Virus record (IMG/VR): IMGVR_UViG_3300025141_000305
Span: 1 to 37,303 of that record
DNA from: a virus
Strand: one strand, 5' to 3'
Length of the DNA: 37,303 nucleotides
Within the stretch, counting starts at the first letter, position 1, and every line of letters begins with the position of its first letter. Shown here in pieces: positions 1 through 37,303 of the stretch. Under the pieces are notes generated by a model. That model was not told the DNA's origin and did not search any database. It was given only the letters and a program-made list of their open reading frames with translations. Made by a program: the position numbers and the translations under genes.

Positions 1-66
1 GGTATAGAGATCGACGAAAAACGATGTGAACTAATAATTTCAAGGTTGGCTGATGGAGTTGGGTAA
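1..66 (+). CDS. 3' end of DNA methyltransferase (terminal-overlap copy)
   Basis: The first 22 codons, including the stop, repeat the end of the methyltransferase whose full copy lies at 36500-37180. The protein tail is identical. The only base difference, position 63 G against 37177 A, is a silent Gly codon change here. This is a fragment created by linearising a circular assembly, not a separate gene. Confidence 0.95.
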   Translation, partial: GIEIDEKRCELIISRLADGVG

Positions 67-189
67 GGAACTCTCCCCTGCCCAAAGGTTAGCTACCCTG
101 CCCACAAAAGACCGTGAGGCGGTCATAGGAAGCCTCTCGTCGCAAGAGAAGGTGGCTTTGCTGTATAGCTGGCGAACTTGGGCAAGACC
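1..189. repeat. terminal direct overlap, left copy
   Basis: Bases 1-189 match 37115-37303 except at position 63 (G here, A at 37177). Such an overlap is what an assembler leaves when a circular or circularly permuted genome is cut open. A true fixed terminal repeat is less likely because the junction lies inside the terminase and methyltransferase coding sequences. Confidence 0.95.
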
Positions 190-1387
190 CTCTCAAATCG
201 CCCCTGAATGGAATTGGCGTGTTTGGCTTCTACTCGCTGGTCGTGGATTTGGTAAGACTCGATGCGGAGCTGAATTTATCCGTCAAGAAGTCCAGGGAAA
301 TCGAGCTGGACATATCGCTTTAATCGCCCCAACCGCCGCTGATGCAAGAGATACCATGATAGAGGGGGAAAGTGGTTTACTAGGTATATTCCCGCCAAAC
401 GAAAGGCCAGTCTATGAACCGTCGAAGAGGAGAATCACTTTCAGCAATGGAGCGCTTGCGACAACTTTTTCTGCTGACGAACCTGATCGTTTGCGCGGTC
501 CTAATCACGATTTGGCTTGGTGTGATGAACTTGCTGCTTGGCGGTATCCGGAGGCGTGGGACATGCTTAATTTTGGGCTACGAATTGGGAAAAACCCAAG
601 AGTAGTAGCTACGACAACGCCTAGACCGACTCTCTTAATTAAGAATCTGATCGGGAGGGCTGATGTTCATGTCACTAGAGGAAGTACCTTTGACAATGCT
701 GCAAATCTTGCAACTGCTTTTCTTGACGAAGTGACAGCTCGTTACGAGGGGACCAGGTTGGGACGCCAGGAACTCCATGCCGAGATTCTTGACGATGTAG
801 AAGGCGCTCTCTGGAACAGAGACATGCTTGACGGAAATCGGGTAACTGAAGTGCCATATCTGAAGCGTATCGTGGTCGCTATTGACCCTGCTATATCTTC
901 AAATGCTGATTCAGCTGAAACAGGAATCGTTGCTATCGGTATCGACGAAAGGGACCAGGGATACGTCTTGGAGGATAGGTCGATAAAGGGAACACCAGAC
1001 GAATGGGCCAGGCAAGCTATCGCCCTGTATCATACAATTAAAGCTGACAAAATAATCGCCGAATCTAACCAAGGGGGAGACATGGTAAAACATACCCTCG
1101 CAACAGTCGATAAAAATGTTCCGATTCGATTAGTCCATGCATCGAGGGGCAAGCGAACTAGAGCTGAACCAGTAGCGGCACTTTATGAACAGGGGAAAAT
1201 CCATCATGTCGGGGCTTTCAATTTGCTAGAAGATCAGCTGTGTTCTTGGGTCCCAGGGGAAGGGCCATCACCGGATAGGCTTGATGCTTTGGTATGGGGA
1301 GCGACTGAATTGTTAGTGGGTACCCAAATGCCTCCAGCAGTGCTACCATCGGGTTTGTCGCAGTCTAATCCTTGGGCAATTACATGA
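53..1387 (+). CDS. terL: terminase large subunit (DNA packaging ATPase/nuclease)
   Basis: This is the motor that pumps phage DNA into the prohead and cuts it. The 444-residue length is usual for the family. The Walker A motif GRGFGKT is at residues 63-69 and the Walker B stretch DLAWCDE at 153-159. A TTTPRPT coupling motif follows at 187-193. The C-terminal RNase H-like nuclease has an AIDPA strand with Asp278, a second acidic site near Glu337, and acidic residues in SPDRLDALVWG near 406-415. The start overlaps the upstream methyltransferase by 14 bp. The portal gene begins on an ATGA overlap with its stop. In the right-end copy of the overlap, residue 4 is Asp instead of Gly. Confidence 0.95.
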   Translation: MELGKELSPAQRLATLPTKDREAVIGSLSSQEKVALLYSWRTWARPSQIAPEWNWRVWLLLAGRGFGKTRCGAEFIRQEVQGNRAGHIALIAPTAADARDTMIEGESGLLGIFPPNERPVYEPSKRRITFSNGALATTFSADEPDRLRGPNHDLAWCDELAAWRYPEAWDMLNFGLRIGKNPRVVATTTPRPTLLIKNLIGRADVHVTRGSTFDNAANLATAFLDEVTARYEGTRLGRQELHAEILDDVEGALWNRDMLDGNRVTEVPYLKRIVVAIDPAISSNADSAETGIVAIGIDERDQGYVLEDRSIKGTPDEWARQAIALYHTIKADKIIAESNQGGDMVKHTLATVDKNVPIRLVHASRGKRTRAEPVAALYEQGKIHHVGAFNLLEDQLCSWVPGEGPSPDRLDALVWGATELLVGTQMPPAVLPSGLSQSNPWAIT

Positions 1388-2721
1388 GTAACACAAAAGC
1401 TAACCAACAACCGAAACAACCGGTCAAGAAACAGAAACCAACTTCAACTGATTTCGGTGAAATAGGTTCCTCTGGTCTTATCCAATACTCCGGCAGGGTG
1501 CAAGAGGATTTCTTAAAATTCCTGCAAGGTGATAGAGGCACAGCTACGTTTCGGGAAATGGCTGATAACCACCCAATCATTGGGGCGATACTTCACGCTA
1601 TTGAGATGCAGTTTCGTTCTGTCGAATGGAGTGTTTCACCGTCAGACGTAAATAATGATCGAGCAGTCGAAGAAGCAGAGTTCATTGCCGGTTGTATGGA
1701 CGACATGAGCCATTCCTGGCTTGACCTACTTTCCAACATCTTATCTATGCTGACTTATGGTTTTTGTGTGAACGAAATTGTTTACAAACGACGCTTCGGT
1801 TATGTAGAAGGGGACGGCGAAAGCTCCCACTTCAACGATGGGCGTATCGGTTGGCGCAAAATGCCTGTCCGCGCACAGACAACGATTGACGGTTGGGACT
1901 TTGACTCTAATGGCGGCATAGAAGGTATTTACCAGAACGATTACACTTCCGGCAGGGGCAGGGTGTTTATGCCAATAGAGAAAGCGCTCCTATTCCGCAC
2001 AACAACGAAACTAAATAACCCTAGAGGGCGATCTATTCTCCGTAATGCTTATGTTTCCTGGTATTACCAGCGGCGAATATTAGAAATTGAAGCTATTGGA
2101 ATTGAGCGCGACCTGGCCGGTTTGCCTGTAGCTTTCGTACCGCCGCAACTCTTATCAGACAATGCAACGTCACAAGAGACAGCCGCTCTTGATGCGATCA
2201 AAGAAATAGTCCGCAATATAAGACGAGACGAACAAGAAGGTTTAGTGTTCCCTCTCGCTTACGATCCTGACACGAAACAGAAAGCCTATGACATTCAGTT
2301 GATGACAACCGGAGGTCGTCGCCAATTTGACACCAACGAAATAGCTACTCGATACGATGCCAGGATTGCTATGTCTGTTCTCGCCGATTTCATCATGCTC
2401 GGTCACGACAAAGTAGGAACACAAGCTTTAAGCGTTTCAAAAATTAGTTTATTCCAGGAATCCATCACTGCTTGGCTGACCGGCATAGCTGACGTATTCA
2501 ATAAATATGCCATTCCTAGGCTGATGAGGTTAAACGGCGTGGAACATGAACTGCACCCAACCTTAGAGTTCACACCGCCTAAGAACGTGAACTTACCAGA
2601 GATTTCAGATTACGTTTCAAAGCTTTCCTCTGCCGGTGCCTTATTACCAGACGAGTCAATGGGTGAATGGTTGCGCGACTTAGTCGGTATGCCAGCAGAG
2701 GAGGCAGAAGAACTCCGATGA
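1384..2721 (+). CDS. portal protein (DUF935/Mu gp29-like)
   Basis: The portal is the dodecameric ring at the capsid vertex through which DNA enters and leaves. The 445-residue protein has the N-terminal hallmark of the DUF935 portal group: a segment around residues 40-75 reading like MADNHPIIGAILHAIEMQ then WSVSP. The long mixed alpha/beta core includes RGRSILRNAYVSWYYQRR and ADFIMLGHDKVGTQALS. I chose the ATG at 1384 because it overlaps the terminase stop as ATGA; an in-frame TTG at 1372 lies inside terL and is not needed. The position directly after terL supports the call. Confidence 0.88.
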   Translation: MSNTKANQQPKQPVKKQKPTSTDFGEIGSSGLIQYSGRVQEDFLKFLQGDRGTATFREMADNHPIIGAILHAIEMQFRSVEWSVSPSDVNNDRAVEEAEFIAGCMDDMSHSWLDLLSNILSMLTYGFCVNEIVYKRRFGYVEGDGESSHFNDGRIGWRKMPVRAQTTIDGWDFDSNGGIEGIYQNDYTSGRGRVFMPIEKALLFRTTTKLNNPRGRSILRNAYVSWYYQRRILEIEAIGIERDLAGLPVAFVPPQLLSDNATSQETAALDAIKEIVRNIRRDEQEGLVFPLAYDPDTKQKAYDIQLMTTGGRRQFDTNEIATRYDARIAMSVLADFIMLGHDKVGTQALSVSKISLFQESITAWLTGIADVFNKYAIPRLMRLNGVEHELHPTLEFTPPKNVNLPEISDYVSKLSSAGALLPDESMGEWLRDLVGMPAEEAEELR

Positions 2722-4946
2722 CTCGCGTTACTCCTTTAACGAGGGGACAACGTTCTGGCGAAAAGAGATTAGAAGGCACAGTCCGGGAAATACTCGATGC
2801 AATTCCCCAAAATCGAATCGAAGAGCTGACAAGAGGCAGAATAAATCGAATCGAATTCACCGAGCTAATCACCTCCGAAATGGAGGAATATCGAACAAGA
2901 CTCGAAGAATCCTTGTATTTAATTCGACTCTATGAAATTAAGGACACAGACCAGGAAGTAAGGGAAGCTATTAACAGGAACCTGCGCCAATTGGGTTCTC
3001 CTGTGAGGTTGAAAAAACCTAAACAAATCACTAAATCTACTGCCGCTGTTAGAATAACTGATTCAGGACTTGGGTATGACCTTACGCCTGCTGGGGCAAT
3101 AGATTGGGCGTCTGTAGCTTATGACCCTTTTAACGTTTCAGACCCTGAAGCACTCTTGAGGGTACAATCAAGGCGTCAAGCTGGGGAGATTTTCTCCCAC
3201 CTGGCCGCTACAGAAAGCGACATGATCCTTACACAAGTAGAGCTGGGATTCACCCAATTTCAAGAGTTTTCTACTGGTAGGACCGTGATAGGTAGGACAA
3301 CTGCCCAAACAGCTAGAGGTATTTTCCCAATTCTCGAATCGACGATCCCTGGTCTAAGCCCTGATGCAGTCATAGATTGGCGAACTAAACACACAAACGG
3401 TTTATTTGAACGATGGGGGAAGGCAGTAAACAACTTCAGTGACCGGACAGCAAACCAATTAGCCGCTAAGAAAATTACTGGGAAAAGAGCCGCAGAGCTA
3501 CTCGATAACCGAACGAAAAGATATGCGGACAAGCTTAGAAGGAGTCGAGCGAGAATGATCGCCCGAACAGAAACATCGCTCGCCCAAAATGCGGCACGAC
3601 AAGCTAGTTACAATGCTTCTATTGACCAGGGACTAGTCAATGATTCAGCTACGAAAACGTGGGTGAGTGGCGGTTTTGACGTCTGTAACCTCTGCTCTCC
3701 TTTGACCGGAAGGAGGGTTCCTTTGCGGGAAGTTTTCTATTGGGCAGGCGGTTTCAGAGGGGGAAGTGGGCAATATCCCCCAGCTCACCCAAACTGTCGA
3801 TGTAAAACCAGAATGGACCCTAGTATAAAATACCAGCCGGAATTATTAGGACTCGGCACACCTGCTGACCCTTATAGGTATCAGTTCGCTGACGGTTTCG
3901 TCGCTGGAGTAAACCCGATAGCTAATGCTGTTCAAGCTTATGAAATTGCCGCCGGAAGCCACATTGCCGCCGGAAGCCAACCCCGAACTAGAAGAATGCC
4001 TCCTGGTATGCCTTCCTCACATCGACGGATATCTAAGGAACTAAAGAGTAGGAAAACAGCGACAGGGAAAGAAACAAAACGAACTACAGAAGTCTTAAAT
4101 CCAGTCACACAAGCTATGGACGATGCAGGGTTATCTATAAAACCTAGGGATAATGGAGTTACGACGGAAGTTTTATGGGAAGGGGAAGTAGGGAAGGACG
4201 GGACACAAGCTTGGTTTAACCCTAGTAGAGAAAAAAAGTTTGGCGGTAAGGCACCGAAGCGACCTACCCGCATGAGGAGTATTGACGAAGCAGATTACGA
4301 GCGGCAATATGAAGAATACCTGGAAGCCTTACAGAAATACAGAGATGACCAGATTGCATGGATACAATCCAGTGAATCGAAAGCAGGTCCGCATATCGGT
4401 GTAAAGAATAGAGGAAGCGATGCCTCTGGTATTGGCGCACAACAGAACAGCCTCTCTCACGAAATCGGACATCGATTAGATTCAACAGGGTTCAACTTAC
4501 ACGCCCAAGGGGACCAGGGACTTTACTTTATGAATGAAGCAGTTAGGGAAGCGAGCAGAATAGCTGGGCCAGGTGTAGAGATTGCAACAATGGACGTAGC
4601 ATTATTGCCGGAAGAATACCGAGCGGCAATTAAGTTTCTACAAGTTGCCAAAAGGTCAAATGCTACTGCCGATTTGAAGGTTCATGCAGGTTTAGATGAT
4701 GCATGGTACCAATACACCCAAAAGCCAATAGAGGTTTGGGCGAGGGCGTTTAACCAATGGTTCGCAGAGAACCACGGGACAATAAACATGATCGACGATA
4801 TGGCACTACAGACTGGAGCGAGAGGGTTTAATTCTTTTGAAGAATCTTTAAGGTCGTACACGGGTTACCAATGGAAAGCTGAAGAATTTAAGGACATAGG
4901 AAAGCTAGTAGAGGAGATATTAAGAGTGAGAGGGCAATTACAATGA
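2718..4946 (+). CDS. MuF-type head morphogenesis protein fused to a putative zinc metallopeptidase domain
   Basis: This 742-residue protein starts on an ATGA overlap with the portal stop. The MuF/SPP1 gp7 domain is recognisable from RARMIARTET through a Cys323-x2-Cys326 pair to the signature PAHPNCRCK, with His357, Cys360 and Cys362. Such proteins bind the portal inside the head and may be ejected with DNA. They are usually about 250-400 residues, so more than 300 residues here are extra. The extension contains HEIGHRLD at 581-588, a zincin HExxH motif, and a downstream KPIEVWARAF segment whose Glu672 resembles the third metal ligand of phage LPD1-like zincins. A short repeat (AAGSHIAAGS) forms the linker. 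The MuF call is solid; protease activity is inferred from motif spacing alone. Confidence 0.85.
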   Translation: MTRVTPLTRGQRSGEKRLEGTVREILDAIPQNRIEELTRGRINRIEFTELITSEMEEYRTRLEESLYLIRLYEIKDTDQEVREAINRNLRQLGSPVRLKKPKQITKSTAAVRITDSGLGYDLTPAGAIDWASVAYDPFNVSDPEALLRVQSRRQAGEIFSHLAATESDMILTQVELGFTQFQEFSTGRTVIGRTTAQTARGIFPILESTIPGLSPDAVIDWRTKHTNGLFERWGKAVNNFSDRTANQLAAKKITGKRAAELLDNRTKRYADKLRRSRARMIARTETSLAQNAARQASYNASIDQGLVNDSATKTWVSGGFDVCNLCSPLTGRRVPLREVFYWAGGFRGGSGQYPPAHPNCRCKTRMDPSIKYQPELLGLGTPADPYRYQFADGFVAGVNPIANAVQAYEIAAGSHIAAGSQPRTRRMPPGMPSSHRRISKELKSRKTATGKETKRTTEVLNPVTQAMDDAGLSIKPRDNGVTTEVLWEGEVGKDGTQAWFNPSREKKFGGKAPKRPTRMRSIDEADYERQYEEYLEALQKYRDDQIAWIQSSESKAGPHIGVKNRGSDASGIGAQQNSLSHEIGHRLDSTGFNLHAQGDQGLYFMNEAVREASRIAGPGVEIATMDVALLPEEYRAAIKFLQVAKRSNATADLKVHAGLDDAWYQYTQKPIEVWARAFNQWFAENHGTINMIDDMALQTGARGFNSFEESLRSYTGYQWKAEEFKDIGKLVEEILRVRGQLQ

Positions 4947-5074
4947 CAAATTTAGAACGAAACCAGGAAGAACTGATACACGACATAATATATAACGCTG
5001 ATTTCACAAGGGAAGGTCCAGACACGCCAGCGAACCGTATGTTTAATCCTGAATTGTTTGAGGAGAGTAGTTAA
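4943..5074 (+). CDS. 43-residue hypothetical protein
   Basis: A short frame begins on an ATGA overlap with the MuF gene stop, the same coupling used by its two upstream neighbours, and ends nine bases before a hairpin terminator. The product is acidic and hydrophilic, beginning MTNLERNQEELIHDII and ending LFEESS, with no membrane segment. I do not recognise the family. The overlap and its place as last gene of the packaging operon are the only evidence for expression. Confidence 0.6.
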   Translation: MTNLERNQEELIHDIIYNADFTREGPDTPANRMFNPELFEESS

Positions 5075-5082
5075 AAAAGAAA

Positions 5083-5120
5083 TGCCCCACCGCTAAAAAG
5101 GGAGTAAAAGCGATGGGGCA
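5083..5120. terminator. bidirectional intrinsic terminator
   Basis: Twelve-base arms TGCCCCACCGCT and AGCGATGGGGCA pair with one mismatch around a 14-base loop between two converging operons. Read on the minus strand the stem is followed by a T-rich run (TTTCTTTTTT), so it should stop the minus genes efficiently. Its plus-strand tail (ATTCTATT) is weaker. Confidence 0.85.
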
Positions 5121-5138
5121 ATTCTATTGGGGGGATAT

Positions 5139-5657
5139 TTAGTAGATTTTGAAACCTCCGCAGTCAATAAGGAAGTCTGCCCACTCTTGAACGAACTCAA
5201 CATCTATTCTATAACCTGCTTCGTGATGCTCTTGGTCGCCTAAACCTCCACAGCCGTTACACCAGCCGTGAGTTCTGCCAACTATGACGGCGACAGTAGG
5301 GTCTAATTCCCTAGAAGGTTGCCCAGCCCTCGTTCCAACTTCGTCCCACCGGATTCCTTCACCTTTACAACAATGGCAAGCCTTGCGTGGCAAAGCATCT
5401 TTTCTCGCATTGTCTTGGTCGATCCAGTCTTGGATTGTGCCATTCTCAATAGAAGAATTTATCATGCGACTTAAAGCTTTCGCATCGTCAGCGCTTAAAC
5501 CGTCACCGTCGTTGCTATGCCCATACTCAACTTTGCTTGCAACTGTGCGGAACTTATCTTCACACAGATTCCATAGAGGGTGCCACCCCCATACACTGGC
5601 TCGGAAATACTCCCCAGCCTCTGTTTCAGGGCTTTGCCCATATACGTCCATTCCCAT
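5139..5657 (-). CDS. MGMDVYG-family protein with DnaJ-like zinc finger
   Basis: The first half (MGMDVYGQSP, GEYFRASVWGWHPLW) matches a widespread phage and plasmid family of unknown function that usually starts MGMDVYG and has an aromatic-rich W-W/P-L-W core. Residues 94-101 (CHCCKGEG) and 133-140 (CNGCGGLG) are two CxxCxGxG units, as in the zinc-binding centre of DnaJ, separated by about 32 residues. The protein therefore probably holds at least one zinc ion. The gene follows 5657-6004 with a TAATG overlap and shares its promoter. A GGAGCGAGC ribosome-binding block sits upstream. The function is unknown. Confidence 0.8.
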   Translation of the reverse strand: MGMDVYGQSPETEAGEYFRASVWGWHPLWNLCEDKFRTVASKVEYGHSNDGDGLSADDAKALSRMINSSIENGTIQDWIDQDNARKDALPRKACHCCKGEGIRWDEVGTRAGQPSRELDPTVAVIVGRTHGWCNGCGGLGDQEHHEAGYRIDVEFVQEWADFLIDCGGFKIY

Positions 5658-6004
5658 TACGCTCGCTCCTTCCGCACTATTTCTAATGCTTCTTCTATTC
5701 CTGCAATTTGCTTTTCTAGATAGTCAATATCTTCCGAGACGTTTCCGTAGTGGATTTCATCTGCCAAAGTCTCTTCATTCATGTTTAGATCGTGCTTTAA
5801 TGAGTGCTCAATATCTGAACCGTAGTTAGCCACGAAGTCAGCCACTTCCTTGGTCCAACCTTGAGCCTCATATTTCTTTTGTACCCTTTGCCAAGCTAAA
5901 CCGTCTTGATACCAGCTATCACCGCTTTCGGTCATATCTACTTCAAAGCAGTAGTGGGCATTTCCCTTCAAATGGGCAGTTATGAATTTATTTGTTTTCG
6001 CCAT
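5657..6004 (-). CDS. hypothetical early protein, 115 residues
   Basis: The product is acidic with aromatic clusters (HYCFEVDM, GDSWYQDGLAWQRV) and a C-terminal helix YLEKQIAGIEEALEIVRK likely to form a coiled coil. I recognise no family. Two starts compete. The ATG at 6004 has an AGGAGA ribosome-binding site ten bases upstream. An in-frame ATG at 6049 lies six bases after the TATAAT of the promoter at 6056-6090 and would give a 130-residue leaderless product beginning MKQIITSQKKGE. I prefer 6004 because the equivalent gene at 17748-18197 also starts after this binding site. Confidence 0.7.
   Translation of the reverse strand: MAKTNKFITAHLKGNAHYCFEVDMTESGDSWYQDGLAWQRVQKKYEAQGWTKEVADFVANYGSDIEHSLKHDLNMNEETLADEIHYGNVSEDIDYLEKQIAGIEEALEIVRKERA
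5658..5671 (-). promoter_or_regulatory. ribosome-binding block AAGGAGCGAGC
   Basis: The minus strand reads AAGGAGCGAGCGTA before the ATG at 5657. It is the most divergent of seven copies of an AAGGAGCAAGC-type initiation block in this genome, and it also encodes the last residues of the upstream gene. Confidence 0.7.
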
Positions 6005-6055
6005 TTCAGAATCTTCTCCTTTTTTTTGGCTAGTGATTATTTGCTTCATAAGAAC

Positions 6056-6090
6056 ATTATACCCTAACCCGACCTAGTTACGCTACTTTT
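6056..6090 (-). promoter_or_regulatory. early promoter, family copy 1
   Basis: On the minus strand a perfect TATAAT (6061-6056) is preceded by TAACTAGGTCGGGTTAGG and an AAAAG-rich start, nearly identical to the copy at 18238-18272. No TTGACA-like -35 is found at 16-18 bp, so the conserved upstream block may be an activator or alternative-sigma site. Expected transcription start is near 6049. Confidence 0.8.
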
Positions 6091-6173
6091 AATCAGGTTT
6101 TTTCAAATTTTTTCAGGCTTCACCTGGCCATTGCTTCCTGGTATTCCTGGGATTACTTAACCGTCACAACAGT

Positions 6174-6251
6174 ATGGGAATTAACGTCTACACTCTTGAC
6201 ATAGACCGTAGTGACCAGAGTGTCCGAGTATCCTATGTGATCGGTGCTTGA
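6174..6251 (+). CDS. possible 25-residue leader ORF
   Basis: An ATG-initiated frame encodes MGINVYTLDIDRSD and ends with GA before a TGA that overlaps the ATG of an 18-codon frame (6251-6307) as TGATG. This second frame runs past the GTG start of the next gene. There is no convincing ribosome-binding site. The mini-frames could be translationally coupled leaders or chance. The gap 6050-6293 otherwise holds the minus promoter, T-rich sequence at 6098-6117 and an isolated TTGACA at about 6196-6201. Confidence 0.25.
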   Translation: MGINVYTLDIDRSDQSVRVSYVIGA

Positions 6252-6293
6252 TGCCCCTTCTTGCGATGCTCAATTTTAAGAAGCGAGGGACAA

Positions 6294-6479
6294 GTGCCGA
6301 GATATAAAGTAACCGGAGAAGCTAGTGTCACGATCAAGGATATTGAATACAAGACCGGCGAATCGTTTGAAGCTACATCTAAAGATGTTAAATGGCTCAT
6401 CGACGACGGGTATATTTCACCAATAGGCAAAGTCGCTCCAGAACCAGAACCAGAACCAGAACCAGGAGATGACGACTAA
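6294..6479 (+). CDS. small beta-rich virion-region protein, paralogue of 19092-19262
   Basis: The 61-residue product begins PRYKVTGEASVTI and contains YKTGESFEATSKDVKWLID, closely matching the 56-residue protein at 19092 (YGDQFEATAKQVKTVV). This resembles small phage proteins with an SH3-like fold that sit before structural genes. I place the start at GTG 6294, which aligns with the paralogue's ATG and has GAGGGA just upstream; a TTG at 6261 is in frame but unaligned. The tail PEPEPEPEPGDDD comes from four tandem CCAGAA units. The stop overlaps the next start as TAATG. Confidence 0.7.
   Translation: MPRYKVTGEASVTIKDIEYKTGESFEATSKDVKWLIDDGYISPIGKVAPEPEPEPEPGDDD
6438..6461 (+). repeat. CCAGAA x4 microsatellite
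   Basis: Four perfect tandem CCAGAA hexamers, followed by CCAGGA, encode the Pro-Glu tail of the small protein above. Unit-number changes would keep the reading frame. Confidence 0.95.
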
Positions 6480-7228
6480 TGGCATTCATCGCAGGTAAAG
6501 ACACCGCTGTTTACTTAGACGAATTTGACCTATCCGCATATTTCAATTCGGCAGATATAAGCACCACAACTGAAACGGTAGATTCAACTGCTTTCGGTGC
6601 AACATCGAAGTCTTATATCACCGGATTACAGGACGGCTCATTAAGCTTAGGTGGCATGTGGGCGCAAGACACAGACGGAGTAGACGAAGAACTCCAGGCA
6701 ATACTCGGTTCAACAACCACGCCGGTTGTAACCGTTCGTCAAGGAACCGCCGCAATAGGTGGTCGAGCAATTATCGGCCAGGCACACGAAACTAGCTATG
6801 CTGTTACAACTCCTGTCTCTGGCATTTCAGCAATTAGCGCTGATTTCCAATCAGACAGTGGTTCGACAAGCAACTTGACCCTGGGACTGACCGGAGGAGT
6901 TCAACTCACACTAGGTGCCAGTATCGCTTACGGCTCGCTTGGCGCTTTAAGCTCAGTAGATAACGCCGCTTCATCAGCAAACGGAGCAGCGGCAACACTT
7001 CACGTTCCAACGAACACAGTGAACGGAAACACAACAATAAAAGTTCAACATTCAGCAAACGACTCGTCGTGGGCTGATCTAATTACTTTCACGGTGGTTG
7101 GTGCTTCAACTAAACTCGGTGAAATCAAAACAGCAACCGGAACTATTAACCGTTACCTTCGGGTGACGGCTTCAACTGCCGGTTCATCAGGTTCGATCAC
7201 CTTCATGGTGGCGGCAACAAGATTCTAG
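6479..7228 (+). CDS. major tail (tube) protein with C-terminal beta-sandwich extension
   Basis: The 249-residue product has an N-terminal tail-tube-like half and shares the block TAFGATSKSYITGLQDG (around residues 38-55) with the next gene. About 110 C-terminal residues, from roughly residue 140, are Ser/Thr/Gly-rich with beta-sandwich character (LHVPTNTVNGNTTIKVQHS, RYLRVTAST). This is typical of decorative domains on the outside of tail tubes. The start overlaps the previous stop as TAATG. Position ahead of the chaperones and tape measure supports the role. The two-gene arrangement suggests duplication, with this copy carrying the extra surface domain. Confidence 0.75.
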   Translation: MAFIAGKDTAVYLDEFDLSAYFNSADISTTTETVDSTAFGATSKSYITGLQDGSLSLGGMWAQDTDGVDEELQAILGSTTTPVVTVRQGTAAIGGRAIIGQAHETSYAVTTPVSGISAISADFQSDSGSTSNLTLGLTGGVQLTLGASIAYGSLGALSSVDNAASSANGAAATLHVPTNTVNGNTTIKVQHSANDSSWADLITFTVVGASTKLGEIKTATGTINRYLRVTASTAGSSGSITFMVAATRF

Positions 7229-7240
7229 GAGGAATCAACA

Positions 7241-7645
7241 ATGGCATTTGTACATGGTAAATCAGGGTATGTAAACCTTGACGACACAGGTGGAACAGCT
7301 CGCGACATCACAGCATATTGTGACGATGTAAGCTTTCCAGAAACAATAGAAACAGCAGAGACTACCGCTTTCGGTGCGACTTCAAAGTCCTACATCGTAG
7401 GTTTGCGCGACGCTACAATTTCTATCTCTGGAAAATGGGACGCTACACTTGACGGCTACATGATTGGCACCGAGCCAGCTAGCCGTACTTGGATTTTCGG
7501 ACCAGCAGGTTCAACTGGTGGAAATATAAAATACACCGGCGAAGCAATCCTGACCAACTACAGCGTTTCAACTTCTGTTGGCGATGTAGTGACCTGGAGT
7601 GCAGATTTACAGGTAACCGGAAACGTAACACGCACAACGTTCTAA
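7241..7645 (+). CDS. tail tube protein paralogue
   Basis: A 134-residue protein corresponding to the N-terminal half of its upstream neighbour. The blocks MAFVHGKSGYVNLDD and TTAFGATSKSYIVGLRD align directly, and both end in alternating beta-strand patterns (YSVSTSVGDVVTWSADLQV). It has an AGGAGG ribosome-binding site eight bases before ATG. It lacks the C-terminal surface domain, so it may be the plain tube subunit or a minor ring protein. Which of the two is the more abundant subunit cannot be told from sequence. Confidence 0.75.
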   Translation: MAFVHGKSGYVNLDDTGGTARDITAYCDDVSFPETIETAETTAFGATSKSYIVGLRDATISISGKWDATLDGYMIGTEPASRTWIFGPAGSTGGNIKYTGEAILTNYSVSTSVGDVVTWSADLQVTGNVTRTTF

Positions 7646-7677
7646 TCAAATAACAACTAAACGAAGGAGTGACCATA

Positions 7678-8055
7678 GTGTCCATTCGAGATAAAATTAG
7701 AAAAGCTCAGGATCGCACATCTGAAATAGTAGAGGTGCCTGAATGGGGAGTAACAGTTGAAATCCGATCAATGACCGGATCGCAACGTTCGGCAATCGTT
7801 ACAGCATTAACAAGCGACGAAGATAACAAGATGGAAGCCCTCTGGGGTGGCATGTTGGTGTCTTGTGTTTACGACCCTGAAACTGGTGACCCAGTATTCA
7901 AGGAAGATGATGCTGAATGGTTATTGGGCGAGAAATCTTCAACCGTTCTTGACCGCCTTTCAAACGTCTGCTTACAAGTAGCCGGGATTGTTGAAGGCGC
8001 AGTTGATGATGCGGGAAAAGACTCCTCGGTTTCGCCGATAGTAGAGGACGAGTAG
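7678..8055 (+). CDS. tail assembly chaperone, short form (lambda G-like)
   Basis: This 125-residue acidic protein occupies the classic position between tail tube and tape measure, where chaperones coat the tape measure during assembly. The start is GTG 7678, eight bases after GAAGGAG; an earlier GTG at 7669 overlaps that site. Near the end, the heptamer G GGA AAA at 8013-8019 is placed in frame for -1 slippage into the frame that runs to 8231. Ribosomes that do not slip end at 8055 and give this short form. I recognise the arrangement more than the sequence family. Confidence 0.8.
   Translation: MSIRDKIRKAQDRTSEIVEVPEWGVTVEIRSMTGSQRSAIVTALTSDEDNKMEALWGGMLVSCVYDPETGDPVFKEDDAEWLLGEKSSTVLDRLSNVCLQVAGIVEGAVDDAGKDSSVSPIVEDE
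8013..8019 (+). promoter_or_regulatory. programmed -1 ribosomal frameshift site
   Basis: GGGAAAA reads as G GGA AAA in the upstream frame, a canonical X-XXY-YYZ slippery heptamer close to the GGGAAAG used by lambda G-T. The downstream frame is closed by a TGA at 8007-8009 just before the heptamer and stays open from there to 8231. Confidence 0.88.
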
Positions 8056-8231
8056 AACCTGAAAGAAGATTCTATTTCCGTTTAGCTAGAGATTTAGGTA
8101 TGACTGTTGCGGAACTCCTAGACCGTATCAGTTCAGCTGAAATCACAGAATGGGCGGCTCTTTACCAGATCGAAGCTGACGAACATAAAAGACAAATAGA
8201 AAAAGCGAAAAGCAAAAGCCGTAGGAGGTAG
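8019..8231 (+). CDS. frameshift extension of tail assembly chaperone (lambda T-like)
   Basis: The -1 frame has no plausible start upstream but encodes a typical tail-assembly T-like segment: VEPERRFYFRLARDLGM, then TVAELLDRISSAEITEWAALY, then a basic tail. This matches the DUF4035-type pattern of a short helical domain with (E)LLDR..S..E.(T)EW. Fused at 8013-8019 to the upstream frame, it gives a chaperone of about 184 residues. The end carries the AGGAGG ribosome-binding site of the tape measure gene, whose GTG starts six bases after the stop codon begins to end. Confidence 0.85.
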   Translation, partial: RLLGFADSRGRVEPERRFYFRLARDLGMTVAELLDRISSAEITEWAALYQIEADEHKRQIEKAKSKSRRR

Positions 8232-8236
8232 CAAAA

Positions 8237-11134
8237 GTGGCATTAACAACAATGATCAAAGCGATCATAACCGCCGACGCTACCAAGATGAAAACGGAGT
8301 TGGCTAAAGCTGAAAAAGGCCTAGCCAACTTCGGGAAAAAAGCAACCAAAGCTGGCACAACCATGACGAAGGGCTTGACCCTTCCATTGGCGTTAGTTGC
8401 TGGTGCCGCTGTCAAATCAGCGGTTGGTTTTGAATCGTCAATGACTAAGATTCAGTCCCTGGTGGGGCTATCTGCTGACGCTGTTGAAGGTTTCACGAAA
8501 GATGTTAAAGGTTTAGCCGGTGAAACTGCTAGAGCGCCTAAAGAACTCGCTGACGCAATGTTCTTCGTTACATCTGCCGGTTTACGAGGGGCAGAAGCTA
8601 CTGATGTCCTTGCCGCCTCAGCTAAAGCCGCCGCCGTAGGGCTAGGAGACACAGCTACAATCGCCGACCTGGCCACTTCAGCCTTGAATGCTTACGGATC
8701 AGATGTTATTTCAGCCACAGACGCAACTGACGTTATGGTCGCCGCCGTTCGTGAAGGTAAGTTAGAAGCTGACGAACTCGCTGGTTCGATGGGTCGTGTT
8801 TTGCCTGTCGCTTCGTCGATGGGCGTTTCCTTCAATGAGGTTGGTGCCGCTTTCGCATCGATGTCCAGGACTGGTACAAACGCGAACGAAGCCGCGACAC
8901 AACTCCGTTCTATTATGGTTTCGCTATTGAAGCCAACCAAGCAGGCTGAAGATGCATTGGAAGGTATGGGGCTTTCCTCTGAACAATTAAGAACCCAAAT
9001 GCGAGAAGAAGGTTTGCTATCAACGTTACAAACTTTATCTACAGAGTTTGACGGTAACGCTGATGCCGCCGCACAAGTATTTGGCAATGTTCGTGCCTTA
9101 GTTGGCGTCATGGACTTGATGGGCGCTAACGCCGACACTACTGCCCAGATATTCGGCAATATGGCTGACGTTACCGGAACCCTTGATACGGCTTTCGGCA
9201 TAGCTTCTGAAACAGCAGAGTTCAAACTTAATGCCGCTATGGCAGATATCAAATTAGCTTTCATTGAATTAGGAGAGAAACTCCTTCCGGTTGTTATTCC
9301 TTTAATTCAAAAGATCGCAGGATTTATAGGGGACCTGGGAGAAAAGTTTTCAAATCTTAGTCCGTTCATGCAAAAGACTGTTATGGCGATTGGCGGTATC
9401 CTCGCTGTCGCAGGTCCGTTGTTGTTAATCGCTGGAAAACTAGCAACAGCAATCTCAGCGCTTGGGATAACTTTCACAGCCGCAGGAGTGGCGATGGCGG
9501 CAACAGTCACCGCAGGATTAGCCCTTGTTGCTCTCCCATTATTTTTCTGGTGGAAAAGCGTTAGCGAAGCCGCCGCAGATGCGAAAGAACGCCAGGAAGA
9601 ACTCACCAATTCCCTTATCGCCGCAGGTGACCCAGCTTCAACATTAGTTGCGCGAGTTCAAGAATTGAATGCAGAATATCGAGCATTGAACCCAGCCGCT
9701 GAAGCCGCTGAAGCAACCATCGGTGAGTTTATTGGCGCAAATGTTTTACTTGCAGAATTATTAGATAAGAAAGTTGCTACATCATTCCAGAACCTGGCGA
9801 TAGATACAGAAAAACTTGATGCCGCTTTACGAACCGGAACTGACACATTTGAAGATATAGAAAAGATGGCAAAGAGTTATGCCATTACTGATGAAGCGCT
9901 GATCCAAACATTACGAGAACAAGAAGGTGCAGTCGGAGATGTTACAAGTTCATTAGCTGACGAATTTGAACAAGGGAAAATAACAAGAGACGAACTAGGC
10001 AAAATGCTAGACGCTCTTGACGAAACTGCTGACTCCTGGGACGACCATAGGGAAAAGCTTGAGGAAAACTCTAAAGAATTAATCAACAACGCTGAAGAAC
10101 AAGCAACTTGGGTTAATGCTCTTGGCGCTAGTGCCACAAGTGTTCTTGAGTCAGCAGGCGACACCAGAACCTACACTGAAGCGGTTGAAGAATTAGAAAC
10201 CATGATGGGACACGTCGTCGAAAGCGAAAAGCGAAGAATCGAAGATGAAGCCAAATTAAGAAAAGAAATGGACAAGAGTTCTGCTGCTGAATTGGCAAGA
10301 GTTTCCGCAGGGCAATCCTACAACGCAATGCTTGAAGAACAAGTCATTGCACAAGCAGAAGCAGAACGAGCCGCAGAAGAAGCCGCAGACGCTCTTGAAA
10401 AAGAACGAGAAGAATTTGAAGCCTTTATAGACCGAGTGATGGACGCTACCGACCCGATCTGGACTTTATCAGAAGCTCAAGATGCTTTATTCCAATCCTC
10501 TACCGACCTGATCGACTCTCTTATTGCATCAGGTGGCAGTATCGAGGGATTCAGTGATGAAGCGATGGAAGCAAGAGCGGCAATGTCTGATATGGAAGAT
10601 TCTTTTGATGACATGATTGGGACCATACTTGATAGTGGCGGCTCTACTGAAGATGCCGCCGCCGCTTTCGTTGAATGGCGAGATGAAATAGTACAGGCGG
10701 CTATAGACGCTGGGGCAACAGACGCAACAATTTCTAAGCTGATAGATGATCTCAACATATTGGCTGATGTTGCCGATATTGAATTAGCAATAACAGTGAC
10801 TGAAATGTGGAACTCGCTTGGCGCTTCTGGTGTCATGTCCGCAGAGGACCAGCAGGCGCTTCAAGAAAATATCGCAACAGGCTGGTTTGTTGGTGCGACT
10901 GGGGCAATCGTTACACAACCAACATTGAGCATAATTGGAGAGGCGGGACCGGAAGCCGTCGTGCCTCTAAATCAAGCGGCAGGTGCTTCACCTCTTGGTG
11001 GAATGGGCGGCGACACAACCGTTCTTAACGTCACAGTCCAGGGATCAGTCCTTTCAGAAATGGATTTAACAGATGCAATTCAAGCTCAACTTATTAGAAC
11101 GAAAAACCGTAACGCCTCACTAGAGTTCGCATAA
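8237..11134 (+). CDS. tail tape measure protein
   Basis: The 965-residue protein sets tail length and is ejected ahead of the DNA. It starts at GTG 8237, eight bases after AGGAGG. The N-terminal third matches the phage tail minor/tape measure domain (GFESSMTKIQSLVGLSADAV, ELADAMFFVTSAGLRGAEA). A strongly hydrophobic stretch lies around residues 380-435 (IGGILAVAGPLLLIAG, GLALVALPLFFWW). Long Ala/Glu-rich coiled-coil helices fill residues 450-780. The C-terminus has the common tape-measure signature IIGEAGPEAVVPL. Using about 0.15 nm per residue, the tail would be near 145 nm, which is an estimate. The stop overlaps the next gene as TAATG. Confidence 0.93.
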   Translation: MALTTMIKAIITADATKMKTELAKAEKGLANFGKKATKAGTTMTKGLTLPLALVAGAAVKSAVGFESSMTKIQSLVGLSADAVEGFTKDVKGLAGETARAPKELADAMFFVTSAGLRGAEATDVLAASAKAAAVGLGDTATIADLATSALNAYGSDVISATDATDVMVAAVREGKLEADELAGSMGRVLPVASSMGVSFNEVGAAFASMSRTGTNANEAATQLRSIMVSLLKPTKQAEDALEGMGLSSEQLRTQMREEGLLSTLQTLSTEFDGNADAAAQVFGNVRALVGVMDLMGANADTTAQIFGNMADVTGTLDTAFGIASETAEFKLNAAMADIKLAFIELGEKLLPVVIPLIQKIAGFIGDLGEKFSNLSPFMQKTVMAIGGILAVAGPLLLIAGKLATAISALGITFTAAGVAMAATVTAGLALVALPLFFWWKSVSEAAADAKERQEELTNSLIAAGDPASTLVARVQELNAEYRALNPAAEAAEATIGEFIGANVLLAELLDKKVATSFQNLAIDTEKLDAALRTGTDTFEDIEKMAKSYAITDEALIQTLREQEGAVGDVTSSLADEFEQGKITRDELGKMLDALDETADSWDDHREKLEENSKELINNAEEQATWVNALGASATSVLESAGDTRTYTEAVEELETMMGHVVESEKRRIEDEAKLRKEMDKSSAAELARVSAGQSYNAMLEEQVIAQAEAERAAEEAADALEKEREEFEAFIDRVMDATDPIWTLSEAQDALFQSSTDLIDSLIASGGSIEGFSDEAMEARAAMSDMEDSFDDMIGTILDSGGSTEDAAAAFVEWRDEIVQAAIDAGATDATISKLIDDLNILADVADIELAITVTEMWNSLGASGVMSAEDQQALQENIATGWFVGATGAIVTQPTLSIIGEAGPEAVVPLNQAAGASPLGGMGGDTTVLNVTVQGSVLSEMDLTDAIQAQLIRTKNRNASLEFA

Positions 11135-12405
11135 TGGCACTCGCAACAATAACAGTGGAAGTCGCTTTCACTAAAGGCATAACAGAGACAGCCGCCGATG
11201 AAGATTTCACGACAATCTCAACTGATAACCCTGTCCGGTCTTTTCAAATTGTTCGAGGTCGGAAGATGGAACTCGATACGAACCAAGCTGGTCGAGCAGT
11301 AATTGTTTGCTCAAACTCAAACGGAAAACTTGATCCCTCAAATACTGGTTCAGGTTCCCCATATTATGTGAGTGGTGCGACAAACGTTATCCCGATGCGA
11401 CATATCAGGATCAAAGCAACTGATCCAAGCACTTCAACTGCTCATGTTATTTTCAGGGGATTCGTTGAAAGGTGGACCCAAGAGTATCCAAACGACAAGG
11501 ATCAACTCGTTAGAATTGAATGTGTAGACGCTTTCAAATCTTTGTCGCTTGCATATTGTGACGGTACAACCGAGTCTCAAGAACTTTCAGGTTTACGAAT
11601 AGCAAACTTATTAGATCAAGCTTCATGGCCAGGTGATGGCTCTGGGGATTTAGAGTTTGCGGGATACCGTGACATCGATAACACAGCAGATAATTCGACA
11701 GTTCCCTCAAAAGCTTATACAACCTCGCTTGATGTTTTATTACAGTCCCAGGATATTGAAAACGCTGAAATCGGTTCTTTCTTTGTATCTCGATCAGGTG
11801 TTATGACTTTCAAGAATAGGACTAACAGGATCGCTTCTTTTGCTTCTATTGCCGCAACGTTTTCTGACACCAGTACTTCCGGCGGCAAAGTTAAATACCA
11901 CAATCTTGATTTTGAGATGGAAGATTTGGACATAACGAATCGCATCGACACGGAGATAGCTAGTGGTTCCTCTGGTACCCAGCAGAACAACACAGACAGC
12001 CAAACTAAGTATGGCATCAGGTCTAATACTGAATCCGGCTTAATGCTTACTGATACTGCTGACGCGAATTCCTGGGCGCAATACCAACTAGGTCGTTTGG
12101 CTGAACCCGCGAACAGGGTGAAATCCATTACTCTACAGCCGCAAGATCAAGACGCTCTTTGGGTTGTAGCTTTACAGGCAGAACTCGGAAATGCTTACGT
12201 TGTCGAACGGACACCAGCAGACGGTCACTCGATTAGCAACACGGTTATTTGCGAGCGAATTGTTCATAAAGGTATGGGTTCAAGATGGACAACAATTATG
12301 GAAATGTCGCCAGCGGATACAGCAGGTTACTGGACTCTCGACGACGGTTCTGGAACTTATGCCGCCTTTTCTGAACTCGGAAATACGACTAGACTATTCT
12401 TCTAA
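11134..12405 (+). CDS. minor tail / tail-tip protein
   Basis: This 423-residue protein follows the tape measure by a TAATG overlap, where distal tail or baseplate hub proteins are encoded. The N-terminal half is beta-rich with a segment RGRKMELDTNQAGRAVIV then FRGFVERWTQEYPNDKD, the pattern of actinophage minor tail proteins in which a short beta-barrel precedes a hub-like domain. The middle is Ser/Thr rich. I recognise the position and general pattern rather than a specific catalytic domain, and see no lytic motif. Confidence 0.7.
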   Translation: MALATITVEVAFTKGITETAADEDFTTISTDNPVRSFQIVRGRKMELDTNQAGRAVIVCSNSNGKLDPSNTGSGSPYYVSGATNVIPMRHIRIKATDPSTSTAHVIFRGFVERWTQEYPNDKDQLVRIECVDAFKSLSLAYCDGTTESQELSGLRIANLLDQASWPGDGSGDLEFAGYRDIDNTADNSTVPSKAYTTSLDVLLQSQDIENAEIGSFFVSRSGVMTFKNRTNRIASFASIAATFSDTSTSGGKVKYHNLDFEMEDLDITNRIDTEIASGSSGTQQNNTDSQTKYGIRSNTESGLMLTDTADANSWAQYQLGRLAEPANRVKSITLQPQDQDALWVVALQAELGNAYVVERTPADGHSISNTVICERIVHKGMGSRWTTIMEMSPADTAGYWTLDDGSGTYAAFSELGNTTRLFF

Positions 12406-12414
12406 GGATTTAAA

Positions 12415-13809
12415 ATGACTCAAATTAACTGGCAATACCAAGTGAACAACAGAGCAGGCGGGTATATCGTCACGGCTACAGACTGGAATGATCTTGCTGG
12501 AAACTTTCGTGCGTTCATAGATCAGACGACAGGTTCAGGCACGACAGACAATTCAGCGTTGCCTATTGGAATAGATTTAGTGAACGACAGGGTTTATATT
12601 TCTGATCCAGATTCAACTACTCCTGAAGATGCAAACCACGCTGACACAACTTTATCTGTAGTTGGGACAACGACCTTGAATGGCAAGGTGGTGATGGGGT
12701 CAGATGATGACATTACTTCTTTCACCGGAACCACAGTCGGAGCCGTGAAAATAGATAACAACCAATATGACGCTGACGACTTCACTTGTTTAGACTTCGG
12801 ATATTCGGGAAGTGCTAACCCTATCGGCAGAATCGGTTTGAAAATAACCGGCGGCGGTTCCAGTTTGAACTTCGGAACTTCCAACAGTTACAGCAGCGGA
12901 GTAACAAACACAGCAATGACTATCAGTTTAGACGGCAAAGTTGGTATCAACAACACGGCTCCTGACAAACTACTTCAAGTCACAGAAGGAGACAGCGGTG
13001 TAACCCCTAGCGCTTCTCACCATGTTGTTATTGAATCCGATGACGATATGGGAATGCTTATCGCTTCGGGAACAACTAAAAACGGCTATGTACGGTTTGG
13101 AGACAGTGACTCTGCTGCATCGGGTGGTTTCAATTATGACCACAACAACAACAGCCTGAAAATTAGAACTAACGGTACCGACCACATGATTATCAACAAT
13201 TCTGGTCAGATGGGTTTCCGAGATGATGCCGCCGCAACGACATTAGGTAGCAGGATGGTCACTTTCAGGACTCAAACTACGACAATGACACCGTTTTTAT
13301 GTTGGAGAGAAAACGACGTTGATGCTGTAGGAGCCACAGCCAGCATCTTCATGCTTGGAATGAATGGTGATTCCACTAATCCGGGTACTGATGATTACTT
13401 CATGCTCTTCAGAAGAGGCAATGGAACAACTATCGGTTCTGTTAAAGGTACAGGGTCGGCTTCTGTGAACTTCGCTACTACATCAGACCAAACCTTGAAA
13501 AATGATCTTGGTGACGCAGGCGATGTATCAGCCATTATTGACGGTTTCAATGTTCATAAGTTCACATGGAAAGACGCTAACGATGAAGTAGGAGAGCAAA
13601 TAGGTTTATTCGCTCAAGAAGCACTAGCGGTTGAAGACATGCCTTATGGCATCGCAACACCAGCGAAAACAAAGCAAGAAGAGAACGACGTTGGTGAGAT
13701 GGAAGATGTCTACTATCCAGCGTCTATTGACTACTCAAAACTTGTTCCGTTGTTAATACAAGAAATTAAGTCTTTGAGATCAAGAGTGGAAACTTTGGAG
13801 ACATCATGA
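12415..13809 (+). CDS. tail fibre/spike with C-terminal S74 intramolecular chaperone
   Basis: The product (464 residues) is the likely receptor-binding fibre. Residues 1-345 are Gly/Asn/Thr-rich and beta-helical in character (TTLNGKVVMGSDDDI, SLDGKVGINNTAPDKLLQV). The C-terminus is a peptidase S74 domain: TTSDQTLKND holds the Ser357/Lys362 catalytic dyad (five-residue spacing), followed by FNVHKFTWKD and EQIGLFAQE. It ends in a coiled coil, LVPLLIQEIKSLRSRVETLE, that assists trimerisation. Such domains fold the trimer and then cleave themselves off just before the Ser. AAGGAT lies upstream of ATG. A related gene is not present elsewhere in the window. Confidence 0.88.
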   Translation: MTQINWQYQVNNRAGGYIVTATDWNDLAGNFRAFIDQTTGSGTTDNSALPIGIDLVNDRVYISDPDSTTPEDANHADTTLSVVGTTTLNGKVVMGSDDDITSFTGTTVGAVKIDNNQYDADDFTCLDFGYSGSANPIGRIGLKITGGGSSLNFGTSNSYSSGVTNTAMTISLDGKVGINNTAPDKLLQVTEGDSGVTPSASHHVVIESDDDMGMLIASGTTKNGYVRFGDSDSAASGGFNYDHNNNSLKIRTNGTDHMIINNSGQMGFRDDAAATTLGSRMVTFRTQTTTMTPFLCWRENDVDAVGATASIFMLGMNGDSTNPGTDDYFMLFRRGNGTTIGSVKGTGSASVNFATTSDQTLKNDLGDAGDVSAIIDGFNVHKFTWKDANDEVGEQIGLFAQEALAVEDMPYGIATPAKTKQEENDVGEMEDVYYPASIDYSKLVPLLIQEIKSLRSRVETLETS

Positions 13810-14006
13810 CCGAAGTATCCATAGAAGAAGTATTCAACGAATTACAAACGACACCAGAGGGCAGGCAACAACTTGAACTCGCCACACTTCGGGCGATAAT
13901 TAAAAACCAGCAAACTCAAATACAGAACATGAACTGCGAATGCGAATGTTGTAACTGTCCTCCCAATCCAACAGGGGAACAAGAGGAAGATGAGCAATCT
14001 AACTAA
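13806..14006 (+). CDS. small Cys-rich protein, 66 residues
   Basis: The gene starts on an ATGA overlap with the fibre stop. A helical N-terminus (SIEEVFNELQTTPEGRQQLE, LRAIIKNQQTQIQ) likely forms a coiled coil and is followed by five cysteines at 44, 46, 48, 49 and 51 (NCECECCNCPP), then an acidic tail. The cysteine cluster could bind metal or form disulphides. No family is recognised; a fibre accessory or assembly factor would fit the position. Confidence 0.65.
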   Translation: MTEVSIEEVFNELQTTPEGRQQLELATLRAIIKNQQTQIQNMNCECECCNCPPNPTGEQEEDEQSN

Positions 14007-14181
14007 ATTACTTGCAGGCATCACAGCACTAATCACAGCGGCAGGAGGAATGATCGTAGCTTTGAGAGGCGGCGGTGAATCTTTGCCGCAACCAATAACA
14101 CAAATCATTATTCAAGACATCGGCGACTACCAGGAGTTCGTAGATGGCACCGATTTAGACTATTATGACCACATGAAGTAA
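13990..14181 (+). CDS. small membrane protein, holin-like candidate
   Basis: A 63-residue product with one hydrophobic N-terminal segment (LLAGITALITAAGGMIVAL, residues 7-25) and an acidic C-terminus (DIGDYQEFVDGTDLDYYDH). It overlaps the preceding gene by 17 bp and has GAGGAAG just before ATG. Its place directly before the amidase suggests a role in lysis, such as a pinholin, antiholin or membrane anchor. The r1t-type protein at 17110 is a better candidate for the main holin. Confidence 0.6.
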   Translation: MSNLTKLLAGITALITAAGGMIVALRGGGESLPQPITQIIIQDIGDYQEFVDGTDLDYYDHMK

Positions 14182-14201
14182 AAATAGACTAACATTAAGA
14201 C

Positions 14202-14984
14202 ATGATTTCGTACACTACGATTTCTCGCAAGCGGCGACGGAGACATGCTGATGTCCTGACGCTTCAGGAATGGCTGATAGAAATTGGGCATCGGCCAGGT
14301 GCCATCGATGGCGTATTCAATAAAAAAGTTGAGCGAGCTGTTATCAACTTTCAAACAAATGCTGGATTAGTTGTTGATGGTGTTGTGGGAAACCAGACCT
14401 GGGAAGCTTTGAAAATTGCATTATCTATGCAACGTAACGTTCTTGAATCTAAAGAACCGAAAGAATTTAGGGTAATTCCTAAGCGAGAATGGGGAGGGCG
14501 AGCGCCTAGACAAACAGCACCCCTCTTGAAACATATTCCGGTAATTTATATTCACCACACAGCTAGTCCTAGACCGTCGATAGCTGGAGAGTTTACTGAT
14601 GCTAGGAGGCACCAGGATCGACACATGGACGTTAATGGTTGGAGTGATTTAGCTTACAATTTCGTGATTACGCCTTCGGGCAGGATAATTGAAGGCAGGG
14701 GATTTGGAATCAGACCGGCTGGAAAAGGTTTAGGTGTTCGTAGGACGTACGGAATAGTCTTTCAAGGTTGCTTCCACCCTTACGTCAATGAAAAACCAAC
14801 CGAAGCGGCGATTGAAGCTTGTAGCTGGTTAGTTAAAAAGATGATTGACGAGGAATGGGTCGTCCCTGGTGTGGAAATTACCCCACATCGACACAATAAC
14901 GGTGCTAAAACTGTATGTCCTGGCGACCACTTGTATAATCGGATAGACGACATCAGAAAAGAAGTTTATGCAACCGTACTATGA
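14202..14984 (+). CDS. endolysin: peptidoglycan-binding domain plus N-acetylmuramoyl-L-alanine amidase
   Basis: This 260-residue lysin cuts the bond between muramic acid and the peptide stem at the end of infection. Residues 18-75 are a PG_binding_1 domain (LTLQEWLIEIGHRPGAIDG, GVVGNQTWEAL). Residues 91-255 are an amidase_2/PGRP domain beginning VIPKREWGGR. The zinc ligands are His118 or 119 in YIHHTAS, His229 in TPHRHNN and Cys239 in CPGDH. There is no signal peptide, so it needs a holin. The upstream 20 bases have no ribosome-binding site, but TAACAT lies six bases before ATG, so it may be leaderless. The next gene overlaps by 17 bp. Confidence 0.93.
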   Translation: MISYTTISRKRRRRHADVLTLQEWLIEIGHRPGAIDGVFNKKVERAVINFQTNAGLVVDGVVGNQTWEALKIALSMQRNVLESKEPKEFRVIPKREWGGRAPRQTAPLLKHIPVIYIHHTASPRPSIAGEFTDARRHQDRHMDVNGWSDLAYNFVITPSGRIIEGRGFGIRPAGKGLGVRRTYGIVFQGCFHPYVNEKPTEAAIEACSWLVKKMIDEEWVVPGVEITPHRHNNGAKTVCPGDHLYNRIDDIRKEVYATVL

Positions 14985-15705
14985 AGATAACAATACAACA
15001 ATTTTTCACAGCGACTGCTTGAATGTTGAACTGACTGAAAAGCCTAAACTTATTTTGACTGATCCACCTTATGCAACCGGCAAAGTTCAAAGCCGTGTCG
15101 GTGGTGAAAGTTATCCGGACAAAGAATCGGCAGAACAGATTTCCGAAAAGATAGAAACATTATGCGAGAAATGGTTTGGAGTAGATACTACGCTTGCCGT
15201 GGTATGTGATTACCGTTTGGCTTATCCGTTAGTGGCGAAGCTAGCAAAGTTTGGTTTAGTTTTGCGTGGTGAAATTATCTGGCAATTTGGATTAGGTCGC
15301 TCACGAAAATCTTGGTGGGCGAATAAACATAACCACATTTTGACTTTTACTGAAACGGAAACATCAGGTCAGTTTGATCCGTCAGCAATTCCTAGAACAA
15401 AACGCATTGTAGGCTCCAAAGGCTACCCACCAGATAAACCAGTTGGGAGCGTGTGGGAATACACTTTCGGGCAGAGTAATTCCGAGAGGGTAAAATATCC
15501 TAATCAAAAACCTTTGGCACTTTTGGAACCAATCGTTAAGGCACACACTTCTGACTCGGATTTAGTGTTTGACCCTTTTATGGGTTCGGGGTCTACTAGT
15601 GTTGCAAGTACCCGAAACGGTAGAAGATTTATTGGTTGCGATATTAAACAAGAAGCTTGCGACATAGCGGTTCAGCGAATACACAAGGAGTTTGCATTAG
15701 TATGA
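14968..15705 (+). CDS. site-specific DNA methyltransferase (N6-adenine or N4-cytosine)
   Basis: The 245-residue enzyme transfers a methyl group from S-adenosylmethionine to an amino group of a base. The catalytic motif DPPY is at residues 32-35. The AdoMet-binding motif DPFMGSGSTSVA is near the C-terminus, followed by FIGCDIKQEACDIA. Catalytic motif first and AdoMet motif last is the beta-class order. DPPY fits adenine methylation slightly better than cytosine N4. There is no partner restriction gene beside it, so it is an orphan that probably protects phage DNA. The start lies inside the amidase gene. Confidence 0.88.
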   Translation: MQPYYEDNNTTIFHSDCLNVELTEKPKLILTDPPYATGKVQSRVGGESYPDKESAEQISEKIETLCEKWFGVDTTLAVVCDYRLAYPLVAKLAKFGLVLRGEIIWQFGLGRSRKSWWANKHNHILTFTETETSGQFDPSAIPRTKRIVGSKGYPPDKPVGSVWEYTFGQSNSERVKYPNQKPLALLEPIVKAHTSDSDLVFDPFMGSGSTSVASTRNGRRFIGCDIKQEACDIAVQRIHKEFALV

Positions 15706-15908
15706 AACTTGACGAATTTGTAGAGAACGAAGATAACCGGCGGCAACGCTGGGTGGATACTTTGCCGCAAGAAATTCAAGACCAGATATTAAACTCAACT
15801 GCTGGACCTGCTCAAATCACCAGGTGGTTGATTAATGCTGGATACACTGATGCGACTCAAAGGAAAATTGACCCACTAATCGAGGAACGGAGAAGAAATC
15901 GTGCCTGA
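15702..15908 (+). CDS. hypothetical protein, 68 residues
   Basis: The start is the ATG at 15702, which overlaps the methyltransferase stop as ATGA; longer in-frame extensions lie inside that gene. The product is charged and helical, beginning MKLDEFVENEDNRRQRWVD, with QITRWLINAGYTDATQRKID resembling a small DNA-binding helix-turn-helix. It overlaps the following GTG start by eight bases. No family is recognised with confidence. Confidence 0.65.
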   Translation: MKLDEFVENEDNRRQRWVDTLPQEIQDQILNSTAGPAQITRWLINAGYTDATQRKIDPLIEERRRNRA

Positions 15909-16977
15909 CCTGGAAGATTTTGTGGAAGGTGAGGAGCTATTAAGTCAAGTCGCAAGGTTAGAACGGAACGCTGTAAAGAATAAAGTATCTCTCGCTGCCG
16001 CTAAGAACGACATTCAAGCCCTGTCCGGCGATTTAGAAGCCGCAAATGTAAGGTTATCCATCTATGAAGCCGCAACAGCACAGACACCCCCGAAATGGCT
16101 CTCGTTAAAAAAGCCTAAGAAATCATCTGCGATTGCAGTAGCTATGTTAAGCGATACCCACTGGGACGAGGTAGTAAAACCGGAGGAAGTTGATTATGTC
16201 AATAAGTATGATCGAGAAATAGCAGAGAAACGGCTATATCGTTTTGTTGATAGGACAATCGCCCTAGCGAGGGACTATGTAGCTGGACCTGTTGAAGTGA
16301 CTGGATTAACTCTATTCCTGGGCGGCGACATGGTTTCAGGGGACATACATGAAGAACTCACCGAATCGAACGAAGGGACAATGCTAGAAACTGTTGTTCA
16401 TTGGACTGGGCAACTCGCTTCAGCAATAACAACTTTGGCAGACCATTTTGAGAAAGTTCATATCGCAGGCGTTGTCGGTAATCACGGCAGGCGTACAAGA
16501 AAGAGCCGGTCAAAGAAAAGAGTAAGAGATAACTTTGATTGGCTGATTTACCAGTCCGTTTCAACGATGCTAAAAGATGATAAGCGAATCACCTGGCAGA
16601 TACCTGAAGCCGCAGACACGGTAGTTAAAGTTCACGACACCAAATTCTTACTAACCCACGGCGATAAAGTTCGCGGAGGTGGCGGCGTAGGTGGCATCTG
16701 GCCACCTATCAAAAGAATGCAATTCAGGTTGAAAGCTAACCCCCAAACAGCACATGACATTATGTGTATTGGGCATTGGCATCAACTTGTTCTTGCCCCT
16801 TCTGCCGGTCTAGTTGTTAATGGCTCCCCAAAAGGTTGGGACGAGTATGCCGCTACTTCTGGATTTGAATTTCACGCTCAAGACACCGCCCAAGCTTTCA
16901 TGTTAGTAACACCTGAACACGGCGTTACTGTTTCTGCCCCTATTTTCTGTGTTGATAGGGCTTCCGAAAATTGGTAA
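15901..16977 (+). CDS. calcineurin-like metallophosphoesterase
   Basis: Five metal-binding motifs appear in order across the 358-residue protein: SDTHW (Asp85, His87), GGDM (Asp143), GNHGR (Asn194, His195), THGD (His253) and GHWH (291-294). This is the two-metal phosphoesterase fold shared by Mre11/SbcD nucleases and phosphatases. Residues 1-60 form a separate acidic coiled coil (LLSQVARLERNAVKNKVS). The GTG start overlaps the previous gene. The long insert and phage context favour a nuclease or DNA end-processing function, but a nucleotide phosphatase is possible; the motifs do not decide the substrate. Confidence 0.85.
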   Translation: MPDLEDFVEGEELLSQVARLERNAVKNKVSLAAAKNDIQALSGDLEAANVRLSIYEAATAQTPPKWLSLKKPKKSSAIAVAMLSDTHWDEVVKPEEVDYVNKYDREIAEKRLYRFVDRTIALARDYVAGPVEVTGLTLFLGGDMVSGDIHEELTESNEGTMLETVVHWTGQLASAITTLADHFEKVHIAGVVGNHGRRTRKSRSKKRVRDNFDWLIYQSVSTMLKDDKRITWQIPEAADTVVKVHDTKFLLTHGDKVRGGGGVGGIWPPIKRMQFRLKANPQTAHDIMCIGHWHQLVLAPSAGLVVNGSPKGWDEYAATSGFEFHAQDTAQAFMLVTPEHGVTVSAPIFCVDRASENW

Positions 16978-17147
16978 AAGGACTGTTCCCCCAGGAGCGG
17001 CTGGGTGGCGTAGGGTTTAAGAAACTCCGACTAAAGAAAAAGCATTTAAGCCTCGCATCGCTTCAAATGTTTGCCGGAATAAACTTACGACACGAAAGAG
17101 AAACGTATTATGACATTAAATCTCAAACAACTACGAGATGTTACTGA
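16971..17147 (+). CDS. possible small basic protein, 58 residues
   Basis: A TTG-initiated frame crosses the 132-bp gap after the metallophosphoesterase. It encodes a basic segment GGVGFKKLRLKKKHLSLAS then LQMFAGINLRHERETYYD, which looks protein-like rather than random. It lacks an evident ribosome-binding site and overlaps the holin gene by 38 bp in another frame. If real, it may start later, at an internal ATG. Treat as tentative. Confidence 0.35.
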   Translation: MVKGLFPQERLGGVGFKKLRLKKKHLSLASLQMFAGINLRHERETYYDIKSQTTTRCY

Positions 17148-17331
17148 ACGATCCGTAGCTACATTTATGCAAGCCGCATTGGGCGCTATTGGAACAAACT
17201 CGCTTATGGATTTAGGCGTAGACCAATGGAAGATGGTTGTTATGGCTGGGGCTTCTGCCGCCTTAGCAGTTATCAAAGGATACATCGCTACTGTTATCCC
17301 AGTCGGTGATGATTCAGCGAGCATGATCTAA
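17110..17331 (+). CDS. holin, r1t-type
   Basis: The 73-residue protein has the layout of the r1t holin family: a first helix with LRDVTERSVATFMQAALGAI, a short polar turn with DLGVDQWKMVVM, then a second hydrophobic helix GASAALAVIKGYIATVIP. Family members commonly show an ER..TF.Q motif followed by W and a second segment ending in IKG, both seen here. It would form pores that release the amidase at lysis. It is the last gene before a strong terminator. Confidence 0.82.
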   Translation: MTLNLKQLRDVTERSVATFMQAALGAIGTNSLMDLGVDQWKMVVMAGASAALAVIKGYIATVIPVGDDSASMI

Positions 17332-17369
17332 CATCGATGGGTAAAAAGAAACCACGCCGGTAATAAAAA

Positions 17370-17393
17370 AGACCCACCCCGAAAGGTGGGTCT
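17370..17393. terminator. bidirectional intrinsic terminator
   Basis: A perfect nine-base stem AGACCCACC/GGTGGGTCT with a six-base loop separates the holin operon from the minus genes. The minus-strand exit is followed by TTTTTTATT, a strong tail. The plus-strand exit (AATTTATGG) is weaker. Confidence 0.9.
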
Positions 17394-17415
17394 AATTTAT
17401 GGGGGAAATCTATAT

Positions 17416-17640
17416 TTAATAGACGTAGACTTGGTGGTCCTCTACTTCACAGATTAAAGTTCCACCGTCATTGCCTTCGTCATCAGACATTGCGAATAGT
17501 TTGATGTTTTTATCAAGGTGTATGACCATTGGGGCGTTAAACCAACCATTCATTTCAACTTCTGATTTAGACATTTTAGTGATTTTGGTGATCTTACTCC
17601 CAACTAAAAGTTCTTCAAGGTTTGTATCTTTAAGTGCCAA
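17416..17640 (-). CDS. hypothetical protein, 74 residues
   Basis: A small acidic protein starting MALKDTNLEELLVGSKITKI, with a beta-rich centre (APMVIHLDKNIKLFAMSDDE) and C-terminus LICEVEDHQVYVY. The start codon is TTG at 17640, nine bases after a GGAG core in a conserved ribosome-binding block. No family is recognised. It is the second gene of a two-gene minus unit behind the promoter at 18238-18272. Confidence 0.7.
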   Translation of the reverse strand: MALKDTNLEELLVGSKITKITKMSKSEVEMNGWFNAPMVIHLDKNIKLFAMSDDEGNDGGTLICEVEDHQVYVY

Positions 17641-17655
17641 TTTGCTTGCTCCTCA
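17641..17655 (-). promoter_or_regulatory. ribosome-binding block GAGGAGCAAGCAAA
   Basis: The minus strand reads TTGAGGAGCAAGCAAA immediately before TTG 17640. This repeated block, found before six other genes, is the main support for the TTG start. Confidence 0.75.
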
Positions 17656-17657
17656 AT

Positions 17658-17757
17658 TATTTAGGCGGCTCTGATTTAGAACTACCGCCCCACTCACTAA
17701 CTAGTTTCCCAAAAGTTAGTGAGTGAGACGCTAGTGCCTCACCCTATTTAGGCGGCT
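17658..17757. repeat. 13-bp direct repeats flanking a perfect hairpin
   Basis: TATTTAGGCGGCT occurs at 17658-17670 and 17745-17757. Between them lies a 12-bp perfect inverted repeat, CACTCACTAACT (17691-17702) and AGTTAGTGAGTG (17714-17725), with an 11-base loop. The second copy carries the stop codon of the 17748 gene. The hairpin may act as an intercistronic attenuator, and the repeats mark a local duplication. Confidence 0.8.
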
Positions 17758-18197
17758 GGCACTAAACAAGTGAAAGGGATTCCGGTTCGGGAACCTATAG
17801 TGGTTTTATGCCCAGTTTCGTCAAGGAGTTCGCTATAGGCGTAGCCGTCACGAACTTCAAGAACGTTTACCTTTACGCCATTAAGGTAGTTAGGGGACAT
17901 TCCTTTAATGTAGTAGTCTTGACCTACTTCAACTGCTGAGATAGCAGAATTGGTGACGTCTTTTTGGAAAGCTTTAGCAAACCTCGCAAGGTTCATAGCC
18001 GCTTGGGACCATTCTTGCATATCTTCGCCGAACTCATCAAGCCCTACGAACTCACCATTTTCGTTTTGGTATTTTATTTGCCCAGTCACCGGATTTTTTT
18101 GGTACGTCTGAGCCAATTGTCCTGCCATGAACCAAAGTTCATCAGCGGTTGGGAGGGCTTCTAATTTTCCCTCGTTAAACTTACTTCTTTCTCCCAT
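17748..18197 (-). CDS. hypothetical early protein, 149 residues
   Basis: An acidic protein, first gene of a minus unit. The N-terminal half is helical (GKLEALPTADELWFMAGQLA, DMQEWSQAAMNLARFAKAF), and the C-terminal 55 residues look like a small beta-barrel (QDYYIKGMSPNYLNG, VKVNVLEVRDGYAYSELLDE). ATG 18197 follows an AAGGAG site by eight bases. Transcription probably starts near 18231, leaving a leader of about 34 bases. I recognise no family. Confidence 0.75.
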   Translation of the reverse strand: MGERSKFNEGKLEALPTADELWFMAGQLAQTYQKNPVTGQIKYQNENGEFVGLDEFGEDMQEWSQAAMNLARFAKAFQKDVTNSAISAVEVGQDYYIKGMSPNYLNGVKVNVLEVRDGYAYSELLDETGHKTTIGSRTGIPFTCLVPAA

Positions 18198-18237
18198 TTT
18201 GATTTCTCCTTTTTTATGGGTTTTACTTACAAGGTAC

Positions 18238-18272
18238 AGTATAACCTAACCTAGCCTAGTTACGCTACTTTT
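18238..18272 (-). promoter_or_regulatory. early promoter, family copy 2
   Basis: On the minus strand TATACT (18243-18238) is preceded by TAGGCTAGGTTAGG and by AAAAGTAGCGTAACTAGG. That 18-base block is identical to copy 1. Unlike the other copies it gives a leader with a ribosome-binding site rather than a leaderless start. Confidence 0.8.
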
Positions 18273-18347
18273 GTCCGTATTTTTTTCCCTATATATAAGT
18301 GCATCAACCTTCAACACTTTCCTGGACTTTTCAACTACGATAAAAAC

Positions 18348-18371
18348 ATGACTGTCAGGAGAACGGAATAG
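18348..18371 (+). CDS. possible 7-residue leader peptide before the protease gene
   Basis: ATG 18348 lies six bases after a TACGAT -10-like hexamer and opens a frame encoding MTVRRTE that stops four bases before the protease ATG. The frame overlaps the AGGAGAAC ribosome-binding site of that gene, so its translation could affect protease expression. Supported only by spacing. Confidence 0.3.
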   Translation: MTVRRTE

Positions 18372-18375
18372 AGAT

Positions 18376-19095
18376 ATGTCTTTCACTAAACGGATCGAGC
18401 AAGAAGGGAACCAGTTCTGTGTATATTCATACGAAACAGGACGTAGCTTTGGCTGTTACCAGACTAAGGAACTAGCAGAGGCACGACTCGCACAGATTGA
18501 ACGCTTCGGCAAACAACTCGGCGAAATGCCCGACGAACAATTAATACACTTACACGATGGCTGCCATAAAGCGGCTACATCGCATGAATTGGTAGCGGTC
18601 CACGATTTAATTGAAGATGAATTAGAAAATAGAAGCTATTCCCCTCCATATACGACAGGCAATTTAGAACAGAAACTTGCGGCAGTATCTTTAACGGTTC
18701 CGGTCATCAAAGAAGAAGATCGGTTCACATTAGCTCCTGTTTACGTTCCAGGTTTAGAAGATTCAGACGGTGAAACCATCTCAGCCAATGACCTGCAGAA
18801 ATCTCTGTGGGAGTGGGTACAAAAAGGTGATCGCACAATTTACCTTCAACATTCAAACAAACCGGCTGGTGAAATGGTTGAACTTCTGACATGGCCCTTT
18901 GAGATTGAAACGTCACTTGACGTTCCAAATCAAGGAGTCACTAAATATCGTTTTCCTAAAGACACTCCATTCATGGGAGTGATTTGGGATAATTGGGCGT
19001 GGGATATGGTTAAGGGTGGCGAGCTTCGGGGTTATTCGATTGGTGGCCGCGCAAAACGGCTTGAAGTTGAATTACCTGAAATGCAAGTGGCATGA
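18376..19095 (+). CDS. prohead protease, XkdF-like (S78-related)
   Basis: The protein of 239 residues should trim scaffold and capsid proteins during head maturation. Residues 1-45 form the small domain seen in such proteins (FCVYSYETGRSFGCYQTKEL). The catalytic domain begins about residue 118 with APVYVPGLEDSDGETISAND. His159 in YLQHSNKPAGE and Ser221 in GYSIGGRAKR match the catalytic positions of XkdF-type proteases, preceded by the usual FMGVIWDN and KGGELRGYSI segments. The scaffold, decoration and capsid genes follow, as expected. The stop overlaps the next start as ATGA. Confidence 0.82.
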   Translation: MSFTKRIEQEGNQFCVYSYETGRSFGCYQTKELAEARLAQIERFGKQLGEMPDEQLIHLHDGCHKAATSHELVAVHDLIEDELENRSYSPPYTTGNLEQKLAAVSLTVPVIKEEDRFTLAPVYVPGLEDSDGETISANDLQKSLWEWVQKGDRTIYLQHSNKPAGEMVELLTWPFEIETSLDVPNQGVTKYRFPKDTPFMGVIWDNWAWDMVKGGELRGYSIGGRAKRLEVELPEMQVA

Positions 19096-19262
19096 GTAGA
19101 TATCGTGTTGAGTGTAATCAAATGTATTTTAACCAGGTGACTGAAACATTTGAGAAGGGTTTAATTCTTGGCGCTTCACAATTTCAATACGGCGACCAGT
19201 TTGAAGCAACAGCAAAACAAGTTAAGACAGTTGTTGCTTCGGGAGATGTGGTGAAAATATGA
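19092..19262 (+). CDS. small protein, paralogue of 6294-6479
   Basis: This 56-residue frame begins MSRYRVECNQMYFNQ and carries YGDQFEATAKQVKTVVASG, matching YKTGESFEATSKDVKWLIDDG in the tail-module copy. It is joined to both neighbours by ATGA overlaps, which makes it a very likely gene. The fold is probably a small SH3-like barrel. One copy lies before the tail tube genes and one inside the head module, so each may serve its own structural module. Confidence 0.75.
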   Translation: MSRYRVECNQMYFNQVTETFEKGLILGASQFQYGDQFEATAKQVKTVVASGDVVKI

Positions 19263-20032
19263 CAGACCTACCTACAACTTCTAAATGGGTGAGGCTTGAG
19301 GAGTTGCATCCTCGTTTCAAGAAAAGACTGACAGCTTTCTTTGACCACCCTGAAATTCGTGGAAAAGTCGCAATCGTGAGCGGCGTTCGTACTGTTGCCG
19401 CCCAGCAAGCACTCTACAATAAATACAAATCGGGCAAAGGTAATCTCGCCGCGAATCCTGCTCGCCGTTTCGGTGGGGGATTTCAAGGTTCATGGCATAT
19501 GTGCCAACCGGCATTTGATAATTATGGATTCGCCGTAGATTTCCGCATTATCAAGAAAGGCGCTATCTCAACTTGGGAAGTGAACAACATAGCTAAAAGT
19601 TTCGGGATTTACCCTACGGTGTCAAGCGAGTGGTGGCATCACCAGCCCTACGGCATGCAACCGAACGGCCAATGGGATTGGTTTCCAGCTCCAGCTTTAG
19701 CAGAGAAAGAATCTACACAAGCAAGCATCGAGATAGTTGAGGTGCCGCCAAAAAAGCACCCACTACAAATACTTGCAGAGGGAGTCGCTAAAGCCAGGAA
19801 ACATGTTCTCCGTCGCGGGTCTAGAGGGGAAGCAGTAGAGTTTCTACAATTATTATTAGAGAATCAGGGTATACCTACGGCGAAATCTGTTAAACGAACC
19901 CGAAAAGGTTTAGGAATTGACGGAATTTTTGGTTCTGGCACCGATAGGGCCGTGAGACAGTTCCAAAGAAATGAGTCTCTGACTGTTGATGGCATAGTTG
20001 GTCCCGCCACCTGGCAGGAACTTATTAACTAA
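19259..20032 (+). CDS. M15 (VanY-like) peptidase with peptidoglycan-binding domain
   Basis: A second cell-wall enzyme, 257 residues. Residues 10-130 form an M15 peptidase: His80 and Asp94 in SWHMCQPAFDNYGFAVDF, catalytic Glu124 and zinc ligand His127 in EWWHHQP. These enzymes cut D-Ala-D-Ala or L-Ala-D-Glu peptide bonds. Residues 180-257 are a PG_binding_1 domain (LRRGSRGEAVEFLQLLL, LTVDGIVGPATWQEL). There is no signal peptide. It lies between protease and scaffold genes, so it may be part of the virion used at entry, or a second endolysin with its own membrane protein directly downstream. Confidence 0.88.
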   Translation: MTDLPTTSKWVRLEELHPRFKKRLTAFFDHPEIRGKVAIVSGVRTVAAQQALYNKYKSGKGNLAANPARRFGGGFQGSWHMCQPAFDNYGFAVDFRIIKKGAISTWEVNNIAKSFGIYPTVSSEWWHHQPYGMQPNGQWDWFPAPALAEKESTQASIEIVEVPPKKHPLQILAEGVAKARKHVLRRGSRGEAVEFLQLLLENQGIPTAKSVKRTRKGLGIDGIFGSGTDRAVRQFQRNESLTVDGIVGPATWQELIN

Positions 20033-20033
20033 C

Positions 20034-20258
20034 ATGACCACCGAGTTAATTGCCGCTGTCGGTGGAACTGTCATCGCTGTCGTTACAGGCATCTTCAGTT
20101 TCTTTACAGCTAAAGTCCGCAATTCGGTGAATGAAAATTATTCTTTGTTGAAATCTATCGACCACCGGACAGAGAATATTGACTGGAAGTTAGACCAAAC
20201 ATCGGAACGACTGGCGACTCACGAAGGTTGGCACAGGGGACACGGCGACGAGATTTAA
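20034..20258 (+). CDS. small membrane protein, DUF2746-like
   Basis: The 74-residue product has one N-terminal transmembrane segment (LIAAVGGTVIAVVTGIFSFF) then a helical, charged region (NENYSLLKSIDHRTENIDWK, ERLATHEGWHRGHGDE). This layout matches DUF2746-like proteins found next to lysins in actinophages and thought to assist lysis. The ATG at 20034 follows the M15 gene stop by one base, suggesting termination-reinitiation, and no close ribosome-binding site is seen. A longer in-frame start at 19998 lies inside the M15 gene. Confidence 0.68.
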   Translation: MTTELIAAVGGTVIAVVTGIFSFFTAKVRNSVNENYSLLKSIDHRTENIDWKLDQTSERLATHEGWHRGHGDEI

Positions 20259-20327
20259 GCAACCGTCACCACAACCTTTCAAACGTTGCCTATTATTACT
20301 ACTGTCCTCAATGACGGAGAACCTCCC

Positions 20328-21005
20328 ATGGCTAAATCTACACAACTTGTTGAATTGCAACTCAATGAAATAAGCGGCGTAGATCACCCTGCGAATCTCC
20401 ATGAAGGCTGGTTGGTGATGAAGTCAAGTGACGACTCACTGGACAAAGCACTAGCTGACGCTCATGGGGCAACAACTACTGAAACAACAGGAGAAGAAAT
20501 GAGTGAACTAACTCACGAACCTACTGCTGAAGTTGAAAAAGAAGCCACAACCGTTCCAGTCATAGACGAAGAATTAAGAAAAGAAATGTCTGATCTTCGT
20601 AAGGAATTAGCTGACGCTCGCGCCGAAGCTGAAGCCGTAAAGACAGAACGTGATATGGAAAAGGCAACAGAAAGAGCTACCGATTGGGCAATCCTTCCAG
20701 GAATAGTCCCAGGGGAGTTCGGACCAGTCCTTCGTTCTTTACAACAATCAGCACCAGAAGAAGCCGCAGTCATTGAAAACATTTTTGATGGGTGCGCCAC
20801 CGCTCTTAACGAGGCTGGCGTATTAAAAGAACTCGGCACCGAAGCCAGCGACGAAGTTGAAACCAACGCTTGGGGACGTATCGAATCCCTCGCCAAGCAA
20901 CTCGTTGAAGATGGCGAAGCTAACAACCTTGCAGACGGCATTTCAAAAGCGGCGAAAGCCAATCCTGAAATGTACGCCGCATATGTAACAGAGATGGGAG
21001 CCTAA
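20328..21005 (+). CDS. capsid scaffold/assembly protein
   Basis: This 225-residue acidic protein has the N-terminal signature LNEISGVDHPANLHEGWLVM seen in many phage head assembly proteins. A long coiled coil follows (ELRKEMSDLRKELADARAEA, roughly residues 80-125), then an Ala/Glu-rich helical domain. It is directly upstream of decoration and major capsid genes and downstream of the protease that would remove it. The start is ATG 20328, eight bases after GGAGA; a TTG at 20286 lacks such a site. Confidence 0.78.
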   Translation: MAKSTQLVELQLNEISGVDHPANLHEGWLVMKSSDDSLDKALADAHGATTTETTGEEMSELTHEPTAEVEKEATTVPVIDEELRKEMSDLRKELADARAEAEAVKTERDMEKATERATDWAILPGIVPGEFGPVLRSLQQSAPEEAAVIENIFDGCATALNEAGVLKELGTEASDEVETNAWGRIESLAKQLVEDGEANNLADGISKAAKANPEMYAAYVTEMGA

Positions 21006-21008
21006 ATA

Positions 21009-21395
21009 ATGGCATACGAATCAATAGGAGTAGACATCGGAACCTTTACGGCTTCCGCTGATCTCTCCTCATCACAATACTACTTCGTGAAAATGAGCGG
21101 TGATAATACCGTTACAGTTTGCGCGGCAGTAACCGACAAACCAATCGGCGTTCTACAGAACAAACCAGAGTCCGGTGATCAAGCAGTCGTGCGAGTATTT
21201 GGTGTTTCCAAATTCTCTGTAGATGCAACTGTCGCCGCTGGTGACTGTCTCGGTACTTCAGCAGATGGCCAGGGACAACCTGTCGTCGCTGGAACCGAAA
21301 CGACTGTATACAACTGTGGTCAAGTCATCACAGGTGGAGCCGCTGGCACTTTACAATCCGCCCTCATAACTATTTCTAATAGTCGTGCGGCGTAG
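21009..21395 (+). CDS. capsid decoration/stabilisation protein
   Basis: The product is 128 residues, Ala/Gly/Thr-rich and beta-structured. Its centre, KPIGVLQNKPESGDQAVVRVF then GVSKFSVDATVAAGDCLG, is the pattern of DUF2190-like head decoration proteins (IGVL.N.P..G..A.V...G...... aGd.l). It directly precedes the major capsid gene and has a GGAG site upstream. Such proteins bind the expanded capsid and harden it. Confidence 0.72.
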   Translation: MAYESIGVDIGTFTASADLSSSQYYFVKMSGDNTVTVCAAVTDKPIGVLQNKPESGDQAVVRVFGVSKFSVDATVAAGDCLGTSADGQGQPVVAGTETTVYNCGQVITGGAAGTLQSALITISNSRAA

Positions 21396-21408
21396 GGGAG
21401 AATAGAAA

Positions 21409-22368
21409 ATGGCTCAACCAACAATATCCGACGTACATGTCGATCAGGTTCTTAGCAACATCAGTGTCGCTTACACACAAGAACTTGACCGCTTTGTAGC
21501 ACCAAAGGTTTTCCCTTCGGTTCCAGTTTCAAAGCAATCCGACAAGTACTACACCTATACACAAGCAGACTTCATGAGGGATCAAGCCGAATTGCGTGCT
21601 CCCGGCACTGAATCTGCTGGAAGTGGCTACAACCTTTCAACTGCGACATACAGCTCAATGGTTTACGCCCTCCACAAAGACATTTCCGATCAGGTAAGAG
21701 CAAACTCTGATGATCCACTAAATCCGGACGCAGACGCTACTCGATTCCTGACCCAACAAATGCTTCTCCGTCAAGAAATTGACTGGGCAAGCAACTACTT
21801 CACGACTTCTGTTTGGGGAACCGACAGCACGCCTTCCACATTATGGAGTGCGGCTTCCGGCTCAACTCCAATCGCTGATATTCAAGCAGGAATGAACACA
21901 GTTCTAACCAACACTGGCTACTTGCCAAACAAATTGGTTATCTCATACAAAGTGTTCTCCATCTTGAAGAATCACGCAGACTTCGTTGATCGGTTCAAAT
22001 ACACCACCTCTGATTCAGTAACAACTGATCTTATGGCTCGTGTTCTTGGACTCGATGAAGTATTGGTCATGTCTGGAATTAAGAACTCCGCTGACGAAGG
22101 AGCTTCTGCTTCTTATGCTCAAATTGGTGATCGTGATGCACTCCTGGTTCACTCAGCCAGCAGTCCTTCACTTCTTACACCAACTGGTGGATACAATTTC
22201 GTTTGGTCTGGACTTAACAGTTCAGGCGGCATGGGTTCAAACACCGCTGTAAGTCGTTTCCGCATGGAACACTTACGCTCAGACCGAGTAGAAATTCAAA
22301 GCGCTTGGGACTTCAAAGTCGTAAGTTCTGCTCTTGGATACTTCTTCTCAAATCCTGTAGCGGCTTAA
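21409..22368 (+). CDS. major capsid protein
   Basis: The 319-residue protein matches HK97-fold gpE-type major capsid proteins: SNISVAYTQELDRFVAPKVF at the N-terminus, VSKQSDKYYTYTQADFMRD, the P-domain-like helix with LLRQEIDWASNYF, and a C-terminal RSDRVEIQSAWDFKVVSSAL. It has GGGGAG before ATG and a large hairpin after the stop. It carries no N-terminal delta domain, which fits a separately encoded scaffold. Confidence 0.9.
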   Translation: MAQPTISDVHVDQVLSNISVAYTQELDRFVAPKVFPSVPVSKQSDKYYTYTQADFMRDQAELRAPGTESAGSGYNLSTATYSSMVYALHKDISDQVRANSDDPLNPDADATRFLTQQMLLRQEIDWASNYFTTSVWGTDSTPSTLWSAASGSTPIADIQAGMNTVLTNTGYLPNKLVISYKVFSILKNHADFVDRFKYTTSDSVTTDLMARVLGLDEVLVMSGIKNSADEGASASYAQIGDRDALLVHSASSPSLLTPTGGYNFVWSGLNSSGGMGSNTAVSRFRMEHLRSDRVEIQSAWDFKVVSSALGYFFSNPVAA

Positions 22369-22395
22369 CCCCTTACACACATAATTAAACGGTAG

Positions 22396-22439
22396 AAGCC
22401 GGAACGACGCCGATTTGTTTCGGTTAGTTGTTCCGGCTT
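22396..22439 (+). terminator. hairpin after major capsid gene
   Basis: Perfect ten-base arms AAGCCGGAAC and GTTCCGGCTT enclose a nested CCGA/TCGG stem. The right arm is followed by TACCTATTTAC, a poor T-tract. It may act as a partial terminator or mRNA stabiliser that lowers downstream connector expression relative to capsid. Confidence 0.7.
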
Positions 22440-22463
22440 TACCTATTTACAAGAGGACAGACT

Positions 22464-22928
22464 ATGGCATGGAGTTATTCGGGCGATCCAGATTCAAGCG
22501 CCTTGGATTCAATTAGGTTTTTAATAGGTGACACAGACACGAACGACCAGTTGTTAGCTAACGAAGAAATCACTTGGGTCAATAAACAAGTAACTGGTAG
22601 CACTACTTCTACCGACTCGCTTTATGATGTAGCTTCACGTTGTTGTACGACTGTAGCTTCAAAGTTTTCAAGGTTGGCTGACCAGGCAGTCGGCGATCTT
22701 AAAGTTTCAATGTCGCAAAAAGCAGTCGCATATCGAATACAAGCAGAAGAACTGAAAGCTTTATCGAGCCGGGAAGGTTCTGTTCCTGTACCTTACGCTG
22801 GCGGCTTAACTATTTCCGGCAAAGAAACAGACCGTGACAATTCAGACCAGATACAACCTTACTTTTCTAGTGGTCAATTCACTAATAAAGAAGAAGGTGG
22901 CATCAAGGCTCAAAGCAGTGTGGAATAA
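22464..22928 (+). CDS. head-tail connector (adaptor) protein
   Basis: A 154-residue protein with the adaptor pattern MAWSYSGDPDSSALDSIRF then LIGDTDTNDQLLANEEI, and a helical core SRCCTTVASKFSRLADQAVGD. This is the usual first neck protein binding the portal and is located immediately after the capsid gene. ATG 22464 follows AAGAGGA by seven bases; an earlier in-frame start at 22428 lies in the hairpin. The stop overlaps the next start as TAATG. Confidence 0.8.
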   Translation: MAWSYSGDPDSSALDSIRFLIGDTDTNDQLLANEEITWVNKQVTGSTTSTDSLYDVASRCCTTVASKFSRLADQAVGDLKVSMSQKAVAYRIQAEELKALSSREGSVPVPYAGGLTISGKETDRDNSDQIQPYFSSGQFTNKEEGGIKAQSSVE

Positions 22929-23290
22929 TGACAGCAGTTTCCGCACAGTTCGCAACGGACTTGAAAGTGAACATGACACCAGACACGGTGTCTGTTCGCA
23001 CTTCATCTACGGTTAATAATTATGGAGAACAATCGTTTTCCGGCGATGCGACTTCTTACGACGCTTACATTCGCCGCAGTAATGAATCAGATCGGGGCAA
23101 CATTAACGACACCATTGAAGTTGATTGGGTGGTTTATATCCCTGATTCAAGTTTGACCCTGGACGTAGACGATCAGCTCACTTTGCCTGCCCCTATTTCT
23201 ACTACTCGCCCGATAGTACAAGTTGAAACGAAACGTGATCCAAACGGTCAAGTTGGTGTCGTAGCTTATGTTGGCAAGAGGAGAAGGTAA
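22928..23290 (+). CDS. head closure / neck protein
   Basis: 120 residues, beta-rich, with TVNNYGEQSFSGDATSYDAY and a C-terminal VQVETKRDPNGQVGVVAYVG strand pair, consistent with stopper or head-closure proteins. It is translationally coupled on both sides by TAATG overlaps. The role is inferred mainly from gene order (adaptor, stopper, gp10-like, tail terminator). Confidence 0.65.
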   Translation: MTAVSAQFATDLKVNMTPDTVSVRTSSTVNNYGEQSFSGDATSYDAYIRRSNESDRGNINDTIEVDWVVYIPDSSLTLDVDDQLTLPAPISTTRPIVQVETKRDPNGQVGVVAYVGKRRR

Positions 23291-23739
23291 TGGCAAACCA
23301 GCCGCCCATTAAAGTGATGGGAATAAAAGAAATAACAAGGCAAATTGAATTGGGCAACCAGAAAGTTATTCAGGCGGCGCGAATAGCCGTCAAAGATGTG
23401 ACAGTAGAAATAGCTGCCAAAGCAGATGACCTTGTTCCGTTCGATACAGGAGATTTATCAGGTTCACAAGTAGTAACTCATGCCCCACCAGGTGCAAAGA
23501 TAATGGGGGCAATTACTTATGGCGGCCCTGCCGCTCCTTATGCCGCGATCCAACATGAGAACACTGATTTCTGGCACCCACCGAAACCACCAGGGAAAAA
23601 CAAAGCAGGTAGATCAGGAACTGGACCTGTTGAAGCACCAGCAGGCAGAGGGGCAAAATACCTTGAATATCCCACCCTACAAGCCTTCAAGAATTACGGA
23701 TCAAGGATTGCCAACGAAATTAGGAGGCTACTGCGGTGA
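23290..23739 (+). CDS. HK97 gp10-like neck/tail-completion protein
   Basis: This 149-residue protein has DLVPFDTGDLSGSQVVTHAP then ITYGGPAAPYAAIQHENTDF, the motif pair of the HK97 gp10-like and related minor capsid families (a DTG.L segment followed by PYA..qHE). The C-terminus KYLEYPTLQAFKNY is also typical. It joins head and tail and overlaps its neighbours by one and four bases. Confidence 0.75.
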   Translation: MANQPPIKVMGIKEITRQIELGNQKVIQAARIAVKDVTVEIAAKADDLVPFDTGDLSGSQVVTHAPPGAKIMGAITYGGPAAPYAAIQHENTDFWHPPKPPGKNKAGRSGTGPVEAPAGRGAKYLEYPTLQAFKNYGSRIANEIRRLLR

Positions 23740-24140
23740 CTATGTTAAACGATGTAGGAACCAAGCTTGCGGCGGCAACTATACCAACACAAGATTTAAC
23801 GCTTGGTACAAACTTATTTCTCGGACGATTACCTGAATCACCAGATACCTGTGTGGCTATTTACCAATTCGCTGGATTAGGACCAATGGACCAACTAGGC
23901 ACAGCCGCACCAAACCTAGAAGTCCCTTCGCTTCAAGTTCGTTGTCGTGCTACTTCTTATGCAACCGCTGAAGCTTTAGCAAACGACATTTGGGGCGTTC
24001 TAGTTGTGATCTTGAACGAAACATTGACATCGACGAGGTATCTAAGAATAGAACCACAGCAGTCGCCGTTCCCCTTAGAACGTGACACCCAAGACCGAGT
24101 GATCTTTATTGCAAACTACAATGTAACAAAAGAGGTTTAA
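23736..24140 (+). CDS. tail terminator / minor capsid protein
   Basis: A 134-residue product in the position where siphoviruses encode the tail terminator. The centre AIYQFAGLGPMDQLGTA then EVPSLQVRCRATSYATAEAL is the pattern of phage minor capsid/tail terminator proteins. A C-terminal beta-strand pair follows (LRIEPQQSPFPLERD, RVIFIANYNVTKE). The GTG start overlaps the previous stop; a second ATG two codons on (23742) is an alternative. Confidence 0.68.
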   Translation: MTMLNDVGTKLAAATIPTQDLTLGTNLFLGRLPESPDTCVAIYQFAGLGPMDQLGTAAPNLEVPSLQVRCRATSYATAEALANDIWGVLVVILNETLTSTRYLRIEPQQSPFPLERDTQDRVIFIANYNVTKEV

Positions 24141-24142
24141 CC

Positions 24143-24208
24143 GTGGAAGGGGAGGAAGCACTCACTTCATGGAGGCAGATTTCAGTCAGTAAAGTCAAAC
24201 GAAGATGA
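24143..24208 (+). CDS. possible 21-residue peptide
   Basis: GTG 24143 follows AGAGG by seven bases and opens a frame encoding a peptide that begins MEGEEALTSWRQ and ends KVKRR. Its TGA overlaps the next gene's ATG as ATGA. This chained pattern, shared with true genes here, suggests that it is translated, at least to couple expression of the zinc ribbon gene. Confidence 0.4.
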   Translation: MEGEEALTSWRQISVSKVKRR

Positions 24209-24405
24209 GTGGAATCTATGCCGAGATGCCTATTCCGGTTGGGCGAACATTTGAAATGTTAAGGTGCGCGAATCCTGATTGTGCCGGTCCAGCGAGCGAA
24301 CGAGGAGGGCGACCAGCGTTAATTGCTGAACTCATTTCAAGTCCGTTCCGTATTCAATGCCCACGCTGTAAGCATGTTAATGCTTCTTCAGGGCATCTCC
24401 TTTAA
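24205..24405 (+). CDS. Com-like zinc ribbon protein
   Basis: Sixty-six residues with LRCANPDCAG and FRIQCPRCKHVNASSG. The C-terminal CPRCKHVN matches the Com family, whose Mu member binds mRNA and activates translation of the DNA-modification gene mom. The second pair is CxxC and the first is Cx4C. No mom homologue is adjacent: the gene ends at a terminator. It may instead regulate another mRNA or bind nucleic acid generally. Confidence 0.72.
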   Translation: MSGIYAEMPIPVGRTFEMLRCANPDCAGPASERGGRPALIAELISSPFRIQCPRCKHVNASSGHLL

Positions 24406-24423
24406 CCCTTAAAACTAAAAACA

Positions 24424-24441
24424 CCCACCCCGAAGGGTGGG
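24424..24441. terminator. bidirectional intrinsic terminator
   Basis: CCCACCC-CGAA-GGGTGGG forms a seven-base stem with a tetraloop between converging operons. It is followed by CATTTTAG on the plus strand and by TGTTTTTAG on the minus strand. Confidence 0.85.
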
Positions 24442-24495
24442 CATTTTAGTGTCTCCGTAGGGGATTATGGGTAACTGCGGTGAAGCTTCCCTCGC

Positions 24496-24705
24496 TTAAG
24501 ATTTCAGATATTTTTTTCGCAGTTGTACTCGTCGAGGAGGGGGAAAACCTTCTGTATGGAACATTTTTGTTGTCCCGGCTTTACCCTTGATGTCACCTTT
24601 TGTTACATCACGCTTGAATACATATTTTTTGCCAAACGGAACATAACCTTCATTGCCGACTTTGAATAAAAGCCAGTCGTCTGTTTCTTCAATTAGCTGT
24701 GTCAT
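24496..24705 (-). CDS. hypothetical basic protein, 69 residues
   Basis: The protein starts MTQLIEETDDWLLFKVGNEG and ends in a basic stretch RRVQLRKKYLKS. It has a short beta-rich core (YVPFGKKYVFKRDV). The start overlaps the upstream stop as ATGA, making it the terminal gene of the four-gene minus unit that begins with the transglycosylase. No family is recognised. Confidence 0.65.
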   Translation of the reverse strand: MTQLIEETDDWLLFKVGNEGYVPFGKKYVFKRDVTKGDIKGKAGTTKMFHTEGFPPPRRVQLRKKYLKS

Positions 24706-25016
24706 TCATTAGACGATAGCGGATTGGATTCTCCTGCGTCTATGAAAACCTGGAAGTCACCTTCCTCGTCATTGAATTCAGGTTCATCTTCTTCCATTAA
24801 GTCCGACCAGCCTTGATGGTAAGCGATTCCCAAAACCTCTTTTGGTATGAAAGCCATGATCTCCGGTTTGTCGTTAATAAATAAGACAGCATTTGGTTCG
24901 TTGCCCAAATAACCGAAAGCGAGTGTGAACTGTGTAGCATTTTCACCTTCGCCGATTTCCCAACACAGGCTTGGCCTTTCTTCTCCCACCTGGCCGCCGT
25001 TATCAGAACAGGTCAT
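24702..25016 (-). CDS. hypothetical acidic protein, 104 residues
   Basis: The product is acidic (DLMEEDEPEFNDEEGDFQVF) with a beta-rich middle (TQFTLAFGYLGNEPNAVLF, NDKPEIMAFIPKEV). It starts within the end of the winged-helix gene (14-bp overlap) and ends at an ATGA overlap with the next gene. No catalytic motif or family is recognised. Confidence 0.65.
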   Translation of the reverse strand: MTCSDNGGQVGEERPSLCWEIGEGENATQFTLAFGYLGNEPNAVLFINDKPEIMAFIPKEVLGIAYHQGWSDLMEEDEPEFNDEEGDFQVFIDAGESNPLSSNE

Positions 25017-25368
25017 CTAGTTTTCTCCCCATACTGTCTACGTCGTTTTGGTTTTGAAGGTGATTGGTTAGGTGGTTAATTGCGAACCTTTGGCAATTTC
25101 TACCACCTCTTGTTTTGCCATTCCTATCTACGAAAACTACAAGGTTCTTATCTTGCAGTTCCCTTCGCCGTGTTCGCGTCGTCGATGGTGAAACCGTCGT
25201 ATCGTGAACCCATTCGTAGAATTCGTGGATTTGTTCGTCTGTAGCTGGACCGATTTGTTTTAGCACTTTAAGAACCTTCTCTTGTAGGTTAGATAAATTG
25301 CCTAACGATTCAGCCGCCTCCCAACTTGTATCGGGGTCGCTATTTCTAGCGACAGCATAGTCCGTCAT
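25003..25368 (-). CDS. winged-helix DNA-binding protein
   Basis: A 121-residue protein with a small phage wHTH pattern: SDPDTSWEAAESLGNLSN, then LQEKVLKVLKQIGPATDEQI, then SPSTTRTRRRELQDKNLVVF with a wing GKTRGGRN. Proteins of this pattern are frequent beside phage replication or regulatory genes. AAGGAG lies before ATG, four bases after the transglycosylase stop on the minus strand. It could be an early regulator. Confidence 0.72.
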   Translation of the reverse strand: MTDYAVARNSDPDTSWEAAESLGNLSNLQEKVLKVLKQIGPATDEQIHEFYEWVHDTTVSPSTTRTRRRELQDKNLVVFVDRNGKTRGGRNCQRFAINHLTNHLQNQNDVDSMGRKLDDLF

Positions 25369-25377
25369 TTTTTCTCC

Positions 25378-25947
25378 TTATCTTTCAATCCAACAGTATT
25401 CTGATGGATACCAATGCCCCTCCTCTTGGGGCGTGTTATATAACAGCCATGCCGCAACAATGACATTGGACTCAGGGTCCATAATGTCAGCGTTCGGGAT
25501 ACCTGCCTTGAGGCTTCTTTCTTCCCAAAACTTAGGAAGGTGCTGGAACCAACCGGAAGCGCCGGAACTTGGGTGTTTTGCATCGTTGGTCGTATGGTAA
25601 GACTGGGCAGAAGATTCGCAGAAAGCTACCTGCAATGCCCAGTCCCAATCTTCCGGTTCAAAGTATTCTTGAATGAAATCAAGAAGGGTAACTGCCGGAG
25701 GCAAAGTTGAAGTCGTATCAGCTTCAATATATGTATTAGTAGAAACAAGAAAGGGGACTGTCTCTACAGGTGGCTTCACCTCCGGCAAAATCGTTGTTCG
25801 TAGCTTTGTATCATCTAAATAGCTGACATTGTGGGTTTCCTGGTTTATAGGTTCACCAGAAATAGCAACAGAGGCTACTTGATAGGCTCCGCAACTTGTC
25901 GTTATTGCTAAAGCTAACGAAATTCGCACTCGATCAGATTGCTTCAT
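25378..25947 (-). CDS. exported lytic transglycosylase-like protein
   Basis: Residues 8-30 form a hydrophobic signal or anchor (ISLALAITTSCGAYQVASVA). A Pro/Thr-rich linker spans about 35-85. The C-terminal domain resembles lysozyme-fold transglycosylases: DWALQVAFCESSAQS with candidate catalytic Glu111, SSGASGWFQHLPKFW, and NVIVAAWLLYN. It lacks a holin partner because it carries its own export signal. It is first in a minus unit and lies directly behind early-type promoter copy 4, so it is probably made early. A role in remodelling the host wall or excluding other phages is possible. Confidence 0.78.
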   Translation of the reverse strand: MKQSDRVRISLALAITTSCGAYQVASVAISGEPINQETHNVSYLDDTKLRTTILPEVKPPVETVPFLVSTNTYIEADTTSTLPPAVTLLDFIQEYFEPEDWDWALQVAFCESSAQSYHTTNDAKHPSSGASGWFQHLPKFWEERSLKAGIPNADIMDPESNVIVAAWLLYNTPQEEGHWYPSEYCWIER

Positions 25948-25955
25948 GTATTCAG

Positions 25956-25990
25956 TTTATACCTAGCCGCACCTATAAAGAAAGTATTTC
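25956..25990 (-). promoter_or_regulatory. early promoter, family copy 4 (divergent)
   Basis: On the minus strand TATAAA (25961-25956) is preceded by ATAGGTGCGGCTAGG, similar to the TAGGTCGGGTTAGG block of other copies but without the far-upstream identity. The gene's ATG (25947) is eight bases downstream, so the transcript should be leaderless or nearly so. Confidence 0.6.
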
Positions 25991-26045
25991 TCCAGATTTA
26001 AGCGAGACCAGGGAAAGTATTTACGACCAGGTTCTCTCTTTGTCC

Positions 26046-26060
26046 TATGATTAGTGAATG
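26046..26060 (+). promoter_or_regulatory. -10 element giving a leaderless whiB transcript
   Basis: TATGAT at 26046-26051 ends six bases before the ATG at 26058, the distance expected between a -10 box and the transcription start. No ribosome-binding site is present, so translation probably begins at the first base of the mRNA. No convincing -35 is seen. Confidence 0.55.
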
Positions 26061-26288
26061 CTTGACGAAAAGTGGCGCACTAAAGCTAATTGCCTCGGTC
26101 AGCCAACCGAATGGTGGTTCCCTGAAGTCGGGGAAAGGATAAGCCCGCAAGCCGCTGAAATCTGTGGGGGTTGTAAAGTTAAGAAGGAATGCCTCACTTT
26201 TTCCCTCTGGCCATTAGAACAGGGGATTTGGGGCGGCAAAGGGGAGCGGCAAAGAAGGCGCTACAGGGAGAATTTGAAAAAACCGTGA
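26058..26288 (+). CDS. whiB: WhiB-family Fe-S transcription factor
   Basis: The 76-residue product has the four WhiB cysteines, Cys12, Cys36, Cys39 and Cys45, expected to bind a [4Fe-4S] cluster. It also has the conserved GIWGG turn at 56-60 and a basic C-terminal tail (ERQRRRYREN) for DNA contact. WhiB proteins are restricted to actinobacteria and their phages, so this is the best host indicator. In hosts they bind the main sigma factor region 4 and redirect transcription. A phage copy may redirect host polymerase to phage promoters or repress host genes. The gene stands alone on the plus strand inside a minus region. Confidence 0.93.
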   Translation: MLDEKWRTKANCLGQPTEWWFPEVGERISPQAAEICGGCKVKKECLTFSLWPLEQGIWGGKGERQRRRYRENLKKP

Positions 26289-26556
26289 CTCCAGATTCGA
26301 TGATATTTGATGTACCTTAGTCGATAAAAAGAAATGACCCACCGGAGCAAGCAAGCACAGTGGGTCATTTCAGTTCTGCCAATGGACTCCCTTTCGGGAG
26401 GTACCGCCCACCAGGAGGTACTGACAGAAGGAAAACACCAGATGGGATATGAAGCAAACCACAAAAGGAGTGATGGTATTTTAAATACCGCCCACCTGGT
26501 GTTAGTATTTAATTTTCAAAGACCTGTATATCTTATCGCAGGTTTCACGGAATAGC
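26289..26556. ncRNA. structured intergenic region, candidate small RNA or control element
   Basis: This gap between whiB and the converging cytosine methyltransferase gene holds no convincing gene but dense pairing. After the terminator stem come TTCTG/CAGAA (26374-26378, 26425-26429) enclosing two abutting hairpins, CTCCC/GGGAG (26387-26400) and GTACC/GGTAC (26401-26421). This is a three-way junction layout. AACACCAGATGGG (26434-26446) and CCCACCTGGTGTT (26491-26503) pair with one mismatch. GGTATTTTAAATACC (26475-26489) is a perfect palindrome. TACCGCCCACC occurs twice (26402-26412, 26486-26496). The transcribed strand is unclear. Confidence 0.4.
26332..26370. terminator. intrinsic terminator, stronger on the minus strand
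   Basis: Perfect 11-base arms AAATGACCCAC and GTGGGTCATTT flank a 17-base loop. On the minus strand the stem runs into TTTCTTTTTATC. This position would let the methyltransferase transcript include the structured gap before stopping. Confidence 0.8.
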
Positions 26557-27726
26557 CTATTTTTCAGCCATATTCATGCCATTTGTTAGTAAAGCTAAAG
26601 CGAGGAGCGCTTGTTGGGGGACCACGCCGTTACCTAACATTCTTAATTCTGCACTCCTGCTACCTAACTCACTTTCAGTGACCCAACCGTCCGGTAAACC
26701 CATCATAAATTCAACGAATCTGGGTTCTACGCCTCGGTCATCTACTGGGTATGGGGCTAATCGCCCTGTGATTTTTTCCCACCTTCTAATTGCTGGGCCA
26801 TAAGCGCCGAACTCACAGATGGGGAGTGTTCCGTCTGTCGTTTCTGCCAATCGATATTCGGTCCGTGAACTTTCGCATCTACTGTTGTCGGGGTTGGTAG
26901 TAGCTTCTCGTTCGCCATTATTGTCATCAGCGTTCCTGGGAGTATGCTCCGGTCCATTCCCTTCTGCCAATTCACGTTCTTGCCGTGGTCCTTGTAATCT
27001 CTCGCTGTTGGGGTCGGTAGAAGTTTTTGAACTTCTATGCTGAGGCTCTTTCCATGAGGTGCTGCCCTCCCTGTTGAAGATTTCTGTCTGGCCGCCCATT
27101 CCTCCCACTCCTCTATTGTTTTCCCTGCCCCCATGTCGTTCACTACTGGTGTCGGGAGTAGTACTTTCCCTATCTGATTCTCCAAGTTTTGCGGACCTGT
27201 TTCCCTGATCCAAGGACGAGTGTTTCGGGGGTCTGCCATTGCTGACCTTGGTGTCCCAAGCAAGGCAGAACCATCTCGCACGTTTATGAGGTGCTCCGGT
27301 ATCGGAAGCTCGTACAACGCCCCATCGACAGTCGTACCCCAATTCGGTAAGCGATCCAATGACGGAGGTTCCTCCGAGAGTAAGGTGTCCTGCGACATTC
27401 TCCAAGATGATGACTCCTGGTCGTAAAATGCTAATGGCGCTTGCAATGTATTGAAAGATGGCTCTGTCATCTTCTTCTCCTAATCTTTGTCCAGCTGTTG
27501 AAAACGGCTGACAAGGGTACCCAGCACAAATAATATCTACTGGTTCTATTTTTGTGAAATCTATTTTTGTTAAATCTCCTAAGTTTGGCACACCTGGCCA
27601 GTGCCTTTCAATAACTTTGGTGCAGTGTTTGTTTACTTCTGAATACCAAACCATTTCAGCGCCGAAATGTTGTTCAATAGCTAAGTCCAAGCCGCCGTAT
27701 CCGGTGCAGAATGAGCCAACTTTCAT
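26557..27726 (-). CDS. DNA (cytosine-5) methyltransferase
   Basis: The 389-residue enzyme makes 5-methylcytosine. Motif I is SFCTGYGGLD (5-14). Motif IV is GYPCQPFS with nucleophile Cys72. Motif VI is ENV (109-111), motif VIII RARWF (149-153), and motif X LGNGVVPQQA (364-373). Residues 158-300, where the target-recognition domain lies, are hydrophilic and repetitive, with units such as PDTSSER, DPNSER and NPDNSR. The same DNA encodes another protein frame (26757-27470). No restriction partner is visible. It starts by an ATGA overlap with the preceding gene. Its product could be the substrate for the dioxygenase at 34264. Confidence 0.93.
   Translation of the reverse strand: MKVGSFCTGYGGLDLAIEQHFGAEMVWYSEVNKHCTKVIERHWPGVPNLGDLTKIDFTKIEPVDIICAGYPCQPFSTAGQRLGEEDDRAIFQYIASAISILRPGVIILENVAGHLTLGGTSVIGSLTELGYDCRWGVVRASDTGAPHKRARWFCLAWDTKVSNGRPPKHSSLDQGNRSAKLGESDRESTTPDTSSERHGGRENNRGVGGMGGQTEIFNREGSTSWKEPQHRSSKTSTDPNSERLQGPRQERELAEGNGPEHTPRNADDNNGEREATTNPDNSRCESSRTEYRLAETTDGTLPICEFGAYGPAIRRWEKITGRLAPYPVDDRGVEPRFVEFMMGLPDGWVTESELGSRSAELRMLGNGVVPQQALLALALLTNGMNMAEK
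26757..27470 (-). CDS. nested overlapping gene inside the cytosine methyltransferase, LPTP-repeat protein
   Basis: A 237-residue frame on the same strand, shifted +1, lies wholly inside the methyltransferase gene. It starts MTEPSFNTLQAPLAFYD and continues MSQDTLLSEEPPSLDRLP then NWGTTVDGALYELPIPEHLI. Repeats follow: LLGTPRSA, LLPTPVVND, LLPTPTARD, LLPTPTTVD. I recognise this layout from free-standing phage proteins found with methyltransferases. The ATG has an AGGAG site at proper spacing (TTAGGAGAAGAAG before ATG). That site also encodes the conserved LGEEDD segment of the enzyme, so it may be incidental. Function is unknown; a regulator or specificity partner of the enzyme is speculation. 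Confidence 0.6.
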   Translation of the reverse strand: MTEPSFNTLQAPLAFYDQESSSWRMSQDTLLSEEPPSLDRLPNWGTTVDGALYELPIPEHLINVRDGSALLGTPRSAMADPRNTRPWIRETGPQNLENQIGKVLLPTPVVNDMGAGKTIEEWEEWAARQKSSTGRAAPHGKSLSIEVQKLLPTPTARDYKDHGKNVNWQKGMDRSILPGTLMTIMANEKLLPTPTTVDAKVHGPNIDWQKRQTEHSPSVSSALMAQQLEGGKKSQGD

Positions 27727-28067
27727 TGAATAGCCCTCTTATCTTTTGCCGGATTACCAGACCAGGAACTCCCGTCCCATAATCTTTTTTTAGCTTCAAG
27801 TAGTTGTTTCAAATGGCGAGTATATTTTTGTCCTGCCTTCTCACCTTCACGCTCATCAACTATTTCAGAATCAAAAGCATCATTGGCGAAATCTTCCAAT
27901 TCTTCGATTCGATGATCAATGGCGGCTATGATTTGCCGGAAATGGATAGTCGTTAGTTGTGAATGGATAAGGATATAACCTTCGTTCCTTCTACCTTCTA
28001 CCCTGTCAAGCCGGTCCTCTAAGTTTAGATTGTATGCTTGCTTCGCGTCTCTTTTTTTCCTAGTCAT
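27723..28067 (-). CDS. hypothetical coiled-coil protein, 114 residues
   Basis: A highly charged helical protein (NLEDRLDRVEGRRNEGYIL, RQIIAAIDHRIEELEDFA, RHLKQLLEAKKRLWDG). It sits directly before the cytosine methyltransferase with an ATGA overlap and directly after a 58-codon gene with TAAATG. No family is recognised. Co-translation with the methyltransferase suggests related timing. Confidence 0.7.
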   Translation of the reverse strand: MTRKKRDAKQAYNLNLEDRLDRVEGRRNEGYILIHSQLTTIHFRQIIAAIDHRIEELEDFANDAFDSEIVDEREGEKAGQKYTRHLKQLLEAKKRLWDGSSWSGNPAKDKRAIQ

Positions 28068-28244
28068 TTATATTCTCCGGTTGCGAGATAACTTTTTTAA
28101 TTCTGTTTCTAATCTTTTTCTTCTTGACAACGCCTTAAGGAGAAACTCCTCTAATTCTTTTCTGGTGAGTTGAGCCATTACTGTTCTCCAATTATCGCTA
28201 CCAGCTTGGCTGTCAAAGTTTTTCTGAAATTCTTCAAATTCCAT
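28068..28244 (-). CDS. small coiled-coil protein, 58 residues
   Basis: ATG 28244 follows AGGAAG by six bases and the frame runs without interruption to a TAA that abuts the next start (TAAATG). The product begins MEFEEFQKNFDSQAGSD and has a basic helix LTRKELEEFLLKALSRRKRL. A shorter form could begin at the internal ATG 28178. It fills what would otherwise be a 187-bp gap in a tightly packed operon, and the codon pattern is like its neighbours. Confidence 0.7.
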   Translation of the reverse strand: MEFEEFQKNFDSQAGSDNWRTVMAQLTRKELEEFLLKALSRRKRLETELKKLSRNRRI

Positions 28245-28254
28245 AATTAACTTC

Positions 28255-28533
28255 CTAAACGATACAGCACATGAAGTAGTTTCTATCGCCCTGCTTGTAA
28301 ATGCCGGTTAAGTTACTACGTTCTTGTTTGCTTAGAACGAAAGCCGTACTGGTACAGTTGCGGCACCAAAACCAATAAACCTTTTGGACGCCTTGGTCCT
28401 CTAAGCCTTCAAACTTACTTACATCTATTTCTTGAAGCGGCGTACCGTTTTCATCAAGGTATTTTTCTTGAATTGCGAACCAATAGGTGATTCGTTTAAC
28501 TTTTGGGCGATTCGCCGTAAACCTGTCACTCAT
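28255..28533 (-). CDS. hypothetical Cys-containing protein, 92 residues
   Basis: Starts MSDRFTANRPKVKRITYWF. A mid-protein YWFWCRNCTSTAFVLSKQ gives a CxxC pair, and a second CC lies near the end (FMCCIV), so it may form a zinc-binding fold. ATG 28533 follows the AAGGAGCAAG block. The upstream 49-codon gene overlaps by eight bases. No family is known to me. Confidence 0.68.
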   Translation of the reverse strand: MSDRFTANRPKVKRITYWFAIQEKYLDENGTPLQEIDVSKFEGLEDQGVQKVYWFWCRNCTSTAFVLSKQERSNLTGIYKQGDRNYFMCCIV

Positions 28534-28675
28534 TTTCTTGCTCCTTATTTTTTCTGTATTTATTTAGATCAATGACCTGGCACCAGGGAGTAAAGCTTTC
28601 GCTTGGGTGGTGCGACAAACGCTCCCTCATTATAATGTATTCGTCTAACCAAATAACGTTAGATTCTTCACACAT
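28526..28675 (-). CDS. small protein, 49 residues
   Basis: ATG 28675 overlaps the upstream stop as TAATG. The frame encodes MCEESNVIWLDEYIIMRERL then SHHPSESFTPWCQVIDLN and ends eight bases into the next gene. The dense coupling on both sides and an amino-acid pattern with Trp, Cys and His clusters argue for a real gene. No family is recognised. Confidence 0.65.
   Translation of the reverse strand: MCEESNVIWLDEYIIMRERLSHHPSESFTPWCQVIDLNKYRKNKEQENE
28534..28549 (-). promoter_or_regulatory. ribosome-binding block AAGGAGCAAG
   Basis: The minus strand reads AATAAGGAGCAAGAAA before ATG 28533. It is embedded in the end of the overlapping 49-codon gene, so the block is also protein coding (KEQEN). 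Confidence 0.75.
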
Positions 28676-28857
28676 TAGTCGTTCCATTCAATCCAAGCTC
28701 TTGCCCCACAAGAAAGCTTTTTTTCTGGCTGGATAACTTTCGCACCTTTGGGTATTTCAAACTCTCGGTGGTATTCAGAACCTTTGTATGTTCTGTGAAT
28801 TATTGCTGGCAGACCTTTTCTTAGTCTTTGTTGGTGGATATGGACTTGGTGCTTCAT
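28675..28857 (-). CDS. hypothetical protein, 60 residues
   Basis: I place the start at ATG 28857, overlapping the preceding stop as TAATG; a longer start at 28887 would lie inside that gene. The protein is basic, beginning MKHQVHIHQQRLRKGLPAI, with EFEIPKGAKVIQPEKKLSC and WIEWND at the end. No family is recognised. Confidence 0.6.
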   Translation of the reverse strand: MKHQVHIHQQRLRKGLPAIIHRTYKGSEYHREFEIPKGAKVIQPEKKLSCGARAWIEWND

Positions 28858-29057
28858 TAGAACAACGAAACCATGCAAGCACGACACATATATTTGCTAC
28901 GACCTTTCAGCGGTTCACGTTCTCGCCCTTCAAGTCGTTCTTTCATTTCTGCGTCTTTCACCCAAGACCAGTCGCCGCATTTCCGGCAAGAAACTATGAA
29001 ACCTTCTTCTAAGTAGCGACCTTCTTTGTCTTTCGGCGGTTCGTATTCGTTGCTCAT
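28857..29057 (-). CDS. zinc-ribbon-like protein, 66 residues
   Basis: Two CxxC pairs, SCRKCGDW and MCRACMVS, separated by about 30 charged residues suggest a structural zinc ribbon. The protein starts MSNEYEPPKDKEGRYLE on an ATGA overlap. The function is unknown; small zinc ribbons are common among early phage genes that modify host proteins. Confidence 0.68.
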   Translation of the reverse strand: MSNEYEPPKDKEGRYLEEGFIVSCRKCGDWSWVKDAEMKERLEGREREPLKGRSKYMCRACMVSLF

Positions 29058-29287
29058 AGTAAACCTTCCTCATCTTTTTCCATCAGTTCGAGATAGTTCA
29101 TGTGGTAGCGCTGAAATTCTTCAAGCACTGGGTTGTATATTTCCCCCTCTAGCTTGTCAGCTCTCACTTTATTTTTGTAAACCTTGGCAGAACTTAATGT
29201 CTGATTTTCTGGTTCACCAATTATGGCATCGACGATTTCTTTGTGTGCCGAATGTCTTAAATAGTCGGGGATATCGTTTCCTGGCAT
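29054..29287 (-). CDS. hypothetical helical protein, 77 residues
   Basis: A charged helical protein starting MPGNDIPDYLRHSAHKEIVD, with VLEEFQRYHMNYLELMEKDE. It has the AAGGAGAGCAAGC block before its ATG and overlaps the HTH gene end by 31 bases. No family is recognised. Confidence 0.65.
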   Translation of the reverse strand: MPGNDIPDYLRHSAHKEIVDAIIGEPENQTLSSAKVYKNKVRADKLEGEIYNPVLEEFQRYHMNYLELMEKDEEGLL

Positions 29288-29490
29288 TGCTTGCTCTCCT
29301 TATATTTTCTGATTTCTGTATATACAGTATGTGTAACCACACCTGCTTCTTTAGCTAATTGCGATTGTGGAACGCCTTGTTGGTTTTGTTTATACCACCA
29401 AGCACGCCTCTCAATTGAAAGACGATTAACCTCGTCTAACAAGTTTCGCATTTCTCTGGTTATTTTTTCACCAGTGCTTTCAGTATTCAC
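29257..29490 (-). CDS. helix-turn-helix protein
   Basis: The 77-residue product contains QSQLAKEAGVVTHTVYTEIR, a clear helix-turn-helix with the usual A.xxxGV turn, preceded by a helical segment EVNRLSIERRAWWYKQNQQG. It probably binds DNA as a small regulator. I choose the GTG at 29490 because AAGGAG lies four bases upstream; a TTG at 29526 is in frame but lies inside the RusA gene. Confidence 0.7.
   Translation of the reverse strand: MNTESTGEKITREMRNLLDEVNRLSIERRAWWYKQNQQGVPQSQLAKEAGVVTHTVYTEIRKYKESKQCQETISPTI
29288..29302 (-). promoter_or_regulatory. ribosome-binding block AAGGAGAGCAAGC
   Basis: Minus strand ATAAGGAGAGCAAGCA precedes ATG 29287. This copy has a two-base insertion (GA) in the common AAGGAGCAAGC block. 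Confidence 0.7.
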
Positions 29491-29503
29491 ATTTCTCCTT
29501 AAT

Positions 29504-29899
29504 TTAACTTGCTTCTTGTATGACAACCCTTAGACCGTCATACCCTATTACTTGTGTGGCGTAGAAACTTAACGCCAACACATGTTCGGGGTCGTCGTCT
29601 GGGATAACGCCCATATCAACGATAGCGTCTACTGCCGCTTTTGCAGTAGGTAGACAAGCCCCGACATCTTGAATCCCACGTTTGTCTTTAGCTAGTGGGA
29701 CGATTGAAACTTTAATTCTATTGAGTTTAGGTATTTTCTGTTCAGCTACTAGCCACCCAAACCGTTCGCGGCATTCACGAACCATTTTTGCTCGCTTATG
29801 GAAATGCCAGGTCCGTTCGGTGTTTACAGTCCAGGATTTTTCTCTATCCTCTAAAACCCACCTTCTCGGAATAACTGTTTTCGTAAGTACCATGCTCAT
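29504..29899 (-). CDS. RusA-like Holliday junction resolvase
   Basis: The 131-residue protein has the RusA-type layout: early beta strands, then KDKRGIQDVGACLPTAKAAV followed by DAIVDMGVIPDDDPEHV. Asp78, Lys87, Asp91 and the DDD at 101-103 fit the metal-binding and catalytic positions of the family. It would resolve branched DNA produced by recombination and replication, matching the RecT gene in the same operon. ATG 29893 (third residue) has better ribosome-binding spacing than 29899. Confidence 0.82.
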   Translation of the reverse strand: MSMVLTKTVIPRRWVLEDREKSWTVNTERTWHFHKRAKMVRECRERFGWLVAEQKIPKLNRIKVSIVPLAKDKRGIQDVGACLPTAKAAVDAIVDMGVIPDDDPEHVLALSFYATQVIGYDGLRVVIQEAS

Positions 29900-29902
29900 A
29901 TC

Positions 29903-30301
29903 CTAGTCTATGCTCGCTCTTTTAAGCAAATGCAGATCGGTTGCTAATTGTGGGTTGTGATGTATCCAGTCGTGGCACATGCGACATACTGCCATTGAGT
30001 TATCCACATCTACGATTGAACCACCTCTCGCTCTCGTCAGAGGTTCATGGATATCCACAGAACGATTACTGCAATGATATTCAACACGGCTTTCAACTAG
30101 AACAGGATTAGTCCTGTAGTAGTCAGAAATGATTGGACCAGCTTCGCAGATGGGTCGTGCTTCTAATTGTTCCCGAACAAATGTTCGCCTCTGCGATTGA
30201 AGTTTACGCCGCTTATCTGAAACTGGTTTCAGTGGAGTCTTTCGTTTCAAAGGTGTCTTTGACCGTAGCGGCGTTTTTCTTTTCAGTGGAGTTCGTTTCA
30301 T
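29903..30301 (-). CDS. HNH endonuclease / NinG-like protein
   Basis: The product is 132 residues. The N-terminus is a basic repeat of K-TPL-K units (MKRTPLKRKTPLRSKTPLKR), as in NinG-like recombination proteins. The HNH core is SVDIHEPLTRARGGS with His85, Asn101 in DVDNSMAVC, and CRMCHDWIHHNP at 106-117. It likely cuts or nicks DNA in recombination or packaging. It follows a 38-codon gene by three bases. Confidence 0.82.
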   Translation of the reverse strand: MKRTPLKRKTPLRSKTPLKRKTPLKPVSDKRRKLQSQRRTFVREQLEARPICEAGPIISDYYRTNPVLVESRVEYHCSNRSVDIHEPLTRARGGSIVDVDNSMAVCRMCHDWIHHNPQLATDLHLLKRASID

Positions 30302-30304
30302 AAA

Positions 30305-30421
30305 TCAGCCACGACCCATGATCTCGTATTTCAGAAACTTACGCCAAACCCATAAGAAACGGAATCCCCCAATTTTGTAAACGATAGGTATGTTTCTAAG
30401 AATTGTTCTAATAACTTTCAT
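30305..30421 (-). CDS. small basic protein, 38 residues
   Basis: ATG 30421 overlaps the preceding stop as TGATG. The frame encodes MKVIRTILRNIPIVYKIGG then FRFLWVWRKFLKYEIMGRG and ends three bases before the HNH gene. The peptide is basic and aromatic, possibly amphipathic. It fills a 119-bp gap and shows the same coupling as other genes here. Confidence 0.6.
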   Translation of the reverse strand: MKVIRTILRNIPIVYKIGGFRFLWVWRKFLKYEIMGRG

Positions 30422-30882
30422 CAGTAGGTACCTCCTCTACCTGACATCAGTTCTCTCCTGATTTGAAGTGCCGCCAGGTTGTAAGCCGCTATGAAACGGT
30501 TCCTATCTGCATCAGGTTTTGTTGATCGACACAAGTTTCCGTAGCCGCCTATATCCCAAACTGCCTGCTTGATAATTTCATGCGACCAATTAGGAATCTC
30601 ACCAGCACCAACCGATCTGATCTGGTGAACTACTTCCCCCCATGCGGCAGTGGCTGTTGGGATTGCCCCGCCAACCATGTTGATGGTAGCTTCTTCTCTA
30701 ATCTCTGCCGGTTTAGGGAACCACTTGCTAATACGAACTAGCCTTTCGGCACTAGATAGTAATTCCGGATCAGGTAAATCTTCCAGGGCGTCACAATAAA
30801 CTTCTATTCTGTCTTTTTTCAACTCAACATCATGGGCGATACATAAAACCTTTAACGCTTTCAGCGCCCCAGCTCTAGACAT
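30421..30882 (-). CDS. replicative helicase loader/inhibitor-like protein
   Basis: A 153-residue helical protein with YCDALEDLPDPELLSSAERL then VRISKWFPKPAEIREEA. The YxxAL.D...E.L..A...L......FPkPaEIR pattern matches phage proteins that load or inhibit the replicative helicase (G40P loader/inhibitor-like). It lies between the replication HTH gene and nuclease genes. No helicase or polymerase is encoded in the window, so it would act on the host helicase. Confidence 0.68.
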   Translation of the reverse strand: MSRAGALKALKVLCIAHDVELKKDRIEVYCDALEDLPDPELLSSAERLVRISKWFPKPAEIREEATINMVGGAIPTATAAWGEVVHQIRSVGAGEIPNWSHEIIKQAVWDIGGYGNLCRSTKPDADRNRFIAAYNLAALQIRRELMSGRGGTY

Positions 30883-30883
30883 T

Positions 30884-31342
30884 TTATTTACCTTCTTCCT
30901 TTTCTATAAGTTCATCTATCAGGTTGGTTATATCCTTATTTGGTTTTCGTTCATTGGTTATCGTTCTGGGCATCACCTGCGCGCCTACCCTAGAATCATC
31001 AGTTTTGCTAGGTGGCAACATGTACGATGGTACCCTATGAATTGTCCATAAGTTAGTGAGGTTCTCTGTTCCGTCATTATTCTTTCTCCTAACAATGGAT
31101 AAAGCGCCGACATTCACAAGTTTCTTCGCCCATCGATCAACAGTGATAGGCGTACAGTTAAGACGGTTTGAAAGTGTAGTTCTAGATGGAAAGCTAGTCC
31201 CCTCTTTATCGGCATACCTAGCTAGTACACCGTATAGACGGACAGCGCCATGCGGCAATTCTTTATTATCCAGCACCCATTCAGGAATGATTGAAAACTT
31301 AAACACAGTTGATTTGGTTGGTGTATGATCTTCACCTGACAC
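30884..31342 (-). CDS. replication initiator-like helix-turn-helix protein
   Basis: The 152-residue form starts at GTG 31342, nine bases after AAAGGAG. Longer in-frame starts (to 31465) lie inside the recT end and across a hairpin. The core KFSIIPEWVLDNKELPHGAV then RLYGVLARYADKEGTSFPSR and TTLSNRLNCTPITVDRWAKK is the HTH_36/replisome organiser pattern. Such proteins bind the phage origin. The gene follows recT, as in many siphovirus replication modules. Confidence 0.78.
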   Translation of the reverse strand: MSGEDHTPTKSTVFKFSIIPEWVLDNKELPHGAVRLYGVLARYADKEGTSFPSRTTLSNRLNCTPITVDRWAKKLVNVGALSIVRRKNNDGTENLTNLWTIHRVPSYMLPPSKTDDSRVGAQVMPRTITNERKPNKDITNLIDELIEKEEGK

Positions 31343-31370
31343 AATGTTTAACTCCTTTCCATTGTGTTTC

Positions 31371-31403
31371 GGGAGGGACTGCTTCCTTGCGACGGTCCCT
31401 CCC
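31371..31403 (-). promoter_or_regulatory. intercistronic hairpin between recT-like and HTH genes
   Basis: Perfect nine-base arms GGGAGGGAC and GTCCCTCCC with a 15-base loop lie just upstream of the AAAGGAG of the HTH gene. There is no T-tract, so it more likely controls translation or mRNA stability than termination. Confidence 0.65.
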
Positions 31404-31415
31404 TTTAACCTTAAC

Positions 31416-32231
31416 TCAACTATTGTTTGTCCATTCGTTTTCATATTCTGGAGAATTGACATCAAGTTCTACAATTTTTTCAATGATTCGCTTGATATGC
31501 CCTTCAGTTAAGTCGTTAGAAGATAAGGAAGGAAGCTTTTCTGCCTTCCACCATTCTTTGAGTGTCGCTTTGTCGATATCCGGCATACAGCCAATACGGT
31601 CTTTGAGTTCAGCCGTCCCGCGAAGCGTCTTATTCATAGGTGAGAGGGAATCTATTAAAGTTTCTCCAGATGGTTCTCCCTGGTCCAAGGGTAGGGAATC
31701 TATTTCTATGATTTCCCCTTCGCCGTCAGTATCTTCAATGCCTAATTCTTCGGGGACGTACCCTGCCCCAAGAACTACGTCAGGGAATAAGACACGACAC
31801 AGAATTGAAACAGCACGCCAGGTCAGCATCGCATCGCCGTATTGTTTCCAATTCCGTTTCTGCAATAATCCAGCTATTTCGGCATCTCTAGTTGTGAACT
31901 CTGCTATATGGGTGTCGCCGGTATCGCACCTTTTACCTGTGGCGGTTGCTTTATTGCCGCTCACTTCAATTAAAACTGAATGGCCGACTTGTCTAACTAA
32001 TCCGAGCATTGCTTCTGGCCGCATAGAGGCTGTACCTTCAATGACATGAAAGTTTCTCATTGCGGACATTACGTCCCAACCGTAGGCTCGCCCTGCTAAC
32101 CCTGCCGCAACTATGTCAGCCGGTTTCCTTTGGTAAGCTTTTGGAATGATATTTGCTTGAGCCAGCATCTCTGCCTGTTTCATAACAAGAGCGAAGTGAT
32201 CGCCCTCACTTGTTTCTACTAATGTACCCAA
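31416..32231 (-). CDS. RecT-like single-strand annealing protein
   Basis: This 271-residue protein pairs complementary single strands in phage recombination. The N-terminal half follows the RecT pattern: EMLAQANIIPKAYQRKPADI, VAAGLAGRAYGWDVMSAMRN, FHVIEGTASMRPEAMLGLV, and WKQYGDAMLTWRAVSILCRV then GAGYVPEELG. The start is TTG 32231, about seven bases after AAGGAGA. No separate exonuclease is visible nearby. The C-terminal 70 residues are acidic and may bind partners. Confidence 0.85.
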   Translation of the reverse strand: MGTLVETSEGDHFALVMKQAEMLAQANIIPKAYQRKPADIVAAGLAGRAYGWDVMSAMRNFHVIEGTASMRPEAMLGLVRQVGHSVLIEVSGNKATATGKRCDTGDTHIAEFTTRDAEIAGLLQKRNWKQYGDAMLTWRAVSILCRVLFPDVVLGAGYVPEELGIEDTDGEGEIIEIDSLPLDQGEPSGETLIDSLSPMNKTLRGTAELKDRIGCMPDIDKATLKEWWKAEKLPSLSSNDLTEGHIKRIIEKIVELDVNSPEYENEWTNNS

Positions 32232-32302
32232 CTTTTCTTCTCCTTTATTTTGTGGATATCTAAGAACTATAACTCAGGGTAGTGACAATAGGCGTTATCT
32301 AA

Positions 32303-32743
32303 TCATTGTTCGTCAATCGCTTGTTGTTCTAGAAAGGCATCAACATAGTGTTCTGCGATTTCACGCCATTCAACTCTCCAATGTGAACCGATATCAGAAA
32401 GCGCCATTCCAGCACTAGCTACATAGAACTTTCCACACGGTAGAGGCTTATCAACTGCTCCATGAAATATCGGATAAGCGAGGTATTCATCGTAGATAAA
32501 TACAAGCCGTTCGGAGACTTCATATACCAACCTACTTAAAGTGAACTTCATTAGTGGGTCTAAGTAATCTTTGAAAGTTTGGGCGAGTTCCCTTCCTACA
32601 ATTCCGTGGATTTGTTGATCGTCGCCGTACCAAAGGTTCGCCGCCCACGTTTCACGGTTAGTCCAGCCGTTGTAATCTTCAAACTCGCTTCTGGATTTCC
32701 AGTCAAGTTTCCATTGTTCTTCATATTGCATTTGTGTTTCCAA
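32303..32743 (-). CDS. hypothetical protein, GWTNRETW family (DUF7249-like)
   Basis: This 146-residue protein has the motif NGWTNRETWAANLWYGDD near residue 25, typical of a family widespread in phages and mobile elements with no known function. The rest is helical with many aromatic residues. It starts at TTG 32743, placed correctly after an AAGGAGCAAG block; the next ATG (fifth residue) is less well placed. Confidence 0.75.
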   Translation of the reverse strand: METQMQYEEQWKLDWKSRSEFEDYNGWTNRETWAANLWYGDDQQIHGIVGRELAQTFKDYLDPLMKFTLSRLVYEVSERLVFIYDEYLAYPIFHGAVDKPLPCGKFYVASAGMALSDIGSHWRVEWREIAEHYVDAFLEQQAIDEQ

Positions 32744-32760
32744 TTTACTTGCTCCTTAAT
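32744..32760 (-). promoter_or_regulatory. ribosome-binding block AAGGAGCAAGTAAA
   Basis: Minus strand ATTAAGGAGCAAGTAAA abuts TTG 32743. As at 17640, a non-ATG start is chosen because the block fixes the spacing. Confidence 0.75.
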
Positions 32761-33016
32761 TTTCTTCTAGTTTCTGTATCCATTCTGGGATTTCGTAAAG
32801 GTATTTTTCTTCCATTTCGTTTACTGAAGGTTCAAACCCAAATTCCACTAGTTGTTTCCGCATTGGAACTTCCATGTATTGCATTTGTTCAAGAGCCAAT
32901 TCTCTTGCTTCTTCTTCTGAATTAGCGGTGACCGTTACTTGGTCTGTTATGACCCATTTGTATTCCGCACTGAAGGTAAATTCTTTACCTTCGTTGTTGT
33001 TGTTTGTTGTTGCCAT
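32756..33016 (-). CDS. hypothetical protein, 86 residues
   Basis: Starts MATTNNNNEGKEFTFSAEY, then alternating beta residues (KWVITDQVTVTANSEEEA) and an acidic helical end. The TVTANSEEEAxELA segment resembles small domains in which a strand is followed by an Ala-rich helix. No family is recognised. It lies among early genes directly downstream of promoter copy 3. Confidence 0.65.
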   Translation of the reverse strand: MATTNNNNEGKEFTFSAEYKWVITDQVTVTANSEEEARELALEQMQYMEVPMRKQLVEFGFEPSVNEMEEKYLYEIPEWIQKLEEN

Positions 33017-33033
33017 TTTGCTTGCTCCTTAAT
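33017..33033 (-). promoter_or_regulatory. ribosome-binding block AAGGAGCAAGCAAA
   Basis: Minus strand ATTAAGGAGCAAGCAAA precedes ATG 33016 and is the fullest copy of the block. Confidence 0.8.
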
Positions 33034-33262
33034 TTTCTTCTTGTAGTATTTTCCAAGCACCAATTTGGTGACCGAAATGTAAATCGTCATGAGTAGCTTT
33101 ATCGTCTAAGTACAAACGAATTATCGCATGAGAGATTTGCATGACTTGATGTTTTTGGTATGCCTTATCGCCGTATCGGGCAAAGCCTAATTCTGCTATT
33201 CCCGAGTTGTAGATATTGACGGCCGCTTGTAATTCTGTTTTGAGTTTACTTATTTCACTCAT
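33029..33262 (-). CDS. hypothetical helical protein, 77 residues
   Basis: The start is ATG 33262 (MSEISKLKTELQAAVNIY), directly after an AAGGAGCAAGC block; an upstream in-frame start at 33283 is not needed. The protein is helical with HQVMQISHAIIRLYLDD. No family is recognised. Confidence 0.65.
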   Translation of the reverse strand: MSEISKLKTELQAAVNIYNSGIAELGFARYGDKAYQKHQVMQISHAIIRLYLDDKATHDDLHFGHQIGAWKILQEEN

Positions 33263-33278
33263 TTGCTTGCTCCTTATT
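33263..33278 (-). promoter_or_regulatory. ribosome-binding block AAGGAGCAAGCAA
   Basis: Minus strand AATAAGGAGCAAGCAA precedes ATG 33262. Confidence 0.8.
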
Positions 33279-33471
33279 ACCAAGTTAGCCTAGAAGCATC
33301 AACTACGACATCTTCTGGTTTACTAGTAAATTTATATAATGGTTTTGTTAAACATAAACGCAAACCTGCGTTTTCCATTTTCAGAACTTCAATCTTTTGA
33401 TTGAGTTCTTTTATTTCTCTTGCTTCCACTTTATTTTCTCCCTTTTTTGAGTTAGCGGTTATTTCCTTCAT
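33277..33471 (-). CDS. first gene of the main early operon, 64 residues
   Basis: The ATG at 33471 coincides with the transcription start predicted from TATAAT at 33483-33478, so the long form would be leaderless. It begins MKEITANSKKGENKVEARE, close to the extended form of the gene at 6049 (MKQIITSQKKGEDSE). A GTG at 33429 with GGGAGA upstream gives a 50-residue alternative. The central helix IKELNQKIEVLKMENAGLR is a clear coiled coil. No family is recognised. Confidence 0.62.
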   Translation of the reverse strand: MKEITANSKKGENKVEAREIKELNQKIEVLKMENAGLRLCLTKPLYKFTSKPEDVVVDASRLTW

Positions 33472-33477
33472 GACTAC

Positions 33478-33512
33478 ATTATAGCCTATCCCGACCTAGT
33501 AAGTATGCTTTT
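33478..33512 (-). promoter_or_regulatory. early promoter, family copy 3 (main early operon)
   Basis: On the minus strand TATAAT (33483-33478) follows TACTAGGTCGGGATAGG, with an AAAAGC start to the block. It should drive the early operon from 33471 leftward. A 9-bp inverted repeat, CTGGTTTTT (33526-33534) and AAAAACCAG (33561-33569), lies further upstream between the divergent promoters. Confidence 0.8.
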
Positions 33513-33611
33513 GCTGAAGTTTTTCCTGGTTTTTTACAAGCGAGAGAAATGAAAACACTGAAAAACCAGACTTTTCATTAAAGTGTCCTCGGTGGACGTA
33601 CCAGTAGACGC

Positions 33612-33626
33612 TACAGTAGGGACATG
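33612..33626 (+). promoter_or_regulatory. -10 element giving a leaderless parB-like transcript
   Basis: TACAGT (33612-33617) ends six bases before the ATG at 33624, the spacing seen at whiB. No ribosome-binding site is present. It would drive the modification and packaging operon that continues across the contig junction. Confidence 0.45.
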
Positions 33627-34235
33627 GATATAGAACAAACGAAAATCACAAAGTTATTTACACACCCCGACAACCCTCGACAGGGGGATATCGGCGCTAT
33701 AGCTACGAGTATTGAGCAGAACGGTTGGTACGGAACCATCGTTGCACAGAAATCAACAGGTCATGTCCTGGCAGGTAATCACCGATTACAAGCGGCTCAA
33801 CAATTAGGAATGGAAGAACTCCCTGTTTATTGGGTAGACGTAGACGACACCGAAGCCAGGAAGATTCTATTGGCTGATAACAGGACAAATGATTTAGCTA
33901 TTTACGATCAGGATATTTTGGCAGGAATTTTGACGGACCTGGCCAGCATAGATGAACTCTTAGGAACCGGCTATGACGGCGATGACATCGACCAATTACT
34001 GAATGACATCGACAGAACAGACGGTGATCTTGATTTATCTGGGATCGATTCAGTTCAAGAAACATTTTCAGCAGGGGAACGTGAGGAAATGTGGAAAGGG
34101 ACTGGGATTCGTTCAATCATTTTGCCTTACGAGACTGAAACGTTCGCTGAAGTAGTACAGGCGCTACAAGAAAAACGGAAAGAGCTTGATCTGGAATCCA
34201 ACAGCGAAGCAGTCGCAAGCTTATTAGGACTGTAA
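33624..34235 (+). CDS. ParB-like domain protein
   Basis: The 203-residue product has the ParB/Srx fold in its first 100 residues: FTHPDNPRQGDIGAIATSI, then HVLAGNHRLQAAQQLG with Arg54, and ARKILLADNRTND. Phage proteins of this type are found beside methyltransferases and can act as CTP-binding switches or nucleases. The C-terminal half is acidic and not recognised. It has no ribosome-binding site, so it is likely leaderless. It heads an operon with the dioxygenase and glycosyltransferase, suggesting a role in DNA modification or packaging. Confidence 0.82.
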   Translation: MDIEQTKITKLFTHPDNPRQGDIGAIATSIEQNGWYGTIVAQKSTGHVLAGNHRLQAAQQLGMEELPVYWVDVDDTEARKILLADNRTNDLAIYDQDILAGILTDLASIDELLGTGYDGDDIDQLLNDIDRTDGDLDLSGIDSVQETFSAGEREEMWKGTGIRSIILPYETETFAEVVQALQEKRKELDLESNSEAVASLLGL

Positions 34236-34263
34236 CCACCAGGGAAAGGGACCAGGGAAAACA

Positions 34264-35130
34264 ATGATAAGAGTTATCCCAGTAAATAAAAAACCAACTG
34301 ATTGTGAGAAAAGGGACCGTGTCCCTGTCCCACCTGGCCGAGCACAATTATTATCAAACTGCCATTTGGTAGATTCTGAAACCGGTGAAACTTTAGCATT
34401 ACACGCTCAACTTAGTGACCCACCGGAAATCATTGCACCTATCAGGAAGTGGCTCCGTAGCTATAAAGGTTGGGCAGATGCAGGCGTGACGAAAATAGAA
34501 AGCTCGTCATCTTCAAGGCTTTCAGGTATAAAGAACGCGAATACAACTTTCGGGACTGCCCCAGCTGTGCCTCTTCGACGAAAATGGGGAGCCTCGCCAT
34601 CAAGGTTAAATCAAGAATACCCTGCCGCCGGTTACGCCCTGGAAGAACTCGGTGCGGCTTGTGCTAGGTATTTCAAAGAAAACCTACCCAAAGAATGGGA
34701 ACAGCACACAGCACTTGAAGGTATAACAAACATTCATGATGGCTGGAAGTTTAGGGACGGCGAGGTTCCTTGGACTAGCGGTATTATCAACAAAACTGCG
34801 GCTCTGCCTTACCATAAAGACGCCGGAAACGTTCCTGGTTCTTGGTCTGCGATGGTTGTTTTAAGGAAAAACATCGACGGAGGACACCTCCATATCCCAG
34901 AAATCGACGTTTGGTTAGCTTGTAATGACCTTTCAATAAGTATTTTTAGAGGTAGGGACCACCTACACGGTGTTACGCCGTTTCAAGCCAGGAACGAAAG
35001 TGCTTATCGCTACTCGATTGTTTACTATGCGAAAACCCAGCTACAAAAGGCATTAGCACCTGGTGAAGAAATAAAGCAGGCAGAACGTCGAGCGACAAAA
35101 TCAGCTGACGATGTAGTGAAGGGTGACTGA
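34264..35130 (+). CDS. TET/JBP-like 2-oxoglutarate-Fe(II) dioxygenase
   Basis: A 288-residue enzyme expected to oxidise the methyl group of a modified or normal pyrimidine in DNA. Iron ligands are His184 and Asp186 in LPYHKDAGN, and His235 in HLHGVTPF; Arg249 in AYRYSIVYYAK would hold 2-oxoglutarate. The order HxD, GGHLHIPE, HGV.P, RYSIVYY is characteristic of the TET/JBP group. Phage TET enzymes are known to convert 5-methylcytosine to 5-hydroxymethylcytosine for further modification. A 5mC methyltransferase is in the same genome and a glycosyltransferase immediately follows. A thymine-oxidising JBP function cannot be excluded. Confidence 0.8.
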   Translation: MIRVIPVNKKPTDCEKRDRVPVPPGRAQLLSNCHLVDSETGETLALHAQLSDPPEIIAPIRKWLRSYKGWADAGVTKIESSSSSRLSGIKNANTTFGTAPAVPLRRKWGASPSRLNQEYPAAGYALEELGAACARYFKENLPKEWEQHTALEGITNIHDGWKFRDGEVPWTSGIINKTAALPYHKDAGNVPGSWSAMVVLRKNIDGGHLHIPEIDVWLACNDLSISIFRGRDHLHGVTPFQARNESAYRYSIVYYAKTQLQKALAPGEEIKQAERRATKSADDVVKGD

Positions 35131-35131
35131 A

Positions 35132-36058
35132 ATGCCTGTAGCCCTTTTTTACCTAGCGAAACCTAGAACCGGAGGTTGGCTAACGTACACGGCTCACCTA
35201 GCAAAAGGTTTCAATGGTGATGTGACGCTTTTCAGGATAGGGAAAAGAGATGAGAAACAAAAAAGAGAGTTCGGGAGGGGTTTACAGTACCAAAACATCA
35301 GCTTAGAACATGCAATCGCAATAGCTCAAATTTTCCCGAGTTTGATTACTGCGACTGATAAACATTACCAGGAAGCCGCAGAAACTTTAGTAACAGAGGC
35401 AAAAATACCAGCTGTAGTTCACGATCCAACAGAATTGAAACTTGCGCACATTTCAAAGCTAGAGAAAATGTTTGTCATTCGAGAAACAATGCTCGCCCAT
35501 TTACCAAAAGCAACTTATATACCACACCCATATATGAGGTGTCCTGATTTAACACCTTCACAAAGAAAAGAAAATGCTGTAGCTATCAGCAGAATTGACT
35601 ATGACAAACGGACACACCTAATCGCGGAAGCAAACAAACTCGGCGCAAACATCACAATTTACGGTACCGAGAACCGTTTATATACACACCATAAACTAAA
35701 CAAGGAGCACCCGGAATGGCGTGAAATGTATCGAGGGAGTTTCCCAGTAGATGATTTATGGGCAGGCACTCGTATTTGTAGTCAATATAAAAACATGATA
35801 GATATGTCAGTCATATCTGGAGATGGTGGCGGTACCCAATACACATTCCTTGAAGCTTTAGATGCTGGAACTGGACTGATATTACATGATGAATGGAAAC
35901 CCTCTGGCAAATTAAAAAACATCTGCGAAACTGTTGGTTCTGCAGAGGAACTGCGTCTAGCCACTAAAGATACAAACTTCCATAAGAAAGAAGCAAACTC
36001 TCTTTTGCAAGAACATGATGCAATTAAAATCGCTCAAGAATATTTGGAAAAGATATGA
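35132..36058 (+). CDS. GT-B glycosyltransferase, putative DNA glycosyltransferase
   Basis: The 308-residue protein has a GT-B/GT4-like C-terminal half: NAVAISRIDYDKRTHLI (about 148-164) starts the nucleotide-sugar domain, and GDGGGTQYTFLEALDAG holds Glu241 at the usual donor-binding position. ATG 35132 follows GAAGGG by eight bases. A GTG at 35123 overlapping the dioxygenase end is less likely. It follows the dioxygenase by one base and overlaps the small terminase by four. The inferred acceptor is hydroxymethylcytosine in phage DNA; a protein or lipid acceptor is possible. Confidence 0.75.
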   Translation: MPVALFYLAKPRTGGWLTYTAHLAKGFNGDVTLFRIGKRDEKQKREFGRGLQYQNISLEHAIAIAQIFPSLITATDKHYQEAAETLVTEAKIPAVVHDPTELKLAHISKLEKMFVIRETMLAHLPKATYIPHPYMRCPDLTPSQRKENAVAISRIDYDKRTHLIAEANKLGANITIYGTENRLYTHHKLNKEHPEWREMYRGSFPVDDLWAGTRICSQYKNMIDMSVISGDGGGTQYTFLEALDAGTGLILHDEWKPSGKLKNICETVGSAEELRLATKDTNFHKKEANSLLQEHDAIKIAQEYLEKI

Positions 36059-36507
36059 AATCTATTAAGCCCGAAACAGCTAGAAGATACCGTCAAGTCT
36101 TAGAATTAAGGTGTGCCGGTTTACCATTTGAAGAAATTGCAACCAGGACCGGCTATGCAGGAAGGCAAGGAGCCAAGAAAGCTTATGATGCCGCTTGCCA
36201 AAGGTGGGCGATTGAAACAGTCGAACAGCAACGAATTATCCAATCGGAACGACTCGATAGGATATTCACACAAGCATACCTATCTGCCAGGAATGGTGAT
36301 CTCCAAGCAATCGACAGATGCCTAAAGATCGAGAAGCGCCGAGCTGAATTGTGGGGACTCGATGCACCGAAACAACACACAGTGACCGGCGCTGACGGTA
36401 ACGCGATAGAAATATCAACAGATATCGGGAAAATCTTAGAGGACCGGATCAACTCGATAGCTAATCGCGACCCAATAGTGCTTGAAGCACACAATAAACA
36501 TGAGTGA
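36055..36507 (+). CDS. terS: terminase small subunit
   Basis: This 150-residue protein starts with a helix-turn-helix (RYRQVLELRCAGLPFEEIAT then RTGYAGRQGAKKAYDAA), followed by a helical oligomerisation region ERLDRIFTQAYLSARNGDLQ and IDRCLKIEKRRAELWGLDAP, which ends in the LWGLDAP segment common to small terminases of this group. It would recognise phage DNA and recruit the large subunit. It is two genes upstream of terL with only the methyltransferase in between. Confidence 0.78.
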   Translation: MKSIKPETARRYRQVLELRCAGLPFEEIATRTGYAGRQGAKKAYDAACQRWAIETVEQQRIIQSERLDRIFTQAYLSARNGDLQAIDRCLKIEKRRAELWGLDAPKQHTVTGADGNAIEISTDIGKILEDRINSIANRDPIVLEAHNKHE

Positions 36508-37180
36508 ATTGGCCTACCAAGATGAATATATAAAGCTATTCCACGGAGATTACCGCTCAGTTCTCCCTAGTTTGAATGATGTAGATTTTGATTGTGTCCT
36601 CCTTGATCCCCCATTTGAGACCTGGGAAACGGTCACACCTGGCCATTTCCAGGGAATACCAAAGAAGGTTGTTTTCACGAATTGGCAACATCGAGGAGTC
36701 ATTGAAAGCTATTTCGGGAAACCAAGAAGCGAGTTTGTCTGGTATTTCAAAGATGGTCGATGGGTATCTCATCGATTACCAAGGCAAACACATGAATTGA
36801 TCTACATATACGGAGAAACCGTCGAAGCATACGTTGGCGAAAAGATCGAAGATCGAACTCCCCAAAACAAAGGCAGAGGAGCAGTAGGGAAAGACACTTA
36901 CAGCACCCACATCTATAGACCCAGGGAAAGGAAAATACTGAACAGCGTCTTAGAATACCCGCGAAACAACCGAAATGGAATGGGGGCTTGGGGAAAACCT
37001 GAAAAGCTTATTCGTAACCTTTTAGAATTTGTATCGCCAGGTGTAGTCTTGGACCCTTTTGCCGGTGGCGGTTCTACGCTGACCGTAGCTAAGAAATTGA
37101 AAATGAAGGCTATCGGTATAGAGATCGACGAAAAACGATGTGAACTAATAATTTCAAGGTTGGCTGATGGAGTTGGATAA
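36500..37180 (+). CDS. site-specific DNA methyltransferase between terminase genes
   Basis: The 226-residue enzyme begins at ATG 36500, eight bases before the terS stop ends (ATGAGTGA); a TTG at 36482 is less likely. The catalytic DPPF is at residues 36-39 and the AdoMet motif DPFAGGGSTLTVA is near the C-terminus, the beta-class order. DPPF is compatible with adenine-N6 or cytosine-N4. It overlaps terL by 14 bp, so it is co-translated with the packaging machine and may mark packaging sites or protect DNA. No restriction partner is visible. Confidence 0.88.
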   Translation: MSELAYQDEYIKLFHGDYRSVLPSLNDVDFDCVLLDPPFETWETVTPGHFQGIPKKVVFTNWQHRGVIESYFGKPRSEFVWYFKDGRWVSHRLPRQTHELIYIYGETVEAYVGEKIEDRTPQNKGRGAVGKDTYSTHIYRPRERKILNSVLEYPRNNRNGMGAWGKPEKLIRNLLEFVSPGVVLDPFAGGGSTLTVAKKLKMKAIGIEIDEKRCELIISRLADGVG

Positions 37181-37303
37181 GGAACTCTCCCCTGCCCAAA
37201 GGTTAGCTACCCTGCCCACAAAAGACCGTGAGGCGGTCATAGGAAGCCTCTCGTCGCAAGAGAAGGTGGCTTTGCTGTATAGCTGGCGAACTTGGGCAAG
37301 ACC
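37115..37303. repeat. terminal direct overlap, right copy
   Basis: Matches 1-189 with a single A/G difference at 37177. See the left copy. The difference changes residue 4 of the large terminase from Gly to Asp in this copy and is silent in the methyltransferase. Confidence 0.95.
37167..37303 (+). CDS. terL: 5' fragment of terminase large subunit (overlap copy)
   Basis: The frame begins MELDKELSPAQRL and is cut by the window end after about 45 codons. It is the duplicate of the gene start at 53 and not a separate gene. Confidence 0.95.
   Translation, partial: MELDKELSPAQRLATLPTKDREAVIGSLSSQEKVALLYSWRTWAR

Follow-up and report, generated by a model that had tools for sequence, protein, structure and literature searches.

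The stretch of DNA analysed here, referred to as the window, comprises the 37,303 nucleotides of the virus record IMGVR_UViG_3300025141_000305. On its minus strand lies a gene for a cytosine-5 (m5C) DNA methyltransferase, here called alpha, and inside this gene a second ORF, here called beta, is read in the +1 frame (Table 1). A preliminary description of the DNA had claimed a 237-codon +1-frame ORF within the methyltransferase gene, and we found it at exactly 26757..27470 on the minus strand. The claimed start, an ATG preceded by a Shine-Dalgarno sequence, was confirmed in its context (AAAGATTAGGAGAAGAAGATG). The LLPTP-type repeats attributed to beta are present as well, although the modules number four and the repeats originally claimed mark only three of them. 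It was also correctly recognized that two sets of repeats arise from one DNA read in two frames: PDTSSER (27136-27156), DPNSER (26998-27015) and NPDNSR (26878-26895) of the alpha frame all overlie LLPTP starts of beta.

Table 1. Features of the methyltransferase locus in the window (positions are those of the window).
Feature	Position	Strand	Remarks
Alpha, m5C DNA methyltransferase ORF, 389 aa	26557..27726	-	motifs I-VIII, read-through linker, then IX and X
Beta, nested +1-frame ORF, 237 aa, ATG start; predicted target-recognition subunit	26757..27470	-	
Nested ATG	27468..27470	-	within alpha codons GAT-GAC of EEDDR
Shine-Dalgarno-like AGGAG (TTAGGAGAAGAAG-ATG), 5' of nested ATG	27471..27482	-	
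Beta module 1 (LLGTPRSAMADPRNTRPWIRETGPQNLENQIGKV), LLGTP version	27162..27263	-	
Beta module 2 (LLPTPVVNDMGAGKT...SLSIEVQK); cluster common to types A, B and C	27024..27161	-	
Beta module 3 (LLPTPTARDYKDHGKN...)	26904..27023	-	
Beta module 4 (LLPTPTTVDAKVHGPN...), runs to stop codon	26760..26903	-	
Alpha residues 169-295, module DNA in the enzyme frame; predicted disordered linker	26842..27222	-	AlphaFold2
Motif IX, alpha frame (RGVEPRFVEFMMGLPDGWV)	26680..26736	-	direct reading and aligned homologues
Motif X, alpha frame (MLGNGVVPQQA)	26608..26640	-	direct reading

Profile search assigned alpha to the Pfam family DNA_methylase (PF00145, E 3.6e-39), and motifs I, IV (PCQ), VI (ENV), VIII, IX and X, which define it as a C5-cytosine methyltransferase, are all present. 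Beta matched no family in a Pfam profile search, and a sequence search against solved structures returned nothing credible. A match was obtained to phrog_1008 (E 1.1e-16; beta residues 7-123 against profile positions 67-179), and a second match of this profile lies in the C-terminal region of alpha. This double match was the first hint that both frames belong to one enzyme.

Roughly 150 loci were collected with tblastn and locus searches, in actinophages, in virus contigs and in genomes that are mostly actinobacterial. We classified 135 distinct loci by the frames in which motifs I-VIII, the LLPTP modules and motifs IX-X are read. The layout of the window, in which I-VIII and IX-X share one frame and the modules lie in the +1 frame, was found in 89 loci (type A). 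At 14 loci the alpha frame stops, mostly soon after motif VIII, and the modules are fused with IX-X in the +1 frame (type B). The 28 type C loci, from phages or prophages, have everything in one frame, with the modules between motifs VIII and IX of a single-chain enzyme; this is where target recognition is located in M.HhaI-like enzymes. Four of the 135 loci fall outside these types. Clustering of the modules revealed clusters common to types A, B and C, and beta is homologous to the in-frame arrays of the single-chain enzymes. The large module cluster 0 probably chains several specificities via single linkage, and for this reason module counts per specificity are left out. Relatives of beta beyond shadow frames, which the preliminary description had proposed to look for by protein search, were thus found both as single-chain fusions and as separate ORFs. 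Streptomyces phage Samy gp50 (phrog_1008), for example, is a separately annotated ORF behind a truncated methyltransferase ORF. Such phrog_1008 type B proteins contain IX-X too, whereas the window's beta does not.

A search among genomes of the same order as a Burkholderiales-type locus uncovered a further layout (type D, 19 usable loci) in Proteobacteria-type phages. Here alpha consists of motifs I-VIII and X, and the nested beta carries WPTP modules together with motif IX. With a type D beta as query, matches were obtained in 229 phage records, epsilon15 among them. In the epsilon15 locus (L202), which we examined closely, the sole annotation over the nested pair is a cytosine methylase, and in Komagataeibacter phage phiKX1 (L203) the region is annotated with short hypothetical ORFs only. 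Some loci were irregular. In L041, L044 and L128 the methyltransferase frame is broken or shifted in a manner inconsistent with types A-D, attributed to sequencing error or a recent frameshift, and L035 has a beta-like ORF with many extra modules, its motifs IX-X lying far downstream in a different frame.

We then asked which of the two frames is selected in the module DNA. In a test on the single sequence, one protein was held fixed and synonymous codons were resampled according to the window's own usage (20,000 resamples). With alpha fixed, the nested interval contained a mean of 7.8 stops and was open in none of the 20,000 resamples; with beta fixed, the alpha frame contained 16 stops and was likewise open in 0/20,000. 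When alpha was fixed and the modules were considered alone (beta residues 76-237), the nested frame was open in 5% of resamples, which means that the single-sequence test rests mainly on beta residues 1-75 and that the strong evidence is comparative. For the VNDMG core of type A modules, divergence at the three codon positions of the beta frame was.11/.09/.41 (66 close pairs). The core in type C, where the same frame is ordinary coding sequence, gave.12/.14/.35. Since divergence in the beta frame falls mainly on the third position as it does in type C, the beta frame is the one that codes for protein in the module DNA. Identities point the same way: the type A core reaches.87 in the beta frame versus.53 in the alpha frame, and the latter does not exceed the.59 of the frame that type C leaves unused. 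These comparisons show that beta is conserved at the protein level in the module region. The corresponding codon-position test for type D comprised only 7 pairs and was kept out of the evidence.

The alpha frame, by comparison, is only kept open. In 89 type A loci we counted 0 alpha-frame stops, whereas 237 would be expected for the given beta protein. This zero follows partly from the definition of the type as having an uninterrupted alpha ORF, so that the point is the existence of many such loci despite the expectation. In the equivalent frame of type C there were 78 stops versus 105 expected. Type D showed 0 versus 188 expected, this zero likewise being given by the definition of the pair, and all of these counts were drawn from related sequences that share ancestry and are not independent, which makes z-scores too high. 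Codon choice shows how the frame is kept open: for the Asn of VND all type A modules (34/34) use AAC and avoid AAT, which would create a TGA in alpha, while type B modules use AAT in 8/11. The claim that both frames are conserved by dual coding therefore holds in the module region for beta as a protein; the alpha frame is there merely kept free of stops.

The beginning of beta was analyzed separately. At the column of the nested ATG, 41 of the 44 type A loci with a suitable residue use the ATG-making NAT codon (10.5 expected), whereas 0/8 type C loci choose it, and in the columns upstream codon choice is about as expected. This pattern of codon usage shows that the nested ATG itself is under codon-choice selection. 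An ATG occupies the column in 46/89 type A loci, about half; in the remaining loci beta must begin at another place, possibly with GTG. GTG starts occur just as often at column 186 in type C and were discarded as start evidence. Shine-Dalgarno strength was rejected as well, as -5.9 kcal/mol is only marginally above the -5.2 kcal/mol forced by the alpha protein. Many type D loci have GGAG 5' of the nested ATG, in the context GGAGTATTGAAGATG. Over motifs V-VIII, which beta residues 1-75 overlap, comparison of four-fold sites between types A and C revealed no extra synonymous constraint, and in type C the +1 frame is nearly stop-free there too (2 observed versus 23 expected). Extra constraint over V-VIII was accordingly dropped as a proof of dual coding. 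For residues 1-75 the dual-coding claim thus found no clear support at the protein level, neither stop depletion nor four-fold sites separating type A clearly from type C, and the real N-terminus of beta could be elsewhere.

Structure predictions were obtained with AlphaFold2. For L043, a type C enzyme with one module (27 sequences), the mean pLDDT was 86.9 and the module was ordered between motifs VIII and IX (blocks of 78-91). M.HhaI is the best structural match for this model (VIA Z 25.1, rmsd 3.0, 253 aligned), in agreement with Foldseek. For the window's alpha (30 sequences) the core and IX-X were predicted confidently, mostly at 92-98. Residues 169-295 had pLDDT values mostly below 50 and no secondary structure. 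Low confidence of this kind is no proof of disorder, but D, E, K, R, N, Q, S, T, G and P together make up 83% of the segment. The preliminary description had taken the hydrophilic repeats of this segment for the target-recognition region of the enzyme. Most likely they are not, given the predicted disorder and the fact that in type C the nested-frame reading occupies that position of the enzyme instead.

We consider it likely that the locus encodes a two-polypeptide phage C5 methyltransferase in which alpha provides catalysis and motifs IX-X and beta is a modular recognition array. A single stretch of DNA would give rise to both polypeptides. Alpha would bind AdoMet and carry out catalysis through motifs I-VIII and would also supply IX-X. 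Beta would be translated separately from the internal Shine-Dalgarno sequence and ATG in the +1 frame, and its four LLPTP modules would form the target-recognition array that reads the DNA. It is predicted to bind alpha and to occupy the gap between motifs VIII and IX, thereby setting sequence specificity, possibly several specificities with one per module.

Long shadow frames are frequent in GC-rich genes, and the +1 frame over V-VIII is nearly open in type C too, so the nested ORF might have arisen by chance as the shadow of a conventional methyltransferase gene whose product has a hydrophilic linker. The nested frame, however, diverges like a protein, it has in-frame homologues in type C, and 0 alpha-frame stops stand against 237 expected; the in-frame homologues and the codon-position pattern contradict a shadow ORF, which we regard as very improbable. 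Even less credit is due to decay, in which a former single-chain enzyme would have had its recognition array shifted into another frame by a pair of compensating indels. Types A and C do read the array in different frames, as decay would have it, but both frames are open in 89 distinct type A loci and the nested frame is under purifying selection, and such long-term conservation of two open frames contradicts a pseudogene.

More serious, although still unlikely, is programmed +1 ribosomal frameshifting after motif VIII, which would fuse the N-terminal part of alpha to beta and leave no separate beta. A single +1 shift would indeed turn type B into a complete single chain like type C. The type B codons before the alpha stop vary by phage, however (ATC, GGC, GAC, GAT, TCC, CAA and others), and we found no RF2-like or slippery +1 site, there being no codon in common among type B loci at this position. 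Type A moreover has no stop to stimulate a shift, its product would be without IX-X unless a second, backward shift took place, and the selection on codon choice acts on the nested ATG. Beta could also be a real nested protein with another role, e.g. regulation or stabilisation of the enzyme, as would fit its failure to match any solved structure by sequence. We hold this to be quite improbable, since the modules of type C are the very material between motifs VIII and IX and the window's alpha keeps nothing folded there in the AlphaFold2 model.

For an enzyme of two polypeptides there is biochemical precedent in M.EcoHK31I. The gene for the M.EcoHK31I beta subunit is reportedly nested in the alpha gene in another frame (Lee et al., 1995). 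The window's beta is similarly nested in the large-subunit gene in another frame. M.EcoHK31I (YGGCCR) is described as two polypeptides sharing the conserved motifs, the larger with I-VIII and X and the small one with motif IX, and its recognition domain is there predicted in the large subunit (PMC3404938). In the window motif IX (RGVEPRFVEFMMGLPDGWV) is in alpha and beta consists of LLPTP modules only. Most type D loci have the M.EcoHK31I arrangement with IX in the small subunit, and given this match it is a possibility that the recognition part of M.EcoHK31I is also in its beta. M.AquI (CYCGRG) is a C5 methyltransferase split within the variable region (PMC3404938). Its small subunit has IX-X, as in type B and unlike the window, where IX-X are in alpha. 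By motif layout the window enzyme is therefore neither of the M.EcoHK31I nor of the M.AquI type, although it probably works like both. The multispecific C5 methyltransferases of the Bacillus phages SPR, phi3T and rho11s reportedly carry several tandem recognition modules between VIII and IX (Trautner et al., 1996). The position of the modules is that of type C, but those enzymes are single-chain and single-frame, whereas the window's modules lie in another frame and not within the same chain; the likeness is one of position.

Split and nested-gene C5 methyltransferases are already known, and the window adds a new layout. In the open-licence literature, our searches turned up no account of phage recognition subunits that are nested. 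Whether the locus represents a widespread, mostly unannotated phage design, with a modular array nested out of frame in the catalytic gene as specificity subunit and lineages that moved repeatedly between nested (A, D), overlapping (B) and fused (C) forms, is in our view an evenly balanced question. If this is true, recognition modules exchanged among nested forms have to stay open in two frames, and the apparent variable region would be a read-through linker and not a recognition domain, perhaps in M.EcoHK31I too. In many phage methyltransferases, what has passed for a hydrophilic recognition region would then become a second gene, and this would explain why the recognition sites of such enzymes have been unreadable from the annotated protein. 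Alpha cloned alone is predicted to show no or wrong activity. With nested (A) and in-frame (C) relatives directly comparable over a long overlap, the evolution of overlapping genes also becomes testable.

Some further genes were noticed in the window. A TET/JBP-type oxygenase (34264-35130, plus strand; PF12851, E 3e-10) is encoded by the same phage as the m5C methyltransferase. It is a possible 5-methylcytosine oxidiser, and together the two enzymes may produce cytosine that is hydroxymethylated or modified further. Near its gene are those of a ParB-like protein (PF02195, 33624-34235, plus strand) and of another DNA methyltransferase, this one of N6/N4 type (PF01555, E 1.4e-16, 36482-37180, plus strand). 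A gene for a WhiB-type transcription factor (PF02467, E 4.8e-13, 26058-26288, plus strand) adjoins the methyltransferase gene and points to an actinobacterial host. Between the WhiB gene and the end of the methyltransferase gene, at about 26400-26510, a short repeat TACCGCCCACC(A/T)GG was noticed by eye.

Follow-up and report, generated by a model that had tools for sequence, protein, structure and literature searches.

Hypermodification of DNA by a TET enzyme and a glycosyltransferase is already known in phages. Phage TETs active on 5-methylcytosine (5mC), and clusters of C5-cytosine methyltransferase (C5-MTase), TET, and glycosyltransferase genes, were described by Burke et al. (2021, PNAS), as related in PMC12730594 and PMC11404850. 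Islands with the gene order ParB / Tet-like / aGPT-PPlase2 / kinase are present in the actinophages Tonitrus (PMC11955845) and MossRose, and the Tonitrus set was called a thymidine hypermodification system by its authors. In phage T4, the alpha-glucosyltransferase (AGT) is a DNA hydroxymethylcytosine glucosyltransferase. Glycosylated 5hmU was reported in 2019 as not seen among phage genomes (PMC6449724).

The stretch of DNA analysed here (37,303 nucleotides, IMG/VR record IMGVR_UViG_3300025141_000305; hereafter, the window) carries a cassette encoding a ParB-domain protein, a TET/JBP dioxygenase, and a GT-B glycosyltransferase (below, ParB, TET, and GT). As in the Burke-type clusters outlined in the two sources above, a phage TET/JBP and a glycosyltransferase are found with a C5-MTase in the same genome; unlike in those clusters as outlined there, the C5-MTase lies outside the operon and is unlinked to TET across relatives, the putative base is more likely thymine than cytosine, and the GT falls outside the Pfam TAGT family. 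With the Tonitrus and MossRose islands the locus shares the ParB-TET start, a related TET, and adjoining packaging genes, but a single glycosyltransferase stands where those islands have a kinase plus a pyrophosphorylase or amino-acid transferase. Were the base thymine, the locus would also resemble the kinetoplastid base J pathway (JBP1/2 and the J glucosyltransferase), in which TET/JBP oxidises thymine and the hydroxymethyl group then receives a sugar; here, however, the setting is a phage with a single short TET/JBP enzyme of 288 aa without a recognised extra domain. The GT shares its fold with T4 AGT, which acts on hydroxymethyl-pyrimidine DNA, but the two are only ~12% identical, there is no sequence-family match, and T4 hmC is made at the nucleotide level, without a TET. 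In related phages, the position behind TET is taken by the TET-associated glycosyltransferase TAGT (PF20691), whose profile matches neither the GT nor any of five aligned members of the GT family. The new elements are this GT family, the exchangeable slot that it occupies, and the base that is probably modified.

Results

Genome ends and gene layout

Positions 1-189 of the record are repeated at 37115-37303 (189 bp, one mismatch). We therefore take the window to be a closed genome of ~37.1 kb and not a linear fragment. An imperfect end overlap of this kind was also seen in IMG/VR contigs L059, L090, L097, and L127. Because the ends are closed, the methyltransferase gene that follows terS runs into terL, and ParB, TET, GT, terS, the methyltransferase, and terL make up one co-directional run across the join (Table 1). 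ParB and TET are separated by a 28-nt gap; TET and GT overlap by 8 nt, GT and terS by 4 nt, and terS and the methyltransferase by 26 nt. The first-pass annotation had described the three cassette genes as one tight unit running directly into terS, a methyltransferase, and terL, and reading frames, profiles, the GT-B structure model, spacing, and the terminal repeat all bear this description out. From the gene order we infer that expression may be timed with packaging, as it had proposed for the modification. No promoter-like site was found in the region before ParB, and the base composition of the genome carries no modification signature (CpG 0.94, GpC 1.03).

Table 1. Features of the phage genome referred to in the text (positions in the window)
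Feature	Coordinates	Strand	Evidence
ParB_N-domain protein, first cassette gene	33624..34235	+	PF02195 E 3.8e-6; PHROG ParB families to 2e-38
TET/JBP 2-oxoglutarate/Fe dioxygenase	34264..35130	+	PF12851 E 3e-10; H184, D186, H235 metal triad, R249
GT-B glycosyltransferase, unnamed phage family	35123..36058	+	motif SGDGGGTQYTFLEALDAG; structure model
Terminase small subunit (terS)	36055..36507	+	phrog_645 E 9.7e-26
N6/N4-type DNA methyltransferase between terS and terL	36482..37180	+	PF01555 E 1.4e-16, DPPF motif
Terminase large subunit (terL)	53..1387	+	PF03237 E 1.4e-21
C5-cytosine methyltransferase, accessory gene	26557..27726	-	PF00145 E 1.2e-39; PCQ + ENV motifs
whiB	26058..26288		PF02467 E 4.8e-13

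By its profile and motif, the methyltransferase encoded between the two terminase genes is of the N6/N4 type; it is not a C5 enzyme and does not make 5mC. A second N6/N4-type DNA methyltransferase is encoded at 14968-15705, giving the phage three DNA methyltransferases in total. The terS family found here also directly precedes terL in relatives. Two PHROG names are misleading: the TET family, phrog_6059, is labelled queuine tRNA-ribosyltransferase, a label also found on many mycobacteriophage records, and the terS family, phrog_645, is labelled RNase E. The presence of whiB, noted in the first-pass annotation, was confirmed and supports an actinobacterial host.

ParB and the TET/JBP dioxygenase

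The PF02195 match of the ParB protein lies above the Pfam cut-off, and in most related loci a ParB gene immediately precedes TET. Its role is probably DNA binding or targeting. A scan of genome contigs with ParB gave no matches.

The assignment of the second cassette gene to the TET/JBP family, made earlier from sequence, is secure as judged by both profile and predicted structure. The protein scores 40.0 bits against Pfam Tet_JBP (PF12851), whose curated cut-off is 34.9 bits, and the four residues named by the first-pass annotation (His184, Asp186, His235, and Arg249), which comprise the metal triad and the distal Arg, do not vary among 57 aligned sequences. When an AlphaFold model (pLDDT 91.5) was compared with PDB, ranks 1 to 26 were all occupied by TET-family folds (CcTet, CMD1, NgTet1, and TET2), followed by the AlkB family with an E-value (1e-6) three orders weaker than that of the weakest TET. 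A search of IMG/VR with this single TET protein returned nothing, and alignment queries were needed to collect relatives. The TET relatives L346-L350 come from actinomycete MAGs and from Siphonobacter and Pedobacter genomes and are probably phage or prophage.

Active-site residues were considered as readers of the substrate base and rejected: Asn189 is common to TETs with every partner, and an HxDxxD subtype goes with large genomes without a C5-MTase. This divergent subtype, with HxDxxD instead of HxDxxN, was seen in L092, L096-L098, L106, L116, L119, L122, L127, and L154; its neighbour was a member of the GT family in every observed case, and C5-MTase was absent from every large contig with it that was searched. 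Lys257 aligns with a His of NgTet1/TET2 that we take to be a base contact, which does not identify the base.

The GT-B glycosyltransferase

The GT gave no sequence match in Pfam, PHROG, GenBank phages, or PDB, and fold comparison was therefore used. The structure model (pLDDT 95.2) contains the two Rossmann-like domains of a GT-B enzyme, and its top PDB folds are GT4-type GT-B enzymes. T4 AGT appears in the Foldseek results at PDB rank 4 (E 3.4e-10, TM 0.68). At least 162 stretches in IMG/VR contain relatives, the closest being those of contigs L087/L088 (67% identity). We regard the members of this unnamed family as candidate DNA glycosyltransferases.

A GT acting elsewhere, on a virion protein, the wall, or a polysaccharide, while TET acts on DNA and the two genes adjoin through operon packing, would be compatible with the promiscuity of the GT4-like fold and with the many fold matches to sugar or small-molecule glycosyltransferases. 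We consider this improbable: the GT stays beside TET through much divergence, T4 AGT ranks with the top fold matches, and GT genes without a TET go with synthase-type hydroxymethylase genes and a 5hmdU kinase (see below). Still less probable is a degenerate or inactive cassette, in favour of which we saw nothing specific, for the frames are all open, the catalytic residues invariant, and the structure models confident. That TET and GT act together on a DNA base we regard as very probable.

A modular slot beside the terminase genes

The order ParB-TET-X-terS-terL recurs in phages from IMG/VR and GenBank, where X is this GT family, TAGT (PF20691), or an amino-acid:DNA transferase with a P-loop nucleotide kinase 3. 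On a tree of 119 related phage TETs, X is exchanged between sister TETs: GT in L088 is replaced by TAGT in L203 and by the transferase plus kinase 3 in L011 and L225; GT in L120 by a kinase in L037; and GT in L141 and L125 by a transferase plus kinase in L061. Since close sister TETs carry different X, one TET type appears to serve several tailoring chemistries. A slot of this kind, with fixed ParB and TET/JBP and a variable tailoring enzyme, is common in environmental phages. Profiles for thymine-type tailoring enzymes (kinase, amino-acid transferase, and pyrophosphorylase) had no match in this phage; such enzymes are present in sister-TET loci.

In the sister contigs L087/L088, a gene for a GT8-type glycosyltransferase stands between ParB-TET-GT and the terS-terL pair, and C5- and N6-methyltransferases are encoded on the other strand. 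The GT8-type gene (L087:8942-9658) suggests a second sugar there; the phage reported here has no GT8 at this position. The nearest terL relatives that are devoid of TET (L248:6243-9875 and L250:611-3566) have this slot, ahead of terS, occupied by ParB and a C5-MTase, together with a class I methyltransferase and, in L248, a QueC-like gene. Beside the kinase-type TET cassettes of L037, L043, L061, and L067, the C5-MTase is split into two overlapping frames, which may reflect a split enzyme, a frameshift, or decay.

Linkage of the C5-MTase to the cassette

The first-pass annotation had proposed that a C5-MTase encoded in the same genome, an assignment upheld by our profile search (Table 1), supplies 5mC, which TET and GT convert to 5hmC and glycosyl-5hmC. 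In this cytosine route, 5mC would be made at the sites of the C5-MTase. All three enzymes are encoded here and are likewise kept together in L087/L088, L015, and L049/L051, and co-occurrence of phage TETs with C5-MTases has a published precedent (Burke et al. 2021, as related in PMC12730594). The homologue of the C5-MTase in sister L087 is 43% identical. Between the two phages the GT and terL are 67% and 68% identical, while the target-recognition part of the C5-MTase diverges far more, as does TET (39%). This joint divergence of TET and the recognition part is what would be expected if TET follows the specificity of the methyltransferase.

Other observations argue against the cytosine step. 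The C5-MTase gene lies on the strand opposite to the cassette, 5.9 kb away. Its presence requires 13 changes on the TET tree for 13 positive rows, against a mean of 12.5 with shuffled labels, so that it appears, from these comparisons, scattered at random. Nor is there any association with TET among related phages: PF00145 matches were found in 16 of 99 contigs with TET and in 7 of 49 terL-related contigs without it (p = 1), and, when only contigs of at least 25 kb are counted, in 10 of 44 and 3 of 16, respectively, these rates being approximate because some contigs are near-duplicates or fragments. The relatives L059, L090, L097, and L127, which combine TET and GT in genomes closed by end overlaps, have no PF00145 match. 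The module would thus work without a C5-MTase in those phages; the phage reported here does have one. The C5-MTase is a putative partner of the cassette. Of the earlier proposal, the idea that phage DNA is first oxidised and then glycosylated is well backed by the TET fold, a GT-B fold close to that of T4 AGT, and conservation of the ParB-TET-GT-terS-terL module; the view that the phage holds a complete pathway via 5mC is not supported by comparison with relatives, which leans to thymine.

Tailoring partners and the thymidylate synthase link

The enzymes that replace the GT after sister TETs, an amino-acid:DNA transferase with a kinase, are enzymes of thymine hypermodification, which also speaks against cytosine. 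A further line of comparison comes from GT genes that occur without a TET. A thymidylate-synthase-family gene accompanies the GT family in 22 of the 24 contigs that lack TET, versus 0 of 16 with TET (p = 2e-9), and the C5-MTase occurs in none of the 24. In thymidylate synthases, an Asn/Asp residue selects the base, Asp being the residue of a CMP hydroxymethylase; every synthase from these contigs that is complete enough to align has the dUMP-type Asn. The contigs combining a GT and a thymidylate-synthase-like gene without TET include L112, L117, L130, and L157. A scan of the neighbouring genes, which covered a few such loci, revealed 5hmdU-kinase-like genes (with the 5hmdU DNA kinase helical domain) in two and radical-SAM genes (radical SAM/SPASM) in three. 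By their gene content, these loci look like a second hypermodification island that employs the same GT family.

TET-linked and synthase-linked members fall on either side of a single switch in the GT tree. A change of acceptor base may have accompanied this switch, and conservation of the acceptor across it is a presumption. The synthase link, which at first was read as strong support for thymine, is weakened by this topology.

Discussion

We propose that the cassette acts after replication, as a module for DNA hypermodification. ParB would probably guide the module to DNA, TET/JBP would act on a 5-methylpyrimidine of the phage DNA and oxidise its methyl to a hydroxymethyl group, and the GT-B enzyme would add a sugar from a nucleotide-sugar donor onto the hydroxymethyl hydroxyl. 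The sugar may shield phage DNA against host nucleases before packaging.

As to the base, thymine appears more likely than 5mC. For the module as a whole we lean, with modest confidence, towards a route resembling that of base J, from T through 5hmU to glycosyl-5hmU. The cytosine route, for which the divergence of TET alongside the C5-MTase recognition part is an argument, remains a tentative alternative that we judge less likely.

More broadly, there is an even chance, in our estimate, that these phages hold a counterpart of the base J pathway, in which TET/JBP would hydroxylate thymine in replicated DNA and the unnamed GT-B family would glycosylate the resulting 5hmU. The GT would be exchangeable in its slot with kinase/transferase sets, and elsewhere a dUMP-hydroxymethylase-like enzyme would take the place of TET. 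If the base is thymine, the cassette would represent a phage route to glycosylated 5hmU, and an origin of base J from phage enzymes would become testable. Should the proposed counterpart be real, it would be a candidate for the ancestral source from which base J arose.
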